From NCBI RefSeq assembly GCF_020405205.1, contig NZ_CP084469.1:682001-746000 (forward strand): a stretch of DNA of 64,000 nt. Direction: 5' to 3'. This stretch comes from Natrinema salinisoli. GTDB taxonomy: Archaea; Halobacteriota; Halobacteria; Halobacteriales; Natrialbaceae. A model generated the notes under the pieces. That model made no database searches and had not been told where the DNA came from. It was given only the letters and a program-made list of their open reading frames with translations. Shown here one piece after another: positions 1 through 64,000 of this stretch (the stretch's first letter is position 1; every line of letters starts with the position of its first letter). The position numbers and the translations under genes were made by a program.

Positions 1-203
1 CGAGCGCTCTCGAGCCGTCCGAACGTCGCCTCGACGGCGTTTTTCAGGTCGATACGCGTTACTTTCTTCCCGTTCTGGTAGAGGTCGACGTGGAGAATCG
101 TCAACGCGGCGTCTCGCTCGCGTGCGATCTCGATCGCCCGCTCGAGCGTTCGCCGCGAGTGCTTCGACAATGGATACCGAACGGGAACCACGACCAGCGA
201 CAT
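1..203 (-). CDS. Universal stress protein (UspA family), N-terminal part, cut by window edge
   Basis: The reverse strand reads from ATG at 203 off the left edge and begins MSLVVVPVRYPLSKHSRRTL, followed by a helix rich in E/R and the strand ALTILHVDLY. This is the usual UspA start: beta-1 with a hydrophobic run, a nucleotide-contacting loop, alpha-1, then beta-2 ending in HVD. The G-x2-G-x9-G(S/T) ATP-binding motif would lie in the missing C-terminal half, so ATP binding cannot be judged. UspA proteins are cytosolic dimers linked to stress responses, and haloarchaea carry many paralogs, so the specific role is unknown. A second UspA gene lies at 29827. Confidence 0.85.
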   Translation of the reverse strand, partial: MSLVVVPVRYPLSKHSRRTLERAIEIARERDAALTILHVDLYQNGKKVTRIDLKNAVEATFGRLESA

Positions 204-390
204 TAGACAATCGAAGGATTCCCGGGGGTGTAAACCTTTCAGTACGGACTGTCTATACTGCGAACTAATCCCATACGTCGAGTGGTACCATCTCATCGGT
301 CCGATCGATTTCAGTGGCCTGTTCCTCGCCGAGGCGGCGAACGCGGCACGGAAAGACACTCATTTACCGAGTGCGAGATTACAGGTGACC

Positions 391-630
391 ATGCAAACCT
401 GGTCGACCGACGGTGGCGATACCGTCTATATTTCCGAGACGGACGGCGATAGGGGATCGAAAGGACCGTTTCTGGTCGCCTACGAATCCCGCGATACGGA
501 GCGTCGGTACGGCTGGTTCTGTGCGAACTGCGAAAGCCTCGACAACGCGATGGACTCGATGGGACGGATCAAGTGCAACGAATGCGGGAACTTCCGGAAG
601 CCGACCGAGTGGGACGCCGCTCACGAATAA
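391..630 (+). CDS. Small zinc-ribbon protein, DUF5816-like
   Basis: Seventy-nine residues. The C-terminal half has GWFCANC and, about 20 residues later, KCNECGNFRKP, a clear CxxC...CxxC zinc ribbon. The N-terminal half is a short beta-rich stretch. From memory it matches the small haloarchaeal family labelled DUF5816, whose function is unknown; that name was not checked. An in-frame GTG lies two codons upstream (385), but ATG 391 is the simpler start. It stands alone, with no obvious operon partner. Confidence 0.75.
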   Translation: MQTWSTDGGDTVYISETDGDRGSKGPFLVAYESRDTERRYGWFCANCESLDNAMDSMGRIKCNECGNFRKPTEWDAAHE

Positions 631-858
631 TTCTCGCCGGACGCCGAGAGCCGACTGTCGACGGACCGTCGACAAAGTCGATACTCGGACGGACTCGTCA
701 ACAGATCATTACTGACTACCAATCCACACGACGACGAGACAGTCGGTACGAAATATCGGAATAGAGTGAGTGTGTGACGAGGTTACTGTCCATTCGTGTT
801 ACGTACTAACATTTATGATGGATGCCGACGTAGGTGGTAACGAATGGGTCCTGTTAAC

Positions 859-1167
859 ATGCGACTCGTCGAGCAGGCCAGGTCGATCTTCGCTGAGCTG
901 GGTTACACCGTCGAAGGCAACGGCCCCGAGTTCCGCGCCGAACGAGCGTGGAAAGTCGTCCACGTCAATACCGTTCTCGAGGCGGGGGAGCTCCCGACAT
1001 CGTCGTCGGGACAGTTCCACTGTTTCGTCGCCGAACCCGAGGACGCGGACGACCTCGAGGCGCGACTCGAGGGAGCGAACCCGAACTACGAGTGGGCGAT
1101 CATGGTCGTCGACGGGGAGGACTATCAGGTCGAACGAGCGCCACCAGGACCGCGAGTATCGGCGTAG
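859..1167 (+). CDS. Conserved haloarchaeal hypothetical protein (DUF7116-like)
   Basis: The likely protein is 102 residues beginning MRLVEQARSIFAELGYTV. It has an N-terminal amphipathic helix, alternating strands (VVHVNTVLEAG, GQFHCFVAEP) and an acidic C-terminal half, so it looks like a small soluble alpha/beta domain. The ATG at 859 is preferred over the GTG 15 bases upstream because the helix begins there and an AT-rich TTTATGA element lies about 45 bases upstream. From memory it resembles a widespread haloarchaeal family of unknown function. No catalytic motif is visible. Confidence 0.7.
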   Translation: MRLVEQARSIFAELGYTVEGNGPEFRAERAWKVVHVNTVLEAGELPTSSSGQFHCFVAEPEDADDLEARLEGANPNYEWAIMVVDGEDYQVERAPPGPRVSA

Positions 1168-1200
1168 AACCGTCGAATCGCGAAAACAACCGCCCGTCGC

Positions 1201-2412
1201 TTATTTTCCGAGTGCGCGTCGCGTCGCAGTCACACCGGCGCCCGGATCGACGTCCGCGCCCATCGACTCGAGGACGTCGCCCAGCGCCGTCACGACGTAG
1301 ATCACGTTCTCCGGCCGCGCCGAGTGGCCCATACAGCCGATCCGGAAGATCTCGCCGGCGAGGTCGCCCAGTCCGCCGGCGATCTCGAGGTCGTACTGCT
1401 CGAGCAGCGCGTCACAGACCTCGCCGTCGTCGATCCCGTCGGGGACGCGGACTGCGTTCAGACTCGGCAGCCAGTACTCGTCGGGGGCGTTCATCTCTAG
1501 CCCCATCGCCTCGGCGCCGGCTTTCAGCGCGCCCGCCAGTCGCTCGTGGCGCGCCCAGCGTTCCTCGATGCCTTCCTCGGCGACGAGTCGCAGCGCCTCG
1601 CGGATCGCGTAGACGTTCGTGATCGGTGCCGTGTGGTGGTACGCGCGTTCGTCGCCCCAGTACCCTTCGAGCAGGGAGAGGTCGAGGTACCACGAGCGGG
1701 GCTCTTCCTCTCGCGAGAGGACCTTCTCCATCGCACCGTCCGAGAGGGTGAGCGGACTCGCGCCGGGCGGACAGGAGAGACACTTCTGCGGGCCCGAGTA
1801 CGCCACGTCGATGTCCCACTCGTCGACTCGCAGCTCGACGCCGCCCAGCGAGGTGACGCTGTCGGCGATCACGAGCGCGTCGTGGTCGTGGGCCGCGGCG
1901 GTGAGCTCCGGCACGTCGGGCTGGAGGACACCGGTACTCGTCTCGGCGTGAACGAAGCCGAAGACGTCCGGGTCGTGTTCGGCCAGCGCGTCCGCGACGT
2001 CGTCGGGGTCGAGCGGTTCGCCCCACGGCGCATCGACTTCGACGACGTCGCCGCCCGCTCGACGCGCCATCGAGGCCATTCGACCCCCGAAGTAGCCGTT
2101 CGTCGGTACGAGCATCGTGTCGCCCGGTTCGACGACGTTGCCGATCGCAGCCTCCATCGCGGCGGACCCGGTTCCGGAAACCGGAATGGTCCACTGATTG
2201 TCCGTCCGGAACGTGTACCGCAACAGCTCCTGGACCTCGTCCATGATCTCGATGAACGAGGGATCGAGATGACCGACGAGCGGCGTACTCATCGCGCGAA
2301 GCACGCGCGGATTGACCTCGCTCGGTCCGGGCCCCATCAGGGTCCGATCCGGGGGTGTGAGTTCGCCGACGGATGGCGCGCGAGCCGTCTCGTTCGACGC
2401 TTCCTGAGCCAT
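1201..2412 (-). CDS. Class V PLP-dependent aminotransferase (serine-pyruvate / alanine-glyoxylate type)
   Basis: About 403 residues. The N-terminal LMGPGPSEVNPRVLRAM is the signature opening of the AGXT/SPT/purine-catabolism aminotransferases. SGTGSAAMEAAIGN contributes to the PLP pocket, VIADSVTSLGGVEL carries the Asp and Ser that contact the cofactor, and K210 in SGPQKCLSCPPG is the expected Schiff-base lysine. Family members move amino groups between serine or alanine and pyruvate or glyoxylate in the cytosol; the exact substrates cannot be read from sequence. The start at 2412 is the last ATG before the conserved region. The gene is monocistronic and ends with TAA at 1201. Confidence 0.9.
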   Translation of the reverse strand: MAQEASNETARAPSVGELTPPDRTLMGPGPSEVNPRVLRAMSTPLVGHLDPSFIEIMDEVQELLRYTFRTDNQWTIPVSGTGSAAMEAAIGNVVEPGDTMLVPTNGYFGGRMASMARRAGGDVVEVDAPWGEPLDPDDVADALAEHDPDVFGFVHAETSTGVLQPDVPELTAAAHDHDALVIADSVTSLGGVELRVDEWDIDVAYSGPQKCLSCPPGASPLTLSDGAMEKVLSREEEPRSWYLDLSLLEGYWGDERAYHHTAPITNVYAIREALRLVAEEGIEERWARHERLAGALKAGAEAMGLEMNAPDEYWLPSLNAVRVPDGIDDGEVCDALLEQYDLEIAGGLGDLAGEIFRIGCMGHSARPENVIYVVTALGDVLESMGADVDPGAGVTATRRALGK

Positions 2413-2607
2413 GGGCGTGTGCTCGAGTGCCACTTGCAAAGACCTACCGGCAGCGGCGAATTACAGCCCCACGATCGACCGATCCGCCGACCGGTCTTCC
2501 GGTTTGGTCCGGTCGAATACCTCCGATCCCAGTCGATACGTGTCGATCGATGGCTCTTGCCACGGCTGCGAGCCGTTTAAGCCGACGCAACACATAACCG
2601 ATACATC

Positions 2608-3615
2608 GTGTTCATCGGCCATGGTCTCCTCGCGTTTGCCGTTGCGGCGTTCGTCGCCGACTGGCGAGGCTGGGAGACCCGACGGGCCCTCCTCGTCGGT
2701 GCGCTGGCCGGTGTGTTCGCGACGATTCCGGACGTCGACGTCGCGTACGCGCTCGTGGGCCTCCTCGAGTGGCAAGCGGCGGACGGTGCGGTCGGTGCGC
2801 CGGCGGCCTTCTGGGACGCGAGCCGGGGCGTCCACCGCTCGGTCACCCACTCGCTGGTCGTCGGTGCGGTCGCCGCACCGGCGTTCGGCCTGCTCGCCGC
2901 CCGCAGCAGTTCCGATCGCGTCCACTCCGGTCGTGCTCGAGTCGCTCACACCGCCGGGTCGGCGCTCCTCGTCGCTCTCGTCGTGATCGCGCTCGCCTGG
3001 GGCGGCCCGATCGCCGCGCTCGTCACGGGCTTGTTCGTCGCGAGCGGCCTGCTCGTCGCCCGCGCGGTCGCTCGCGTTTCGACGTTCTCGCCGCCGACGG
3101 TCGCCGTCGCCGCGCTCTGGGGACTCTGGTCACACCCGTGGGGCGACCTCGTCACCGGCTCGCCGCCGGACTGGTTTTTCCCCTTCCCCTCCCCCATCCT
3201 CGAGTCCCGGCTCGTCCTCAGTGCCGATCCGACACTGCACCTGCTCGGCGCGTTCGCGATCGAACTCGCCACCATCTGGCTCGCCCTGGCGGTAATATGT
3301 CGCCTCACCGATCGTTCGATCCTCGCGACCGTCGACCGTCGGGCCGCGGTCAGCGTCGCGTACGGCGTCGCCCCGCTCGCAGCAGCGCCGCCGACCCTCG
3401 CGGTGTCCTACCATTTCGTCTTCTCGATCCTCGGCCTCGGCGTCCTCTGTGGCGTCGTTCGGGATACGCCGTCGCTGATCCGTCCCCGCGCGATCGATCG
3501 CGGCCTGCCCTCGACCGACGGCGTTCTCGAGGTGGTACTGACGGCGCTGGCGGCTGTGACCGTCGCGCTCGTCTCCTACGTCACGGTCTACGTCTCCGTC
3601 GTCGGTCCGGCGTGA
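2608..3615 (+). CDS. Membrane-bound metal-dependent hydrolase-like protein (YdjM/DUF457 family)
   Basis: The 335-residue protein opens GTG-FIGHGLLAFAVAAFVADW and has many hydrophobic segments. Polar residues cluster in the style of the YdjM/DUF457 family: IPDVDVAY near residue 40, HRSVTHSLV near 80, and SHPWGDLVTG near 175, which could ligate a metal at the membrane face. The biochemical role of the family is poorly defined. TTTAAG at about 2576 is a plausible TATA element a short distance upstream of the GTG. A shorter relative lies at 10345. Confidence 0.8.
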   Translation: MFIGHGLLAFAVAAFVADWRGWETRRALLVGALAGVFATIPDVDVAYALVGLLEWQAADGAVGAPAAFWDASRGVHRSVTHSLVVGAVAAPAFGLLAARSSSDRVHSGRARVAHTAGSALLVALVVIALAWGGPIAALVTGLFVASGLLVARAVARVSTFSPPTVAVAALWGLWSHPWGDLVTGSPPDWFFPFPSPILESRLVLSADPTLHLLGAFAIELATIWLALAVICRLTDRSILATVDRRAAVSVAYGVAPLAAAPPTLAVSYHFVFSILGLGVLCGVVRDTPSLIRPRAIDRGLPSTDGVLEVVLTALAAVTVALVSYVTVYVSVVGPA

Positions 3616-3696
3616 CCGCCGGCACGTCTCGGTCCCCTCGCCGGAACCCGGAGACGACTACATATGTTTTAGTGAGAACGGTCAGTATCAGTCACT

Positions 3697-4317
3697 GTGT
3701 CTCAGACGTCACTCGAGAAACTGATCGGGGACGACCGAACCAACGCGGCGATCGCGTGGCTGTTGGTCGCCGCGATCGGGGCGATCGGCGTCGGCGAACT
3801 CGCGACGGGCAGCGGGTTCCTGTGGGCGACCTTCGCGGCAGTGCTCGTCGCTCTCGCCTTGCTCCCGCCGATCGCCTTTCGGTCGTCGCTGGTAATGCTC
3901 CCCTGGGAGGTCTTGCTTTTGGCGGCCCTGCCCGTCCTCGGGATGGCCGTCGGAGCCGACCGGCTCACCGGCCACTTCGCGGCGTACCTCTCGGTCGCGG
4001 CGATCGCGCTCGTCATCGTCGTCGAACTCCAGTCGTTTACGTCGGTGCGGATGACGCCGACCTTCGCCATCGTCCTCGTCGTCGTCGCGACGATGGCGGC
4101 GGCGGGGCTGTGGGCCCTCCTCAGATGGAGCGCGGACCAGCTCCTCGGTATCCCGTTTCTCCTGGATCACGACGAGGTGATGTGGGAATTCGTGTACTCG
4201 GCCGTCGCGGGTTTCGGCGCCGGTGTGGTCTTCGAACTGTACTTCAGACGGTACGTCCGCCCCGAACGACGCCTTCCGGCGGACGTCCGACCGGTCGCGG
4301 AGGGTGACGATGCGTAA
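3697..4317 (+). CDS. Haloarchaeal multi-pass membrane protein of unknown function
   Basis: A 206-residue protein starting at GTG 3697. After a short cytosolic N-terminus come about six hydrophobic helices (AIAWLLVAAIGAIGVGEL, FAAVLVALALLPPIAF and others), then a basic-to-acidic tail. It overlaps the next gene by eight bases, so the two are probably translationally coupled and may form one membrane assembly. I recognise no catalytic motif or family. The upstream element ATGTTTTAGTG at about 3663 may be the promoter. Confidence 0.7.
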   Translation: MSQTSLEKLIGDDRTNAAIAWLLVAAIGAIGVGELATGSGFLWATFAAVLVALALLPPIAFRSSLVMLPWEVLLLAALPVLGMAVGADRLTGHFAAYLSVAAIALVIVVELQSFTSVRMTPTFAIVLVVVATMAAAGLWALLRWSADQLLGIPFLLDHDEVMWEFVYSAVAGFGAGVVFELYFRRYVRPERRLPADVRPVAEGDDA

Positions 4318-4969
4318 CCTCGCGAGTCGATTGCCGTCCCAGCACCGCCAGCGCCAGCTCACCTACCTCATGGAAGTCGGGCTGATCGGGATGCTGTTCG
4401 TCGGCATCGAACGCGGCAACGGCGGGATCGTCGTCAATACCGCCGTGGCGCTGGCCGTCACCCAGCTCCCGCCGCTGCTCGAGCGCGACTACGAAATTCC
4501 GATGGACCCGCGTCTCACGCTGTGGATCACCACCGCGGTGTTCCTCCACGCCTTCGGCACCGTCGGACTGCCGGGGGCCACCAGAACGCTCTACAGCCAG
4601 GTCTGGTGGTGGGACCACATGACTCACGCGCTGTCGGCGTCGCTCGTCGCGGGCGCAGGATACGCGACCGTCCGCGCGTTCGACGAGCACGCCGAGGGCG
4701 TCCACCTGCCGCAGAAGTTCGTCGCCGTGTTCATCCTCCTGTTCGTCATCGCCTTCGGGGTCCTCTGGGAGATCCTCGAGTTCGCCATCGCGCTCGCGGC
4801 CGACGCCATGGGAACCAGAGCCGTGCTCACTCAGTACGGCCTCGGCGATACGATGCTCGACTTCGTGTTCAACTCCATCGGGGCCATCATCGTCGCACTG
4901 TGGGGCGGGGCCTACCTCACGGACGTTTCCGGGGCGATCCGCGACCGCTTCGAGAGCCGGGCCGACTGA
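4310..4969 (+). CDS. Second membrane protein of the coupled pair (DUF2238-like topology)
   Basis: The likely protein is 219 residues from ATG 4310, which lies inside the end of the preceding gene. It has six or more membrane segments. Conserved-looking polar patches are [14 protein letters not shown] in the middle and [14 protein letters not shown], then [17 protein letters not shown] near the end. The pattern of His, Asp and Glu inside helices ([18 protein letters not shown]) resembles DUF2238/YjdF-type membrane proteins, whose function is not established. Coupling to the upstream gene suggests a joint role. Confidence 0.72.
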
Positions 4970-5020
4970 CCGTCGCATCGGCGACGCAGACGGTCCGACT
5001 CGCCTCGAACGGACGCCGTG

Positions 5021-5027
5021 TTTTACA
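5021..5027 (+). promoter_or_regulatory. Probable TATA box of the dodecin gene
   Basis: TTTTACA lies 28 bases before the dodecin ATG at 5055. It is an AT-rich island in GC-rich surroundings, as expected for a short-leader haloarchaeal promoter. Confidence 0.45.
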
Positions 5028-5054
5028 TCAACACGGGCTGTAGGTACTCGGGCT

Positions 5055-5255
5055 ATGGTATTCAAAAAAATCACGCTCATCGGCACCAGCCCCGAGAGCT
5101 TCGACGCCGCAGCCGACGACGCCATCGACCGCGCGGAAGCGACCCTGCAGAACGTCCACTGGATCGAAGTCGACGAACTGGGCGTCGAAATCGCCAGCGC
5201 CGACGACCGCGAGTACCAGGCCGAGGTCACCGTCGCGTTCGAACTCGAGGAGTAA
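5055..5255 (+). CDS. Dodecin (flavin-storage dodecamer)
   Basis: Sixty-six residues, the normal dodecin length. It opens [18 protein letters not shown], the characteristic first strand and helix. W36 matches the tryptophan that stacks on the flavin dimer in the structurally studied Halobacterium salinarum dodecin, and Q55 matches the glutamine that contacts it. The protein forms a hollow 12-mer in the cytosol that binds riboflavin and lumichrome and buffers free flavin. It is monocistronic, with its own TATA-like element and a T-rich stretch after the gene. Confidence 0.95.
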
Positions 5256-5292
5256 CGGCCGGCGCGGCGAGCCGGTTGCAGTCGAGACACGC

Positions 5293-5300
5293 TCTTTTTT
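5293..5300 (+). terminator. T-tract terminator after dodecin
   Basis: TCTTTTTT lies about 38 bases after the dodecin stop. Archaeal RNA polymerase terminates at oligo-T tracts without needing a hairpin, and this is the only such run in the interval. Confidence 0.5.
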
Positions 5301-5429
5301 GGCCGCATCGCTCCCGCGAGTTACGACTGCCGATCGGAAACTCGACGCAGAAAGATCGGTGACGGCGATCTGACGCGTGCGACCTCGAGTCGCACGTGAC
5401 TCGGTGGGACGGTCAGGTCTGGTCTCGAA

Positions 5430-5804
5430 TTACGTCCGGAACGACTCGCCGCAGCCACACTCGCTGACGACGTTGGGGTTGTCCACGTGGAACCCCTCGG
5501 CCTGGAGGCCGTCCTCGTAGTCGAGGACGCTCCCCTCGATGTACTTCAGGCTCGCCGGGTCGACGAACACGCGGAGCTCGTGGTGCTCGTAGATCGTGTC
5601 GTCCTCGTCCGGCGCGTCGTCGAAACGCATCCCGTAGGAGAGGCCCGCACAACCGCCCTGCTGGACGAACAGCCGAAGGCCGGCTTCCGTCACGTCGAGG
5701 TCCTCGCCCTCGAGCAGGGAGAGAGCCTGCTCGGCAGCGTCTTCGGTTACTTCGATCTTCGGCCGCGTGTCCGCGTCCCCGCCGTCCATACTGTCCGTGC
5801 TCAT
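5430..5804 (-). CDS. A-type iron-sulfur cluster carrier (IscA/ErpA/HesB family)
   Basis: The likely protein is 124 residues. It has the three conserved cysteines of A-type carriers: one in QQGGCAGLSYGM and two in ECGCGESF at the C-terminus. SLKYIEGSVLDYED and NPNVVSECGCG are typical family segments. These proteins receive Fe-S clusters from a scaffold and deliver them to apoproteins in the cytosol. The start at 5804 gives an acidic 15-residue leader before the conserved domain; upstream in-frame starts would add an Arg-rich, unlikely extension. Confidence 0.93.
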   Translation of the reverse strand: MSTDSMDGGDADTRPKIEVTEDAAEQALSLLEGEDLDVTEAGLRLFVQQGGCAGLSYGMRFDDAPDEDDTIYEHHELRVFVDPASLKYIEGSVLDYEDGLQAEGFHVDNPNVVSECGCGESFRT

Positions 5805-5902
5805 ACCACTCCATTCCGGCGCGACGATGTTAACTGTGACGCCCTTCACCGACGAACGAGCTAGCTGAATCCGGTTACGCGCCGTCCTGGCCGAGTGCCC
5901 CC

Positions 5903-6124
5903 CTACTCGCCGTAGCGACTCGGTCGCCGTCGGAGCGACCAGTAGTACGTTCCGAACTGCCGTTCGTCGTTCCGGGAGAGCTCGATGTCGTGTTTCGCCA
6001 GGAGTTCGAGCATTCGCTCGAGCTCGCAGTCGTACCACATCGAGAGGAGCCGCACGTTCCGCTGTGCGTAATCGTAGTTGCGCTCGAGGACGCGCCCGTC
6101 CATCGGGTTCACACGCGGTTCCAT
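5903..6124 (-). CDS. Small conserved-looking hypothetical protein
   Basis: A 73-residue protein, MEPRVNPMDGRVLERNYDYAQR..., probably helical, with an aromatic and Arg-rich C-terminus (FGTYYWSLRRRPSRYGE). The pattern of aromatic and charged residues is unlike a random shadow frame, and no other frame here is better. I do not recognise a family. It lies between the Fe-S carrier and hisD on the same strand, with gaps of about 90 bases on either side, so cotranscription is possible but unproven. Confidence 0.55.
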   Translation of the reverse strand: MEPRVNPMDGRVLERNYDYAQRNVRLLSMWYDCELERMLELLAKHDIELSRNDERQFGTYYWSLRRRPSRYGE

Positions 6125-6212
6125 CTCACCGGCTACTCCACCCTCCAGCTACGTAAAACCAGTTTGCGACGTGAAAACCTGAAACTCCCTTCAACTGGCG
6201 GTCTACCGGTAA

Positions 6213-7508
6213 CTACCGTTCGCCCTCGTCGTCTGCGAGTCGAATCCGGACGCTCTCAGCGTGGGCCTCGAGCCCTTCGGCCTCCGCGAGCGTGGTGATC
6301 GTCTCGCCCAGCTCGGCGAGGCCGTGTCTCGAGAGTCGCTGCACCGTCGTCGATCGAAGGAACGTTTCGACGGAGAGACCGCCGGTGACGCGAGCGCCGC
6401 CGTTGGTCGGCAGTACGTGGTTGGTACCGCTGGCGTAGTCGCCGGCCGCGACTGGGGTGTTCGACCCGAGGAAGACGCTGCCCGCGCTGTCGATGCGTGC
6501 GAGGAGGGAGTCGTCGTCCTCGGCGACGATCGAGAGGTGCTCGGGGGCGTACTCCTCGGTGAAGAGGATCGCCTCGCTCATCGATCGGGCGCGGAGGACG
6601 CCGCTCGCGTCGTTCTCTAACGCCGCTCTGATCACGTCTTCTCGCTCGCGTTTGCCAGCCTGTTCGTCGACGGCCGCAGCCACCGCGTCGGCGGTGGCCT
6701 CGTCGTCGGTAACGGCCACGACCGAGGCGTTGGGATCGTGTTCGGCCTGTGCGACCAGCTCCGCGGCGACGATCTCGGGATCGGCGGTTTCGTCGGCGAT
6801 CACGACCACTTCGCTCGGCCCCGCGAGAAAGTCGATCTCGACGTCTCCCCGAACGATGGCCTTGGCCGCCGTCACCCACTTGTTTCCGGGCCCGACGATC
6901 TTCTGTACCCGCGTGATCGTCTCCGTTCCATAGGCGAGCCCGGCGATCGCCTGTGCGCCACCGACGCTGAAGACCGCGTCCGCCCCCGCGGCGTGAATCG
7001 CCGCCAGGGTCACCGGGCTCGGGTCGTCGGCCGGCGGGGTGACGACCGAGACGTGGTCGACGCCCGCGACGACCGCCGGCACGACCCCCATGATCGCGCT
7101 CGAGGGATACGCCGCCGAGCCGCCGGGGACGTAGACGCCGACGCGCTCGAGCGGTCGGAAGCGCCGACCGAGCTCTCGGCCGGTATCGAACTCCCGCTGC
7201 CAGTCCTCGGGGAGCTGGGCCTCGTGGAACTCGCGAACGTTCGCCGCAGCCGTCTCGATCGCGTCCCGGGTTTCGTCGTCGATTTCGTCGTACGCGCGCT
7301 CGCACTCGTCGGTGATCTCGATGTTTCCGACCTCGACGCCGTCAAAGTCGCTCGTGAACTCCCGGACGGCGACGTCTCCCTCCTTGCGCACTCGCTCGAC
7401 GATCTCTTCGACGTCTCCCCTGACGGACTCGATCCCGGCGTCGCGCTCGAAGAAGGCCGCGCGGTCGTCCGGTCCGAGGTCCGCGACCGCAGCTACATCC
7501 ATTGTCAT
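6213..7508 (-). CDS. hisD: Histidinol dehydrogenase
   Basis: A 431-residue protein of normal HisD length. It catalyses the last two NAD-dependent oxidations, from L-histidinol to histidine, in the cytosol. Family blocks are all present: RVGVYVPGGSAAYPSS, VGPGNKWVTAAK, GPSEVVVIAD, LVAQAEHDPNA (Gln/His zinc-site region), EYAPEHLS (catalytic Glu-His) and GDYASGTNHVLPT (Asp zinc ligand), with a final His near GLEAHAES. ATG 7508 is followed two codons later by ATG 7502, so either could be the start. hisC lies far away at 44796, so the pathway is not clustered here. Confidence 0.97.
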   Translation of the reverse strand: MTMDVAAVADLGPDDRAAFFERDAGIESVRGDVEEIVERVRKEGDVAVREFTSDFDGVEVGNIEITDECERAYDEIDDETRDAIETAAANVREFHEAQLPEDWQREFDTGRELGRRFRPLERVGVYVPGGSAAYPSSAIMGVVPAVVAGVDHVSVVTPPADDPSPVTLAAIHAAGADAVFSVGGAQAIAGLAYGTETITRVQKIVGPGNKWVTAAKAIVRGDVEIDFLAGPSEVVVIADETADPEIVAAELVAQAEHDPNASVVAVTDDEATADAVAAAVDEQAGKREREDVIRAALENDASGVLRARSMSEAILFTEEYAPEHLSIVAEDDDSLLARIDSAGSVFLGSNTPVAAGDYASGTNHVLPTNGGARVTGGLSVETFLRSTTVQRLSRHGLAELGETITTLAEAEGLEAHAESVRIRLADDEGER

Positions 7509-7551
7509 GCGGATCGGTTCGGGCGGCGGGCGAAAAACGGTTTCCTTCCGC

Positions 7552-7779
7552 TCACGTGTCGGTATCGGGATTCTCGACCTCCCAGATCCCCGCGGCGTCG
7601 AGGGTCGCCCGCACGAAGAGGTAGACGAGGAGGGCGAAGCCGACGACCGCGATCGGTGCCTGGAGCAGTTCGGCGGTGTCCGCGCCGAGAACGAGTCGGC
7701 TGGTCCCGCGCACGAAGAAGCTCAGGATCACGAGCCCGAACGCGACGATCGCGAGTTTGACGAAGCCCGATCGGTCCAT
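7552..7779 (-). CDS. Small two-helix membrane protein
   Basis: A 75-residue protein with two hydrophobic segments (VKLAIVAFGLVILSFFV and IAVVGFALLVYLFVRATL), a short polar loop between them and an acidic tail ending NPDTDT. It lies upstream of hisD on the same strand with a gap of about 43 bases. No family is recognised. Hydrophobicity and tail composition fit a genuine haloarchaeal membrane peptide. Confidence 0.6.
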   Translation of the reverse strand: MDRSGFVKLAIVAFGLVILSFFVRGTSRLVLGADTAELLQAPIAVVGFALLVYLFVRATLDAAGIWEVENPDTDT

Positions 7780-7845
7780 GTCTCGTTCTACGCCCGCGAT
7801 CGCTAAATCGTATCGGTTACGTCCCGGTCGACCCCGCGCGACTCG

Positions 7846-8688
7846 TCACCGCACGTCCGCACTGGCAGCGCGTCCGATCGCGTAGACGGCAACCGAGCCG
7901 AAGAGTACCGCGAGCACCAGCAGGACGACCAGTGCCGGAACGAGCGTGTTCCACATCCCATCGAAGCGAGTGACCTCGACGACCGTCATGGTGTCCTCGC
8001 CGAGCATCACCGCGCGGGCGGCGTCGACGCCGTAGGTGATCGGATTGAACGTCGCGACCGTCCGGATCCACCCCGGTAGCGCCGGGAGCGGGAGGAAGGC
8101 ACTCGAGACGAACAGCAAGGGGAGCTGGAGCAGGTTCGCCCCGATGATCGTCGACTCCTCGTCGCGGGTTACCACGGCCAGGACGTTCGAGAACGCGGTG
8201 AACCAGACCGAGAACAGGACGCAAATGCCGACGATTCCGACCGCACCGACGATCCCGGTCGCGACCTCGGCACCGAGCAGGACGCCTAGTCCGAGCACGA
8301 TTACAACCTGGGCAACGATTCGGACGACCTCGGCCAGCGTCTTGCCCAAAAAGACGGCGCTACGGTTCATCGGACTCACGAGCGTCTTCTCGAACATGCC
8401 GTTCTCGATGTCGTTGACCAGCCCGATGCCCGACGTCGCGGCCGCCACCAGCGCCACCTGGATCACGATCGCCGGGACGAGGTACGTCTCGTAGGTGATC
8501 CCCTCGAGCGCGCTCGTCGCGACGCCGCCGAACACCTGGGTGAACAACACGAGGAAGATGATCGGCTGGACGAGCGAGACGACGAGCACGAAGGGGTTCC
8601 GAACCGACTTGATCGTCCACCGGACGAACGTCACCCACACGTCGCTCGCGAAACTTCCCCCGTGGCGGTCGACGCTGGGCGTACTCAT
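7846..8688 (-). CDS. ABC-2 type exporter permease
   Basis: About 280 residues. An N-terminal cytosolic helix is followed by six membrane spans. The middle carries the ABC-2 hallmark NGMFEKTLVSPMNRSAVFLGKTLAEV, and the LPALPGWIRTVATFNPITYGVDAAR segment is typical of DrrB/NodJ-type permeases. It moves lipids, drugs or polysaccharide precursors outward, driven by its ATPase; the substrate is unknown. Its ATG sits inside the TGA of the ATPase gene (ATGA overlap at 8685-8688), so the two are coupled. Confidence 0.9.
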   Translation of the reverse strand: MSTPSVDRHGGSFASDVWVTFVRWTIKSVRNPFVLVVSLVQPIIFLVLFTQVFGGVATSALEGITYETYLVPAIVIQVALVAAATSGIGLVNDIENGMFEKTLVSPMNRSAVFLGKTLAEVVRIVAQVVIVLGLGVLLGAEVATGIVGAVGIVGICVLFSVWFTAFSNVLAVVTRDEESTIIGANLLQLPLLFVSSAFLPLPALPGWIRTVATFNPITYGVDAARAVMLGEDTMTVVEVTRFDGMWNTLVPALVVLLVLAVLFGSVAVYAIGRAASADVR

Positions 8689-9773
8689 CGGTCGACCCCG
8701 TTTTCGGTAGTTCCGTCCTCGCCACTGGGTTCCGTCTCGCTCGAGTCCCGGCCGCCATCCCCGACCGTCTCGGACGGGGTAGCGTGGGTCGGAGACGATC
8801 CGGTTTCGCTCGCCTGCTCGCCGTCGGCCCCCTCGTCGGTCACCGCGAGGAACACGTCGTCGAGCGTCGGTGCCCGGACGTCGAATCCCACGACGCCGAT
8901 TCCGGCGTCGCGAAGGGCGACCAACAGATCCGTCCCGCGCGTCCGCGCGTCGCGCGCGGTCACCGTGAGTCCGTTCGCGGTCGGTTCTATCGTCGCACCG
9001 TCGGCGAACACGCCTTCCCCGCGTGCGATCGAGACTGCGCGGTCGCTTTCGTCGCCGTCGGCCAGTTCGACGGCGAGAACCTCTCCCCCGACGCGACGCT
9101 TCAGCGCGTCCGGCGTCCCGTCCGCGACGACCGACCCGTTCTGAATGACTGCCAATCGGTCGCACAGCTGGTCCGCCTCTTCCAGGTACTGCGTCGTCAA
9201 GAAGACCGTCGTTCCCTCGTCGTTGATCCGCCGGAAGTACGCCCAGAGCCGGTTTCGTGCCGCCGGATCGAGCCCGGTCGTCGGCTCGTCGAGAAACACC
9301 AGCGGCGGCCGGTGAACCAGCGCGGTCGCCGCGTCGAGGCGCTTTTTCATCCCGCCGGAGAAGTCGTCGGCCACCTTGTTCGCGACCTCCGTCAACTCGA
9401 CGAGCTCGAGCAACTCGTCGATCCGGCCGCCCCGCTCGGCCCGCGGAACTCCGTATGCGTCGCAGGCGAACCGGAGGTTTTCTCGAGCCGTCAGCTCCGG
9501 ATCGACGCTCGTCTCCTGTGCCATGTATCCGACCGTGGCCCGCACGCTCCGCGGCTCCGCGACGGCGTCGAAGCCGTTCACCGTCACCGAGCCGGCGGTC
9601 GGTCGCAGTAACGTCACGAGCGTCTTGATCATCGTCGTCTTCCCCGCCCCGTTCGGCCCCAGGAAGCCGAAGAACTCTCCCCGCTCCACGAGGAGGTCGA
9701 CGTCACGGACGGCCTCGGTTCCGTCCGCGTACGTCACCGCCACGTCGCGGGCCTCGATAGCGTAGTCGGTCAC
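8685..9773 (-). CDS. ABC exporter ATP-binding protein (DrrA type)
   Basis: The likely start is GTG 9773 (VTDYAIEARDVAVTYADG), giving about 362 residues; upstream in-frame starts add an implausible Ser/Arg-rich leader. Walker A is GPNGAGKTT, the signature is DFSGGMKKRLD, and Walker B is PLVFLDEPTTGLD, followed by the switch region TTQYLEEADQLC. After the ATPase core comes the DrrA C-terminal domain and an acidic tail of about 50 residues with S/T/E-rich composition, probably disordered. It energises the permease encoded downstream. Confidence 0.92.
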   Translation of the reverse strand: MTDYAIEARDVAVTYADGTEAVRDVDLLVERGEFFGFLGPNGAGKTTMIKTLVTLLRPTAGSVTVNGFDAVAEPRSVRATVGYMAQETSVDPELTARENLRFACDAYGVPRAERGGRIDELLELVELTEVANKVADDFSGGMKKRLDAATALVHRPPLVFLDEPTTGLDPAARNRLWAYFRRINDEGTTVFLTTQYLEEADQLCDRLAVIQNGSVVADGTPDALKRRVGGEVLAVELADGDESDRAVSIARGEGVFADGATIEPTANGLTVTARDARTRGTDLLVALRDAGIGVVGFDVRAPTLDDVFLAVTDEGADGEQASETGSSPTHATPSETVGDGGRDSSETEPSGEDGTTENGVDR

Positions 9774-9809
9774 GGTCGTAGTAGGACGAGGACGGGGAAA
9801 TACGTGTGA

Positions 9810-10247
9810 GTTCGAACTCACGGTACACCTTCGAAACGCGAGCGATCGTCGAACCGATACCGCCAATCCGACCGACTGCCACTACTCCTCGACCGGCTCG
9901 AGATCGCACTCGATGGCGCTCGTGGATGCTCTCCAGAGACGTACGCTCTCGTTACTGGGACGACCGATCCCCTCAGCTGCCCTATCGTCGACCGATTCAG
10001 CCACGCACCGGGTGATTTTGCACTGCTGCGAGCCGTAGTCCTACCCGGACTCGAGATACTGAACCAGGGCGACTTCCCGACCGTCGGCGCGGAGCCCACG
10101 ATCGACACCCTCGTCCGACTCGGGGCGGTTACTCGAGCGACGGACGTTCGAACCCGTCTCGATCGACTACCGGTCGATCGCCCGCGACAACCGGCCCGTC
10201 TGGTTGATCGGTGTTCGGACGAACCCACCGGCTTTCCCCGTCTGTGA
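9810..10247 (+). pseudogene. Possible gene remnant: 145-codon open frame with no start codon
   Basis: This stretch between the ABC ATPase and the next gene is open in one plus-strand frame from the stop at 9807 to TGA at 10245. It contains no ATG, GTG or TTG codon, so it cannot be translated as it stands. The conceptual product has protein-like texture (LPLLLDRLEIALDG, ALLRAVVLPGLEILNQGDFP, TIDTLVRLGAVT), while the overlapping minus-strand frame is the Ser/Arg-rich type seen in shadows. I do not recognise a family. It could be a decayed gene that lost its start, or chance. Confidence 0.3.
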
Positions 10248-10344
10248 GCCGTGAGATCGTGTCGTAACTCGTCCGATTTTCCCGTGTCTGTCCCCCGTCT
10301 GCAAGCGCTGCATAACTATTCTATGCCCACCACACCACGCACCT

Positions 10345-10950
10345 ATGTGGCCGTGGGAACACGCGATCGTCGGCTATGTCGTCTATTCACTGCTCAGCCA
10401 CGTCGTCTTCCGGGACTCTCCCGGCGGACTCGACGCGTTCACGGTCGTCTTCGCGTCGGTTCTCCCGGATTTGATCGACAAACCGCTCGCGTGGGAGTTC
10501 GGCGTCTTCGACGCCGGCTACGCGCTCGGACACTCGCTGTTTTTCCTCGTCCCGCTCTCGATCGCCGTCGGTACGATCACGCACGCGGCCGGCCGTCCAC
10601 GAACGGGAGTCGCCCTCGCGATCGGGTCCCTCTTGCACCCGCTGGGTGATCTCCTGTACACCTATCTCAGCGAGGGTGTGGTTTATCTCGAAATCGTACT
10701 CTGGCCGGTCGCGACCGTCCCGTCGAGCTCTCCCAGTCAGGGGTTCCTCGAGTCGTTCGCGATGCTGTTCGGTCGATATCTCCAGGAGATACTCGCCGGT
10801 GACGTCTCCACGTACGTCCGGCTCCAGTTCGGGCTTGCCGCGTTCGCGTTCCTTCTCTGGCTCTACGATGGCGTGCCCGTTCTCCGCGAGTTCCTGTCGG
10901 GATGTCAGCGGCTCGTGCTCGTTCGGAACGGGTCGGAACGGGACGGATAA
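10345..10950 (+). CDS. Membrane-bound metal-dependent hydrolase-like protein (DUF457-like)
   Basis: A 201-residue protein with about five hydrophobic segments. It begins MWPWEHAIVGYVVYSLLSH, and carries SVLPDLIDKPLAW near residue 40, ALGHSLFFL near 65 and LLHPLGDLLYTY near 100. These His/Asp patches match the pattern of YdjM/DUF457 membrane proteins, as in the longer gene at 2608. The function of the family is not established. It starts with ATG directly after a pyrimidine-rich leader. Confidence 0.75.
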   Translation: MWPWEHAIVGYVVYSLLSHVVFRDSPGGLDAFTVVFASVLPDLIDKPLAWEFGVFDAGYALGHSLFFLVPLSIAVGTITHAAGRPRTGVALAIGSLLHPLGDLLYTYLSEGVVYLEIVLWPVATVPSSSPSQGFLESFAMLFGRYLQEILAGDVSTYVRLQFGLAAFAFLLWLYDGVPVLREFLSGCQRLVLVRNGSERDG

Positions 10951-10995
10951 TCCGAGGCGGCCGCTATCGATTCGATCGCTCTCGTCCGCGCCCTC

Positions 10996-12303
10996 TTACC
11001 CGCAGTAACAGTTGCCGTCCGGACAGTGCGCCATTTCTTGCTCACCGACGTCGACACCGAGCGACGAGAGCGAGCCGAGGAACTGCTGGCTCGCGTCGGT
11101 ATCGGGACGGACGCTTCCGGCGATCGCGCCCGTCGGCGATTCACCCGCATCGATCGTCGTAGCGACCGTTCGGTTCGCGTGATCGATCACCGCGACCTGA
11201 TTCGCCGTCTGCACCGGAACGTAGAGCTTCTCGCGACGCGGGCCCCACGCGCCCGAGATCGACCGCCCGCCAACGTCGAGCTCGCGATCGACGGCTCCCG
11301 CCTCGAGGTCGATCACCGTCACGCTCTCGGCGTCGGGCGTAAAGAGATATGCCACCTCGCTGTCGGGCCCGATTTCGCTCGTAATCGGGGCCGCAGGCAA
11401 CCCGTCGTCTCGCGTGATTCGCTCACGCTCGACCGGCTCCGTCGGATCCGACACGTCCCAGACACTTTCCGATCCCTCGCGCGGTACTGACGGGTTCGAA
11501 CCGAGCTCTCCCTCACCGTTTTCGACGATCAGGAGCTCCCCATCGAACGAGGCCGTCGCCATGAACGGCAATACCTTCCCGTCGCCGGCGGGCTCACCGA
11601 CGTCGACTCGCGTAACGACCTCGAACGGGTCGATCGAGACGACGGCCAGCGTCTCGTTCGCGATCTCCGGCACGAACGCGTATTCGCCGTCCGGCGCGAG
11701 GGTGACGTCGCAGGGGCCCGTGTACTCGGTCTCGATCTCGCCAGTGACCGATGCGAACTCGTTGCGCTCGCGGTTCGCACCGATCCGACTGATGGTGTGT
11801 GTTTCAGGCTCGTCCGGATCAGGATCGAGCGTCGTCGTCCCGCCCGACGCGACCACCAGATGCTCCTCGTCCGGCGTCAGGTTCGGATAGTTCGCCCCGT
11901 AGCCCGTCTCGACGCTGCCGATCCCGTCCAGCGTGTGCTGGTCGAACGCGCGAACGCCCCCGCTGACGTTGAGCCAGCACGCGTCGTACGACGACTCCGC
12001 ACTCGTCCCGTACTGATTTGCGGGAAACGACGCCGTCGTATCGATGAACGGACTCTCGAGGAGCTCGTCCGTTTCGGCGTCGATGACGCTGACCGTCCGA
12101 TCGCCGTTGTTGAACACGTACACCGTCAGTGCGCGCTCGGTGCGTTCCTCCGAGAGACAGCCCGACACGGCCACTGCTGCACCTACCGTTGCCGACGACT
12201 CGAGGAGCCGTCGCCGATCGATACCGCCGGCAAACGGATCGATCGGCTCCGTAGTCGACGTCGATTCACAGTAGTCTCGGTCGCCCGCTCGTCGCCCGTC
12301 CAT
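10996..12303 (-). CDS. Tat-exported lipoprotein with YncE-like beta-propeller and cysteine-rich C-terminus
   Basis: The likely protein is 435 residues from ATG 12303. DRRRLLESSATVGAAVAVSGC at about residues 29-49 is a twin-arginine signal ending in a lipobox, with C49 as the lipidated residue. The mature part is a series of beta-propeller blades with recurring motifs such as VYVFNNGDRTVSVIDAET, NETLAVVSIDPF, ESVTVIDLEAG and NQVAVIDHANRTV, as in YncE/cytochrome-D1-like propellers. The last residues, HCPDGNCYCG, supply one His and three Cys, a possible metal site. It probably sits on the outer face of the membrane. The substrate is unknown. Confidence 0.82.
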   Translation of the reverse strand: MDGRRAGDRDYCESTSTTEPIDPFAGGIDRRRLLESSATVGAAVAVSGCLSEERTERALTVYVFNNGDRTVSVIDAETDELLESPFIDTTASFPANQYGTSAESSYDACWLNVSGGVRAFDQHTLDGIGSVETGYGANYPNLTPDEEHLVVASGGTTTLDPDPDEPETHTISRIGANRERNEFASVTGEIETEYTGPCDVTLAPDGEYAFVPEIANETLAVVSIDPFEVVTRVDVGEPAGDGKVLPFMATASFDGELLIVENGEGELGSNPSVPREGSESVWDVSDPTEPVERERITRDDGLPAAPITSEIGPDSEVAYLFTPDAESVTVIDLEAGAVDRELDVGGRSISGAWGPRREKLYVPVQTANQVAVIDHANRTVATTIDAGESPTGAIAGSVRPDTDASQQFLGSLSSLGVDVGEQEMAHCPDGNCYCG

Positions 12304-12476
12304 ACCGACAGGTCCCGTCCGACGAGTAAAGGAACTGTGCCCTACGGCAGAGAATTCGTCTCGAGAGACGTCTCCGTACCGTTCGTTGAGTGTGTCGCTG
12401 CTCGGACCCAACTTCGTGTGAGTACATACCCCTCGTGAATGCCCAACGCAGGACAATGAACGACCGAGACGACGGC

Positions 12477-12500
12477 CTTATCTGTTCACCCGGCATTCGA
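12477..12500 (+). promoter_or_regulatory. Candidate rRNA promoter 1
   Basis: CTTATCTG, followed by CACCCGGCATTCGAACG, resembles the arrangement of haloarchaeal rRNA promoters: an AT-rich box, a CCC run, then a start region near TGCGAACG. It is the most distal of four such boxes before 16S. Confidence 0.35.
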
Positions 12501-12649
12501 ACGTAATGCGAACGACGTGGCGCTCGCCGCCGCGTTCCCTCCGGCCGCGACCCGGCACGGAGGTAGGCATCATATCCGCTCTCGTCGAGGAAACGGTTCT
12601 GTCCGTTCTCTCCTCTCTCGAGGGCACTCGGATCATCGTGATCGACACC

Positions 12650-12700
12650 GAATCGACGGTGTCACGGTGCGATTCCTTATATAATCGGAATCGTATTATC
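12650..12700 (+). promoter_or_regulatory. Candidate rRNA promoter 2
   Basis: ATCGACGGTGTCACGGTGCG leads into TTATATAA at about 12677-12684. The upstream TCGACGGTGT word matches my memory of the repeated upstream element of Halobacterium rRNA promoters. The TATA box is flanked by a GATTCC/GGAATC inverted repeat (12671-12676 and 12687-12692). Confidence 0.5.
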
Positions 12701-12749
12701 ACACGCGTGAAAGTCCGTGCCGGATGCGGTTTCCGGCGCGGTTGTGATC

Positions 12750-12790
12750 CGATGCCCTTATATGTACGAGGGCAGTTGGATATGAACGCG
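12750..12790 (+). promoter_or_regulatory. Candidate rRNA promoter 3
   Basis: CTTATATGTACG at 12757-12768 is followed by a start region containing ATATGAACG. The TTATxTGTAC core is shared with the promoter about 100 bases downstream. Confidence 0.5.
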
Positions 12791-12839
12791 AAAGAAGACG
12801 TGATCGACGGGACGTTCAACTCGTCCCGTCATCTCGGAT

Positions 12840-12890
12840 GGCTCGAGTCCGAAGGGGTTATGTACCCCAGACAGACTACGAATACATCCG
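12840..12890 (+). promoter_or_regulatory. Candidate rRNA promoter 4
   Basis: TTATGTACCCC at 12858-12868 is the best match to the remembered haloarchaeal rRNA promoter core and is the box nearest 16S with the full pattern. A GACTACGAATACATCCG start region follows at the expected distance. Confidence 0.55.
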
Positions 12891-12967
12891 CAAGAGATGA
12901 GGATTCCACCCCTGCGGTCCGCCGTACAGATGGGATCTGATGTTAGCCTTGGTAGTTCGGTGACGCC

Positions 12968-13004
12968 CGATCGGTCGACGATCAACGTGTCATCGAACGT
13001 GGAC
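12968..13004 (+). other. 16S processing stem, 5' arm
   Basis: CGATCGG and ATCGAACGTGGAC here are the reverse complements of CCGATCG and GTCCACGTTCGAT at 14609-14642, with a partly paired internal stretch between them. The long stem brackets 16S and is the expected substrate of the archaeal splicing endonuclease acting at a bulge-helix-bulge. Confidence 0.75.
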
Positions 13005-13073
13005 CATTATGTGTGAGTGTGTATCAACATTCACCGCCAACAGACCCTCCCCTCACGGGGAGTAACATATAGC

Positions 13074-14546
<1,473 letters not shown>

Positions 14547-14553
14547 ACAGACC

Positions 14554-14577
14554 GGGATCAGGCCGTCGTGCCTGACC
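14554..14577 (+). other. Spacer hairpin just after 16S
   Basis: GGGATCAGGC and GCCTGACCC pair across CGTCGT directly downstream of the 16S 3' end. A second hairpin, GTGGCGC-TTT-GCGCCAC, follows at 14589-14605. Both lie inside the 16S processing stem and probably help fold or trim the transcript. Confidence 0.45.
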
Positions 14578-14608
14578 CACCTTGACTCGTGGCGCTTTGC
14601 GCCACGCA

Positions 14609-14642
14609 GTCCACGTTCGATCGACCAGCGTTCGGCCGATCG
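14609..14642 (+). other. 16S processing stem, 3' arm
   Basis: GTCCACGTTCGAT and CCGATCG pair with the 5' arm at 12968-13004. The arm ends about 60 bases before the spacer tRNA. Confidence 0.75.
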
Positions 14643-14703
14643 GGCACCTTTGAACTACCGAGGCTAACACAATACGCTCTGTCCGCCCATCGTGGGCGGA
14701 CGT

Positions 14704-14775
14704 GGGCCCATAGCTCAGTGGTAGAGTGCCTCCTTTGCAAGGAGGATGCCCAGGGTTCGAATCCCTGTGGGTCCA
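14704..14775 (+). tRNA. tRNA-Ala(UGC)
   Basis: A 72-nt cloverleaf. Acceptor GGGCCCA pairs with TGGGTCC with one G-T wobble, and the discriminator base is A. The D arm contains AGCTCAGTGGTAGAG, the anticodon stem is CCTCC/GGAGG with loop TTTGCAA, and the T arm is CAGGGTTCGAATCCCTG. The anticodon TGC at 14736-14738 reads alanine codons. No CCA is encoded and no intron is seen. Its position between 16S and 23S is the standard haloarchaeal arrangement. Confidence 0.97.
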
Positions 14776-14884
14776 TGTCTCGGAGGAAATCTCGGATCGT
14801 GCCCCTTAAGTGGGAGACGGCCCGACGATTGAATCCGAACGAACCGATGCACCACCCCGTGTAAACGCGGGTGGGAAGGGTTAA

Positions 14885-14908
14885 TGCATGCCGCGTCTAC
14901 GGCGTGCA
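14885..14908 (+). other. Spacer hairpin between tRNA-Ala and 23S
   Basis: TGCATGCCG and CGGCGTGCA pair with one wobble across CGTCTA. It lies just outside the 23S processing stem. Role unknown; it may separate the tRNA and 23S processing domains. Confidence 0.4.
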
Positions 14909-14919
14909 GATGAGACCGT

Positions 14920-14962
14920 GTGTACGTGTAGTCCAGGCGTCCACTGGACCCGTTCCCGGGTC
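14920..14962 (+). other. 23S processing stem, 5' arm
   Basis: GTACGTGTAGTCCAG and GGACCCGTTC here are complementary to the strand at 17946-17990 with short mismatched bulges. The stem brackets 23S and should form the bulge-helix-bulge cleaved by the splicing endonuclease. Confidence 0.75.
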
Positions 14963-15007
14963 ACTACGTGGTCGTAACATCCGTTACGACTGCCGATCCG
15001 ATGAACG

Positions 15008-17920
<2,913 letters not shown>

Positions 17921-17945
17921 TTCATACTACATCGCATTGGATCCG

Positions 17946-17990
17946 TGACGCGAGAACGGGTCCGGACGCAAACTGGACTACACGTATACT
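17946..17990 (+). other. 23S processing stem, 3' arm
   Basis: GAACGGGTCC and CTGGACTACACGTA pair with the 5' arm at 14920-14962. It lies between 23S and 5S. Confidence 0.75.
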
Positions 17991-18050
17991 ACGGTCTTGG
18001 ACACACCGACCGATATTGGTATCACAACGGTTCGATCCCGTTGATCGGCA

Positions 18051-18172
18051 TTACGGCGGCCACAGCGGCGAGGTTCCTCCCGTACCCATCCCGAACACGG
18101 AAGATAAGCTCGCCTGCGTTACGATCAGTACTGGAGTGGGCGACCCTCTGGGAAATTCGTTTCGCCGCCACC
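18051..18172 (+). rRNA. 5S ribosomal RNA
   Basis: About 122 nt. The sequence TTACGGCGGCCACAGCGGCG starts the molecule, CCCGTACCCATCCCGAACACGG is the conserved loop, and the 3' end TTCGCCGCCACC pairs with the 5' GGCGGC. It is the last rRNA gene. No tRNA-Cys, often found after 5S in haloarchaeal operons, follows. Confidence 0.96.
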
Positions 18173-18184
18173 ATTCATACTCAC

Positions 18185-18227
18185 AACCCTACAGAGCCAC
18201 TGCATTGCAGTGGCCCTGTGGGGTTTT
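18185..18227 (+). terminator. Terminator hairpin after the rRNA operon
   Basis: AACCCTACAGAGCCACTGCA is followed at once by TGCAGTGGCCCTGTGGGGTT, a 20-base inverted repeat with only two non-Watson-Crick positions, both G-T capable. It ends in TTTT. It starts 13 bases after 5S and is the natural end of the operon transcript. Confidence 0.75.
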
Positions 18228-18494
18228 CTGCGTATATACCGCTGCTTCCAGTGGCTAAACTGAATTCGGTACCGATATACGAACCGTCACGACGATACAG
18301 AGCGATCGAGCCCGAATCAGACACCGACAATGGTTCCGTCACGCTCCCACCCGACGTAGAATCATTCTCCAGCGATTCACTGACGACGTTCTCGAATAGC
18401 CAGTGTTGATCCGTTCCGTCGAGTAGCAACGGAATTCTGTTCCCTAATCTGCTACTGCGTGAAAATGTCACCCGGAACACTAACGTCCAGCCTC

Positions 18495-18690
18495 ATCCCG
18501 TGGCGGCGTGCCGCGTCGGCTGGCTAACCCTCGTGCCGGGCGGGGGACCTCGTGGGAGCTCCCCGGTACTACTGTTGCGTGCCCGGGTTCGCCGTGCTGT
18601 CATCGCACCCGAATGGGTTTGCTCGGACGGGGACTAAAGGCACGCACCCGTTCTAGGAACGGGGCTGGTTTAACTCTTGCAGGCTCGACC
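18495..18690 (+). ncRNA. Hairpin-rich GC-rich stretch, candidate structured RNA
   Basis: No convincing gene lies here. The plus strand holds GGGGA-c-CTC-GTGG-GAG-c-TCCCC (18543-18564). This hairpin is enclosed by CCGGGC/GCCCGG (18536-18541 with 18581-18586). A perfect CCCGTTC-TAG-GAACGGG hairpin follows at 18647-18663. The region is much richer in GC than the sequence just before it. I looked for SRP RNA (GGTCAGG...GGAAGG) and RNase P RNA (GAGGAAAGTCC) cores and found neither. It may be a structured transcript, an inactive repeat end or a degraded element; strand and limits are uncertain. Confidence 0.3.
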
Positions 18691-18766
18691 CGTTCATATC
18701 GGTTCGTCCCCGTTCTTGCGACCGATTCGACGTGAGACGATTCGAGTGAGCGAACAGTGTCGGTTC

Positions 18767-19543
18767 TCAGTTCGGCTCAGGCGGCTCAGTGATGTTTTCC
18801 CCTTCGGTCTCCGCGAGCCACTGATCGTAGGTGTCGGGTTCGACGACGACGATCGTAGCGTCCATCCGCGAGTGGCCGGCGCCGCAGAATTCGGCGCAGA
18901 CAGCGTTGTAGCGGCCGGGTTCGGAGACGATCGTTCGGGCGCGGGTATAGCGGCCGGGGAACGCGTCCTGTTTGATGGCCAGATCCGGCACGAACAACGA
19001 GTGAATGACGTCGTCACTGGTAAGCCAGACGGTGACGTTTCGATCGGCCGGGATCACGATTTCGTTCTCGGTCGTGGCGTTCGATTCGGGATAGGTCGCT
19101 TGCCACTCCCACTGGTATCCGCGAACGTGGATCTCCTCGTCGCCCGTGTCGGGAAGTTCTTCGAACGATCCGATTCCCTCCTGACTGCGGTTGTCGGCGT
19201 CGAGGGCCTGTGACGGAGACACGTATGGGCTGACGAGGACGCTGTAGCCAGAGAGGCCGACGAAAAGCAGGATGATCGCCGTCGCGGCGGTCCAGGTGAT
19301 TTCGAGGGCGGGGTCCTCGGTGGTCGGCTGTGGATCGTCGTTGTCGTGGAACTTGACGGCCGCGTAGACCAGGATCACGAGGACGAACAACGTCAGGGGG
19401 AGAGCGACGTAGAGAAGCTGGTACTCGAGCCCATCGATGAGGTCGCGGTTTTCCGACTGCGCGGCGACGGATGCAGTTAGTACGAGAAGGCTCGAGAATC
19501 CAGCGACGACGACTGAGACGAAGGTGCGTCGACGGCGACTCAT
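18767..19543 (-). CDS. coxB: Cytochrome c oxidase subunit II
   Basis: A 258-residue protein. A signal-like N-terminal helix (SVVVAGFSSLLVLTASVAAQ) is followed by two membrane spans and an extracytoplasmic cupredoxin domain. The CuA site is complete: His in DDVIHSLFVP, and CAEFCGAGHSRM with two Cys, Glu, His and Met. RGYQWEWQATYP is the conserved aromatic electron-entry patch. It accepts electrons on the outer face and passes them to subunit I. It is transcribed divergently from coxA across a shared promoter region of about 220 bases. Confidence 0.95.
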   Translation of the reverse strand: MSRRRRTFVSVVVAGFSSLLVLTASVAAQSENRDLIDGLEYQLLYVALPLTLFVLVILVYAAVKFHDNDDPQPTTEDPALEITWTAATAIILLFVGLSGYSVLVSPYVSPSQALDADNRSQEGIGSFEELPDTGDEEIHVRGYQWEWQATYPESNATTENEIVIPADRNVTVWLTSDDVIHSLFVPDLAIKQDAFPGRYTRARTIVSEPGRYNAVCAEFCGAGHSRMDATIVVVEPDTYDQWLAETEGENITEPPEPN

Positions 19544-19693
19544 TGCCGTGGCTTCGACGGTCGGCGTAATATATGTCCGTCATAGCTCGAGTTACTGTCA
19601 CAACAGTATACTGGTCGTAGTTCGCAGATACGGACTGAATGATGCATCAACGATGACGACACTCACGTAATTGTCAGTTCATCTTTATTGGGG

Positions 19694-19712
19694 GCGATGG
19701 TGAGTCCATCGC
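19694..19712 (+). promoter_or_regulatory. Leader hairpin before coxA
   Basis: GCGATGG-TGAGT-CCATCGC is a perfect 7-bp hairpin between an upstream ATCTTTATTG element (about 19681) and the coxA start. It might affect leader stability or translation; this is inference from position alone. Confidence 0.35.
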
Positions 19713-19746
19713 TATGTGCGGCGACGGGCAGTACGCTCGGGCCAGC

Positions 19747-19754
19747 GGAGGTGA
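19747..19754 (+). promoter_or_regulatory. Ribosome binding site that sets the coxA start
   Basis: GGAGGTGA, the full complement of the 16S 3' end, lies nine bases before GTG 19764. It fixes the coxA start at that GTG even though the N-terminus is longer than usual for subunit I. Confidence 0.7.
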
Positions 19755-19763
19755 CGGGCGACG

Positions 19764-22052
19764 GTGAACCGTGCACTCGTTGAGGTTTCGGTATTCGGTG
19801 CCGTCGTCGTCAGCTGTTTACTGGTAGTTTTTTCCGCACAGCGGTTACGAGCGGAGCCAGCGCCGGACGGCGGCTACGCGGTGGGCCGCTACGGACGGGT
19901 CACCCTCAGTGACGCGAAGGTGGCGGCCGTTCGCTGGACGACGACGACGAATCACCGCGAGATCGGGATGCTCTACATCGCTTTCGGGACCGTCGCGGCT
20001 ATCTGGGGCGGGATCGACGCGATGATGATTCGGACGCATCTGTTGACCCCGGAGGCGAATATCTGGACCGAGCAGACGTACAACGAGCTGTTCACGATGC
20101 ACGGGCTGACGATGCTGATCTTCTTCGTCACGCCGGTGTTCTTCGGGATCGGGAACTACTTCCTGCCGTTGCTGATCGGCGCCGACGACATGGCGTTTCC
20201 GCGGCTCAACGCGGTCGGGTTCTGGTTGTTACCGCCCGCGCTCTTGCTTTCTAGGTTGGGAATAATCGCCGAAGTGACGGGTGCGGTCCTCGCGGTCGTC
20301 GTGCCGACCGACTGGATCTCGGTCCTGCTGGCGTTTCAGGAGCCGGCGATCGGGTGGACGATGTATCCGCCGTTATCCTTGGCGCCGAACCCACAGACGA
20401 ACTTCCTTCTTCTGGGGCTCCACTTGAGTGGCATCGCTACCACGATCGGGGCGATCAATTTCATCACGACAATCATTTACGAACGCGACGAGTCGATCGG
20501 CTGGGCCAACCTCGACATCTTCTCGTGGAACATGCTCGTCACGAGCGCGATCATCGTCTTCGCGTTCCCGCTGCTCGGGACGGCCCTGCTCATGCTCCTG
20601 TTCGATCGCAACTTCGGGACGACCTTCTTCGCGGTCGAGGGCGGCGGCCCGATTCTCTGGCAACATCTACTCTGGTTCTGGGGCCATCCGGAAGTCTACA
20701 TCATTTTCCTGCCGGCGACCGGGCTGATGAGCCTGATCCTCCCGAAGTTCGTCGGCCGCAAGCTGTTCGGATTCAAATTCATCGTCTACTCGACGATCGC
20801 TATCGGGGTGCTCTCGTTCGGCGTCTGGGCGCACCATATGTTCGTAACCGGCGTCGATCCCCGCGTTCGAGCGAGTTTCATGGCAACCTCGATCGCCATC
20901 GCCGTCCCGAGTGCGATCAAGGTATTCAACTGGATCACCACCATGTGGAACGGCGACGTGAGGCTCGCCGCACCGACGATCCTCTGTATCGGCTCGATCG
21001 GTCTGTTCATCGTCGGTGGCGTCACGGGGATCTTCCTCGCCGTCATCCCCGTCGACGTGATGTATCACGGGACCTACTACGTCGTCGGCCACTTCCACCT
21101 CATCCTCATGGGAATCATCCCGCTCATGATGTTCGCCGCGAGCTACTACTGGTATCCCATGCTTACCGGCCGGATGTACGATCGACGGCTCGCGATTTTC
21201 CAGTCGTCGCTGCTGGTTATCGGGTCGGCGCTCACGTTCATGACGCTGATGGCGCTCGGCTTTCTCGAGCTCCCTCGCCGATACGCGACCTATCCGCCGG
21301 GGTACTCGGGGCTACAGGTCGCCGCGACGGTCGGCGCGTTCATCATCGGCATTAGCGTCCTCATGTGGCTCTACAACATGCTCTGGTCGTACTTTCAGGG
21401 GACGCCGATCGAGACGAGCGACCCCTGGGAGCTGAAGGCGACCGAGCAGTTCACGCCCGAGTGGCAGTGGTTCGAGGACCGACTCGAGCGCGAGCGCGGA
21501 ATCGCGCCGACTGAACCCGAGACGGTCCGCCCGTCGTACGTACCCGCACAGGAGGAGCGCCCGCCGTCGCTTTACGGTCGGATCGAGCCCGTCGCGCGAA
21601 CCGTCGCGAACGACGCCGGGATCGGCGCAGCCGGTGGCTTCGTCGGGACGATGCTCATGACCGCCGTGCTCATCTTGGCAGTGGCGTTGGGGGTGTTCGA
21701 CCTCGAGTCGTTCGCGAATCTGGCGACGCTCGTCGGGTTGCCGGCGAATCTCGCCCTCGGATACGGCCTGTTCCTCGTCGGTGGGATGACGGTCTGGTCC
21801 CTGCTGTTTCTGTCGCTGGGCGAGTACCTGCCGGGCGAACTCACTCTCGTCACCGGCCTGTGGTACGCGACGGTGATCGCCTCCGGATTCGCGATCGCGT
21901 TCTATACCGGTCAGACCGGGCTCGAATTGGTTGCGTACCTGCTCTTCGTCTTGCTCGCACACTGGATCTACGGGCTGGGTCTCGCGGGAACGATCGCGTA
22001 TCTCGGCGGCCGTCGGCGTCGTCCGTCGACGGGGGAGGACGAATATCGATGA
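19764..22052 (+). CDS. coxA: Cytochrome c oxidase subunit I with C-terminal membrane extension
   Basis: A 762-residue heme-copper oxidase core subunit. The heme ligand is near residue 113 in FTMHGLTML. The CuB region is WFWGHPEVYII near 308, where the His and Tyr are expected to be cross-linked. The His pair is in WAHHMF near 357, and VVGHFHLIL near 443 holds the heme and heme/CuB ligands. This is an A-type oxidase: it reduces O2 to water and pumps protons across the membrane. From about residue 605 the protein carries an extra 150 residues with four hydrophobic spans (AAGGFVGTMLMTAVL onward), resembling DUF6789-type membrane modules from memory. It overlaps the next gene by ATGA. Confidence 0.95.
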   Translation: MNRALVEVSVFGAVVVSCLLVVFSAQRLRAEPAPDGGYAVGRYGRVTLSDAKVAAVRWTTTTNHREIGMLYIAFGTVAAIWGGIDAMMIRTHLLTPEANIWTEQTYNELFTMHGLTMLIFFVTPVFFGIGNYFLPLLIGADDMAFPRLNAVGFWLLPPALLLSRLGIIAEVTGAVLAVVVPTDWISVLLAFQEPAIGWTMYPPLSLAPNPQTNFLLLGLHLSGIATTIGAINFITTIIYERDESIGWANLDIFSWNMLVTSAIIVFAFPLLGTALLMLLFDRNFGTTFFAVEGGGPILWQHLLWFWGHPEVYIIFLPATGLMSLILPKFVGRKLFGFKFIVYSTIAIGVLSFGVWAHHMFVTGVDPRVRASFMATSIAIAVPSAIKVFNWITTMWNGDVRLAAPTILCIGSIGLFIVGGVTGIFLAVIPVDVMYHGTYYVVGHFHLILMGIIPLMMFAASYYWYPMLTGRMYDRRLAIFQSSLLVIGSALTFMTLMALGFLELPRRYATYPPGYSGLQVAATVGAFIIGISVLMWLYNMLWSYFQGTPIETSDPWELKATEQFTPEWQWFEDRLERERGIAPTEPETVRPSYVPAQEERPPSLYGRIEPVARTVANDAGIGAAGGFVGTMLMTAVLILAVALGVFDLESFANLATLVGLPANLALGYGLFLVGGMTVWSLLFLSLGEYLPGELTLVTGLWYATVIASGFAIAFYTGQTGLELVAYLLFVLLAHWIYGLGLAGTIAYLGGRRRRPSTGEDEYR

Positions 22053-22633
22053 GCGGCGATGAGGACTCATCACCCGACGCGACCGAACCGCCTGCGACCG
22101 ATAGTACCGGTCCGATCGAGCCGACGACGTCCTCCGAATCGTTGGTGTTAACGTATTTCGCACCCTTTCTGGGCGTCCTCCTGATCGCCGCCGGTCTCCC
22201 CCTCGCGATCGCGGGGGGCTACGTCGTCGTTCAGGACGGGATCGGCCTCTGTGGGTCCCCCAGTATCACGGCCGAGCCCGTGGCCGACGGTGAGACGCCG
22301 CCGGCGACTATCGAAACGCTGCCCGCGGGGGAACTCTCGCCGGCCGAACGAGCGGCCCTCGAGGAGGCCATCGAGAGTCCCCTCCAGGAGGCGAAAGTCG
22401 ACGGCGAGTTGGCGAACCGGGGGGCGTTGCTCGAGGGGGTGCTCGTCGAGTACGAGGGCGATCGCTTCTACGTGCAGATCACGTCGCAAAATTCCTGTCT
22501 CGAAGTCGCACCGTTGCTGTTCCCGATCGGAGTGATCGGGATTCTCATGGGAGTTGTCGGTGTCCTGACGCCGCCGATATACCGAAAGATGGCTGGTTTC
22601 GAGGAACGGATTCAGGGCGAACGGACGGAGTGA
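22049..22633 (+). CDS. Two-helix membrane protein coupled to coxA (DUF7979-like)
   Basis: The likely protein is 194 residues, starting at the ATG inside the coxA stop. A disordered S/T/P/D-rich N-terminus of about 30 residues is followed by a helix (YFAPFLGVLLIAAGLPLAIAGG), a soluble middle domain of about 95 residues with an acidic helix and strands (GVLVEYEGDRFYVQITSQNS), and a second helix (LLFPIGVIGILMGVVGVLTPPIY). The middle domain would face one side of the membrane. Coupling to coxA suggests an accessory oxidase subunit, but this is inference. The family name is from memory. Confidence 0.7.
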   Translation: MSGDEDSSPDATEPPATDSTGPIEPTTSSESLVLTYFAPFLGVLLIAAGLPLAIAGGYVVVQDGIGLCGSPSITAEPVADGETPPATIETLPAGELSPAERAALEEAIESPLQEAKVDGELANRGALLEGVLVEYEGDRFYVQITSQNSCLEVAPLLFPIGVIGILMGVVGVLTPPIYRKMAGFEERIQGERTE

Positions 22634-22673
22634 GGGGTCGAGATTGGGGCCATCGGGAGACGGTGCGCCCAAT

Positions 22674-23498
22674 TTAGTCGTCGGTCCTGTTCGCCTCGTC
22701 GTTCGTCATCGGGTCCGGGTCGGGCGCGATGACCTCTCCGTCACCTGGTTGGTCCGGTGCGTAGGAGAACTCTCCCTTGCCGTCCGGGGAACTCCCCTGG
22801 GTCCACGGCATCTCGGGATCGGGCTGTTCGTTACGCCTCGTCGACATGAACGTGTAGTTGTACTCCTGGTTTTCCTGTTCCTGCGGGAAGCTCGCTGGGA
22901 CCGGTACCGGATCGTCCAGCGTCTCCAGGGCTTGAAGCCACTGATTCTGGTGTTGGGTGTCGCGGGCGATCAAGTATGAGAGCATGTCCTTCATGCCGGG
23001 ATCGTCGGTGTACTCCCAGAGTCGGGTCGCGAGGGTACGCCCGGTCGCCTCCGCCATCACGTTCGCGTAAAGGTCGCCGGCGAGGTTACCCGACGCGACG
23101 ATGTAGTTGCCGGTGAAGGGGACGCCGTTGCTGTCGACCGGCATCGCCGATTCGCCAGCGGAGAGGAACTGACGTGGACCCTGTGCGGTCATCGCCTCGG
23201 CCGTCTCCGCGGTTTCTCGGACCTCGTCGCTCATACTCTTCGACGAGCCGCGGAGGTTCTTCGTGACTGCTGAGGCGAGCATTTCGATGTGACCGAGTTC
23301 CTCGGCGGCGGTCTCCATCAACAGGGTCCGGTATTCGGCGTGGTCCTCCGGAACTGCCCAGGCCTGGAACATATACTGAAGGGCGACGCGCATCTCGCCT
23401 TCCTGTCCACCGATCGCTTGCTGGAGGAGCTTCGCGAAGTGTGGGTCCGGTTGTTCGACGGTGACCTCGTACTGTAGCTCCGGTTCTTGGTAGAACAT
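22674..23498 (-). CDS. Manganese catalase
   Basis: The likely protein is 274 residues from ATG 23498 (MFYQEPELQYEVTVEQPDP), the typical opening of dimanganese catalases; a GTG at 23516 would add six residues. Metal ligands are expected in GGQEGEMRVALQYMFQAW, AAEELGHIEMLASAV, NVMAEATGRTLATRLWE and ARDTQHQNQWLQAL, which supply the Glu and His of the four-helix bundle. It splits hydrogen peroxide into water and oxygen without heme. The C-terminal 60 residues are Pro/Asp/Glu-rich and probably disordered. It is convergent with the coxA partner gene. Confidence 0.93.
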   Translation of the reverse strand: MFYQEPELQYEVTVEQPDPHFAKLLQQAIGGQEGEMRVALQYMFQAWAVPEDHAEYRTLLMETAAEELGHIEMLASAVTKNLRGSSKSMSDEVRETAETAEAMTAQGPRQFLSAGESAMPVDSNGVPFTGNYIVASGNLAGDLYANVMAEATGRTLATRLWEYTDDPGMKDMLSYLIARDTQHQNQWLQALETLDDPVPVPASFPQEQENQEYNYTFMSTRRNEQPDPEMPWTQGSSPDGKGEFSYAPDQPGDGEVIAPDPDPMTNDEANRTDD

Positions 23499-23774
23499 CC
23501 ACTCATCCCTGCCCACAACCAGCGAGATAAACCACTGTCGTGGACGGCAGTGAACGTTAGACTGGCTGGTACTAGTTCGAGCGAGATCGGTCGGTGCTGA
23601 CGATAGGTATGATGGGACGACCGGTATCTGGGTACCGATAGCGTGTCACCTCGAGAGCCGCGGAGTTCGTCGATGGGTTGCCGACTCACCTGAATTGAAC
23701 ATTCGTATCACCGTCCCCTGTAATCGGGCGACCACCGGGGTTTTTCGTCGGTCGCTGTGGTACGATCCGTTCCC

Positions 23775-23781
23775 GAGGTGA
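23775..23781 (+). promoter_or_regulatory. Shine-Dalgarno sequence deciding the start of the small zinc protein
   Basis: GAGGTGA lies five bases before GTG 23787. This favours that GTG over the in-frame GTG at 23757, which has no such sequence in front. Confidence 0.45.
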
Positions 23782-23786
23782 GTCCG

Positions 23787-23954
23787 GTGGGCGACAACGA
23801 CGACAACCAACGAGTGGCCGCCAGATGTGACCGTTGCGAGGAGATCGGCATCGTCCAGATCCGGCCCGATGGCAGTCTACAGCCCGTCGGTCAGTCGACT
23901 TTCTGTGAGTGTAACTCGCCGAGGCTACACGTCCTCGAGAGCGATCTCGAGTGA
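23787..23954 (+). CDS. Small zinc-binding protein, function unknown
   Basis: Fifty-five residues from GTG 23787. CDRCEEIGIVQIRPDGSLQP is followed by STFCECNSP, giving CxxC and CxC pairs about 22 residues apart, a likely zinc ribbon. The ends are acidic (VGDNDDNQ, LESDLE). Haloarchaea have many such short zinc proteins, mostly uncharacterised. It stands alone after the catalase region. Confidence 0.6.
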   Translation: MGDNDDNQRVAARCDRCEEIGIVQIRPDGSLQPVGQSTFCECNSPRLHVLESDLE

Positions 23955-24334
23955 TCGAGTCCGCGAGCTCGACTGTGAAGGCCGTCCGTGGGACGGCCGT
24001 GCGATGCGTGGCCACTACCGAGGGTCTCGTACTGTCCTGTTGGCAGGTGTCGCTCCCACGTCTCGAGGGCCGACGAGCGACGATTTCTCGTCACTATGTA
24101 GGCGGATTGGTGCAGACGGGGAGCGTTGTCCGCAGCCGTCTTCGGTGACCGATTTTCGGCTTTCAGTAGGGTAGTCAAGAGTTTGCGGATAGTTTCCGTC
24201 ACGTATAGTTGCTAGTATATATCTGTTATATAGCAAATTACAACAGGTTCAAGTAGTATAAACAACCCATTACGGTCGCGGCGCTGCTGCGGAGAGACAC
24301 CGACGGTAGCCGTCGCAGTTCAGGGGAAAGGAAG
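23955..24334. other. Intergenic stretch before the pectate lyase gene
   Basis: No frame here looks coding. The first half is ordinary GC-rich spacer. The second half has an AT-rich core (24205-24245) that probably holds the promoter of the pectate lyase gene. Confidence 0.5.
24209..24236 (+). promoter_or_regulatory. AT-rich palindrome upstream of the pectate lyase gene
   Basis: TTGCTA (24209-24214) and TAGCAA (24231-24236) form an inverted repeat around TATATATCTGTTATA. It contains the best TATA box of the region, about 100 bases before the ATG, so a regulator could bind over the promoter. This is inferred from symmetry only. Confidence 0.4.
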
Positions 24335-26047
24335 ATGGGAGACAGACACGAAACACGCAGATCGTATCTCGCGGCAGTTGCATCGATCGGGGTATTGGGC
24401 GGCACGGCCGGGAGTGTCACCGGTTCGTCAAGTACGGAGACGAAAGATCGGTTGGCCGGGGAGACGTACCGGATCGAGGCCGTCCATTCGGGGCTAGTCC
24501 TCGACGTCGAGGGAGGATCGACGGCGAACGGCGGGGCCGTCCAACAGTGGGGATGGTGGCGGGGAGAAAACCAGAAATGGCACGTCCAACGGGTCGGTGA
24601 CGGTGACGAATACCGTCTCATCAACGACTACACTGGCAAGGCGCTGACGATCGACGAGGGGACGGACGGCCACGGCGCAGCGGTCGAGCAGTGGGACTGG
24701 TTGGATCGGCCCAGGCAGCGGTTCCGCATTGAACACGTTACCGGTGACCAATACCGCATCGAAAACGTCGGTAGCGGGCTCGTTCTCGACGTGACAGGTG
24801 GGTCAACGGATCACGGCGCGTCGCTCCAGCAGTGGGGCTGGGGGGATAGTGCCAACCAGCGCTTCCGGTTTACGCAGGTTTCGGACGGCGGTGATGACTC
24901 GGGGTCGGCGGCGGAACCGGGATCTCACTTCGCACCGTCTTACTTCGCACCCGACGACGGGTTCGCGACAGCGGCCGAGTGGCTGGACGACGACACGCGC
25001 GTTATCAGGGTCACTGAGTTGACCCGGGAGGCGTTGGCGAAGGCCGTCAACGCCAGCGGGCCGCGCGTGGTCGTCTTCGAGGTCGGCGGCGTCATCGACC
25101 TGGAAGAACAGTGGCTCTCCGTCGAAAACGATAAATTGTTCCTGGCCGGCCAGACGGCTCCATCGCCGGGAATCACCCTCGTCCAGGGACAGTTCTCCAT
25201 CGACGCGAACGACTGCGTCGTCCAGCACATCCGGTCGAAGCCGGGCGACGCCGGTAACGAGCGCGACTGGACTCCCGACGCGATCAACACCGGTCACGGG
25301 ACCTCGAACAACGTCATCGACCACTGCACTGCGGCCTGGAGCGTCGACGAGGTCATGTCGATCGGCTACCGGACCGACCGGACGACGCTCTCGAACAACC
25401 TCATCGCGGAGGGGCTCCACGACGCCAGCGGGGAATATCCACACTCTGCCGGGACGCTCGTCGGTGACGACGCGACGGACGTCGCCCTCTTGGGGAACGT
25501 CTGGGCCCAGAGCGACAACCGACAGCCGCGATTGAAGTCCGGAACCAGAAGCGTCGTGGTCAACAACGTGATCGCCGCCGGCAACGAGGTCACGAATTTG
25601 GACGACGACGCCGTCACTAGCATCGTCGGCAACGCATACCGTCGAACACCGTACTCCTCGGAGGACTACGTCATCCAGCACGGTCGCGCGTACCTCGCGG
25701 ACAACACCTCCGACGTGAACGGGCCGCTCACCGGAGACGTGACGGAACTCGAGTCCCGGCCGCTGTGGCCCGAGGGCGTGGACGCCATGCCGAACCGGTA
25801 CGTGCTCGATCACGCCGTCGTGAACGCGGGGGCGCGTCCGGCCGATCGGACGCCCCACGATCAGCGACTCATCGACGACGTTCAGCAGCAGTCGGGAGCA
25901 ATCATCGACAGCCAGGAGGAAGTCGGCGGCTATCCGACGCTCGGGGAAACCGCACACTCGCTGTCGGTTCCCGACACCGGGCTTCGGGAGTGGTTGGCGC
26001 AGTGGGCGCGAGCGGTCGAGGATCCCTACGCCGAACCGCCCGCGTGA
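24335..26047 (+). CDS. Tat-secreted ricin-type lectin plus pectate lyase (PL1-like)
   Basis: A 570-residue protein. TRRSYLAAVASIGVLGGTAG at residues 8-27 is a twin-arginine signal. Residues 43-190 form a ricin-type beta-trefoil with three Q-x-W-type repeats (VQQWGWWRGENQKW, VEQWDWLDRPRQRF, LQQWGWGDSANQRF), a carbohydrate-binding module. After a D/S/G linker the catalytic domain of about 360 residues carries pectate-lyase features: VVFEVGGVIDLEEQ, VVQHIRSKPGD and DHCTAAWSVDEVMSIG. It should act outside the cell on pectin-like polymers, cutting by beta-elimination; substrate specificity is inferred. No transporter or sugar genes accompany it. Confidence 0.85.
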   Translation: MGDRHETRRSYLAAVASIGVLGGTAGSVTGSSSTETKDRLAGETYRIEAVHSGLVLDVEGGSTANGGAVQQWGWWRGENQKWHVQRVGDGDEYRLINDYTGKALTIDEGTDGHGAAVEQWDWLDRPRQRFRIEHVTGDQYRIENVGSGLVLDVTGGSTDHGASLQQWGWGDSANQRFRFTQVSDGGDDSGSAAEPGSHFAPSYFAPDDGFATAAEWLDDDTRVIRVTELTREALAKAVNASGPRVVVFEVGGVIDLEEQWLSVENDKLFLAGQTAPSPGITLVQGQFSIDANDCVVQHIRSKPGDAGNERDWTPDAINTGHGTSNNVIDHCTAAWSVDEVMSIGYRTDRTTLSNNLIAEGLHDASGEYPHSAGTLVGDDATDVALLGNVWAQSDNRQPRLKSGTRSVVVNNVIAAGNEVTNLDDDAVTSIVGNAYRRTPYSSEDYVIQHGRAYLADNTSDVNGPLTGDVTELESRPLWPEGVDAMPNRYVLDHAVVNAGARPADRTPHDQRLIDDVQQQSGAIIDSQEEVGGYPTLGETAHSLSVPDTGLREWLAQWARAVEDPYAEPPA

Positions 26048-26116
26048 GAAGCGACGGGACACGTCGACGCGGCGATCGACGGCCACTGAGAGATCGAACG
26101 GGCACACCCGATTCCG

Positions 26117-27031
26117 TCACACCGACGCGCCAACGTAGAGGACGAGGACGAGGACGAGCCAGACGGCGTCGACGAAGTGCCAGTACAGCGAGACGGTCGC
26201 GACTGACGTGTCGCGATCCGGGCCGTACTGACCTCGGAGCGCTCGCCAGGTGAGAACGGCGATACCGGCGACGCCGAGGGCGACGTGAAACCCGTGGAGA
26301 CCGGTCAGGCCGAAGAAGGCGGTCCCGAAGACCCCGCTCGCGAGCGTGAATCCTTCCGCGGTGACGAACTCGTAGTACTCGTAGACCTGGCCGACGAGAA
26401 AGATCAGGCCGAGTCCGAGCGTCGTCACGAGGAGCCCGAGGAATCGCCGCCGGTCGCCGCCCTCGAGCGCCTCGTGTGCGTAGTGGAAGGTGACGCTGCT
26501 GGCGACCAGAATGGCGGTGTTGACGAGCACGAGCGAGCCCAGAAGCGGCGGCAGCTCGTCGGGCGGCCAGCTCCCGATTCTGACGAAGGCGTAGTAAATG
26601 AACAGCGCGCCGAACGTCGAGACGTCGGTCGCGAGGAAGAGGAGCGTCGTCGAGACGTACGATTCGCGGGACTTGGGTGCTCCGAGCGTCTCTCGAGCGG
26701 GTGCTACAAACGCCTGCTCGAGCCAGCCGGCGACGCCGGCCAGCAGGACGACGGTCCCGACGACGGCGAGGCCGACGCCGAGCAGTGGCGGGAGGAGTCC
26801 GGTCTCGCGTCCGAGGATGGAGACGGCGGCTCCGCCGTAGAGCCCGGCGGCCCCGGCGGCGGCGATCAGCGGCCAGCGGCTCCGGTGGTCGTGCTCGTGA
26901 TCGTCGTGATCGCCGCGGCCGCGGTGGTCGCCGTACTCTTCGGGTGCCTGTCCCCCGGGAACGCGGTGATCGGACCCGTCGGCTCGAGGGACGTTCTCGT
27001 CGGGCGAATCGGTGTGTCCACCAGAGCCCAT
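26117..27031 (-). CDS. coxC: Cytochrome c oxidase subunit III
   Basis: The likely protein is 304 residues from ATG 27031. The first 60 residues are Asp/His/Gly-rich (EEYGDHRGRGDHDDHEHDHR) and hydrophilic. Seven membrane spans follow, with the family motifs FYYAHEALEGG-like FHYAHEAL, LVGQVYEYYEF, GLTGLHGFHVALG and YWHFVDAVWLVLV. Subunit III binds lipid and stabilises subunit I during turnover. It lies apart from coxAB, on the other side of the catalase and lyase genes, and on the minus strand. Confidence 0.93.
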   Translation of the reverse strand: MGSGGHTDSPDENVPRADGSDHRVPGGQAPEEYGDHRGRGDHDDHEHDHRSRWPLIAAAGAAGLYGGAAVSILGRETGLLPPLLGVGLAVVGTVVLLAGVAGWLEQAFVAPARETLGAPKSRESYVSTTLLFLATDVSTFGALFIYYAFVRIGSWPPDELPPLLGSLVLVNTAILVASSVTFHYAHEALEGGDRRRFLGLLVTTLGLGLIFLVGQVYEYYEFVTAEGFTLASGVFGTAFFGLTGLHGFHVALGVAGIAVLTWRALRGQYGPDRDTSVATVSLYWHFVDAVWLVLVLVLYVGASV

Positions 27032-27176
27032 ACCCCTGCTTCCACGTCGAACCGGAAAAAGGACCACCGCGTACAGGCAATTAGACTGCCGGTACAGCGA
27101 TAGCGCCACCGGCGACACGCGGTCGCGGACTCGATGAACTGCCGTCCGAACCCCGAGGAACCGGCGAACGGGCGGC

Positions 27177-28568
27177 TCAGTAGAAGTAGTCGTCCTCCGT
27201 AAGCTGGACGTACCCGCCGCCGCGGTACTTGAACTTCTGGCGTTTGTACGTCGCCATGATCTTGGCAGCATCGAGGCCGGCGGAGAACTTCTTGCTGACC
27301 AGCGCGTTGTCCGACCCGTTACCCTGCATGTCGTTGATGGTGTCGAACGCCCAGTCCCAGTCGTCGGGGCCGTAGTCGGCGACGATATCGGCGAAGGCGA
27401 CGTTGCGCAGGATCTCGTCGCCGATCGCGCGCTTCCAGACGTCGTTGTAGTTTGCAAGCGAGTCCGTCGCGGCCAGGCGGCCGGCGATCTTGCCGGTACG
27501 GACGGCGACGTGGTAGCCACCCTCGTGGAAGGCGGAAGTCGTCCCCATCGCACCGCCGGCGACGGCGATGTTCGCGCCGACGGGCGACTCGATCGGTCGC
27601 GTCGAGGAGATCGGATAGGTCTCGGTCCCCTTCGACTTGCCGCGATCCTCGACGCGCGGAATGTCTTCCTCGACGTCGTACTCGTCGCCGTACTCCTGCT
27701 CGAGGAGGCGCGTAATGTACTCCGCACCCGAGGGGATCCGCTCGTCGTCCGGCCGAAGGAGCTTGTAAGAACCGGGGTCGTCCACGTCCTCGAGGGTCAT
27801 CCCGATGGGCATCGTCAGCCCGACGCGGGCGACCGTGCCGTCGTTCGGGAAGACCCAGGGATAGGCCGTCTCGCCGGGCATATACCCCCACCAGAACTTG
27901 AGTCGGTCCTCGAACTCCTCGAAGAGCTCTTCCGGGAACTCCCGGTACTCCTGATAGGCGATGTGGTTCGCCTTCGGGGGCGAGAGGTGATCCGAGACGC
28001 TCCGGCCGGGGCCGGTGAACTGATCGAGGGCGTCGAGCGTGATTCGGCGCTGTGGCCCGTCCGCGAGGACGACGTACTGCGCCTCGAGCCGGTCGCCGTT
28101 CGAGAGCGTCAGCGTGTGGGTCGGTCCCTTCGAACTCGAGGCCCGCAGGTCGGTCTCGAGGTCCTTCACGCCGGTGCCGATGCGCAGGTCGGCGCCCGCG
28201 TCGGCCGCGCGCTCGTGGAGCCAGTCGTCCATGCGCGCGCGGTGGAAGGTGTATCCGAACTTGGGATAGGTGGCCTCCATGCCGGTCGAGGTCAATTCGA
28301 CGCGGCTGTTCGGTCCGACGAACTCGGTCGCCTCGAGTTCCCGGTGGATGACCTCGTCGGGAATCTCCCGATAGTCGAACCCCATGATGTCGATCCAGTA
28401 GTCGAGCATCCCGGCGGCGTCGGTCGAATCCGGCCCCGGCCCCTCGCGATCCTCTCGAGGCACCCCCTGCTCGAAGAGGACCGTCTCTGCGCCGTGGGCG
28501 GCGGCCCGTTCGGCCGCGGATGCACCAGCGGGACCCCCGCCGACGATCGCGACGTCTACGCGTTCCAT
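27177..28568 (-). CDS. FAD-dependent oxidoreductase, geranylgeranyl-reductase-like
   Basis: A 463-residue protein. MERVDVAIVGGGPAGASAAE is a Rossmann FAD-binding start, YVVLADGPQRRI is the second dinucleotide region, and ANIAVAGGAMGTTSAFHEGGYHVAVRTG contains the late GD-like flavin motif of the GR2/geranylgeranyl reductase superfamily. Relatives reduce isoprenoid double bonds in archaeal lipids or chlorophyll side chains, or act as electron-transfer flavoprotein dehydrogenases. The substrate cannot be fixed here. The C-terminal 40 residues are basic and aromatic. Confidence 0.82.
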   Translation of the reverse strand: MERVDVAIVGGGPAGASAAERAAAHGAETVLFEQGVPREDREGPGPDSTDAAGMLDYWIDIMGFDYREIPDEVIHRELEATEFVGPNSRVELTSTGMEATYPKFGYTFHRARMDDWLHERAADAGADLRIGTGVKDLETDLRASSSKGPTHTLTLSNGDRLEAQYVVLADGPQRRITLDALDQFTGPGRSVSDHLSPPKANHIAYQEYREFPEELFEEFEDRLKFWWGYMPGETAYPWVFPNDGTVARVGLTMPIGMTLEDVDDPGSYKLLRPDDERIPSGAEYITRLLEQEYGDEYDVEEDIPRVEDRGKSKGTETYPISSTRPIESPVGANIAVAGGAMGTTSAFHEGGYHVAVRTGKIAGRLAATDSLANYNDVWKRAIGDEILRNVAFADIVADYGPDDWDWAFDTINDMQGNGSDNALVSKKFSAGLDAAKIMATYKRQKFKYRGGGYVQLTEDDYFY

Positions 28569-28685
28569 ACGCCGTGGAGACTCATTGAGCCATTATAAAA
28601 ACTGCGAGGCGAATGTCTCCGCGATCGATCCGATCCCGCTGCCGCGAGACGAACCCTTTTGATCGCACCGACCGACGCTCCGGAC

Positions 28686-29660
28686 ATGACTGACGACGAC
28701 GCGCCGGACGTACTCGTCCTTCGGAAGGGCACTCACGGGACGCCGATCGAACAGTACGCCGACGCGATCCGGGACCGGCTGCCGGACCACACCGTCGAAC
28801 TCGCGCGCACGCCCGCCGAAGAGCGCGCGGCGATTCGGGACGCCCGCTTCGTCACCGGCATGACGCTCGAGGACGACTTGCTCGAGGCCGCAAACAGCCT
28901 CGAAGTCTTCGCGTGTGCCTACGCGGGCACCGGACATCTCCCCCTCGACGAACTCGCGGATCGAGGCGTCGCAGTGACGAACGCCTCGGGGGTCCACGGG
29001 CCGAACATCGGCGAGCACGTGCTCGGGGCAATCTTGCACTTCACGCGCCGGTTCCACGTCGGCGCGCGGCGGCAGCGCCGCCGCGAGTGGCGCCACTACA
29101 AGGCCACCGAACTACAGGGATCGACGGTCACCGTCGTCGGTCTCGGAGCGATCGGACAGTCCGTCTGCGACCGCCTCGAGCCCTTCGGCGTCGACACGAT
29201 CGGGGTGCGCTACACACCCGAGAAGGGCGGGCCGACGGACGAGGTGATCGGGTTCGGGGACGAGGCGTTCGACGATGCGCTCGCGCGGACGGATTACCTC
29301 GTGCTCGCGTGTCCGCTGACGGAGACGACGCGCGGACTGATCGACGAGGAAGCGTTCGTCACGATGGATCCCGAGTCGGTACTGATCAATATCGCCCGCG
29401 GGCCGGTCGTCGACACGGACGCGCTCGTCGCGGCGCTGCGCTCGAACTGGATCCGCGGTGCATCGCTGGACGTCACCGATCCCGAGCCTTTGCCCGAAGA
29501 GCATCCGCTGTGGAACTTCGAGAACGTCCAGATCACCCCCCACAACGCGGGCCACACGCCGAACTACTACAGCCGGCTGGCCGACATCGTCGCCGAAAAC
29601 GTCCGCCGATTCGACGAGTCGGGATCGGACGCCACTCTCGAGAATCAGGTGCTGCCCTGA
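28686..29660 (+). CDS. D-2-hydroxyacid dehydrogenase (NAD(P)-dependent)
   Basis: About 324 residues from ATG 28686 (MTDDDAPDVLVLRKGTHGTP). The NAD(P) domain has VTVVGLGAIGQSVCDRL. Catalytic residues are seen in NIARGPVVDTDALVAAL (Arg), DVTDPEPLPEEHPLW (Glu) and TPHNAGHTPNYY (His). Family members interconvert 2-keto acids and D-2-hydroxy acids; a similar enzyme from Haloferax has been studied for this activity. An in-frame ATG nine codons upstream is possible but less conserved-looking. Confidence 0.92.
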   Translation: MTDDDAPDVLVLRKGTHGTPIEQYADAIRDRLPDHTVELARTPAEERAAIRDARFVTGMTLEDDLLEAANSLEVFACAYAGTGHLPLDELADRGVAVTNASGVHGPNIGEHVLGAILHFTRRFHVGARRQRRREWRHYKATELQGSTVTVVGLGAIGQSVCDRLEPFGVDTIGVRYTPEKGGPTDEVIGFGDEAFDDALARTDYLVLACPLTETTRGLIDEEAFVTMDPESVLINIARGPVVDTDALVAALRSNWIRGASLDVTDPEPLPEEHPLWNFENVQITPHNAGHTPNYYSRLADIVAENVRRFDESGSDATLENQVLP

Positions 29661-29826
29661 TCGGTACCCACGTCCGATCCACGTTTGCTCCCGCCGGCAG
29701 CCGCTCGAGTCCGCCGAGGCGTTCGACGCACCTTTTTGACTCCCTGCGACGAATCACGAGTATGGACCTATCACTGACCGATAGAACCGCTCGAGGAGGA
29801 CGCGACGTAGCGCCCGGAGGCGATCC

Positions 29827-30258
29827 ATGTCGCTGACGTTCGACGGAACGGTTCTCGTCCCCGTCGCCGATCCCGAAGACGGGGAGCAGACCGCGAGGTC
29901 ACTCGCACCGTATCTCTCCCCCTCGAGTACGGTGCTGGTCGTCAACGTGATCGAGAAGGCCGGCGGCGCGCCCGACAAGGCGTCGGTGGAGCAGCGCGAG
30001 GAGTACGCCCAAGAAATCTTCGAGCGCACCCGCGGACCGCTCGAGGGACGGGCCGGAACCGTCGAGACGGCGATCCTCTTCGGTACCGACGTCGTCGAGA
30101 CGATTTTCGAGGCGGCGCTCGAGCGGGACGTCGACGCCGTCGTCTTCGAACCTCGCAAAGGAAGCCGGTTCGTGGAACTGCTCACCGGTGATACGGCTCG
30201 TCGACTGGTGAAGGAGGCCTCGGTTCCGGTGGTCGCGTTGCCACGAAATGACGGCTAA
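29827..30258 (+). CDS. Universal stress protein (UspA family)
   Basis: A 143-residue single UspA domain. It has FDGTVLVPVADPEDGEQTA at the start, STVLVVNVIEKAG in beta-2, and ends with TARRLVKEASVPVVALPR. The typical G-x2-G-x9-G(S/T) ATP motif is weak: the corresponding stretch reads EPRKGSRFVELLTGDT. It may therefore be a non-ATP-binding member. It is cytosolic, with unknown specific role. Confidence 0.88.
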   Translation: MSLTFDGTVLVPVADPEDGEQTARSLAPYLSPSSTVLVVNVIEKAGGAPDKASVEQREEYAQEIFERTRGPLEGRAGTVETAILFGTDVVETIFEAALERDVDAVVFEPRKGSRFVELLTGDTARRLVKEASVPVVALPRNDG

Positions 30259-30351
30259 ACGGACGATTCTGTACGAATACGACTCGAAACGGAATCAGTC
30301 CGTTGCCGGCCTCGGTTCTTCGACTTGGTATCGGTCGTCCGAGCCCGATCC

Positions 30352-30660
30352 TTACTGCTGGTCCGAGAGTTCCACACAGCCCGTCTGGTCGACCGTGACC
30401 TGATAGGTAGCGTACTCGAACGTGACGGAGCCGACGGACCGCTCCGCGGTCGCAGTCGACTGAAACAACGAATCGAGCGCGTTCGGGTCGATCGCATCGT
30501 ACAGCGGGCCGAACTCGTCCGCGAGCTCGAGGACGTCCAGCCCCGATTCCGACGCGATCGCGTCGAGGACTGCTTCACTGAGCGGCTGATCTGGATCGGA
30601 CTGGTACATGGTGGTCTCGTTTTGCAGTCGCGGCCCGCCGGTCGAAGAGTCAGTTTCCAT
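30352..30660 (-). CDS. HalOD1 output-domain protein
   Basis: A 102-residue protein. From MYQSDPDQPLSEAVLDAIAS to the C-terminus it matches the halobacterial output domain 1: a helix with an A-x-x-E-G/SGxD pattern, EFGPLYDAIDPNALDSLF, then GSVTFEYATYQVTVDQTG. Such domains are small signalling outputs found alone or fused to response regulators in haloarchaea; their target is unknown. The first 17 residues may be an optional leader. It is downstream of the Bat-like gene on the same strand. Confidence 0.85.
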   Translation of the reverse strand: METDSSTGGPRLQNETTMYQSDPDQPLSEAVLDAIASESGLDVLELADEFGPLYDAIDPNALDSLFQSTATAERSVGSVTFEYATYQVTVDQTGCVELSDQQ

Positions 30661-30728
30661 ACCTCCCCTATCGGACCGACGCGGGAAGCGAACACGATTG
30701 GATGGTCAACGTTTTAAATCGGGGATCG

Positions 30729-31358
30729 TCATGCGACCGTGCTGCGAAGGAGGTTGGCGTGTCCTCGCCGAAGCCGGGCGGACAGTGCTTGGTCGGAGAT
30801 ATCCAGTTGCGCGGCGACCGCGGTTAGCGTCGTCTGACGGGGTACGTCGAAGTATCCCTTCTCGAGGGCGGCCAGCAGCGCTTCCCGTTGGCTGTCGGTG
30901 ATGCCGTAGCGATCGCTCGCTCGATTCGATTCCTGGAATATTCGCTGGATTCGAAACGGAATGTCCTTTTCGCGACAGACGTCGCGATAGGCGAACAGGG
31001 CTTCCCGCGACGGAACGCGGGCACGAATCTTCGTATCCGTCGTGACCGTGACATCATGGTATCCGATGTCGTACTCCGCTGCCGTCGGATATGTCAGATG
31101 ATTTTCCCCCAGTTCAGACAGCGTGACGCTGTATAGCCGGCGGTCGCCGGGCTCCTCGATGAGCGTGTACGTCCGTACGGTATCGTCGTCGTCGATCGCC
31201 GCATCGATATCCGCGAGGGAGTCACCGTAGGCCCAGCAGAGCAGCTTCGTTTCGCCCGTCTCGGACTGGTAGATCTCTTCGATGTCGATCCGGGAGGCAG
31301 CCTCGACCGTCCGCCGAAGGATCGGCGTCGCTATTTCGAACTCGACGATCAGGGACAT
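30729..31358 (-). CDS. Bat-type (bacterio-opsin activator-like) HTH regulator
   Basis: A 209-residue protein. The N-terminal 150 residues are a mixed alpha/beta sensor-like region (MSLIVEFEIATPILRRTVE). The C-terminal 50 residues form the HTH_10 domain: ITDSQREALLAALEKGYFDVPRQTTL, then VAAQLDISDQALSARLRRGHANLL. It should bind DNA as a transcription factor. Haloarchaea have many such paralogs and the target is unknown. The HalOD1 gene 70 bases downstream may be cotranscribed. Confidence 0.9.
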   Translation of the reverse strand: MSLIVEFEIATPILRRTVEAASRIDIEEIYQSETGETKLLCWAYGDSLADIDAAIDDDDTVRTYTLIEEPGDRRLYSVTLSELGENHLTYPTAAEYDIGYHDVTVTTDTKIRARVPSREALFAYRDVCREKDIPFRIQRIFQESNRASDRYGITDSQREALLAALEKGYFDVPRQTTLTAVAAQLDISDQALSARLRRGHANLLRSTVA

Positions 31359-31544
31359 AGGCGACTCACTCGCTTCGCTTACGAGTCCGATACTTGTATA
31401 CTACACCGACGGCCGAGGTGAGAGACGCGGAAAACTGACTCTCCTCGTCGAATGACCGATCTCGACGAGCCGGGCCCCTGTCCCGTACAGGTAGAATTCG
31501 AGCCGTATCGTCCACTGAGAAATCGCCGACCGATCCCGTCGGCT

Positions 31545-32579
31545 CTAAATGTAGCCGTTCTCGAGCAGGAGTTCGCCGTTGAGGACGCTCGCGCCGGCAG
31601 CACCGCGGATCGTGTTGTGTGCCAGACAGTTGTACTGCAGGCCGAAGGGCGATTCCTGAATCCCGCCCGCGGCGATGGCCATTCCGTCACCGAGCGTCCG
31701 GTCGAGTCGGGGCTGTGGCCGATCGGGCTCTTCGAAGACGTGGATCAGCGGGTCGGGCGAGGACCGCAGATCGAGCGACGGGAACTCCCGCATGGCATCG
31801 GCGGCGGCGTCGACGGTGAGTTCCTCCTCGGTCTCGACCCAGACGTTCTCGAGGTGCCCGTCGATGGTCGGGATGCGGTTACAGGAGGCCGCGACGTCCA
31901 TGCTGTTGTGAGTCAGCTCGGCACCGTCGAACTCGCCCAGCAGCTTTCGGGACTCGGTCTCGAGCTTGTCCTCTTCGCTGCCGATGAAGGGGATGGCGTT
32001 GTCGATGATCTCCATCGAGCTGACGCCGTCGTAGCCCGCGCCGGAGACGGCCTGCAGGGTCGAGACGTGGACGTTCTCGAGGCCGTAGTCGGTCAGGGCC
32101 GCGAGCGTGGGAACGAACGTGATCGTCGAGCAGTTGGGGTTCTTGAGGAGTGCGCCGTCCCAGCCGCGCTCGTCGCGCTGGACCTCGAGCAGGTCGACGT
32201 GTTCGGCGTTGACCTCGGGAATCACGAGGGGGATGTCGTCGTCCATGCGGCCGTTCGAGGAGTTCGAGGAGACGACGTAGCCCTCCTCGCAGAACCCCGG
32301 TTCGACTTTCGCGCCGACGCTCGAGGGGAGCGACGAGAACAGCATGTCGACGTCGTTGGGCACCTCGTCGGGATCGGTCGCCGTGACGGTCATCTCCGCG
32401 ACGTCCGTCGGGATCGGGCTGTCGACGCGCCACTTCGCGGCCTGTCGATACGTCTTGCCGGCGCTGGAGTCGCTCGCGGTCAGTGCCGCGATCTCGAACT
32501 CCGGATGGGGGTCGAGAAGCTGAATCAGTCGCTGTCCAACAGCGCCGGTCGCACCGAGTACGCCTACTCGTACTGCCAT
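31545..32579 (-). CDS. asd: Aspartate-semialdehyde dehydrogenase
   Basis: A 344-residue enzyme that makes aspartate semialdehyde from aspartyl phosphate, the branch point to Thr, Met and Lys. RVGVLGATGAVGQRLI is the NADP-binding loop, KNPNCSTITFVP holds the nucleophilic Cys, and SGAGYDGV with CNRIPTIDGHLENVW covers the active-site Arg/His region. It is the archaeal-type subfamily. The gene is monocistronic, and the ATG at 32579 is flush with the conserved N-terminus. Confidence 0.96.
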   Translation of the reverse strand: MAVRVGVLGATGAVGQRLIQLLDPHPEFEIAALTASDSSAGKTYRQAAKWRVDSPIPTDVAEMTVTATDPDEVPNDVDMLFSSLPSSVGAKVEPGFCEEGYVVSSNSSNGRMDDDIPLVIPEVNAEHVDLLEVQRDERGWDGALLKNPNCSTITFVPTLAALTDYGLENVHVSTLQAVSGAGYDGVSSMEIIDNAIPFIGSEEDKLETESRKLLGEFDGAELTHNSMDVAASCNRIPTIDGHLENVWVETEEELTVDAAADAMREFPSLDLRSSPDPLIHVFEEPDRPQPRLDRTLGDGMAIAAGGIQESPFGLQYNCLAHNTIRGAAGASVLNGELLLENGYI

Positions 32580-32804
32580 TTTCCGCCACTCCGAGTCGTG
32601 TCCGCAAAACCGTTTGGGTTTTCGGTAGCAGGTGTCAATCGACGAAGTTACCGAACGGGTTCCCGATCGGACGACGCGTTCTGACGGGTCGTCACTCGCA
32701 GCTGCTGTGAACGGATAGAAGATGTTAAGAAACGGGAGCGCCAGCTATCGATCGATGCATTACCGACAGGATCGACTCGAGGCCGCAGGCCAGAGGTGGT
32801 CCCG

Positions 32805-33062
32805 ATGACGAGTTCGACCGCGAATACGAGCGATCGAGGACTGCTCGAGACCCGCTTTAGCATGGGTGCCGCGGCGATCGCAGCGATCGCGGTGTTGCTG
32901 GGCGTCGTCTTCGCCTGGACGGGGTACAACGACGGATCGCTCCCGGTAATCGGTCTGGATCTGTCCATCTTGACCGGCGTCGTCGGACTGCTGTTCGCAC
33001 TCGGTATCGCTCTCGTCGCGGCCATCGCCGCGGTCTACATGGAACCCGGGTTCGACGAGTAA
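32805..33062 (+). CDS. Small two-helix membrane protein
   Basis: The likely protein is 85 residues from ATG 32805, which has GAGGTGGT in front. Two hydrophobic helices (AAAIAAIAVLLGVVFAWTG and LTGVVGLLFALGIALVAAIAAV) flank a short polar turn (YNDGSLPVIG). The tail is acidic. No family is recognised. It is convergent to nothing and stands alone. Confidence 0.6.
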   Translation: MTSSTANTSDRGLLETRFSMGAAAIAAIAVLLGVVFAWTGYNDGSLPVIGLDLSILTGVVGLLFALGIALVAAIAAVYMEPGFDE

Positions 33063-33261
33063 CGCCGCGGATCACCAGCCGGACGGTCCGTGACCGTTCC
33101 TGCCGGCCCTCGGCACTTCCCTCAACTCGGGTATCGGACGAACACGGTGGGACTGCTTTCGAGTCGGGTATCAGACGCGGTCCGATGGAACCGGATTCTA
33201 TCGCAGTACGGGTCCGGTTCGTTTCCCGGAAATTCAAATCCCCGCTCTTCGTTGCGTCGGT

Positions 33262-33504
33262 ATGATCGACAGCATCGAATCGTTCTATTATTCGTATCTG
33301 TACGGCGAGTGGGAATCGATGAAGCGGTGGCTCTGGATTTACGGCCATGTGTCGATTCTGATGGCGACTGTACTCGTCGGATTCACCGCTGCCCGCGGCA
33401 GGTACCTACTGACAATGCTTCTCGTTCCGTTTCCGGTAATCTACTTGTACAAACGCTACGAGAAGGCGAAGACGTACACGGTCCAGTCGGACACACCAGT
33501 GTAA
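33262..33504 (+). CDS. Small membrane protein, hypothetical
   Basis: Eighty residues. An aromatic N-terminus (FYYSYLYGEWESMKRWLWIYG) is followed by hydrophobic segments (VSILMATVLVGFTAA and LTMLLVPFPVIYLY) and a Lys/Tyr-rich tail. Codon use and length fit a genuine small gene, but no relative is recognised. Confidence 0.5.
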   Translation: MIDSIESFYYSYLYGEWESMKRWLWIYGHVSILMATVLVGFTAARGRYLLTMLLVPFPVIYLYKRYEKAKTYTVQSDTPV

Positions 33505-33581
33505 GGACCGTCGCTATCCGTCGAGCATGGCCGCCGCTGGTATCGGCCATTTCAGCTATCGATCGAGGTGAAAATATCGAC

Positions 33582-33773
33582 TTACGCAGGGACTTCGGCG
33601 CCTTTCTTCCGGGTCACGTAGCCCGCGATGCGGTTGCGGACGCCCTTGGATTCGACGTTCGTGAGCTTCGTGACGCTGTCTTTGTTCTGTTCGAAATCGG
33701 TCGTGAATGCCTCCGGGTACCGCTCGAGCAGGAGGTTCCCGGTCTTCTTGACGTAGGCCGGTTTGATTGCCAT
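33582..33773 (-). CDS. rps17e: 30S ribosomal protein S17e
   Basis: Sixty-three residues, the normal archaeal length. MAIKPAYVKKTGNLLLERYP, then FTTDFEQNKDSVTKLTNVES and KGVRNRIAGYVTRKKG match the S17e family throughout. It is an archaeal/eukaryotic small-subunit protein. The ATG at 33773 is fixed by the conserved MAIKP start. It lies downstream of the DUF447 gene with a gap of 143 bases that contains its own TTAAGA-type element, so it may have its own promoter. Confidence 0.96.
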   Translation of the reverse strand: MAIKPAYVKKTGNLLLERYPEAFTTDFEQNKDSVTKLTNVESKGVRNRIAGYVTRKKGAEVPA

Positions 33774-33916
33774 ATCGAGTGTTTCCGTCCAGAGGCTCTT
33801 AATCCCTTTCTCTTTGCTGCTCCGGAACCCCAATTCCGCCGCACCGACGCGAGCGATCGCGATCCGACGGGCAGCATATACCGATGTTCGAAAGCGAATC
33901 TCACCGATATCGACCG

Positions 33917-34504
33917 TTACCACGTCGAATGCTCGCGCACGCGATCGATCGCGTCGCGCTCTCGCGGCCCGCCGGCGCGATCGACGACGGACGCACAGTA
34001 CGCGAGCCGGTCCCGGAGCTCGCGCTCGTCGTACTCGTCGACCTCGAGTCGCGACGCGGCGATGGTCGCCTCGACGACCGCACCGAACCCGCGGTCGATC
34101 GTCGGGACCGTTTCGCGCTCGATCGCCGCCTCGACGGGCCGAAGCGTCCACTCCTCCCAGTCCGTCTCGCCGTCGGTCCCGGCATCGACCCGTTCGACGG
34201 TCGCGCGCGCCCAGGCGGTCGCGGACTCGAGGATCGGTTCCTCGCGTTCGACGATCGAGAGGGCGGCGTCGGCGAACGCGACCGGGTCGTCGACGAACTG
34301 GACGTACCCCTCCCCCTGCCGGTGGAAGTTCCGGCGGGTGCGGGTGTTCCCCCACGTCCGAGCGGTGACGGGATCGCCGGCGTGGAGGCCGAGCGCGGCG
34401 ACGTTCCACAGCCCGTTCGGTCCCATGGTCGTCACGACCGACTCGGTGACGCCGGCGAGCGTGACTGGCCACTCCGCGGTCGCCGCGGCTCCGTCGCGAT
34501 TCAT
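33917..34504 (-). CDS. DUF447 family protein
   Basis: The likely protein is 195 residues. It opens with WPVTLAGVTESVVTTMGPNGLWNVAALGLH, followed by TWGNTRTRRNFHRQGEGYVQFVDDP, the FMN-split-barrel-like pattern of DUF447. The C-terminal half is helical and rich in Arg/Glu. The ATG lies inside the TGA of the CitG-like gene (ATGA overlap), so both are made together. Archaeal DUF447 proteins often accompany CitG-like genes, and a role in cofactor biosynthesis has been suggested by gene context; the reaction is unknown. Confidence 0.88.
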   Translation of the reverse strand: MNRDGAAATAEWPVTLAGVTESVVTTMGPNGLWNVAALGLHAGDPVTARTWGNTRTRRNFHRQGEGYVQFVDDPVAFADAALSIVEREEPILESATAWARATVERVDAGTDGETDWEEWTLRPVEAAIERETVPTIDRGFGAVVEATIAASRLEVDEYDERELRDRLAYCASVVDRAGGPRERDAIDRVREHSTW

Positions 34505-35352
34505 AGCTCGATCGCCTCGTGCTCGAGCGCGACGAACAGCCCAGCCGCGACGATGTCCGCCGTCGTTCCCGGATTGATACCCCGGTCGACGAGTTCGTCG
34601 GCGAAGGTTTCGACCGCGTCCCGGTCCCGCTCGAGCGCATCGTCGGCGACCAGTTCCGCGGCGCGCTCGGTCACGTCTCGGGCGGTCGCCTCGCCGTGAC
34701 GCGTCGCGACGAGCGTGTCCGGTCGGTCGGCGAGCGCGGAGAGGAAGACGGCCGCGGTTCGATCGGGAATCGGGCCGTCGAACTCGGCAAGCCGCTCGGC
34801 CGCCGCGAACGAGCGGTCGAATCCCGTGGTCCACTCCCGAGCGACGTCGTCGCCGGGAACGCTCCGGTCCATAATATCGAAGAGCGTTAGCCCGCGGGCT
34901 TCGAGCGCCGGAACCGCGTCAGCACCGCGGCGCACGTCGAGTGCCGCCATGTCGTCGGGCGGGTCTGCCACGGCGACGTCGACGTGTTCGAACGCGCGGT
35001 AGAACGCCGCCGCGTCGCCGACGGTCGTCTCCCGGACGACGGACTCCGCGACGGGCGGTGCGAGGTCCTCGCGGGCGGCTCGGACGAGCGGGACGAGCAA
35101 CAGGAGCGCCCCGAACTGGGTGTTGCCGCCCTCCTGTGCGGCCATCCCCTCGACGGCTCGTTCGAACGCCGGCCCGATCGCCGCGCCGTCGGCCGCGACC
35201 TCGAGTCCCTCGCGAGCCCCCACCGCCCCGGCGAGGAAGTGCTCGAACCGAAGGTCGGCGAGGTCTCGGTGGCGGTCGACGTTCCCCGGTTTCGGGGTCC
35301 CCGCGACCTCGAGGAGCAACGCCAGTTCCGCGTTCCCTGCCGGTGATCGCAT
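34501..35352 (-). CDS. CitG-like (triphosphoribosyl-dephospho-CoA synthase family) protein
   Basis: A 283-residue protein with the family blocks ELALLLEVAGTPKPGNVDRHRDL, EGMAAQEGGNTQFGALLLLVPL and ELVDRGINPGTTADIVAAGLFV. In bacteria CitG attaches a triphosphoribosyl group to dephospho-CoA for citrate lyase. No citrate-lyase or malonate-decarboxylase genes are near, so this archaeal member probably acts in another pathway. It is the first gene of the CitG-like/DUF447 pair. The ATG at 35352 begins the conserved domain. Confidence 0.88.
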   Translation of the reverse strand: MRSPAGNAELALLLEVAGTPKPGNVDRHRDLADLRFEHFLAGAVGAREGLEVAADGAAIGPAFERAVEGMAAQEGGNTQFGALLLLVPLVRAAREDLAPPVAESVVRETTVGDAAAFYRAFEHVDVAVADPPDDMAALDVRRGADAVPALEARGLTLFDIMDRSVPGDDVAREWTTGFDRSFAAAERLAEFDGPIPDRTAAVFLSALADRPDTLVATRHGEATARDVTERAAELVADDALERDRDAVETFADELVDRGINPGTTADIVAAGLFVALEHEAIEL

Positions 35353-35465
35353 ATACGTTCCCCTGCGTGCCGGGACGGCTTAGGGGTGGGGGTTGTGGCT
35401 CGAGACGGACCGGAGACGGGGTCACCGTCCGCCCGATTTAAGTCTCGAACCGAAAACTATCACGT

Positions 35466-35807
35466 ATGGGTTACGACACTGCTGCGAAGACCGATCCCGA
35501 GTCAGTCGTCGACGAGGTGTGGGGCGGCATGTGGTTCCTCAAGGAGGATCTCGACGCCGAGAAACTCGGTATTTCGATCCTCGAGCTCGAGCCCGGCGGC
35601 AAGGGGATGGAACACGACGAAGCGGAGACCGGTCAGGAGGAAGTCTACTACGTGGTCGAGGGGTCGATCGAGGTCGATCTCTCCGGCGGCGAAACCGTGT
35701 CCCTCGAGGCGGACGAGCTGATTCGACTGGATCCCGACGAAACGCGCCAGATACACAACCGTGGCGACGAACGGGCGAAACTCGTTCTGATCGGGGCACC
35801 GCTGTAG
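35466..35807 (+). CDS. Cupin-domain protein
   Basis: A 113-residue single cupin. LELEPGGKGMEHDEAETGQEEVYYVVEG contains the first cupin motif with His and Glu metal ligands, and ELIRLDPDETRQIHNRGDERAKLVLIG the second, with a further His. It should form a small metal-binding beta-barrel. The substrate is unknown; relatives include isomerases and dioxygenases. It stands alone. Confidence 0.87.
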   Translation: MGYDTAAKTDPESVVDEVWGGMWFLKEDLDAEKLGISILELEPGGKGMEHDEAETGQEEVYYVVEGSIEVDLSGGETVSLEADELIRLDPDETRQIHNRGDERAKLVLIGAPL

Positions 35808-35891
35808 CGACGATCGGTTTCGATCGTCAGTGACCGGCGGGGGCTTACTACCGTTCGACTTGTTTTGAAAGAATCGGGGTAGATAGCGACG

Positions 35892-37097
35892 CTACGCGTC
35901 GATGTCGGCCCAGACGAGCCGGTGATCGGAGGCCGTCGAGACGTCGTCGCCGAGTCCCCGCTTGCTCGCGTTTCGGCTCGGCCAGACGACGGACGACCCT
36001 TGCAGCGACAGGTCGGGTGACGGAAGCACGTAGTCGATCTGTTCGACGACTCCCTCGAAGTCACCGCCGAAGCGGGTCGCGTAGGGGTTGCCGCGCTGGG
36101 CACCGCCGGGGCTCGTGGGTAGCCGGCGAGTGTTGAAATCGTCGTTGTCGAAGAGGTACTTCGTCGCGGGGTCGAGCGGACGGTCGGTCCGGGGCCCTGC
36201 GTTCATGTCTCCCATCAGGACGTAAGAGGCGTCGTCCGCGATCCCGCCGGTTTCACCGCTGTCGTCGTAGATGTACTCCGCGCCCGCGACATAGTCGGCG
36301 AAGAAGCGGACCTCGTCGTGGTTCCACTGCCCGTTGAAGTTCTCGGAACCGTCGAAGCCCGGGGGCGTCGGATGGGCGAACAGGCCGTGGACGACGTCGC
36401 CGTCGACGTCGATCGGCACATCGATGTGGGTCTTCGAGGAAAGCCGATACACGTCCCGTTCCTCGGGCGTGAGGTAGAGTTCGGCGTCGTCGTCGGCCTC
36501 CTCCTCGGTGACGATCAGGTTGTTCGGCATGTCGTCCCAGCGGAACTCCTGGAACGAGCGGATCCGGTTTTCCTCGATCGGGTGCCGACTGGCGATCGCG
36601 AACGCGTAGTGGCCCGGATACACCCCGAAACCGAACGCGTCTCCCGGCCGCTGGCCCGCTTCGCCGTCCTTGTTGAAGTCGTACTCCTCGTCGGGAAGAA
36701 CGCCAGTATTGCTCTCGGGCTGTAGGGTGTGCGGGTAGTCGATTCCCTCGAGATCATCGCGCTGGGGGACGGAGAGGTAGTTCTCGACGAACGCGTCGAT
36801 GTTCGTCCGATCCGTTCGCTTCCCCTCCTGCATGTTGTTCGTGAGTTCGTTTATGACCAGCACGTCCGGGCGAACCTCCTGGACGATCCGGGCCGCGGCT
36901 TCCGCCTGCTCGTCGCCCGGCTCCTGGACCTGCTCGGTCTCGAGTTCGATAACGTTGAACGCCGCGTACCGCGTGGGATCGGGTTTCCGCTCCGACGTCC
37001 CGCGACCGGCTCCGCTGGCCGTTCCGACGATACCTGTTGTCGCAACTGTCGCGCCTGTCGCCGTGAGGAACCGCCGCCTCGTGGTTTCGCGGACCAT
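35892..37097 (-). CDS. Tat-exported endonuclease/exonuclease/phosphatase-family protein
   Basis: A 401-residue protein. TTRRRFLTATGATVATTGIVGTASG at residues 5-29 is a twin-arginine signal. The EEP fold follows: YAAFNVIELETEQ, ELTNN (Glu metal ligand), HIDVPIDVDGDVVHGLFAHPTPPG, VLMGDMNAG (Asp-x-Asn) and STASDHRLVWADI (Asp-His). These are the catalytic residues of DNase I-like metallophosphoesterases. It would cut phosphodiesters outside the cell, for example in extracellular DNA, but the substrate is inferred. Confidence 0.88.
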   Translation of the reverse strand: MVRETTRRRFLTATGATVATTGIVGTASGAGRGTSERKPDPTRYAAFNVIELETEQVQEPGDEQAEAAARIVQEVRPDVLVINELTNNMQEGKRTDRTNIDAFVENYLSVPQRDDLEGIDYPHTLQPESNTGVLPDEEYDFNKDGEAGQRPGDAFGFGVYPGHYAFAIASRHPIEENRIRSFQEFRWDDMPNNLIVTEEEADDDAELYLTPEERDVYRLSSKTHIDVPIDVDGDVVHGLFAHPTPPGFDGSENFNGQWNHDEVRFFADYVAGAEYIYDDSGETGGIADDASYVLMGDMNAGPRTDRPLDPATKYLFDNDDFNTRRLPTSPGGAQRGNPYATRFGGDFEGVVEQIDYVLPSPDLSLQGSSVVWPSRNASKRGLGDDVSTASDHRLVWADIDA

Positions 37098-37205
37098 ACG
37101 TTCACGTCTCCCGATATTACCAAAAAACTGTCGTCGGCCCGACTATGAGTCGGTACTCAACTACGGAAGCGGCCGTGAAACGACCGAAACCGACCTGTCT
37201 CACGA

Positions 37206-37967
37206 CTACCGACGCGCCGCGGCTCCGAGGTGTCGCTCGACCGCATCGGCGACCCGCTCGAGCACGACGGGATCGTCGCTGGGCCGACCGACGCTGACTG
37301 CGTCGGCGCCGTATTCGACGTACTCGCGGACGGTCTCGTCGTCGCGGACACCGTTGTTGGCGATCACGAACAGGTCGGTCGCGTCGACCACGTCGGCGAC
37401 GACGGATTCGGTGTCCATCGCGTCGACGTGAACGAAATCCGCGCCCGCACGCTCGAGGCTGCGAGCCAGCGTCGGCAGGTCCACACCGGGGACCTCCGCC
37501 CGAACTTTCACGCCGACGGTGGCTCCGGTCTCGGCGGCCCGTTCGACGTATCCAGCGAGGCGCTCCCCGTCCCGCAGGAGCGTCTCGCCGCAGCCGACGG
37601 CGCAGAGCTCGTCCTGTCGGCAGTGGGCGTTGATCTCGAGGAGAGCGTTTCGATCCCGGCAGATGTCGGCCGCCGCTGGGATCGGATCGACGGTCGCGCT
37701 CCGGACGTTGAACGCCGGCTGGATGGGGACGTCCGCGAGCGCCTCGAGTTCGCGGTCGACGAACGCGAGCGGATCGTCGGGCAGGAACTCGGTGCGATCC
37801 CGGTCGACGAGTTCGCGCGCGGCGGCTCTCGAGTCCGCGTCGAGGGCGATACCGCCGAGGAACGCGGCACCGGCGTATGTTGCCCCGGAACGGGCCCAGT
37901 CGGCGTCGGCCTCGCCGCTCAGACTCGCGAGCGCGAGCGGCGGCGCGAACGGAAGCGTCGAGTCCAT
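37206..37967 (-). CDS. Dihydrouridine-synthase-like TIM-barrel protein (archaeal NifR3-related)
   Basis: The likely protein is 253 residues from ATG 37967, two bases after the cofD stop. It is shorter than classical Dus enzymes (about 320). EINAHCRQDELCAVGCGETLL corresponds to the catalytic Cys region, and VGVKVRAEVPG, DFVHVDAMD, FVIANNGVRD and GADAVSVGRP are FMN-binding barrel strands. It probably reduces uridine in tRNA or is a related oxidoreductase. Tight coupling to cofD (one-base gap) is notable, though F420 use is not shown. Confidence 0.8.
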   Translation of the reverse strand: MDSTLPFAPPLALASLSGEADADWARSGATYAGAAFLGGIALDADSRAAARELVDRDRTEFLPDDPLAFVDRELEALADVPIQPAFNVRSATVDPIPAAADICRDRNALLEINAHCRQDELCAVGCGETLLRDGERLAGYVERAAETGATVGVKVRAEVPGVDLPTLARSLERAGADFVHVDAMDTESVVADVVDATDLFVIANNGVRDDETVREYVEYGADAVSVGRPSDDPVVLERVADAVERHLGAAARR

Positions 37968-37968
37968 C

Positions 37969-38961
37969 TCAGGGCAGGTTCTCGATCGCGTGGTCGATCG
38001 CGCGAATGATCCGTTTGGCGTCATCTCGGGAGTCGATCGCGATGTCCGTCTTGACGACCGGACGGTCGAACTCGGCGTCGTCGTTCTCGTCGATCACGAA
38101 GGCGTCCGCGAACGGATACGCGGTCGCCAGCCCTTCCGTGCTCGGATCCGCGTTGACGGCTTCCATGAGGGCGGCTGCGGGTCCGGAGAAGGCATCGTCG
38201 CCGAGAAACGGCGAAACGGCGACGACCGTCGTCTGTGCGAGCGCGTCCGCGACGCCCGGCAGCGCGAGCATCGGTCCGATGCTGGTGACCGGGTTCGAGG
38301 GGCCGATGACGACGGGGTCTTCGAGGGCCTCGAGAACGCCCGACCCGGGTTCGGCCTTCGAAGAGCCGCGGAACTCGACCGTGTCGACGGTCGGTTCGCC
38401 GCCGTGACCGACCCAGTACTCCTGGAAGTGCATGAGTCCCTGGTCCGTGTGGACGAGGCTCGCGATGGGATCGTCGCTCATCGGCAGCAGATCGATGGTC
38501 AGCCCGAACGCGTCGGCGAGCCGCTGGGTCGCCTCGCTCAGCGTGTAGCCCTCGTCGAGGAGGCTCGTCCGCGTGATGTGGACGGCGCGATCGCGATCGC
38601 CGATCGTCATGAACTCGGCGATGCCGGAAAAGCGCCGCCAGTTCGCGAGCTCACGGCTCTCGGTCTGTTTTCCTGTAGGCAGGTACTGTGGACCCTCGGG
38701 GAGGTCCGCGGCCGCGGCGATGTCCATCAGCGCCGAGTTGGTTCTGTGCGTGTCGCCTTTGATTCCCCACCACGTCTCTCGGTCGAGGATCCCACCGCCC
38801 TGAAACAGCAGCGTATCGACGTCCGGCGAGACGAAGAGCCCGCCGAGCTCGATGTCGTCGCCCGTATTGGCGACGACCGTGGTTTCCTCCGGCGAGAACG
38901 CGGCGGCTGCACCGTCTAGCAGCTTCGGCGTTCCGGTGCCCCCGGAGAGGAAGGTTACCAT
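37969..38961 (-). CDS. cofD: 2-phospho-L-lactate transferase (coenzyme F420 biosynthesis)
   Basis: A 330-residue enzyme of normal length. [17 protein letters not shown] is the family start and nucleotide-binding loop, followed by [22 protein letters not shown] and [20 protein letters not shown]. CofD joins a guanylylated lactate- or PEP-derived unit to the deazaflavin Fo to make F420-0 in the cytosol. The start is fixed by the conserved first strand. It is followed directly by the Dus-like gene. Confidence 0.95.
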
Positions 38962-39151
38962 ACCTACACCTCTCGAGCGTGGGTACTTAATCGCTTTCGG
39001 CCGCTCCGAGCACGTCGATCCCTGGTACGAGACGCGGCGGACTCGTCGCGCTCCGAGTTGCCGTCTCAGATCACTGGCATTCGAAGATAGCTTCCCACGA
39101 GTTGCGTCCTGTCACCCCCGTTCTCGAGTCTCTCTTGCCTCTGGACCTATC

Positions 39152-39178
39152 TTAATTATTAATCATGCATAACTATAT
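39152..39178 (+). promoter_or_regulatory. AT-rich promoter region of the FAD oxidase gene
   Basis: TTAATTATTAA (39152-39162), an A/T palindrome, is followed by CATGCATAACTATATC, with a TATA-like core at about 39171-39178 roughly 35 bases before ATG 39211. Such A/T palindromes next to TATA boxes are typical operator positions, but no regulator is identified. Confidence 0.45.
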
Positions 39179-39210
39179 CTCCGCACGAAGCGTATGAATG
39201 CTGAGTAATC

Positions 39211-40608
39211 ATGGCAGTAACAACTACACCCGTAGACGAGGGTGCAATGGATGGATTCGGCGAGGGGCTTCACGGCGAGTTGCTCCGCCCCGGGGATCCG
39301 AACTACGACGAGGCGCGAGCCGTCTGGAACGGGATGGTCGATCGCCGCCCGGCACTCATCGTCCGAGCGATGGGCGTTTCGGACGTGATCGCGGCGGTGA
39401 ACTTCGCCCGTGAGCAGAAGCTGTTGCTCGCAGTTCACGGTGCCGGACACAACATCGCGGGGAACGCGGTCTGTGACGACGGGCTGATGCTCGACCTCTC
39501 GATGATGCGTTCGGTTCGCGTCGATCCAGAGGAACGAACGGCTCGAGTCGAGGCGGGGGCGACCCTCGCCGACGTCGACCACGAGGCGCAGGCGTTCGGA
39601 CTGGCGACGCCGCTCGGGATCAACTCGACGACCGGCGTCGCGGGGCTCACGCTCGGGGGCGGCTTTGGCTGGCTGACCCGGAGGTACGGAATGACGGTGG
39701 ACAACCTGCGCTCCGTCGATATCGTCACCGCGAACGGCGAACTGCGTCACGCGAGCGAAGACGAAAACCCGGACCTCTTCTGGGGAATACGGGGCGGCAG
39801 TGGCAACTTCGGCGTCGTTACCTCGTTCGAGTTCGACCTCCACGAGGTCGGTCCCGAGATACTCTCCGGACCGATCGTCTACGCGGGCGATGATGCGAGG
39901 GACGTTATCCGACACGTCCGGGACTTCAACGAGGATGCACCGGACGAGTCCGCGGTCTGGGTCGTCCTCCGGAAGGCACCGCCGCTTCCGTTCCTTCCCG
40001 AGAACGTCCACGGCGTCGGTGTCGTACTCGTCGTGACGTTCTACGCCGGCGACATGGATGAGGGGGAGGAGGTGTTGGCCCCGATCCGAGAGTACGGGGA
40101 TCCGATCGCCGACGCCGTCGGCCCACACCAGTACGCGGCGTTCCAGCAGGCGTTCGACCCGCTTCTCACGGAAGGGGCCCGGAACTACTGGAAATCGCAC
40201 AACTTCAGCGAGCTCTCTGACGACGCCATCGATACCGCGGTCGAGTACGCGGCCGAACTCCCGTCGCCGCTGTCCGAGATCTTCTTCGGACAGATCGGCG
40301 GCGAGATGGCGCGCGTTCCGTCGGACGCGACGGCGTACCCACACCGCGACGCCGAATACGCGATGAACGTCCACACGCGCTGGGAGGACCCCGCGATGGA
40401 CGACGAATGTATCGCCTGGTCCCGGGAGTTCTTCGACGCGATGGCTCCCTACGCCACCGGCGGCGTCTACGTAAACTTCATCAGCGAGGAAGAAGGCGAG
40501 GAGACACTCGCCTACGGGGAGAATCGAGATCGGCTGGCGGAGATCAAAGCCGAGTACGATCCGGAAAACCTGTTCCGGATGAACCAGAACGTCGCCCCCG
40601 CCCGGTAA
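39211..40608 (+). CDS. FAD-linked oxidase (berberine-bridge-enzyme-like)
   Basis: A 465-residue protein. The PCMH FAD domain includes ALIVRAMGVSDVIAAVNFA and AVHGAGHNIAGNAVCDDG, where the His is the likely covalent flavin attachment, then TTGVAGLTLGGGFGWLTRRYG. The C-terminus ends with the BBE motif YDPENLFRMNQNVAP. These enzymes oxidise sugars, alcohols or small organic molecules using O2. The substrate is unknown. It is a single gene with its own strong-looking promoter region. Confidence 0.9.
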   Translation: MAVTTTPVDEGAMDGFGEGLHGELLRPGDPNYDEARAVWNGMVDRRPALIVRAMGVSDVIAAVNFAREQKLLLAVHGAGHNIAGNAVCDDGLMLDLSMMRSVRVDPEERTARVEAGATLADVDHEAQAFGLATPLGINSTTGVAGLTLGGGFGWLTRRYGMTVDNLRSVDIVTANGELRHASEDENPDLFWGIRGGSGNFGVVTSFEFDLHEVGPEILSGPIVYAGDDARDVIRHVRDFNEDAPDESAVWVVLRKAPPLPFLPENVHGVGVVLVVTFYAGDMDEGEEVLAPIREYGDPIADAVGPHQYAAFQQAFDPLLTEGARNYWKSHNFSELSDDAIDTAVEYAAELPSPLSEIFFGQIGGEMARVPSDATAYPHRDAEYAMNVHTRWEDPAMDDECIAWSREFFDAMAPYATGGVYVNFISEEEGEETLAYGENRDRLAEIKAEYDPENLFRMNQNVAPAR

Positions 40609-40626
40609 TTCCGATTTCGGCCGTTG

Positions 40627-42198
40627 TTACTCGTCTTCGGCCCGCCAGTCACCGATCCAGTCAGCGAAGCTCCCCTCGAGCAACGTCTCCGACTGCCGAC
40701 TGACGTACTCGCGTTGCATCGTCGCGATCGCCTCCTCGAGGTCCGCACCGTCCTCGATGGCCTCCCGTACCTGTTCGTGTTTCCAGCTCGCGGGTGTCAC
40801 CACCTGCCGGACGCGCCGCCGGAGCGGGTAGAGGTACTTCGCGGCGTCCTCTTCGCTCAGCCCGCGATTGGTCAAGCCGTCCTCGGCGTGGGCCAGCAGG
40901 TCCTCGTAGAGCGCGAGGCTGTCGGTAGTCTCCTTCCCGTCGTTGGTAATCCAGGTCATATCGGCCTCCAGTCCGTCGACCATCGCGGCGTAGAAGTTTT
41001 CTCGCGCGATCTGCCAGTCGAGTTCGACGACGGGGTGCTCGAGGCGGGTCAGGCTCTCCATCAGGCCGGCGAAGGCGGCGAGGAAGGCGACGGAATCGCG
41101 GACCGTGGGCTGAGCGGGGATCGGCCGGAACTCGATGCGAGCGTTGGCCGCGGAGCGGGTGGGACCGCCGAAGACCGGTCGAACCCACCGCCAGTAGGTG
41201 CCGTGTTTGCGGCTGAAGTGGGGGAACTGGTCGTCGAACCGTTCGCCCCCGTCGACCGGCATGGGGACGATGGTATCGTCGCCGGCGATTCGGTCGATCG
41301 CCTCGTCAACGGTCTCGAGATCGTGCGGGAAGCGGACCTTCCCTTCGCCCGTGGTGGGGTCGTTGAGTACGGTTTCGAAGACGCTGATGCGGTGTTCCAT
41401 CCAGGCGTCCCGGAGGATCTCGTCGGCGCTCGCGTCATCGTCGTAGAGGTCGGCGGGGAAGAACGGGGAGTTGACACCGAGCGCGAGGAGCGGACCCGCG
41501 ATCCGCAGCGCGTAGTTGAAGTAGTCGGGTAGATCGGGGGCGTGGGCGACCTGATAGTGGGGCTGAATCGACGTGATGAGACTCTCGGGCATCACGGTAT
41601 CGCCCTGTAGCGAGACGTGCGGCGCTTCGATGCGCATTCCCGCGGACTCGGCCTGATCGGTGTTGGCCATCGCGTGATAGCGCGCGGAGTCGCTCATGTT
41701 CGTCGCGATCCGGATCATCCGGTCGTCGCCCTCCGGAGTGGTCGCCGTCCGCTCGACGCTGTCGGTGAGGTAGGTGCCAGCGTCCTCTCCCTCGGGCGGA
41801 ATCGTCCAGAGGGCGTCGCTTACTAATCGCATCCGTTCGGAATCGGTGACGTTGAGCGCTGTCCGCAGGCGCGCCTTGACCTCCGACTCCTGCGCCGTCA
41901 GCCCGTGGGCGTTCAGTGGCTGCGGACTCGTCGTCATCTCCGCGTTGTGCAGCCCCAGTTCCTTCTCGAACCCGATCAATTCGAGCAGTCTGCGCGGGAC
42001 CCGCCGCAGCGTACAGTCGTCGGCCTTGACCGCGTAGAACTCGTACTCGAGGCCGATGATGGCTTGCGGGTTGTCGAAGACCCCCTCCTCGACGGCGTCT
42101 TTGATCACCTCGGCGTCCGCCTCGGCTCGCTCGCGAAAGTCGACGGCGTCGACCCCCAACACGTCCGCAACCCGTGCGGCGAGTTCCTCTTCTGGCAT
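40627..42198 (-). CDS. Glutamate-cysteine-ligase-like (GCS2 family) protein
   Basis: A 523-residue protein. IIGLEYEFYAVKADDCTLRRVPRRLL, LHNAEMTTSPQPL and RIEAPHVSLQGDT resemble the ATP-dependent carboxylate-amine ligase GCS2/GshA fold, with Glu residues in the first strand (GLEYEFY) expected to bind Mg-ATP. ANARIEFRPIPAQPTV is a later substrate-site block. It is longer than simple GCS2 proteins, with a helical C-terminal 130 residues. Haloarchaea make gamma-glutamylcysteine, but I cannot say this is that enzyme. Confidence 0.72.
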   Translation of the reverse strand: MPEEELAARVADVLGVDAVDFRERAEADAEVIKDAVEEGVFDNPQAIIGLEYEFYAVKADDCTLRRVPRRLLELIGFEKELGLHNAEMTTSPQPLNAHGLTAQESEVKARLRTALNVTDSERMRLVSDALWTIPPEGEDAGTYLTDSVERTATTPEGDDRMIRIATNMSDSARYHAMANTDQAESAGMRIEAPHVSLQGDTVMPESLITSIQPHYQVAHAPDLPDYFNYALRIAGPLLALGVNSPFFPADLYDDDASADEILRDAWMEHRISVFETVLNDPTTGEGKVRFPHDLETVDEAIDRIAGDDTIVPMPVDGGERFDDQFPHFSRKHGTYWRWVRPVFGGPTRSAANARIEFRPIPAQPTVRDSVAFLAAFAGLMESLTRLEHPVVELDWQIARENFYAAMVDGLEADMTWITNDGKETTDSLALYEDLLAHAEDGLTNRGLSEEDAAKYLYPLRRRVRQVVTPASWKHEQVREAIEDGADLEEAIATMQREYVSRQSETLLEGSFADWIGDWRAEDE

Positions 42199-42301
42199 AC
42201 CTCCGAGTGAGTGGCCGACTGTCTTTAAAGCACGTCACTTGAGTGGGGATCCGCGAGTGGTCTCAGAACCGTTTTACCCCCCGCGACGATACACGTCGCC
42301 G

Positions 42302-44044
42302 ATGGAGTTTGCCACGTTCGCCGACCGCGCCGGGACGATCGAGGCCGAACCCGCCGACCTCGAAGTCATCGCTCACGTTCGGGACCTACTCGCGGACGCC
42401 GGTTCCGACCTCGAGGTCGCAGCGCGCTTCGTTCAAGGGCGAGTGTTTCCGGCCTGGGATTCGACGACGCTGGATATCGGGCCGAGCGCGTGTTACGAGG
42501 CGATCGCCCGCGCCGCGGGGACGAACGTGAGCGCCGACGACGTCGAGGATCGACTCGCCGAGGTCGGGGAGATCGGCGACGTGGCTGCGAGCTACGACTT
42601 CGGCGGCCAGCAGGGGCTGGGTGCCTTCACCGGCGGTGGCACGGGTGGAACTGGGGGTGGAAGCGACGGCAACGGCGGCGATCTCACCGTTCGCGAGGTC
42701 TACAAAACGCTCGAGGACCTCGCGGCTGCCGAGGGGTCGGGTAGTCAAGACCGCAAGGTCGACCTGCTGTTCGGGCTGTTCAACCGCTGCTCGAGCGAGG
42801 AAGCGCGCTACCTCGCGCGCATCGTCCTCTCGGAGATGCGTATCGGCGTGGGAGAAGGGACCGTTCGGGATGCCATCGCCGACGCATTCGACGTCCCCAA
42901 GGATCGGGTCGAGCGCGCCCTGCAGGTCTCGAACGACTACGGGCAGGTCGCACGAATCGCCCGCGACGATGGGCTCGAGGGGCTGGACGCGATGAATCTC
43001 GAAGTGGGCCGTCCGGTTCAGGCGATGCTCGCCCAGGCGGGGACGGTGACGGACGCGCTCGAGGAGTGGGACGAAGCCGCCGTCGAGTGGAAGTACGACG
43101 GAGCACGGGTGCAGTTGCATTACGATCCGGTCGATTCCGGCGAGTCGATGGCTGAGGCCCGCGTCTTCTCGCGAAACATGGAGGAAGTCACCGACGCCCT
43201 CCCCGAAGTGGTCGAGTTCGCCGAGGCCCACCTCGAGGAATCCGCGATCCTCGACGGCGAAGTCGTCGCGATCGACGCAGAGGGGGCGCCGTTACCGTTC
43301 CAGGAGGTTCTCAAGCGGTTCCGGCGCAAACACGACGTCGCGAAGGCCCGAGAGGACGTCACGGTCCGGCCGGTCTTCTTCGACTGTCTGCACGCCGACG
43401 GGGACGACTTGCTCGCGGAGCCGCTGACGACGCGCCACGACCGGCTTCGGTCGGTGCTTGTCGACGCCGACGCTGACGCCGATTCCGTCGACGATGGCGA
43501 TATCGAGGGCTTATCGCTGCTCTGGCGGACCGACGACCCCGACGAGATCGAGGCGATCGACGCCGAGGCCCTCGAGGCGGGCCACGAGGGGATCATGCTC
43601 AAGAACCCCGGCTCGACCTACTCGCCGGGCCGGCGCGGGAAGCACTGGCGAAAACGGAAACCCGACGTGGAGACGATAGACTGCGTCGTGACGGGTGCGG
43701 AGTGGGGCGAGGGGAGACGCGCGACCTTCCTCGGCACGTTCGAACTCGCCGTGCGCGCGGGCGAGGATCTCGAAACCGTCGGCAAGGTCGCGACCGGGAT
43801 CACCGACGAGAAACTGGCGGAATTGACCGAGCTACTCGAGCCCCACATCGCCGCCGAGGACGGACAGGAGGTCGAGCTCGAGCCCGAGATCGTCTTCGAG
43901 GTCGGCTACGAGGAAATCCAGTCGTCGCCGACGTACTCCTCGGGCTACGCGCTGCGGTTCCCGCGCTTCGTGGGCGTTCGGCCTGACAAGGATCCGGCGG
44001 ATGCGGATTCGCTCGAGCGGCTGGAACGACTGCAGAGCAACTAA
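42302..44044 (+). CDS. lig: ATP-dependent DNA ligase
   Basis: About 580 residues from ATG 42302. The N-terminal DNA-binding domain is followed by the adenylation domain, with K264 in EWKYDGARVQ as the AMP-accepting lysine, then ESAILDGEVVAID, FFDCLHADG, EGIMLKNPGSTYSPGRRGKHWRKRKP and the OB domain. It seals nicks in replication and repair. A Gly-rich insertion (GGGTGGTGGGSDGNGG, about residue 112-127) lies in the N-terminal domain and is probably a disordered loop. It is a single gene with its own promoter. Confidence 0.96.
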   Translation: MEFATFADRAGTIEAEPADLEVIAHVRDLLADAGSDLEVAARFVQGRVFPAWDSTTLDIGPSACYEAIARAAGTNVSADDVEDRLAEVGEIGDVAASYDFGGQQGLGAFTGGGTGGTGGGSDGNGGDLTVREVYKTLEDLAAAEGSGSQDRKVDLLFGLFNRCSSEEARYLARIVLSEMRIGVGEGTVRDAIADAFDVPKDRVERALQVSNDYGQVARIARDDGLEGLDAMNLEVGRPVQAMLAQAGTVTDALEEWDEAAVEWKYDGARVQLHYDPVDSGESMAEARVFSRNMEEVTDALPEVVEFAEAHLEESAILDGEVVAIDAEGAPLPFQEVLKRFRRKHDVAKAREDVTVRPVFFDCLHADGDDLLAEPLTTRHDRLRSVLVDADADADSVDDGDIEGLSLLWRTDDPDEIEAIDAEALEAGHEGIMLKNPGSTYSPGRRGKHWRKRKPDVETIDCVVTGAEWGEGRRATFLGTFELAVRAGEDLETVGKVATGITDEKLAELTELLEPHIAAEDGQEVELEPEIVFEVGYEEIQSSPTYSSGYALRFPRFVGVRPDKDPADADSLERLERLQSN

Positions 44045-44079
44045 TCGTGAAGAGTTTCGGTCAGGACGTTGGACCGAAT

Positions 44080-44367
44080 TCAGGCATCCTGTTCGTGGAC
44101 CAGATCTGCGACGGTCGCACCCATGTCGATCACGCCCGCCTTCTCGAGGAGCGCTTCGAACTCGTCCGACTCGTAGTAGGCCAACAGCTCCTCGAGCCGA
44201 TCGTCCGCGACCTCCTGTACGAGGACGAGCGTCGTCGGCTCCTCGTCCACGCGAAACACCCGCGTACCGAGCGAGCCGTGGGCCGCACGCGTCTCGGCGT
44301 TGGCCTCGTGGTGTCGTTCCCACCGCTCGTAGTCTTCGACTTCGTGGCGGGCGTGGATGTAAACCAT
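44080..44367 (-). CDS. Small dimeric alpha/beta-barrel-like protein
   Basis: A 95-residue protein. MVYIHARHEVEDYERWERHHE, then GTRVFRVDEEPTTLVLVQEV and YYESDEFEALLEKAG, suggest the ferredoxin-like dimeric barrel of the ABM/DUF1330 superfamily. These small proteins are often monooxygenases or ligand-binding folds; no catalytic residue can be assigned. It is convergent with the ligase gene. Confidence 0.72.
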   Translation of the reverse strand: MVYIHARHEVEDYERWERHHEANAETRAAHGSLGTRVFRVDEEPTTLVLVQEVADDRLEELLAYYESDEFEALLEKAGVIDMGATVADLVHEQDA

Positions 44368-44795
44368 TGGTCGCGGTATTGAGGTTCGGACCCTGTAAAT
44401 GAGGGTGCTGTGTTCTGCCGTCGACGACGACTGCGATCTGCGACGGGGTTCGTAAACCGTCTCGAGTCGTTTCGAGTCGCCCGAGTGACAGGGTAGTGGC
44501 AGGTGTCTCGAGGGATTACGAAATCAGTGACGCGGGGGCCGTCGACTCGACTGGTGCTGTCTCGAGGATTCCACGGAAAAGCGTTCTGCTATCGCGGACA
44601 CTAGGGATTTCCACGCCCTCCCCAGCCGACTCACTCGGTCACGTCGTTCCCTCGCTCGTCCCTCGCACGATTTCGAGCCGAGACTCGCTGTTTGCTCGTC
44701 ACGGCTCCGCGTGCGCCACCGCAGGTTGACGGTCAGCTTCGAGCGACTCACCATATGTAAGCACCCTTAAGAGCCACGGGGAACAGGATTCGCGT
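44368..44795. other. Intergenic stretch with a dispersed-repeat copy
   Basis: No credible gene. It contains one copy of a 32-base element (44606-44637) and other GC-rich spacer. A CTTAAGAG element near 44765 may belong to the hisC promoter. Confidence 0.5.
44606..44637 (+). repeat. Intergenic repeat, copy 1
   Basis: This 32-base stretch matches the reverse complement of 59556-59587 at 28 of 32 positions; all four differences are transitions. The shared core reads TTTCCAC-R-CCCTCCCCA. A shared CTGCTATCG lies just upstream of both copies, at 44586-44594 here. Confidence 0.7.
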
Positions 44796-45950
44796 ATGCA
44801 ACCGCGCGACCTGTCCGATCACGTCGCATACGAGGCGGGTCGAGGCATCGAGGAGGTCGCCCGCGAACTCGGGCGCGACCCCTCGGAGTTCATCAAACTC
44901 GCCTCGAACGAGAACCCGCACGGCCCCTCACCGGCCGCGGCGGTGGCCATCCGCGAGACGGCCTCGAGCGTAAATTCCTATCCGAAAGCGGCTCACGCCG
45001 ACCTCACGAGCGCCGTCGCCGACCGCTGGGGAGTCGTCGACGAGCAAGTCTGGCTGGCCAACGGCGGCGACGGGGCGATCGATTACCTCCACCGAGCGGC
45101 CCTCGAGCCGGGGGACGACGTGCTCGTCCCATCGCCCGGCTTCGCCTATTACGGAATGAGTTCCCGCTTCCACCACGGCGACGTTCGGGGGTACTCCCTT
45201 TCCCGAGACGAGGACTTCGAGCAAGACGCAGAGATGGTGCTCGAGGCCTACGACGGCGAGCGGGTGATCTGGATCACCAGCCCGCACAACCCGACCGGCT
45301 CGACGATGCCGCTGGCGGAGCTCGAGCGACTCGCCGACGAAACCGGCGACGAGACGCTGATCGCCGTCGACGAGGCCTACGGCGAGTTCGCCGACCGCGA
45401 CAGCGCCATCGCGCTCGTCGAGGGGCGCGACGGGTTCGAGGCCCGCGACGACGTCGCGATCCTCCGGACGTTCTCGAAAGCCTACGGGCTCGCCGGCGTT
45501 CGACTCGGCTACGCCGTCGTCCCCGCGGAGTGGAGCGAGGCCTACACCCGCGTGAACACGCCGTTCGCGGCGAGCGAACTCGCCTGCCGGGCCGGCCTCG
45601 CGGCCGTCGACGACGACGAACACGTCGTGCGAACCGTCGAGACGACCCGCGAGTCACGAGCGTACATGCGCGAGAACATCGACGCCCATGTCTGGCAGAG
45701 CGAGGGTAACTTCGTCCTCGCCGCCGTCGGGGACGCCTCGGCCGTCGCCGAGGAAATGCAGGAGCGCGGGGTCATCGTTCGGGACTGCTCGAGTTTCGGC
45801 CTGCCGGGCTGTATCCGCATCACCTGCGGGACCGAAGACGAGACCGAACGCGCCGTTGCAACGCTCAACGCCGTCCTCGAGGACCTCGACCTCGAGACGG
45901 AACCGATGGACGGGTTCGAGGATCCGGACGCGGAGGTCGCCGATTCATGA
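44796..45950 (+). CDS. hisC: Histidinol-phosphate aminotransferase
   Basis: A 384-residue class I PLP enzyme. The first segment IKLASNENPHGPSPAA is the HisC N-terminal signature, NGGDGAIDYLHRAALEPGD binds the cofactor phosphate, ITSPHNPTGS contacts substrate, and LRTFSKAYGLAGVRLGYAV holds the PLP lysine. It converts imidazole-acetol phosphate to histidinol phosphate. It overlaps the next gene by ATGA. hisD lies at 6213, so histidine genes are scattered. Confidence 0.96.
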   Translation: MQPRDLSDHVAYEAGRGIEEVARELGRDPSEFIKLASNENPHGPSPAAAVAIRETASSVNSYPKAAHADLTSAVADRWGVVDEQVWLANGGDGAIDYLHRAALEPGDDVLVPSPGFAYYGMSSRFHHGDVRGYSLSRDEDFEQDAEMVLEAYDGERVIWITSPHNPTGSTMPLAELERLADETGDETLIAVDEAYGEFADRDSAIALVEGRDGFEARDDVAILRTFSKAYGLAGVRLGYAVVPAEWSEAYTRVNTPFAASELACRAGLAAVDDDEHVVRTVETTRESRAYMRENIDAHVWQSEGNFVLAAVGDASAVAEEMQERGVIVRDCSSFGLPGCIRITCGTEDETERAVATLNAVLEDLDLETEPMDGFEDPDAEVADS

Positions 45951-46501
45951 GAGTCGCCGTCACCGGTACCCCGGGCACTGGAAAGACGACCGCGACCGAC
46001 TATTTCGAGACTCACTCGACGGCCGCAGACGGGACGGTGGACGATGAGCCCACCCCGGATCTCGAGGTGATCCATCTCAATCGGGTGCTCGAAGACGAAG
46101 AACTCTACACCGAAGTCGACGCCGACCGTGAGAGCAAGGTCGCCGACCTCGAGGCCCTGAGCGACTGGCTTGCAGGACGGGATGACGTCCTGATCGAATC
46201 GCACCTCGCCCACCACTTCGACGCCGACCGGGTCGTCGTGTTGCGGTGTCACCCGGCGACGCTCGAGGAGCGGCTGCTCGAGCGCGGCGAGACGGTAGCG
46301 AAAGCGAGGGAGAACGCCGAGAGCGAAGCGCTGGACGTGATCCTCTCGGAGGCGGTCGAGGAACACGGCCTCGAGTCGGTCTACGAGGTCGACACGACCG
46401 ACCGCGATCCCGAAGCGGTCGCCGACGAACTCGAAGCGGTCGCCGCGGGCGAGCGCGACCCGAGCGCTGGCGAGGTCGACTTCGTGGGGTATCTCACGTG
46501 A
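45947..46501 (+). CDS. AK6/Fap7-type adenylate kinase
   Basis: A 184-residue P-loop kinase. RVAVTGTPGTGKTTATDYF is the Walker A region, and VLIESHLAHHFDADRVVVLRCHP is the NMP/lid region typical of the AK6 (Fap7, archaeal NMP-kinase) family. It transfers phosphate between adenine nucleotides and, in related systems, takes part in 18S/16S rRNA maturation. It starts inside the hisC stop and its stop overlaps the GTG of the next gene, so three genes are coupled. Confidence 0.9.
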   Translation: MRVAVTGTPGTGKTTATDYFETHSTAADGTVDDEPTPDLEVIHLNRVLEDEELYTEVDADRESKVADLEALSDWLAGRDDVLIESHLAHHFDADRVVVLRCHPATLEERLLERGETVAKARENAESEALDVILSEAVEEHGLESVYEVDTTDRDPEAVADELEAVAAGERDPSAGEVDFVGYLT

Positions 46502-47112
46502 CGCTCGACAAGTTCCGGCCGTACGTCTCGCGGTTCCTCGACCCGTTCGTCAAGGGCTTCGACCGCGTCGGCATGACGCCGAATGGCGTGAGCGTGATCG
46601 CGTTCGGGATGGCCGTTCTGGCCGCGGTGGCGTTCGCACTCGGCGGGCTCGAGGACCCGATCTGGTACGTCGCGGCGGCGGTGCTCGTCTTCCTGAACGG
46701 CTGGCTGGATATCGTCGACGGCGCGCTCGCACGCGAGCAAGAGGTCGCCTCGGCCGGCGGCGACCTGCTCGATCACGTCCTCGACCGGTACGCGGACATC
46801 GTCGTCATCGCGGGGCTGGCCGCGGGGGTCGAGGACTACCTGCTCGGATTTCTCGCCGTCACGGGCGTCGTGATGACGTCGTATCTGGGCACGCAGGCCC
46901 AGGCGGTCGGCCTCGATCGAGTCTACGGCGGGCTCGTCGGCCGGGCGGACCGCCTCGCGATCATCGGCGTCGCCGGCTTCCTGGCGTACCCGCTGGCGGG
47001 AACGACGCCGGGCGGATTCTCGCTCGTGGGCTGGCTGCTCGTCTTCCTCGCGGTCGTCGGCCATCTGACCGCGCTCCAGCGCTTCTATTACTCCTGGGCA
47101 GCCCTCGAGTAA
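46498..47112 (+). CDS. CDP-alcohol phosphatidyltransferase family protein
   Basis: The likely protein is 204 residues from GTG 46498, overlapping the kinase stop (GTGA). The family motif D-G-x2-A-R-x8-G-x3-D-x3-D is present as DGALAREQ...GGDLLDHVLDRYAD, which binds two metals and CDP. Six membrane helices are predicted by eye. In archaea, relatives make archaetidylinositol phosphate or archaetidylserine; the head group here is inferred, not shown. It makes membrane phospholipid. Confidence 0.9.
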   Translation: MTLDKFRPYVSRFLDPFVKGFDRVGMTPNGVSVIAFGMAVLAAVAFALGGLEDPIWYVAAAVLVFLNGWLDIVDGALAREQEVASAGGDLLDHVLDRYADIVVIAGLAAGVEDYLLGFLAVTGVVMTSYLGTQAQAVGLDRVYGGLVGRADRLAIIGVAGFLAYPLAGTTPGGFSLVGWLLVFLAVVGHLTALQRFYYSWAALE

Positions 47113-47198
47113 TCCCCGTTTCCGTCCGCTAACTGGGGGTTTCTACGGGCTGAAACCACGCCGCATACTTTATCCCTCACCGCGATATAGGAATCGAC

Positions 47199-47744
47199 AT
47201 GGTTCAGTGCGAGATGTGTGGGGCCGAGACGTCGTCCCCGAACACCATCAAAGTCGAGGGCGCGAAGCTAGACGTGTGTTCGAATTGCACGGATTTCGGC
47301 ACTGAAGTCAAAGACACGTCGAGTTCGAGCGGGTCGACGAAGTACTCGACCGGCTCGAGTTCGTCCTCGTCCGGTGGGGGCGGCCAGTCGTCGGGATCGA
47401 GTGCGAGTTCATCGAGTTCGGGCGGCTCGAGCCAGCGCCGCTCGGACATGTTCGACGACATGGACGAGCTCGCGACCGATTACGACGACCGCGTCCGCAA
47501 CGCCCGCGAGAACGAGGGCCTCAGTCAGTCGGATCTCGCGAACGAACTCAACGAGAAGGCCAGTCTGATCCGCAAGATCGAACGCGGAGATACGCTCCCG
47601 AGCGACGAGGTCCAGTCCAAACTCGAGAACTTCCTCGAGATTTCCCTGAGCGCCGAGGGAAGCTCCGGCGACGATTCGGAGTGGTCGGGTGGCTCCTCGT
47701 CCGGGAGTTACACGCTCGGTGACGTGGTCAAGCGCAAGGACTGA
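47199..47744 (+). CDS. Archaeal multiprotein bridging factor aMBF1
   Basis: A 181-residue protein. An N-terminal zinc ribbon (MVQCEMCGAET...DVCSNC) is joined to a helix-turn-helix of the Cro/C1 type (ENEGLSQSDLANELNEKASLIRKIERGDTLPS). Both are joined by a 40-residue Ser/Gly-rich linker (residues 40-79). The C-terminus is also Ser/Gly-rich and ends GSYTLGDVVKRKD. aMBF1 is a TBP/transcription-linked co-regulator. The very low-complexity linkers are unusual and flexible. Confidence 0.94.
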   Translation: MVQCEMCGAETSSPNTIKVEGAKLDVCSNCTDFGTEVKDTSSSSGSTKYSTGSSSSSSGGGGQSSGSSASSSSSGGSSQRRSDMFDDMDELATDYDDRVRNARENEGLSQSDLANELNEKASLIRKIERGDTLPSDEVQSKLENFLEISLSAEGSSGDDSEWSGGSSSGSYTLGDVVKRKD

Positions 47745-47820
47745 GGCCGATCGTCGGGTCCGTCCTCGATAGCGTCCCCGACTCGCAAGCTATTTCTTAC
47801 CTGCGAGTGGGGTTGCCGAT

Positions 47821-48465
47821 ATGTTCGTCCTCGTTAACCTGAAGACGTATCCGTGTGATCCAGTCGACGTTGCGGCCGCCGTCCGCGACGTCAACGAAAC
47901 CACTGACGCCCGTCTGGCCGTCGCGCCGCAGGCGGCACACATAGAGCGCGTCGCCGAGACGGGTGCGGAGACCTGGGCCCAGCACGTCGACTCGATCGAG
48001 CACGGGAGCAACACCGGCCACACCCTTGCCGAGAGCGTCGCGGACGCTGGCGCGGCCGGAACACTCATCAATCACTCCGAGCGACGGCTGAAACTGGCCG
48101 ACATCGACGGCGCAGTCCGGGCGGCCGAACGGGCGGATCTCGAGACGGTCGTCTGTGCGAACAACCCGGCCCAGATCGGTGCGGCCGCGGCGCTGGGCCC
48201 CGATGCCGTCGCCGTCGAACCGCCGGCACTCATCGGAACCGGAACGCCGGTGAGCCAGGCCGACCCGGAGGTCGTCGAAGGCGCCGTCGAAGCAGCGTCG
48301 AACGTCGACTCCGAGGTGTCGGTCCTCTGTGGCGCCGGTATCAGTACGGGGGACGACGTCGTCGCGGCCGGCGAACTCGGCGCCGAGGGCGTTCTGCTCG
48401 CCAGCGGCGTCGCGAAGGCGGACGACCCGAAAGCGGCACTCGAGGACCTGGTCGAACCGCTCTGA
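47821..48465 (+). CDS. tpiA: Triosephosphate isomerase
   Basis: A 214-residue archaeal-type TIM barrel, shorter than bacterial TIM (about 250), as is normal. VLVNLKTYP is the first strand with the active-site Lys, [11 protein letters not shown] holds the catalytic His, [12 protein letters not shown] the catalytic Glu, and [13 protein letters not shown] the phosphate-binding loop. It interconverts dihydroxyacetone phosphate and glyceraldehyde 3-phosphate in central metabolism. It is a single gene. Confidence 0.96.
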
Positions 48466-48541
48466 GCCGGGTACCGACGCCGACCGACGGTGCGGACGTC
48501 GTGCCGACCGACTTTTCTCGGTTCCCGTCGAACGTGACCGT

Positions 48542-49030
48542 ATGACTGACGAAGGGGCCGATACTGAGAGCGAGACCGACGTCGACGGCGGGACCGACGC
48601 GGAGGAGCGACCCGTGGGCGTCGCGCTCGAGAACAGGCTGATGAGCCACGGCTACTACGTCACGTCGTTCACCTGGATGGACGACGAGGCAGCCGAGACG
48701 ACCGGGGACGGAACCGTAGCGGAGACCGAACAGCGCGGAGTGACACCCGAAGACGGGGCCGGAATCGAACTCGAGTACGAAGCCGTCACGGACGCGCCGG
48801 GTGTGACGAGCAACGAGGTCGGAGCCGTCCTCCGAACGCTGTTGGGGATCGGCGAGGAACGGGAGTGGACGCCCGGTCGACTCGAAGTGACGTCGGTAAC
48901 GACCGACGGCGACGTCCGGGGCTGGTGGTACGTCGAACGCGAGTGGTTCGACCGGCTCGGTGACGACCTCTCGCAGGTCGAATTTTCCGAACGCGTTCTG
49001 ACAACCGTAAAACATCACCAGAGCGAATGA
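48542..49030 (+). CDS. Conserved haloarchaeal hypothetical protein (DUF8159-like)
   Basis: The likely protein is 162 residues from ATG 48542. An acidic N-terminus of 25 residues is followed by LENRLMSHGYYVTSFTWMDD, IELEYEAVTDAPGVTSNEVG, and a C-terminal GWWYVEREWFDRLGDDLSQV. The mixed alpha/beta pattern resembles a haloarchaeal family remembered as DUF8159, but this was not checked. No motif suggests a function. Confidence 0.65.
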   Translation: MTDEGADTESETDVDGGTDAEERPVGVALENRLMSHGYYVTSFTWMDDEAAETTGDGTVAETEQRGVTPEDGAGIELEYEAVTDAPGVTSNEVGAVLRTLLGIGEEREWTPGRLEVTSVTTDGDVRGWWYVEREWFDRLGDDLSQVEFSERVLTTVKHHQSE

Positions 49031-49100
49031 GAGCGGCAATAAATACGAAAGAGAGGTAGATTAATAATGGCTCACAAACCTGCTTATCGTAGACGACTCA

Positions 49101-49739
49101 ATGACCGGAGAACAGGTGTACGTTTCTCACGCGCCCGGCGACCTCGAACTCGTCCAGGATCTGTTCTCGACGGTCAAGAACTTCCCGTTCGGCGTCCACA
49201 TCGCCCTCGAGGAGATCGAGTCCGGCCGGTCGCGAACGCGACTCGAGGGGCGACTCGCCAACAGTGACGTCGTCGTCGCAGTGCTAACGGAAGACGCGGC
49301 CGACAACCGGTGGATCAATCAGGAGATCGGATACGCGGTGGCCAAGGGCATCCCCGTCTTGCCGCTTCACGACGAGGATCGCAACCGCCGCGGGTTCATC
49401 GGCGACGTCGAGGGCGTAGCGATCGATCGAAACAATCTCACGTTTACGATTTTCAACCTGCTGTGTCGACTCCGGAGCGAGCTCGCCCCGCTGGGCGCAC
49501 TGTCGGTCCCGAACTGGTACATTCGATTCCCGTGTACGGTCCCCGACTGTGACCAGCCGGTGACGCTCGAACTCGAGCAGGGACAGACGAAACTCTGGAA
49601 ACTCCACAGCCACGGCAAACACCTGACGACGTCGTGTGCGGTCTGTGGCTCGAGGTACTACTTCAACCCGGCGACGATCGGCTTTGTCGGCCGCGAGGAC
49701 GGCGTGACCGCTCAGTCGTCCTCTCGGAGCCGCTCGTAG
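49101..49739 (+). CDS. TIR-domain protein with C-terminal zinc ribbon
   Basis: A 212-residue protein. Residues 4-115 form a TIR-like fold: EQVYVSHAPGDLELVQDLF, SDVVVAVLTEDAADNRWINQEIGYA (with E75 at the usual NADase glutamate position) and PVLPLHDED. Residues 140-195 add a zinc ribbon with C145, C150, C179 and C182. TIR domains often cut NAD+ or signal in defence. No Thoeris-like or other defence partner is beside it. Its end overlaps the convergent J-domain gene by 28 bases. Confidence 0.82.
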   Translation: MTGEQVYVSHAPGDLELVQDLFSTVKNFPFGVHIALEEIESGRSRTRLEGRLANSDVVVAVLTEDAADNRWINQEIGYAVAKGIPVLPLHDEDRNRRGFIGDVEGVAIDRNNLTFTIFNLLCRLRSELAPLGALSVPNWYIRFPCTVPDCDQPVTLELEQGQTKLWKLHSHGKHLTTSCAVCGSRYYFNPATIGFVGREDGVTAQSSSRSRS

Positions 49740-50461
49740 GCCTTATTTACGAGTTTGAACGCCGATTTGCTCCCGCTTTCCCGGTCCGGATGGGCGCGTT
49801 TCACTTGCTCGTGAAACGCCTCGCGGATCGCGCCGTCGCTCGCGTTCGCATCGACGCCGAGTACCTCGCGGGCTCGCGTCTCTCGCATGGCCACGTCGGC
49901 GACGATTCCCTTCTCTTCGGCGTCGGCCTTGCAGTCGGAGCAGAGCTTCTCCGTCCGTTCGTCGATCGTGGTGATCCGAAAGAGTTCCTCGGAGACCCAC
50001 TCCCGACACTGGCCACAGAGGGTTTTGTCCGCGTCAGTGTCGGGAGTGGCGGAGTGGTTCGACTCGTCCGTCGCGGTCCATCTGGTAGCGGTCCGGTCGG
50101 AGTCGCGCGTCGCGTTCGAACCGGTAGCAGCACCTGCTGTACTGTCTCCGGCGGCCGCGTCGTCACCGTCACCAGCCGGGGCTTCGGCTGCACACTCCGG
50201 ACAACAGGTCAGTACGGTCCCGTCTTCGAGCACCACGTCCTCGAGTTCTTCCGTGAGATAGGTGCCGGTACAGCCGTCGCAGGCGTCCCGCCGCTGGTCG
50301 AGCGAGTTCTCGTTCCGCGCGGTCGCTCTGGCGTGGGGCTCACAGTCCGGACAGCACACGACCTGTTCGCCGTCCGGCATCGTCACTGGTGTCAGCTCCT
50401 CGAACGCAACCATTCGGCCGCACCCGTCGCAGTCGACACGATGTTCGCTGACCACAGCCAT
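49712..50461 (-). CDS. J-domain protein with three zinc knuckles
   Basis: The likely protein is 249 residues from ATG 50461. It contains three Cys pairs forming small zinc ribbons (CDGCGRM...CCPDC; CDGCTGTY...CCPEC; CGQCREW...CSDC), a Ser/Thr/Asp-rich linker, then a C-terminal J domain: TRAREVLGVDANASDGAIREAF and RAHPDRESGSKSAFKLVNKAY, with the HPD tripeptide that stimulates Hsp70. It may act as a DnaK co-chaperone. It faces the TIR gene tail to tail, and their ends overlap. Confidence 0.87.
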   Translation of the reverse strand: MAVVSEHRVDCDGCGRMVAFEELTPVTMPDGEQVVCCPDCEPHARATARNENSLDQRRDACDGCTGTYLTEELEDVVLEDGTVLTCCPECAAEAPAGDGDDAAAGDSTAGAATGSNATRDSDRTATRWTATDESNHSATPDTDADKTLCGQCREWVSEELFRITTIDERTEKLCSDCKADAEEKGIVADVAMRETRAREVLGVDANASDGAIREAFHEQVKRAHPDRESGSKSAFKLVNKAYERLREDD

Positions 50462-50699
50462 CACGCGTTCGGTTCGAGGTGGTCGTATATTAGTTCTTCT
50501 TCTGACAGTCGTGGAGCGATTCGTATCGTGGCTCCCGCGATGGCAATCGAATACGGACCGGTGTGTGGTTCCCTCTCGGACGATGGAACGTGAGACGTGC
50601 GGTTGTCGACGCGGACCACGGCTCGTCACTGGTCGATCTCGTTCCCACTGATCGGGCAGAACCGAGACATCAATAGGACCCCCGTACCGAGGGTCGGGT

Positions 50700-51125
50700 A
50701 TGGACACCGCAGTTCAGACCGGGGTCCGTGACAGCGTGCCCGACAGTCATCGTGTCGCCGCCGGGATCGTCGACGTCGTCCTCGTTGCTGGGATGGTCCT
50801 CTACGGGTACATCGACCACGGAGGCGATCCGATCGCCGATCCGCTCGGATCCCTCGAGACGATCGTACCGTTCGTCGTCGGCTGGCTCGCCGTTGCACTG
50901 CTCGCGGGAGTGTACACGCTCGACAGTCCACTGAGCGGTCACGGCCTTCGCCTGACGGTCGTTGCCTGGATCGCGGCTGCCAACGTCGGACTCATGATCA
51001 GGGGATCACCGTTGTTCGTCGGCGGGACGACGTGGCCGTTCCCGGTCGTCATAACCGCCTCCGTTCTGGTCGTACTGGTGGGATGGCGACTCTGCTATTC
51101 GTTGCTCTTCTCCGCGACGGAGTAA
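50700..51125 (+). CDS. DUF3054 membrane protein
   Basis: A 141-residue protein with four hydrophobic spans: VAAGIVDVVLVAGMVLYGY, ETIVPFVVGWLAVALLAGVY, LTVVAWIAAANVGLMIRG and FPVVITASVLVVLVGWRL. The pattern, with IDHGG after helix 1 and TWPFPVVI before helix 4, matches DUF3054, a family of unknown function. It is a single gene. Confidence 0.85.
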   Translation: MDTAVQTGVRDSVPDSHRVAAGIVDVVLVAGMVLYGYIDHGGDPIADPLGSLETIVPFVVGWLAVALLAGVYTLDSPLSGHGLRLTVVAWIAAANVGLMIRGSPLFVGGTTWPFPVVITASVLVVLVGWRLCYSLLFSATE

Positions 51126-51417
51126 CCCGTCTCGCCGCCGATCGAAACCGGAACGCATACTGGTTCTGACTCATACGAAATGTTTTATTTGGGCGCGGTT
51201 CTCCCGTTTGGCGATTAACGACACCCAAACCGATTGATACCACCTAGATCTCAGTCGACCTGACGATTCAGAACGAAAAATATCGCTTTCCGTAGCAAAA
51301 CATCTCTCTCATAAGTTATGAGAATCAATTGGATAGGATATCAGTTAGAAACTCATCTACCACGAGCCGATTATGGGAAACACTTATATGGGAATTCCTC
51401 CTACTATAGGTTAGATT
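51126..51417. other. Intergenic stretch
   Basis: No gene is visible. It is more AT-rich than its neighbours and includes CTTATATGGGAATTCC (about 51381-51397), a good TATA-like element 25-30 bases before the next gene. Confidence 0.5.
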
Positions 51418-51633
51418 ATGACTGGATATTACGACATTGTTCTCGGCCTCATCCCAGTCGCACTGATCGGTATCACCGCAGCCCTGATGACCGTGGGAAT
51501 CTCGCTGACTGCGGCGGTACCGCTCGGTTCGCTCGTCGCGATGGGAATCATCGGTCACGCGATGTTCGTCAATACGCCAGCAGACACCGCCGACGAGCCT
51601 CGGTCCGCGCGGCCGCCGATGAACGCCGACTGA
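51418..51633 (+). CDS. Small two-helix membrane protein
   Basis: A 71-residue protein. Helices IVLGLIPVALIGITAALM and LGSLVAMGIIGHAMFV are joined by GISLTAAVP, followed by a Pro/Arg/Asp tail (RSARPPMNAD). A TATA-like CTTATATGG lies about 30 bases upstream. Such small membrane proteins are common in haloarchaea and mostly uncharacterised. Confidence 0.65.
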   Translation: MTGYYDIVLGLIPVALIGITAALMTVGISLTAAVPLGSLVAMGIIGHAMFVNTPADTADEPRSARPPMNAD

Positions 51634-51700
51634 TCGCCAGTCCTCCCCTTCGATCCCTGCTTTCGGTTCCTTTTGCCGTCTCCGATTCGTGCTATCCGCC

Positions 51701-51799
51701 GTGACTGACACCCTATTCCTGTCCAGTGACGCCGTCGCCGACCTCGCGACTCCGGCCGAATACGTCGACGCCGTCCGGGAGAGGTATCGCCAGCATATA
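51701..51799 (+). pseudogene. Remnant of an ornithine cyclodeaminase / alanine dehydrogenase-like gene (N-terminus only)
   Basis: GTG 51701 opens a frame reading VTDTLFLSSDAVADLATPAEYVDAVRERYRQ. This is the start of the haloarchaeal ornithine cyclodeaminase/mu-crystallin family as I remember it, which usually continues into a substrate-binding helix and then about 290 more residues. Here the match stops after about 33 codons and the frame runs on into the small zinc-protein gene. It looks like the 5' scar of a deletion. Confidence 0.6.
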
Positions 51800-51823
51800 T
51801 CGCTAGCAGGGGTAGCTGTTTCC

Positions 51824-52003
51824 ATGGCTCATTCCCCAGAGATGCCGGAGAAGTACGTCTGTACGGCCTGTCAGACGATGCACGCCGGTACGGTCTCCGT
51901 ACGGACCGATAGCGGTCACCAGTACGAAGCACCCGCAACGTGTGGGTGCTGTGGCGACACCGAGTTGATTCCCGAAAAGCGGTGGCCGCATTTCACGCCG
52001 TAA
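51824..52003 (+). CDS. Small cysteine-rich zinc protein
   Basis: A 59-residue protein from ATG 51824. VCTACQTMHAG followed by TCGCCGDTELIP makes a C-x2-C...C-x-C-C zinc site, with a basic-aromatic tail (EKRWPHFTP). A TATA-like CATATATCG lies about 30 bases upstream, within the end of the preceding gene scar. Reading upstream in frame joins it to that scar, but the ATG and TATA-like element favour a separate gene. Confidence 0.65.
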   Translation: MAHSPEMPEKYVCTACQTMHAGTVSVRTDSGHQYEAPATCGCCGDTELIPEKRWPHFTP

Positions 52004-52164
52004 CTGTGCTCGCCCGGTATCGACGGGAGTCGACGAACGGGTTCGCAATGGATGGTCGGCCAGTGGCCGATACGATCGTGGTGTATCCAATGATTTCACT
52101 CCGAGACGAGTCTCAATCGTCGCGGTGCTGAAAACCCGTTTCCGACGGCTCGGACTCGAGCCCG

Positions 52165-53592
52165 CTACTCGCTCACGGGCCGGACCTTGAACCCGTACCG
52201 CGTGACGCCTTCCTGGGTGTAGATCCGGCGGATCGTCGTCTCGATCCGGTCGCCCACGCCGAAGTCGGCGGGATCCGCGTCGGTTCCCATCGCGGGGGCG
52301 CTGACGGTCTCGTCGCCGTCGTCGGTTTCGAGCGCGACGATGGCTGCCGCGTAGTCGCCAGATCGGGCCTGCTGCTCGGCGAACTCCGGCGGCGCGCCGC
52401 CCTGCGAGATCGTCGTGACGGCCTCGATCGTTCCCTCGCCCGCGAGTTCGACGGGCTCGTACTCCGTGAGCGCGCCGCACTCGTCGCAGGCACCTTCCGG
52501 CGGAAACGAGAGGGTACCGCACTCGGAACACCGCCCGGCCTCGAGCCGGTAGCGCTGGGGAATCGAGCGCCGCCAGGAGGGGACGCTGACGTACGCGCCA
52601 CCACCCGAGGGCGGACCCGTGGTCACGACGCCACGCTGGCGCAGGTACTCGGCGTAGGAAAGCGGGTCGTCGCCTTCGAGTGCGGTCTCCGTCGGCACGT
52701 CGCCGTCGGACTCGATGACCAGTGCGTCGGCACCCGCGCCGCTGCCGTGGGAAACGCCGAGGACGGAGTCGTAGCCGTCTGCCAGTGCCCGCGCGAGCGA
52801 CAGTGGCACGCTCGCGGCGCCGAGATCGCCCAGTTCGTGGACCGTCGCGGCCGCCTGAATTTCGTCGGTGCCGACGCCGGCAGCGCCCGCTGCGCGGTAC
52901 GGGAGCTTACCATCGGGGGCCTGAATTGCGACGGCTTCGGGGTCGGGTTCGACCTCGAGACCGTCGACCGCCCCGCCAATCGTCTCGGTGAACGCCTGCC
53001 GGTCGTACTGAGTGACGCCCAGTCCCTGCGTCTCGTCCTCGCCGGTGGTCCGGAATCGAGTCCCCGGATACGGTGCCGCGTACTCGGCGCGGTCAGTGAT
53101 TTCGGCCGCCCCCTCGCGCTCGAGGACGAACGCCGCGGCACCCGCGCCGGCGGCGTGGTCCATTCCGTCGTCGGGGTCGCCCTTCGGCGCGTCGGCCGCG
53201 ACGACGAGCGCGGTCGTCGAGTCGGCCTCGAGCGCGTCCAGCCCGGCCCAGAGCGCGCGTGTCCCGGCGCGCGTACTGCCCGCGAAGACCTGTCGGGTAG
53301 CCGACTCCGAGAGGGCGAGCATCGCGCCCAGTCTGGCCGTGGGGTCCTCCTCGGCCTCCGGCGGTCGCGAGGACGCGAACGCGACCCAGTCGATTTCGGT
53401 GGGCTCGGTTTCCGCCGCCTCGAGCGCGCGGGTCGCCGCTTCGTAGCCCATCGTCAGGGTGTCTTCGTCGGCCGAGGGAACGGCCTTCTCGGTCACGCCG
53501 GCGGCGTGGAACTGGCCCCACGCCTCTTCGAACGCCTCTGCGCTGATACGGAACCGGGGCGCGTACGCGCCGACGCCGGTGATCGCGCTCAT
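52165..53592 (-). CDS. HMG-CoA-synthase-like protein fused to a DUF35 zinc-ribbon/OB domain
   Basis: A 475-residue protein. The first 330 residues follow the archaeal HMG-CoA synthase pattern (MSAITGVGAYAPRFRISAEA, DEDTLTMGYEAATRALEAA, VLGVSHGSGAGADAL). However, the catalytic Cys is missing: T107 stands before RAGT where Cys is expected, and no Cys occurs before C355. The usual catalytic His in the HQPN-type block also appears absent. Residues 350-475 form a DUF35 zinc ribbon (CSECG...CDECG) plus OB fold. The domain is probably non-catalytic and CoA-binding. It is coupled to the thiolase gene by ATGA. Confidence 0.85.
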   Translation of the reverse strand: MSAITGVGAYAPRFRISAEAFEEAWGQFHAAGVTEKAVPSADEDTLTMGYEAATRALEAAETEPTEIDWVAFASSRPPEAEEDPTARLGAMLALSESATRQVFAGSTRAGTRALWAGLDALEADSTTALVVAADAPKGDPDDGMDHAAGAGAAAFVLEREGAAEITDRAEYAAPYPGTRFRTTGEDETQGLGVTQYDRQAFTETIGGAVDGLEVEPDPEAVAIQAPDGKLPYRAAGAAGVGTDEIQAAATVHELGDLGAASVPLSLARALADGYDSVLGVSHGSGAGADALVIESDGDVPTETALEGDDPLSYAEYLRQRGVVTTGPPSGGGAYVSVPSWRRSIPQRYRLEAGRCSECGTLSFPPEGACDECGALTEYEPVELAGEGTIEAVTTISQGGAPPEFAEQQARSGDYAAAIVALETDDGDETVSAPAMGTDADPADFGVGDRIETTIRRIYTQEGVTRYGFKVRPVSE

Positions 53593-54767
53593 GCGTCCAC
53601 CCCCGATTCCTTCTCGAAAATATGAACGACGGCGGCACCACCGCTGCCACCCACGTTGTGTGTCAGCCCGCGCGTTGGGGCCTCGACCTGTCGCTCGCCC
53701 GCCTTGCCGGAAAGCTGTTTGTAGGTCTCGACGACCTGGCCGGCACCCGTCGCGCCGATGGGGTGGCCCTTGGACTTGAGCCCGCCGGAGGTGTTGACCG
53801 GGAGCTCGCCGCCCAATTCGGTCGCACCCGATTCGATGAGGTCACCGGCTTCGCCTCTCTCGCAGAAGCCGAGATCCTCGTACGCCAGCAGTTCCGCGAT
53901 GGCGAAGCAGTCGTGGACCTCCGCGAAGTCCAGTTCGTCGGGTTCGACGTCGGCCATCTCGTAGGCGGACTCGGCCGCACGCTGGCTCGCGGGGACGCCG
54001 GTGTAGGTGTCGCGCTGGAAGAGGCCGACGGTGTCGCTGCCGGCGCCGACGCCGGCGATCCGGATCGGATCGTCCGTGTAGTCGTCGACGACGTCCTCGC
54101 TGACGATCAGCGCACAGGCCGCGCCGTCGGAGGTCGGACAGCAGTGATAGAGGTTGAGCGGGTCCGCGACGACCGGAGCGGACTGCGCGTCCTCGAGCGA
54201 ACACTCGAACCCGAGCTGCGCGTGGGGGTTTTTCGCGCCGTTCGCGTGGTTCTTGACGGCGACTCGAGAGAGGTGCTCGCGCGTCGTGCCGTACCGTTCC
54301 ATGTGGACGCTGGCCATCTGGGCGTAGACGCCCGAGAACGTGGTCCCGGAGAGCCGCTCCCACTCGGTCTCTCCGGAGACGCCGAGCCAGTACTTCGTCG
54401 CGTCCGAGCTCATGTCGGACATAATCTCGAAGCCGCCCGCGAGGACGACGTCGGCCATCCCGGATTTGACGGCCTGGACGGCCTGTCTGACGGCGAACCC
54501 GCTGGCCGCACAGGCGTTTTCGACCCGAGTACAGGGGACGCCGTCGAGACCGACGTGTTCGGTTACTGCCGGCCCGGAGAGGCCGAGTTGCCGGCCGCCG
54601 ACGCCGAGGTTGCCGACGAACGCTTCGTCGACGTCCGCGGCCTCGAGTCCGTTCGGAACGCTGTCCGTCGCCGCTTCGAACGCCGTGCGGAACAGTGACC
54701 GGTAGCTCTCCGACGGGAACGCCCCGTAATCCGACTGTCCCGCACCGACGAGATAGGCGTCTCGCAT
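53589..54767 (-). CDS. Thiolase (acetyl-CoA acetyltransferase type)
   Basis: A 392-residue thiolase. The nucleophilic Cys is in RVENACAASGFAV, the conserved EVHDCFAIAELL replaces the bacterial NEAFA region, LKSKGHPIGATGAGQ holds the catalytic His, and HNVGGSGGAAVV ends the active site. It is the SCP-x/archaeal type. It would condense or cleave acyl-CoAs. The partner gene downstream starts inside its stop, so they probably form one complex. The ATG at 54767 is fixed by MRDAYLVGAGQ. Confidence 0.93.
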   Translation of the reverse strand: MRDAYLVGAGQSDYGAFPSESYRSLFRTAFEAATDSVPNGLEAADVDEAFVGNLGVGGRQLGLSGPAVTEHVGLDGVPCTRVENACAASGFAVRQAVQAVKSGMADVVLAGGFEIMSDMSSDATKYWLGVSGETEWERLSGTTFSGVYAQMASVHMERYGTTREHLSRVAVKNHANGAKNPHAQLGFECSLEDAQSAPVVADPLNLYHCCPTSDGAACALIVSEDVVDDYTDDPIRIAGVGAGSDTVGLFQRDTYTGVPASQRAAESAYEMADVEPDELDFAEVHDCFAIAELLAYEDLGFCERGEAGDLIESGATELGGELPVNTSGGLKSKGHPIGATGAGQVVETYKQLSGKAGERQVEAPTRGLTHNVGGSGGAAVVHIFEKESGVDA

Positions 54768-54983
54768 ACTCTCCCCTCGGATGGCCGGTGTGAAATAACT
54801 GTACACTCGATAACGATCGTTCATTGCAGATCGCTAACTCGACGGCGACCGAGATGCCGACAGCGGTCCGGAACGGGGACCGAGCGCGACCGGAACTGGT
54901 CAGTACCGCGACCGACCGCGACGACATTCAGCGCTACTGAGATACGACGCGGGATTCAAGCGGCTCGTCCGCGTATCTCGGGT

Positions 54984-55982
54984 ATGTCACGTGCGGACGA
55001 ACTCGTGTCCGTTCTCGAGCGGACCGACTCGCTGGCGATCGTCTGCCACGACAACCCCGATCCGGACTGTCTCGCCAGCGCGCTCGCACTCGAGGCGATC
55101 GCCCGCGAGTACGAGGTCGAGGACGTGACGATAACCTACGGCGGCGAGATCTCCCACCAGCAAAACCGCGCGTTCGTCAACTTGCTCGAGATCAGTCTCC
55201 AGACGCTATCGAAAACGACGATCGAGGACTACGACAGCGTGGGGTTCGTGGACCACACCAGACCGGGGGCGAACACCGAAGTGCCGGCGAGTATTACCCC
55301 CGACGTCGTCGTCGATCACCATCCCGGCGAGTCGGCTAACGCAGCGTTCGAGGACGTTCGCGACGGGTACGGCGCGACGGCGACCATCTTCATCGAGTAT
55401 CTCCAGGAACTCGATGTCGATCTGACGACGCGACTCGCCTCCGCGTTGCTCTTCGCGCTCCATCGCGAGCGTCTGGACTTCGTTCGCGAACCCACGCGTC
55501 GCGAGTACGAGGCCGCGCTCGCGGTCTACCCCGACGCGGAACTCGAGATCCTCGAGCAACTGTACGGCAGCGCGTTTTCCCCGGGGACGCTCGACGCGAT
55601 CGGCCGCGCGATCGCCAGCCGGCAGCGCCGGGGCTCGTCGCTCGTCGCGAGCGTCGGCGAGACCGGGGAGACGGACGCGCTTCCCCAGGCTGCGGACTAC
55701 CTGCTCAACCTGGAGGGCGTTGACACGGTGTTGGTCTACGGGATCGTCGAAGACGCCATCCGTCTCAGCGGTCGCTCGATCGACCCGCGGGTCAACATGG
55801 GCGAAACGCTCGAAGAGGGCTTCGACGAACTCGGCCCAGTCGGCGGCCACCACGACATGGCCGGCGGCCGGATCGAACTCGGCCTCTTCGCGGACCACGG
55901 CGACGACGACGACGAACTGCTCACGTTCATCGGGGGGAGGATCACTCGTCGCTTCTTCGACGCGCTGAACCTCGACGATTGA
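54984..55982 (+). CDS. DHH-family phosphoesterase (NrnA/RecJ-like)
   Basis: A 332-residue protein. Motif I is AIVCHDNPDPDCLAS, motif III holds the DHH triad in VVVDHHPGES, and the DHHA1-type domain carries LGPVGGHHDMAGG, whose GGHxxxxG contacts nucleic acid. NrnA-like enzymes degrade short RNAs or pAp, and others hydrolyse cyclic dinucleotides. The substrate cannot be assigned from sequence. It is a single gene. Confidence 0.92.
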   Translation: MSRADELVSVLERTDSLAIVCHDNPDPDCLASALALEAIAREYEVEDVTITYGGEISHQQNRAFVNLLEISLQTLSKTTIEDYDSVGFVDHTRPGANTEVPASITPDVVVDHHPGESANAAFEDVRDGYGATATIFIEYLQELDVDLTTRLASALLFALHRERLDFVREPTRREYEAALAVYPDAELEILEQLYGSAFSPGTLDAIGRAIASRQRRGSSLVASVGETGETDALPQAADYLLNLEGVDTVLVYGIVEDAIRLSGRSIDPRVNMGETLEEGFDELGPVGGHHDMAGGRIELGLFADHGDDDDELLTFIGGRITRRFFDALNLDD

Positions 55983-56018
55983 GCGCGGACTCGATCGACC
56001 GGCGCGACAGAGGGCTCG

Positions 56019-56480
56019 CTACTCGATGTCGATCGAGCGCGCCTCCTCGCTCGACTCGCGTTTTGGGAGGTGGATCGTCAGAATCCCGTTGTTGACGCTG
56101 GCCGCCACCTCGTCGACGTCGACGGGGTCCGGCAGCCGAAGTTGGCGGCTGAACGATTGCGTCTTCCGCTCGCGGCGGATGTAGTTCTCCTCGTCGCCGC
56201 CCTCCTGCTCGTGCTCTCGTTCGCCCGAAACGGCCAGCGTGTCGCCGCGGAGCCGCAACTCGAGATCGTCGCTTTCGTACCCGGGAACGTCGATCGTGAC
56301 GACGAACTCGTCGCCTTCGTCCGCGAGGTCCAGGCTCGTCTCCGAACCACCCATCGAGAGATCGAGTTGGCTCCGATTGTCGACTTGCGTTTCCCACGAC
56401 CGGGCCGCCGTTTCGATCTGGCGGTTCAGTCTGTCGAGTAGTTCGTCGATACCGTCGAACGGACGGGGGCGGTCTGCCAT
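56019..56480 (-). CDS. Small heat-shock protein (Hsp20/alpha-crystallin)
   Basis: A 153-residue protein from ATG 56480. The N-terminal 45 residues are helical and acidic. The alpha-crystallin domain begins DEFVVTIDVPGYESDDLELRL, continues GDTLAVSGEREHE and SFSRQLRLPDPVDVDEVAAS, and ends with the conserved GILTIHLPKRE. These proteins hold unfolding clients as oligomers. It is convergent with the DHH gene. Confidence 0.94.
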   Translation of the reverse strand: MADRPRPFDGIDELLDRLNRQIETAARSWETQVDNRSQLDLSMGGSETSLDLADEGDEFVVTIDVPGYESDDLELRLRGDTLAVSGEREHEQEGGDEENYIRRERKTQSFSRQLRLPDPVDVDEVAASVNNGILTIHLPKRESSEEARSIDIE

Positions 56481-56632
56481 GCTATCACCTACCGGACATA
56501 CGGCGTCGATAGCGAAAAAGGCCACTCCCCGTCGGACTGACGATCCGTCATACTAATCCGTTCGAGCGTAAATTTCCGGCAGTACTGGGTGAAAGGCTGG
56601 TCGTTTTTACGCTCCCGCTCGTAGGACCGAGC

Positions 56633-57322
56633 GTGACTGACGCACTATTCGTAGTCAGCGAAGAGGGGTATTGGGGAGAAGAATGCGTCGAGCCGCTCGA
56701 GACGCTGTCGGACGCTGGCGTCGAGATCACGGTCGCGACGCCGTCGGGGAGTCCGCCGGTGATCGACGAGCGATCGCTCGACCCCGAGCAGGTCGACGAG
56801 GAGACCATCGAACGCGTCCGGGACGCTCACGAGAACGACGAGCGGCTGAACGATCCGATTCCGGTCGCACAAGCTGACGCCGAGGGGTACGACGCCGTCG
56901 TCCTCCCCGGCGGTCACGGCACCGCCTGGGACATCAATCAGGACAAACACGTCCGCCAGCTGCTCCGCGATATCGTCGAAGGCGACGGCAAGGCGCTCGT
57001 CGTCTGCCACGCCGTCGGTGTCCTCGGGTTCGCCCGGGACAGCCACGGCGCGTTCATCGTCAACGGTCGCGACGTGACCGGCTTCCCCAACGAGTGGGAG
57101 GAAGGCATCGTCGACGAGGCCGACCGCATGCCCGACGGCCGCAAACTGCCCTACTGGACCGAGGAGGAAGTGAAAGCGGCCGGCGGGAACTGGGACGCCG
57201 AACTCGACGCCGCCACCAGCGTCACCGTCGACGGCGACCTCATCACCGCGCGCGGCCCCGGCTCCTCGAGCGCAGCGGCCGACACGCTGCTCGAGGAACT
57301 CGGCATCGAGGCCGAAGCCTGA
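56633..57322 (+). CDS. DJ-1/PfpI-family class I glutamine amidotransferase-like protein
   Basis: A 229-residue protein starting at GTG 56633. ALFVVSEEGYWGEECVEPLE holds the conserved Glu before the nucleophile fold, YDAVVLPGGHGTAWD is the first loop, and KALVVCHAVGVLGF contains the nucleophilic Cys at the elbow. It most resembles Hsp31-like glyoxalase/chaperone or deglycase members. The exact activity is unknown. Confidence 0.9.
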   Translation: MTDALFVVSEEGYWGEECVEPLETLSDAGVEITVATPSGSPPVIDERSLDPEQVDEETIERVRDAHENDERLNDPIPVAQADAEGYDAVVLPGGHGTAWDINQDKHVRQLLRDIVEGDGKALVVCHAVGVLGFARDSHGAFIVNGRDVTGFPNEWEEGIVDEADRMPDGRKLPYWTEEEVKAAGGNWDAELDAATSVTVDGDLITARGPGSSSAAADTLLEELGIEAEA

Positions 57323-57546
57323 TCTGACGGCGGATCGATTCGGTTCCGATCGCGGCTCTTCGATTCGTTCGTCCCGCACCACGAACGGACGTCGCTATCT
57401 GACGAGAGACTGCATCTACGGGCCGCCTTCGTCCGGCGGCAAGCTCCTCGTCGGCGTCCGTCTGAGCGCTCGTTTCCGGTGTCTCTTCATTTCAGAAATG
57501 TGACGTCCCGAATGCTATTTCTATCTGGTCGTGTTGGGCGCACCAC

Positions 57547-58578
57547 ATGACGGCAATACGAACGCGGGGACTCACGAAACGCTACGGGTCCGGCGACGAC
57601 GCCGTCGTGGCGCTCGAGGATCTCGACCTCGAGGTCGCCGAAGGCGAAGTGTTCGGCTTTCTCGGGCCGAACGGGGCCGGCAAAACGACGACGATCGACC
57701 TGCTACTGGACTTCGTTCGACCGACCGAGGGAGCCGCGACCGTCCTCGGTTACGATACGCAAGAAGAGACGGACGCAGTCCGCGATCGCGTGGGCGTCCT
57801 CCCGGAGGGGTTCGATCTCTGGCACCGCTCGTCGGGCTACCGCCACCTCGAGTTCGCGATCGAGTCCCAGAACGGCGACGCCGATCCCGATGCCCTCCTG
57901 GAGCGGGTCGGACTCGACCGGACCGACGGGCGGCGGCCGGTCGGCGACTACTCCAAGGGAATGCTCCAGCGACTCGCCATGGCGATGGCGCTCGCGGGAG
58001 ATCCGGCGGTGCTCGTCCTCGACGAACCGTCGGGCGGTCTCGACCCGCACGGGATCAGGACGATGCAGGAAATCGTTCGCGAGGAAGCCGAAACCGGGAC
58101 GACCGTCTTCTTCTCGAGTCACATCCTCGGGCAGGTGGCTGCAGTCTGTGACCGGGTCGGCATCCTCGACGACGGCGAACTGGTCACCGTCGATACCATC
58201 GAGGGGCTCCGGGAATCGGCCGGCGTCGGGTCGCGACTCGTCCTCGAAACGGCCGGCGAACCCGAAGCGCCGGTCGACGATCTACCCAGGATCGAGGGCG
58301 TTACCGACGTCACTCGAGACGCTGACGGCCTGTACGTCTCCTACACCGATCCGCGCGCCAAGGCGACGGTCGTCCACCGCCTCGTCGAATCCGAAACGGC
58401 GGTCCTCGATTTCGATATCGAGGAGGCCACGCTCGAAGACCTGTTCGCGGCGTTTACCGGGACGGGAACCATCGCCGATCCCGATTCGGAGTCAACGACC
58501 GAGTCGGGCCCTGCGGGGGACGTGGTGATCGAAGACGAAGGCTCACTCGAAGCGGACACCGAGGAGGGAGACCGATGA
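57547..58578 (+). CDS. ABC exporter ATPase (NosF/CcmA-like)
   Basis: A 343-residue protein. Walker A is GPNGAGKTT, the signature is DYSKGMLQRLAMAMAL, and Walker B is AVLVLDEPSGGLDP followed by FFSSHILGQV. The C-terminal 130 residues are acidic and include a DUF4162-like regulatory part. It pairs with the permease whose ATG lies inside its stop (ATGA at 58575-58578). Together they would export an unknown substrate or copper-related ligand, as in Nos systems; this is inference. Confidence 0.92.
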   Translation: MTAIRTRGLTKRYGSGDDAVVALEDLDLEVAEGEVFGFLGPNGAGKTTTIDLLLDFVRPTEGAATVLGYDTQEETDAVRDRVGVLPEGFDLWHRSSGYRHLEFAIESQNGDADPDALLERVGLDRTDGRRPVGDYSKGMLQRLAMAMALAGDPAVLVLDEPSGGLDPHGIRTMQEIVREEAETGTTVFFSSHILGQVAAVCDRVGILDDGELVTVDTIEGLRESAGVGSRLVLETAGEPEAPVDDLPRIEGVTDVTRDADGLYVSYTDPRAKATVVHRLVESETAVLDFDIEEATLEDLFAAFTGTGTIADPDSESTTESGPAGDVVIEDEGSLEADTEEGDR

Positions 58579-59468
58579 CCTGGACCGCGATAGCGCGCAA
58601 GGACTTCGAGGACGTCGTGCGCTCGCGGATGGTCTGGGGAATCACCGCAGTCTTCCTGCTCCTGATGGGGATCGTGACGCTCGGAGCGTCGTCACAGATC
58701 GACGATGCGAGCGCGACGGACGTGATTTTCTTCTTCACCAATATCGGCGGGCAACTGTTCGTCCCGATCATCGCGCTGGTCGTCGGCTACATGGCGATCG
58801 TCGGTGAACGCCAGTCCGGCAGCCTCCGGATCCTCTTCGGCCTCTCTCACAACCGCCGCGACGTCCTCGTCGGCAAACTCGCGAGTCGAACCGGCGTCAT
58901 CGTCGTCGCGACGCTCGCGGCCTGTGCGTTCGCCGCCGCCCTGATGTTCGCCCTGTTCGGCTCGCTGCCCGTCCCCACGGTGCTGGGGTTCGTCGCCCTG
59001 ACGCTCCTGCTCGGGGCCGCCTTCACCGCCATCGCGGTCGGCGTCTCGGCGATGACTGACACCCGAATGGGCGCGATGGGCGGTGCGATCGGCAGCTACA
59101 TTCTGTTTACGATGCTGTGGCATCCGCTGATCGCCGGTCTCCACTACGCGCTCGAGGGGGAACTCGTCGGCGTCGAGGCACCGGCGTGGTACCTCTTCGC
59201 CCTCCGGCTGAACCCGCTCGAGTCTTACCGGCAGGCGATCGCCTCGATGATCGACGCGTACGTGCCGGCGCTGGTCGGCTGGGAAAACATCGTCGAGGAC
59301 GTGCCAGCGGGGTCGTTCCAGGAAGCCACGCTCCTGACGTCGAACCGCGTCGCCGGAGACGTGCCGTTCTACCTGTCGGAGTGGTTCGCCCCCGTCGTGT
59401 TGCTGGCCTGGATCGTGGTCCCGATCGCGATCGGCTATCGACGCTTCGAACGGGCCGACCTGAACTAG
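58575..59468 (+). CDS. ABC exporter permease (NosY-like)
   Basis: A 297-residue membrane protein with six helices. An N-terminal cytosolic helix (MTWTAIARKDFEDVVRSRMV) leads into the first span. GERQSGSLRILFGLSHNRRDVLVGKL is the ABC-2/NosY coupling segment. The middle is an extracytoplasmic loop with HPLIAGLHYALEG. It forms the channel for the ATPase encoded upstream. Confidence 0.9.
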   Translation: MTWTAIARKDFEDVVRSRMVWGITAVFLLLMGIVTLGASSQIDDASATDVIFFFTNIGGQLFVPIIALVVGYMAIVGERQSGSLRILFGLSHNRRDVLVGKLASRTGVIVVATLAACAFAAALMFALFGSLPVPTVLGFVALTLLLGAAFTAIAVGVSAMTDTRMGAMGGAIGSYILFTMLWHPLIAGLHYALEGELVGVEAPAWYLFALRLNPLESYRQAIASMIDAYVPALVGWENIVEDVPAGSFQEATLLTSNRVAGDVPFYLSEWFAPVVLLAWIVVPIAIGYRRFERADLN

Positions 59469-59733
59469 CCCACCTCTCGATCTGTAGCACCCGACAGTGC
59501 GATGGCGCGCGCTGGACGGCGGTGAGCCACCGGCGAACCGCCGTGTAACTATGCGCGAGTAAATCGGTTGGGGAGGGTGTGGAAATCACGATAGCAGCCG
59601 CCTGAACGGGACGTCCACCGTCACCGTCTCTATCGAACCCACCTCGCGGAGGCTTTCCACTCCCGCTCGAGCAGCGTTCGATCACCTGCCGCGAATCAGT
59701 CCCTTTTTACACGCAGACGGGAAATTACACGCT
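59469..59733. other. Intergenic stretch with repeat copy 2
   Basis: No gene is seen. It contains the second copy of the 32-base element (59556-59587, reverse orientation) and otherwise ordinary spacer. Confidence 0.5.
59556..59587 (-). repeat. Intergenic repeat, copy 2 (inverted)
   Basis: Reads on the minus strand as the same 32-base element found at 44606 on the plus strand, with 28 identities and four transitions. CTGCTATCG again sits just outside it (59589-59597, minus strand), one base from the element instead of eleven. Confidence 0.7.
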
Positions 59734-59937
59734 ATGAGCTTCGAGGAAGACGACCGCGTCGTCCTGCACGACGAGCACAGCGAGTACGACGGCGAGACCG
59801 GCACCGTGACCCAGACCATGGAATCGATGTTCGGCGACGTCACCTACACCATCAGCTTCGACGACGGCCAGGAGGCCGGCGTCCCCGAGGACGACCTCGA
59901 GGCGGCCGACGACGCTGACGACACCGACGACGAATAA
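59734..59937 (+). CDS. Small acidic protein with KOW-like or DUF1918-like fold
   Basis: A 67-residue protein. FEEDDRVVLHDEHSEYDGETGTVTQ resembles a small SH3/KOW barrel, and VTYTISFDDGQEAGVPEDDL continues it. The last 14 residues are almost all Asp, Glu and Ala. It may bind nucleic acid or protein; no function is assigned. It is a single gene with a short leader. Confidence 0.65.
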   Translation: MSFEEDDRVVLHDEHSEYDGETGTVTQTMESMFGDVTYTISFDDGQEAGVPEDDLEAADDADDTDDE

Positions 59938-60024
59938 CCACCGCTCGCGGGCCGGTTTTCCCTCGAGTCCCGGTACCGAGCATCATCACCGCGCCCGCAC
60001 ACCATCCCGACATTCGAATCGCAG

Positions 60025-60474
60025 ATGCCACAGATACCGCTTCACTACGTCGATTTACGGACGTTCTGCTACGCCACCGAGGACGAAAAACGCGTCGAGG
60101 AGGCGCTCCGAACCTTCCTCCCCGACGGCGACGACGAGCCGTTCGAGCTCGAGCGCACCGAGAGCGAAGGCCACTACGGCGACCGGATCCTCGTCCTCTC
60201 GGCGCGCGTCGAGAACGCCGACGACGTCCGGCACGTCCTCTCGCGGCTGGCCGATCTCGAGTCCTTCGACGACCTGATCGACGAACTCGACGAGCGGGTC
60301 ACCGAGAACACCGAACTCTTCCTGCGACTCGACAAACAGGCGGCCTTCGGAGGCGACGTCCGACTCGGCGACGGCATCACCTTCCGCGGGAAAGTCGAGG
60401 CGTATCCGGCGAAGAAAGAACAGGCCGTCGAGAACGCCGAAGAAGTCCTCGAGCGACTGCGCGAGCAGGAGTAA
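60025..60474 (+). CDS. RNA-binding protein of the exosome-associated COG1325 family
   Basis: A 149-residue protein. MPQIPLHYVDLRTFCYATEDE is the first strand and helix of a small alpha/beta RNA-binding fold, with GHYGDRILVLSARVENADDV and TFRGKVEAYPAKKEQAV later. It matches the archaeal RNA-binding protein family linked to the exosome by gene context. It probably helps RNA degradation or modification. It is a single gene. Confidence 0.82.
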   Translation: MPQIPLHYVDLRTFCYATEDEKRVEEALRTFLPDGDDEPFELERTESEGHYGDRILVLSARVENADDVRHVLSRLADLESFDDLIDELDERVTENTELFLRLDKQAAFGGDVRLGDGITFRGKVEAYPAKKEQAVENAEEVLERLREQE

Positions 60475-60594
60475 CGACTCCTCCTTCACGATCCTCTCCC
60501 GACCGATTTCCGAATCGAGTGTCGACAGCGCGTACCGTATGGTCCCATCGCCCTCGATCGCGACCGGTAACCGGTCCGTTACCGAGGGCTTTTG

Positions 60595-60608
60595 ACTGAC
60601 CAGTCAGT
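60595..60608. promoter_or_regulatory. TetR operator candidate
   Basis: ACTGAC-CA-GTCAGT is a perfect inverted repeat with a two-base spacer, centred about 30 bases before the TetR start codon. A 14-base palindrome at that position is typical for TetR autoregulation, and the neighbouring MATE gene would be controlled together with it. Confidence 0.7.
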
Positions 60609-60631
60609 AAGTTCGTGTAGACCCTCCCCGA

Positions 60632-61261
60632 ATGACGGACGATACGATCGATGACCTGATGGATGCGACGTACCGCGCGCTCTGCAAACACGGCTACGCG
60701 GAGCTGACGATGCAGGACATCGCCGAGGAGTCGAGCAAGACCAAAGGGACGCTACACTATCACTTCGAGGGGAAACAGGACCTCCTCGAGTCGTTCCTGG
60801 AGTACCTGCTGGACAGGTTCGAGGACCGAACCGAAACCGTGCCCGGCGAGACGCCTGACGAACGGCTCCGCGCGTTCTTCGACGAACTCCTGACGCCCTC
60901 GGACCCCGACTCCGCCGAGGAGTTCCGGACGGCGATCCTCGAGATCAAGGCTCAGTCGCCGTACAACGAGGCCTACCGGGAGCAGCTGCGCGAGTTCGAC
61001 CGCGCGTTGCGGGATCGGATCGCCGGTCTCGTCGCGGACGGGCTCGAGGTGGGGGAGTTCCGCGCAGACGTCGATCCGGACGAAACTGCGGACTTCCTCG
61101 TCACCGTCTTCAACGGCGCTGAGGCGCGGGCGGCCGCGGTCGATCGATCGCCGGAGCGTACCAAGCGACACGTCCACGAGTACATCGACGAATTCCTTCG
61201 GGCAGACGGCTCGAGCGGTGTGAGCACCGTGGTGGAGGAAGACACGGAGGCCGACGAATGA
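60632..61261 (+). CDS. TetR/AcrR family transcriptional regulator
   Basis: A 209-residue protein. The N-terminal HTH is in LTMQDIAEESSKTKGTLHYHFEGKQDLLESF, the standard TetR DNA-binding motif. The C-terminal ligand-binding half is helical (FDRALRDRIAGLVADGLEVG). It probably represses its own operon through the palindrome at 60595. The next gene starts inside its stop (ATGA), so it likely controls the MATE exporter in response to its substrate. Confidence 0.93.
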   Translation: MTDDTIDDLMDATYRALCKHGYAELTMQDIAEESSKTKGTLHYHFEGKQDLLESFLEYLLDRFEDRTETVPGETPDERLRAFFDELLTPSDPDSAEEFRTAILEIKAQSPYNEAYREQLREFDRALRDRIAGLVADGLEVGEFRADVDPDETADFLVTVFNGAEARAAAVDRSPERTKRHVHEYIDEFLRADGSSGVSTVVEEDTEADE

Positions 61262-62733
61262 CGCTGCTGGATCGGCTCGTCGGCTGGCTCCGCGCTCGGC
61301 TCGACCGAGTCACCGGGCTGTTCAAGAGCCGCGACGAGTTCGATCTCACCTCGGGCGGCATCGCGAAACCGCTGTTCTACCTCTCCCTCCCGATCGTGGT
61401 GACGAACCTGTTGCAGACGGCCTACAACCTCATCGATACGTTCTGGCTGGGGCAGTACAGCACCGAGGCGCTCGCGGCGATCAGCTTCGCGTTCCCGATG
61501 GTCTTCCTGCTCATCTCGGTCGGGCTGGGGCTGTCGGTCGCCGGCAGCGTTCTCGTCGCCCAGCACATCGGCGCGGAGGAAGAGGCCAAAGCGGAGTACG
61601 CGGCCTCCCAGACCGTCGCCCTGTCGCTGCTCGCGGCGATGATCCTCGGACTCGTCGGTTTCGTGTTCGTGGAGGACCTGCTCGGACTGCTCGGTGCGTC
61701 GCCGGACGTGTTGCCGCTGGCGACCGAGTACATGCAGGTCATCTCGCTCGGTATGCCCTTCATGTTCGGTTTCTTCGTCTTCATCGCGCTGATGCGGGGC
61801 TACGGCGACACGATCACGCCGATGCTCGTGATGTTCGGCTCGGTCCTGCTCAACGTCGTCCTCGACCCGTTCCTGATCTTCGGCTGGTGGGTGTTCCCCG
61901 AACTCGGGATCGAGGGAGCGGCGATCGCGACGGTCATCTCGCGCAGTCTCGCGCTCGCCGTCGGACTGGTGATCATGTTCCGCGGGACTCGAGGCGTCCG
62001 CATTCGACTCGAACAGATGAGACCGGACCTCTCCTTCGCGAACAAGCTCGTTTCGATCGGGTTTCCGGCGTCGATCGAGGGGATGGGGCGAGCGCTGTCG
62101 ATCAACCTCCTGCTCGTGATCGTCGCCTTCTTCCCGGACACGGTCGTCGCCGCCTACGGGATCGGCACGCGCGTGTTCTCAGTCATCTTCCTCCCGGCGA
62201 TCGCGGTCGCTCGGGGCGTCGAGACGATGACCGGCCAGAACGTCGGCGCGGGCAAACCCGAGCGAGCGGAAGCGACTGCTGACTTCGCTGCCAGAACGAT
62301 GTTCGTCGTCCTCGGCGCGCTGGGCGTCGTGGCGTGGCTCGGTGCGCGACCCATTACGGCCATCTTTACGAACGATCCACAGGTCATCGAGGCCGGGGTC
62401 TCGTTCCTCAAGTACGTCGCCCCCTCCTTCGGCTTCATCGGCGTAATGCGGGCCTACAACGGGAGCTTCCGCGGTACCGGAAAGACGCTCACCGCGGCGG
62501 CGATCGTCCTCGTGATCTACGGCCTCGTTCGCCTCCCGATGGCGTACGTCCTCGCAGAGGCCATCGACTACCGCGGGATCTGGATCGCATTCGCCGTCTC
62601 GAACGCCGTCGGTGCCGGGCTCGCGTACGGCTGGTATCGACGCGGGACGTGGCGCGACGTCGACCTCACCGACGACGGGGCACCGAAGTTGAGCGACGAT
62701 CTCGAGGTCAGTGAGGCCGGAACCGACGACTGA
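61258..62733 (+). CDS. MATE-family multidrug efflux transporter
   Basis: A 491-residue membrane protein with 12 hydrophobic spans. LFYLSLPIVVTNLLQTAYNLIDTFWLG and the second-half GFPASIEGMGRALSINLLLV are MATE signatures, with the cation/substrate site expected in the first bundle. It exports drugs or toxic organic compounds in exchange for H+ or Na+. It is coupled to the upstream TetR regulator, which is the usual inducible-efflux arrangement. The substrate is unknown. Confidence 0.94.
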   Translation: MTLLDRLVGWLRARLDRVTGLFKSRDEFDLTSGGIAKPLFYLSLPIVVTNLLQTAYNLIDTFWLGQYSTEALAAISFAFPMVFLLISVGLGLSVAGSVLVAQHIGAEEEAKAEYAASQTVALSLLAAMILGLVGFVFVEDLLGLLGASPDVLPLATEYMQVISLGMPFMFGFFVFIALMRGYGDTITPMLVMFGSVLLNVVLDPFLIFGWWVFPELGIEGAAIATVISRSLALAVGLVIMFRGTRGVRIRLEQMRPDLSFANKLVSIGFPASIEGMGRALSINLLLVIVAFFPDTVVAAYGIGTRVFSVIFLPAIAVARGVETMTGQNVGAGKPERAEATADFAARTMFVVLGALGVVAWLGARPITAIFTNDPQVIEAGVSFLKYVAPSFGFIGVMRAYNGSFRGTGKTLTAAAIVLVIYGLVRLPMAYVLAEAIDYRGIWIAFAVSNAVGAGLAYGWYRRGTWRDVDLTDDGAPKLSDDLEVSEAGTDD

Positions 62734-62905
62734 GCGGACTGTCACTACAGAAGGGTGGAGTACCCACCCCAGTGAAGTACCCGTGAGTCGACGTAATCGA
62801 CCGGGAGTAGTCACAATGAAACAACCGTGTAACAGCCCCCGCCGTCGGATCGACGGAGGGGAACAGCGCCGCGAGCGGTCCAGTCGCGCTCCGCAGGGGT
62901 GACCG

Positions 62906-64000
62906 ATGGTCGAAGCCGTCGACATCGACATCCTGAGCCTCCTGCTCGTCCTGTCGGTCGCGTGGGTGTTCGGCGCCCTCGCGGAGCGCCTGGGCTACCC
63001 GACGATGATGGGGGAGCTGTTCGCCGGCATTGCGTTCGGACCGGCGCTGATCGGACTCCTACGACCGTCGGAACTGCTCTCCGTGCTGTCCGAACTCGGC
63101 GTGTTCCTCCTGATGGTCTACGTCGGGATGGAGGTGGACCTCCGTGAGCTGTTCGAGCTGGGCCCGCAGTCGCTATTGATCGCCTTCGGGGCCTTCGTCA
63201 TTCCCTTTGGCATGGGCTACGCGGCCGGCGTCTGGCTCGCGATTTCGACGGGGGCGGCGCTCTTTCTCGGTCTCGCGATGGCCGCGACGTCGCTGGCCAC
63301 GAAGTCCCGGATCCTCGCGGACCTCGAGTTGCTCGACACCCGGATCGCGAACGTGTTACTCGGCGGCGCGCTCGCGTCGGACGTCGGCGTACTCATCGCG
63401 TTCGCGGGCGTCGACAGCTACGTGACGGTGGGGACGTTCGATCCGAGCGAGATCGGGACGATCCTCCTGCAGGCGGTCGGCTTCTTCGCGGTCACGCTCG
63501 TGCTCGGGTATCGCTTTCTGCCGGTCGCCTGGCGGTACATCGAGCGCCAGCGCGAGCGGTACGGGTTCGTCGACCGAACGACGGCGTTCACGTTCGCCCT
63601 GCTCGTCTCCCTGCTGTTCGCCTACCTCGCGACCCTCGCGGAACTGCACATGATCGTCGGCGGCTTCATGGCGGGCATGTTCCTCCGGCAGGCCGACGTC
63701 GAACCCGATCTCTACGAGCACATGCACACGGTGATGTACGATCTCGCGATGGGGTTCTTCGCGCCCGTCTTCTTCGTTACCGTCGGGTTCCAGATTACCT
63801 TCGACGTGTTCTTCGACACGCCGGGGATCCTCGCCGTGCTCGTCGTCATCGCGTTCCTCGGCAAGATCATCGGCTCGTGGCTGTTCTCGCTGCCGACGTC
63901 GCTCACCTCCCTCGAGGGTTTGGTTGTCGGTTTCGGCATGAACGGCCGCGGGACCGTCGAGATCATCATCGCCAGAGTCGCGCTCGAGGCCGACGTCATC
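62906..64000 (+). CDS. KefB-type cation:proton antiporter, C-terminus beyond window
   Basis: ATG 62906 opens a long frame that runs off the right edge, so only the first 365 residues are seen. MVEAVDIDILSLLLVLSVAW starts the membrane domain; AERLGYPTMMGELFAGIAFGP, LSELGVFLLMVYVGMEVD and GGALASDVGVLIAFAG are the CPA2/Kef hallmarks, with the conserved Asp in the last. About ten or more spans are visible. Such proteins exchange K+ or Na+ for protons. The GGGGTGA before the start may serve as a ribosome site. Confidence 0.92.
   Translation, partial: MVEAVDIDILSLLLVLSVAWVFGALAERLGYPTMMGELFAGIAFGPALIGLLRPSELLSVLSELGVFLLMVYVGMEVDLRELFELGPQSLLIAFGAFVIPFGMGYAAGVWLAISTGAALFLGLAMAATSLATKSRILADLELLDTRIANVLLGGALASDVGVLIAFAGVDSYVTVGTFDPSEIGTILLQAVGFFAVTLVLGYRFLPVAWRYIERQRERYGFVDRTTAFTFALLVSLLFAYLATLAELHMIVGGFMAGMFLRQADVEPDLYEHMHTVMYDLAMGFFAPVFFVTVGFQITFDVFFDTPGILAVLVVIAFLGKIIGSWLFSLPTSLTSLEGLVVGFGMNGRGTVEIIIARVALEADVI

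What the first reader, a model, noticed from the sequence alone, without database searches (positions are those of the whole stretch)
49101..49739. Stand-alone TIR domain joined to a zinc ribbon
Residues 4-115 read as a TIR domain with E75 at the position of the NADase glutamate, followed by a CxxxxC...CxxC zinc ribbon. No Thoeris, CBASS-like or restriction gene is beside it. The zinc ribbon could sense nucleic acid or mediate oligomerisation, so this may be a compact haloarchaeal NAD+-depleting or signalling protein. The function is inference.
Basis: partly seen in the sequence, partly recalled or inferred. Interest (0 to 1): 0.55.

Follow-up and report, generated by a model that had tools for sequence, protein, structure and literature searches.

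The report
Conserved archaeal TIR–zinc-ribbon protein
The gene encodes a small TIR protein with a zinc-binding tail, of a family that many salt-loving and methane-making archaea keep as an ordinary chromosomal gene, which is unexpected because microbial TIR proteins are best known from virus defence.

Summary
Window 49101-49739 encodes a 212-aa protein: TIR domain (TIR_2 1.5e-9; AlphaFold TIR fold), E75 at the catalytic-glutamate position, and a Cx4C...CxxC zinc-ribbon-like tail. It is carried by 87 of 101 sampled genomes of its family and by 7 genomes of two other haloarchaeal families, usually downstream of tpiA. Two methanogen families carry homologs with both domains; in one order 33 of 33 high-quality genomes match (one only in part), and 15 of 26 inspected lie immediately upstream of an RNA-methyltransferase/L3-L4-L23 cluster. 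Between the groups identity is about 24%; the invariant residues are M1, E75, G77, A79, R125, W139 and the four cysteines. In haloarchaea a zinc-finger J-protein accompanies it in 79 of 94 carriers. No phage record matches, and no defence gene was found beside it. Best reading: a zinc-ribbon-controlled TIR NAD+ glycohydrolase/cyclase with a chromosomal regulatory role; activity is inferred, and two residues needed in AbTir are not kept. No paper found here describes the family. Boldest open reading: an archaeal NAD-RNA de-capping enzyme.

The parts
49101..49739 (+). TIR-zinc-ribbon gene (212 aa)
   Evidence: ORF; conserved M1; Pfam
49110..49454 (+). TIR domain, residues about 4-118
   Evidence: TIR_2 1.5e-9 over residues 6-93; AF2 model and fold searches
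49311..49313 (+). W71 codon, tryptophan of the WxxxE motif
   Evidence: invariant in 49/49 haloarchaeal proteins; absent from the 17 methanogen rows of A2
49323..49325 (+). E75 codon, position of the catalytic glutamate
   Evidence: aligned with the Glu of AbTir W..NYE; invariant 37/37
49515..49694 (+). zinc-ribbon-like domain, residues about 139-198
   Evidence: C145-x4-C150 ... C179-x2-C182 invariant; CxxC...CxxC in methanogen homologs; AF2 of the domain alone
49712..50461 (-). zinc-finger J-protein (DnaJ domain at the C-terminus), tail-to-tail partner gene
   Evidence: Pfam DnaJ 2e-10; adjacent in 72 of 94 carriers
48542..49030 (+). upstream gene of unknown function, also kept in 10 of 13 loci without the TIR gene
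47821..48465 (+). tpiA, syntenic anchor
   Evidence: TIM 2.9e-36; synteny
47199..47744 (+). aMBF1 (multiprotein bridging factor), syntenic anchor
   Evidence: TIGR00270 7.1e-44

Best explanation
An old, mostly vertically kept archaeal enzyme: an N-terminal TIR domain that cleaves the nicotinamide-ribose bond of NAD+ (or a close derivative) with E75 as catalytic glutamate, joined to a zinc ribbon that binds a partner (nucleic acid or protein) and sets when the TIR domains assemble and become active. Because it is single-copy, syntenic, under purifying selection and paired in haloarchaea with a zinc-finger J-protein, it most likely works in routine stress or NAD-linked regulation and not as a mobile anti-virus cassette. 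Shown: TIR fold (predicted), conservation of the glutamate and four cysteines, chromosomal conservation, co-occurrence with the J-protein gene. Inferred: NAD+ as substrate, the zinc ribbon's role, oligomerisation, the stress role. Haloarchaeal members keep the WxxxE tryptophan reported as important in AbTir for making cyclic ADP-ribose, so they may make a cyclic product; the methanogen members aligned lack it and should make plain ADP-ribose or act on another nucleotide.
For: TIR_2 hits 37 of 37 family members. Profile A1 finds TcpB, AbTir and BtTir among solved structures (4e-5 to 6e-4), with E75 aligned to the AbTir glutamate. Foldseek's first 17 rows are SPARTA, SARM1, RPS4, BtTir and BtpA/TcpB TIR structures; VIA Z 11-13 to TIR domains. 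E75 and the four cysteines are invariant at 23-28% identity between groups. Prevalence: 87 of 101 family f1 genomes; 33 of 33 high-quality genomes of a methanogen order (one of them, G787, matches only over residues 1-71). Synteny. J-protein in 79 of 94 carriers, 7 of them unlinked. dN/dS 0.03-0.25. No phage match; one 35-residue partial match in viral contigs, in a scan that finds close relatives only. Papers, passages only: PMC11374754 (AbTir E208, W204), PMC10937652.
Against: Two residues whose mutation inhibits AbTir, R151 and D167, align with Q19 and A35 here (alignment; PMC11374754 passages). The methanogen members aligned lack the tryptophan and differ in the segment after the second strand. 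The E-x-G-x-A segment and the fold fit nucleoside 2-deoxyribosyltransferases nearly as well: Nuc_deoxyrib_tr hits 20 of 37 members, VIA Z tied within 1 with most TIR rows. The gene is missing, with its surroundings intact, in 13 of 13 non-carrier loci examined, so it is dispensable. No receptor for a cyclic ADP-ribose signal was identified, but that search was uninformative because its control did not ring. Joint loss of the adjacent J-protein gene can be one deletion.
Confidence: 0.48

Rival explanations
1. A nucleotide N-glycosidase of the deoxyribosyltransferase/DNPH1 kind with TIR-like N-terminal features: it cleaves a base from a nucleoside or its monophosphate (housecleaning), not nicotinamide from NAD+.
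For: E75-x-G77-x-A79 invariant in 37 of 37; Nuc_deoxyrib_tr matches 20 of 37 members; VIA Z 11-12 to 2-deoxyribosyltransferases and DNPH1, tied within 1 with most TIR rows; housekeeping-type conservation.
Against: TIR_2 scores higher in the window protein (38.9 bits against 23.6, the latter under its cut-off) and hits all 37 members; the N-terminal SHA..D box is TIR-like; Foldseek ranks 18 TIR or ThsB rows before the first deoxyribosyltransferase.
Confidence: 0.2
2. A chromosomally fixed antiviral or cell-suicide TIR: the zinc ribbon senses an infection product and the TIR depletes NAD+.
For: Known prokaryotic TIR systems act in defence (glossary passages of PMC11249213; wider claim recalled); ThsB-like PADLOC hits, best 6.7e-6.
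Against: No defence gene among seven scanned neighbours; synteny across genera; near-universal in one methanogen order; no phage hits and only a whole-block copy on one 987-kb replicon among plasmids besides a distant bacterial TIR; low dN/dS.
Confidence: 0.15
3. A non-catalytic TIR scaffold whose zinc ribbon and TIR domain only mediate protein assembly, for example with the J-protein.
For: AbTir R151 and D167 equivalents not kept; J-protein co-occurrence.
Against: E75 invariant across haloarchaea and methanogens at 23-28% identity, hard to explain without catalysis or ligand binding.
Confidence: 0.12

Closest known systems
AbTir / BtTir / TcpB (BtpA) bacterial TIR proteins
   Same: TIR fold, WxxxE-type motif with the glutamate at the same place, best profile matches among solved structures
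   Different: No zinc ribbon mentioned in the passages read; the R151 and D167 equivalents of AbTir are not kept here
Archaeal TcpA (Theionarchaea) and TcpO (Methanobrevibacter olleyae)
   Same: Archaeal TIR proteins; NADase shown experimentally, and NAD-RNA de-capping for TcpA (PMC10937652, passages read)
Thoeris ThsB
   Same: TIR-like domain, Pfam ThsB_TIR over cut-off
   Different: No ThsA-like gene among seven neighbours; adds a zinc-ribbon-like tail; conserved in a housekeeping block
Nucleoside 2-deoxyribosyltransferase / DNPH1
   Same: Fold and the E-x-G-x-A segment
   Different: Under the Pfam cut-off in the window protein; N-terminal box is TIR-like

Membership tests
TIR domain enzymes (TIR_2) | TIR fold | tested here: met
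   AF2 pLDDT 81, pTM 0.78; Foldseek/VIA matches to SARM1, AbTir, SPARTA TIR; TIR_2 37/37
TIR domain enzymes (TIR_2) | catalytic glutamate | tested here: met
   E75 aligned to the AbTir Glu, invariant 37/37
TIR domain enzymes (TIR_2) | tryptophan of WxxxE | tested here: met
   49/49 haloarchaeal; not met in the 17 methanogen rows of A2
TIR domain enzymes (TIR_2) | further residues needed in AbTir (R151, D167) | tested here: not met
   align with Q19 and A35; their need is reported for AbTir and TcpC (PMC11374754, passages), so this is not a defining feature of all TIR enzymes
TIR domain enzymes (TIR_2) | NAD+ cleavage | not testable with these tools
   needs an assay
Thoeris | ThsA effector gene adjacent | tested here: not met
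   PADLOC scan of seven neighbours, none ThsA; annotated neighbours of a Natrinema copy are housekeeping or hypothetical genes
Thoeris | STALD/SLOG receptor elsewhere in the genome | tested here: inconclusive
   0 of 17 genomes, but no control rang
Nucleoside 2-deoxyribosyltransferase (PF05014) | Pfam gathering score | tested here: not met
   window protein 23.6 bits against 28.8; 20 of 37 members match at E 0.01 or better, best 3.1e-7
Nucleoside 2-deoxyribosyltransferase (PF05014) | fold distinguishable from TIR | tested here: inconclusive
   VIA Z tied within 1
Zinc ribbon | two CxxC-type knuckles | tested here: met
   Cx4C...CxxC here, CxxC...CxxC in methanogens, cysteines invariant
Zinc ribbon | match to a known zinc-ribbon family or fold | tested here: inconclusive
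   no Pfam hit in the window protein, Zn_ribbon_3 in 7/37 members; no fold match for the domain alone, best Foldseek E 0.59, best Z 3.1

The most novel reading that the evidence does not exclude
The family is an unrecognised archaeal enzyme that removes nicotinamide from NAD-capped RNA: the zinc ribbon holds the RNA and the TIR domain converts the NAD cap to a (cyclic) ADP-ribose cap, which Nudix enzymes then remove. This would tie a TIR domain to everyday RNA turnover or translation instead of immunity, in line with its place upstream of an RNA methyltransferase and the ribosomal L3 cluster in one methanogen order.
Probability: 0.07. Interest if true: 0.85.

Novelty: new variant of a known kind. 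Interest (0 to 1): 0.55.

Why it matters
Prokaryotic TIR proteins are mostly discussed as immune parts (recalled; also the passages of PMC11249213). Here is a TIR architecture that two distant archaeal groups retain, with the catalytic glutamate and a zinc site among the few things fixed between them. If active, it would point to a non-immune, cell-physiological use of TIR NAD+ chemistry in archaea. It also offers small soluble proteins, with natural losses inside genera g8, g10 and g15, on which to test it. PMC10663502 (passages read) leaves open whether a non-characterised NADase or heat converts NAD-RNA to ADPR-RNA in Sulfolobus acidocaldarius; for archaea that carry this family, it is a candidate that can be tested directly.

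Tried and rejected
Rejected: (1) Horizontally mobile defence gene: synteny, prevalence, no phage match, one partial viral-contig match and low dN/dS speak against it. One of two plasmid hits is a 987-kb Natrinema thermotolerans replicon that carries the whole housekeeping block; the other is a bacterial TIR at 34% identity over residues 5-123. (2) A conserved operon partner in methanogens: in the 19 of 20 methanogen loci where my ORF caller found the gene (L127 was missed there and found by tblastn), no neighbour cluster is shared by more than 6 loci. (3) Artefact of a long ORF in GC-rich DNA: M1 and the frame are conserved in all 49 proteins of A1.

Led nowhere: Foldseek and VIA searches with the isolated C-terminal domain gave nothing better than E 0.59 and Z 3.1. 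The STALD receptor search rang nowhere, controls included. The G070 match (E 3e-4) translates to an unrelated frame and was dropped. TIR-only hits in families f16, f17, f21, f23, f33 and in some f13 and f27 genomes do not reach the zinc ribbon and are not counted as members. Other archaeal phyla could not be reached with the handles available, so the family's outer limits are unknown.

Paper searches for the family: 'TIR domain' with haloarchaea/NADase, archaea/zinc ribbon, Methanosarcina, Thoeris/archaea/stand-alone, archaeal genomes/NAD/defense, TcpA/archaeal TIR/NADase, arCOG, Natrinema/Haloferax/halophilic archaea (88, where 15 of 761 papers were listed). No listed title or abstract start describes it; only open-licence PMC papers are searched. 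Of papers I read only passages found by term: PMC10663502, PMC7145615, PMC10937652, PMC11374754, PMC7159879, PMC11249213.

Full report
What is there. Window 49101-49739 (+) encodes a 212-aa protein. Pfam TIR_2 matches residues 6-93 (1.5e-9, 38.9 bits, cut-off 28), ThsB_TIR matches 27-93 (2.2e-6, 28.5 bits, cut-off 21.2) and Nuc_deoxyrib_tr is under its cut-off. E75 lies in RWINQEIGYA, and cysteines 145, 150, 179 and 182 form Cx4C...CxxC. It is the only TIR_2 match (E up to 0.01) in its 4.7-Mb genome, and a tblastn-type search finds no second copy better than E 0.1.

Structure. An AlphaFold2 model from 49 sequences has mean pLDDT 81.3 and pTM 0.78. Foldseek's best PDB matches are SPARTA TIR, SARM1, plant RPS4, BtTir and BtpA/TcpB TIR domains (E from 7.7e-5), with ThsB at rank 18 and the first deoxyribosyltransferase at rank 19. 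VIA-align gives Z 13.2 (rmsd 3.4, 145 residues) to a SPARTA TIR and 11-12.6 to SARM1, AbTir, deoxyribosyltransferases and DNPH1, so the fold alone does not separate TIR from deoxyribosyltransferase. The family profile aligned to AbTir puts E75 on its W..NYE glutamate and W71 on its tryptophan. Counting along that alignment (numbering fixed by residues named in PMC11374754 passages), AbTir S140 corresponds to S9 and R215 to K82, while R151 and D167, whose mutation inhibits AbTir, correspond to Q19 and A35. The isolated tail models at pLDDT 82 but matches no solved fold.

Distribution in haloarchaea. With the window protein as query, 95 of 391 genomes of the class match. One of these (G070) is spurious, leaving 94: 87 of 101 genomes of the window's own family f1 (Natrialbaceae, judged from the named loci), 5 in f7 and 2 in f10. 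All 21 genomes of the window's own genus in the sample, itself included, carry it. In most of these the longer order ligA or hisC-kinase-CDP-alcohol transferase-aMBF1-tpiA-(162-aa gene)-TIR/zinc is kept; in six stretches (L072-L075, L080, L081) only tpiA of the upstream block is in place, and the two f10 loci have lost the context. NCBI already names one copy 'TIR domain-containing protein' and its neighbour 'J domain-containing protein'. Of the 14 f1 genomes without the gene, tpiA was located in 13; in these hisC to tpiA are in place in 13 of 13 and the TIR/zinc gene is absent in 13 of 13. The gene is therefore dispensable and was lost, or never gained, more than once; genera g8, g10 and g15 hold both states.

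Conservation. In 49 aligned haloarchaeal proteins M1, H10, W71, E75, W139 and the four cysteines are among the invariant residues. In the 79 rows, which contain duplicates and one frameshifted row, E75 is kept in 79 and each of the four cysteines in 78. dN/dS against seven relatives is 0.03-0.25.

Methanogens. A profile search of 392 genomes of the phylum found homologs covering both domains in families f13 and f27 (E 7e-17 to 3e-11); those extracted are 186-196 aa from the start chosen. MCR alpha is present in 14 of 15 such genomes tested and absent from the two haloarchaea included (the exception is draft genome G688). With the combined profile, 54 of 111 f13 genomes match at 1e-10 (47 of 85 of high quality); four of the 54 (G454, G566, G670, G703) match over the TIR part only, and G713, G722 and G745 have partial or split copies. 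In the order of G459, 47 of 50 genomes match, 33 of 33 of high quality and 11 of 11 genera; G778 matches over the TIR part only, G787 over residues 1-71 only, and G770 and G788 in part. In the phylum sample, 73 of 392 genomes match at 1e-12; 64 have a match that reaches position 165 or beyond, all in f1, f7, f13 or f27. Across the 37 sequences of A2 only M1, E75, G77, A79, R125, W139 and the four cysteines are invariant; W71 is absent from all 17 methanogen rows.

One family or two fusions? TIR halves of the two groups match by hhalign at E 2.9e-18 and by HMM in 17 of 17 and 20 of 20 members. The zinc halves match weakly: hhalign E 6e-5 with probability 65%, HMM matches at 1e-3 or better in only 4 of 17 and 2 of 20 members (best shuffled control 2.1), though the cysteines and a DPxT motif align. 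The branch between the groups is very long. A single origin of the domain pair is the simpler reading but is not proved.

Context. In 15 of 26 distinct f27 genomes inspected, the gene lies on the same strand immediately upstream (starts 611-949 bp apart) of an RNA methyltransferase followed by ribosomal L3, L4 and L23 (one contig ends after L3); in 11 of 26 it does not (genes named by Pfam in L132). In f13 the context differs by genus. In haloarchaea the tail-to-tail neighbour is a J-domain protein with several cysteine pairs. Of 94 carriers, 79 have it, 72 adjacent and 7 unlinked, and 15 do not; 2 genomes have the J-protein alone (from typed coordinates), and G362, an 85%-complete non-carrier, has a partial J-protein match below the threshold. 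Within f1 the table both/TIR only/J only/neither is 72/15/2/12 (Fisher 9e-7, not corrected for kinship; proximity alone can cause joint loss). The retained unlinked pairs, in genus g18 and family f10, are the better hint of a functional link. Seven methanogens tested have no match to this J-protein, and ten haloarchaea of other families have none or a J-domain-only match.

Mechanism. An invariant glutamate in a TIR fold, with the tryptophan in haloarchaea, argues for NAD+ glycohydrolase or cyclase chemistry; PMC11374754 (passages) reports that W204 of AbTir is needed for 2'cADPR and notes that TcpC keeps the residue yet makes non-cyclic ADPR. The zinc site is the second invariant element and most simply controls activation by a ligand. 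The fixed place in haloarchaea, near-universal presence in one methanogen order and the lack of matches in phages make a routine role more likely than an antiviral one. None of this shows activity, and the loss of the AbTir R151/D167 equivalents and the likeness to deoxyribosyltransferases keep the rivals alive.

RNA reading. PMC10937652 (passages) reports that AbTir, BtpA, PdTir and archaeal TcpA remove nicotinamide from NAD-RNA, whereas TcpO does not; PMC10663502 (abstract and passages) reports NAD-RNA in Haloferax volcanii and Sulfolobus acidocaldarius and leaves open how NAD-RNA becomes ADPR-RNA in the latter. A TIR joined to a possible nucleic-acid-binding zinc ribbon is a natural candidate in archaea that have it. 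Against this: NAD-RNA also occurs in archaea that probably lack the family (from the family-level distribution; Haloferax itself was not checked), and no evidence here favours RNA over free NAD+; hence the low probability.

Noticed in passing
window 13074-18173 (+): Complete rRNA operon: 16S 13074-14547, tRNA-Ala(TGC) 14703-14776, 23S 15002-17922, 5S 18052-18173.
   Followed up: partly
window 49712-50461 (-): Zinc-finger J-protein family: 81 of 391 class genomes match at 1e-15, and 79 of these 81 carry the TIR/zinc gene.
   Followed up: partly
window 48542-49030 (+): 162-aa protein between tpiA and the TIR/zinc gene with no Pfam family over cut-off; present in 10 of 13 loci without the TIR gene.
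   Followed up: no
L187 (CP031304.1:624576-643175): A Natrinema thermotolerans replicon deposited as a 987-kb plasmid carries ligA, hisC, tpiA and neighbours, so it looks like a chromosome part or chromid.
   Followed up: no
G660:C2:3177713-3178180; G745:C63:1849-2404: Possibly decaying copies in f13 genomes: one match stops before the second cysteine pair, one is split into two pieces.
   Followed up: no
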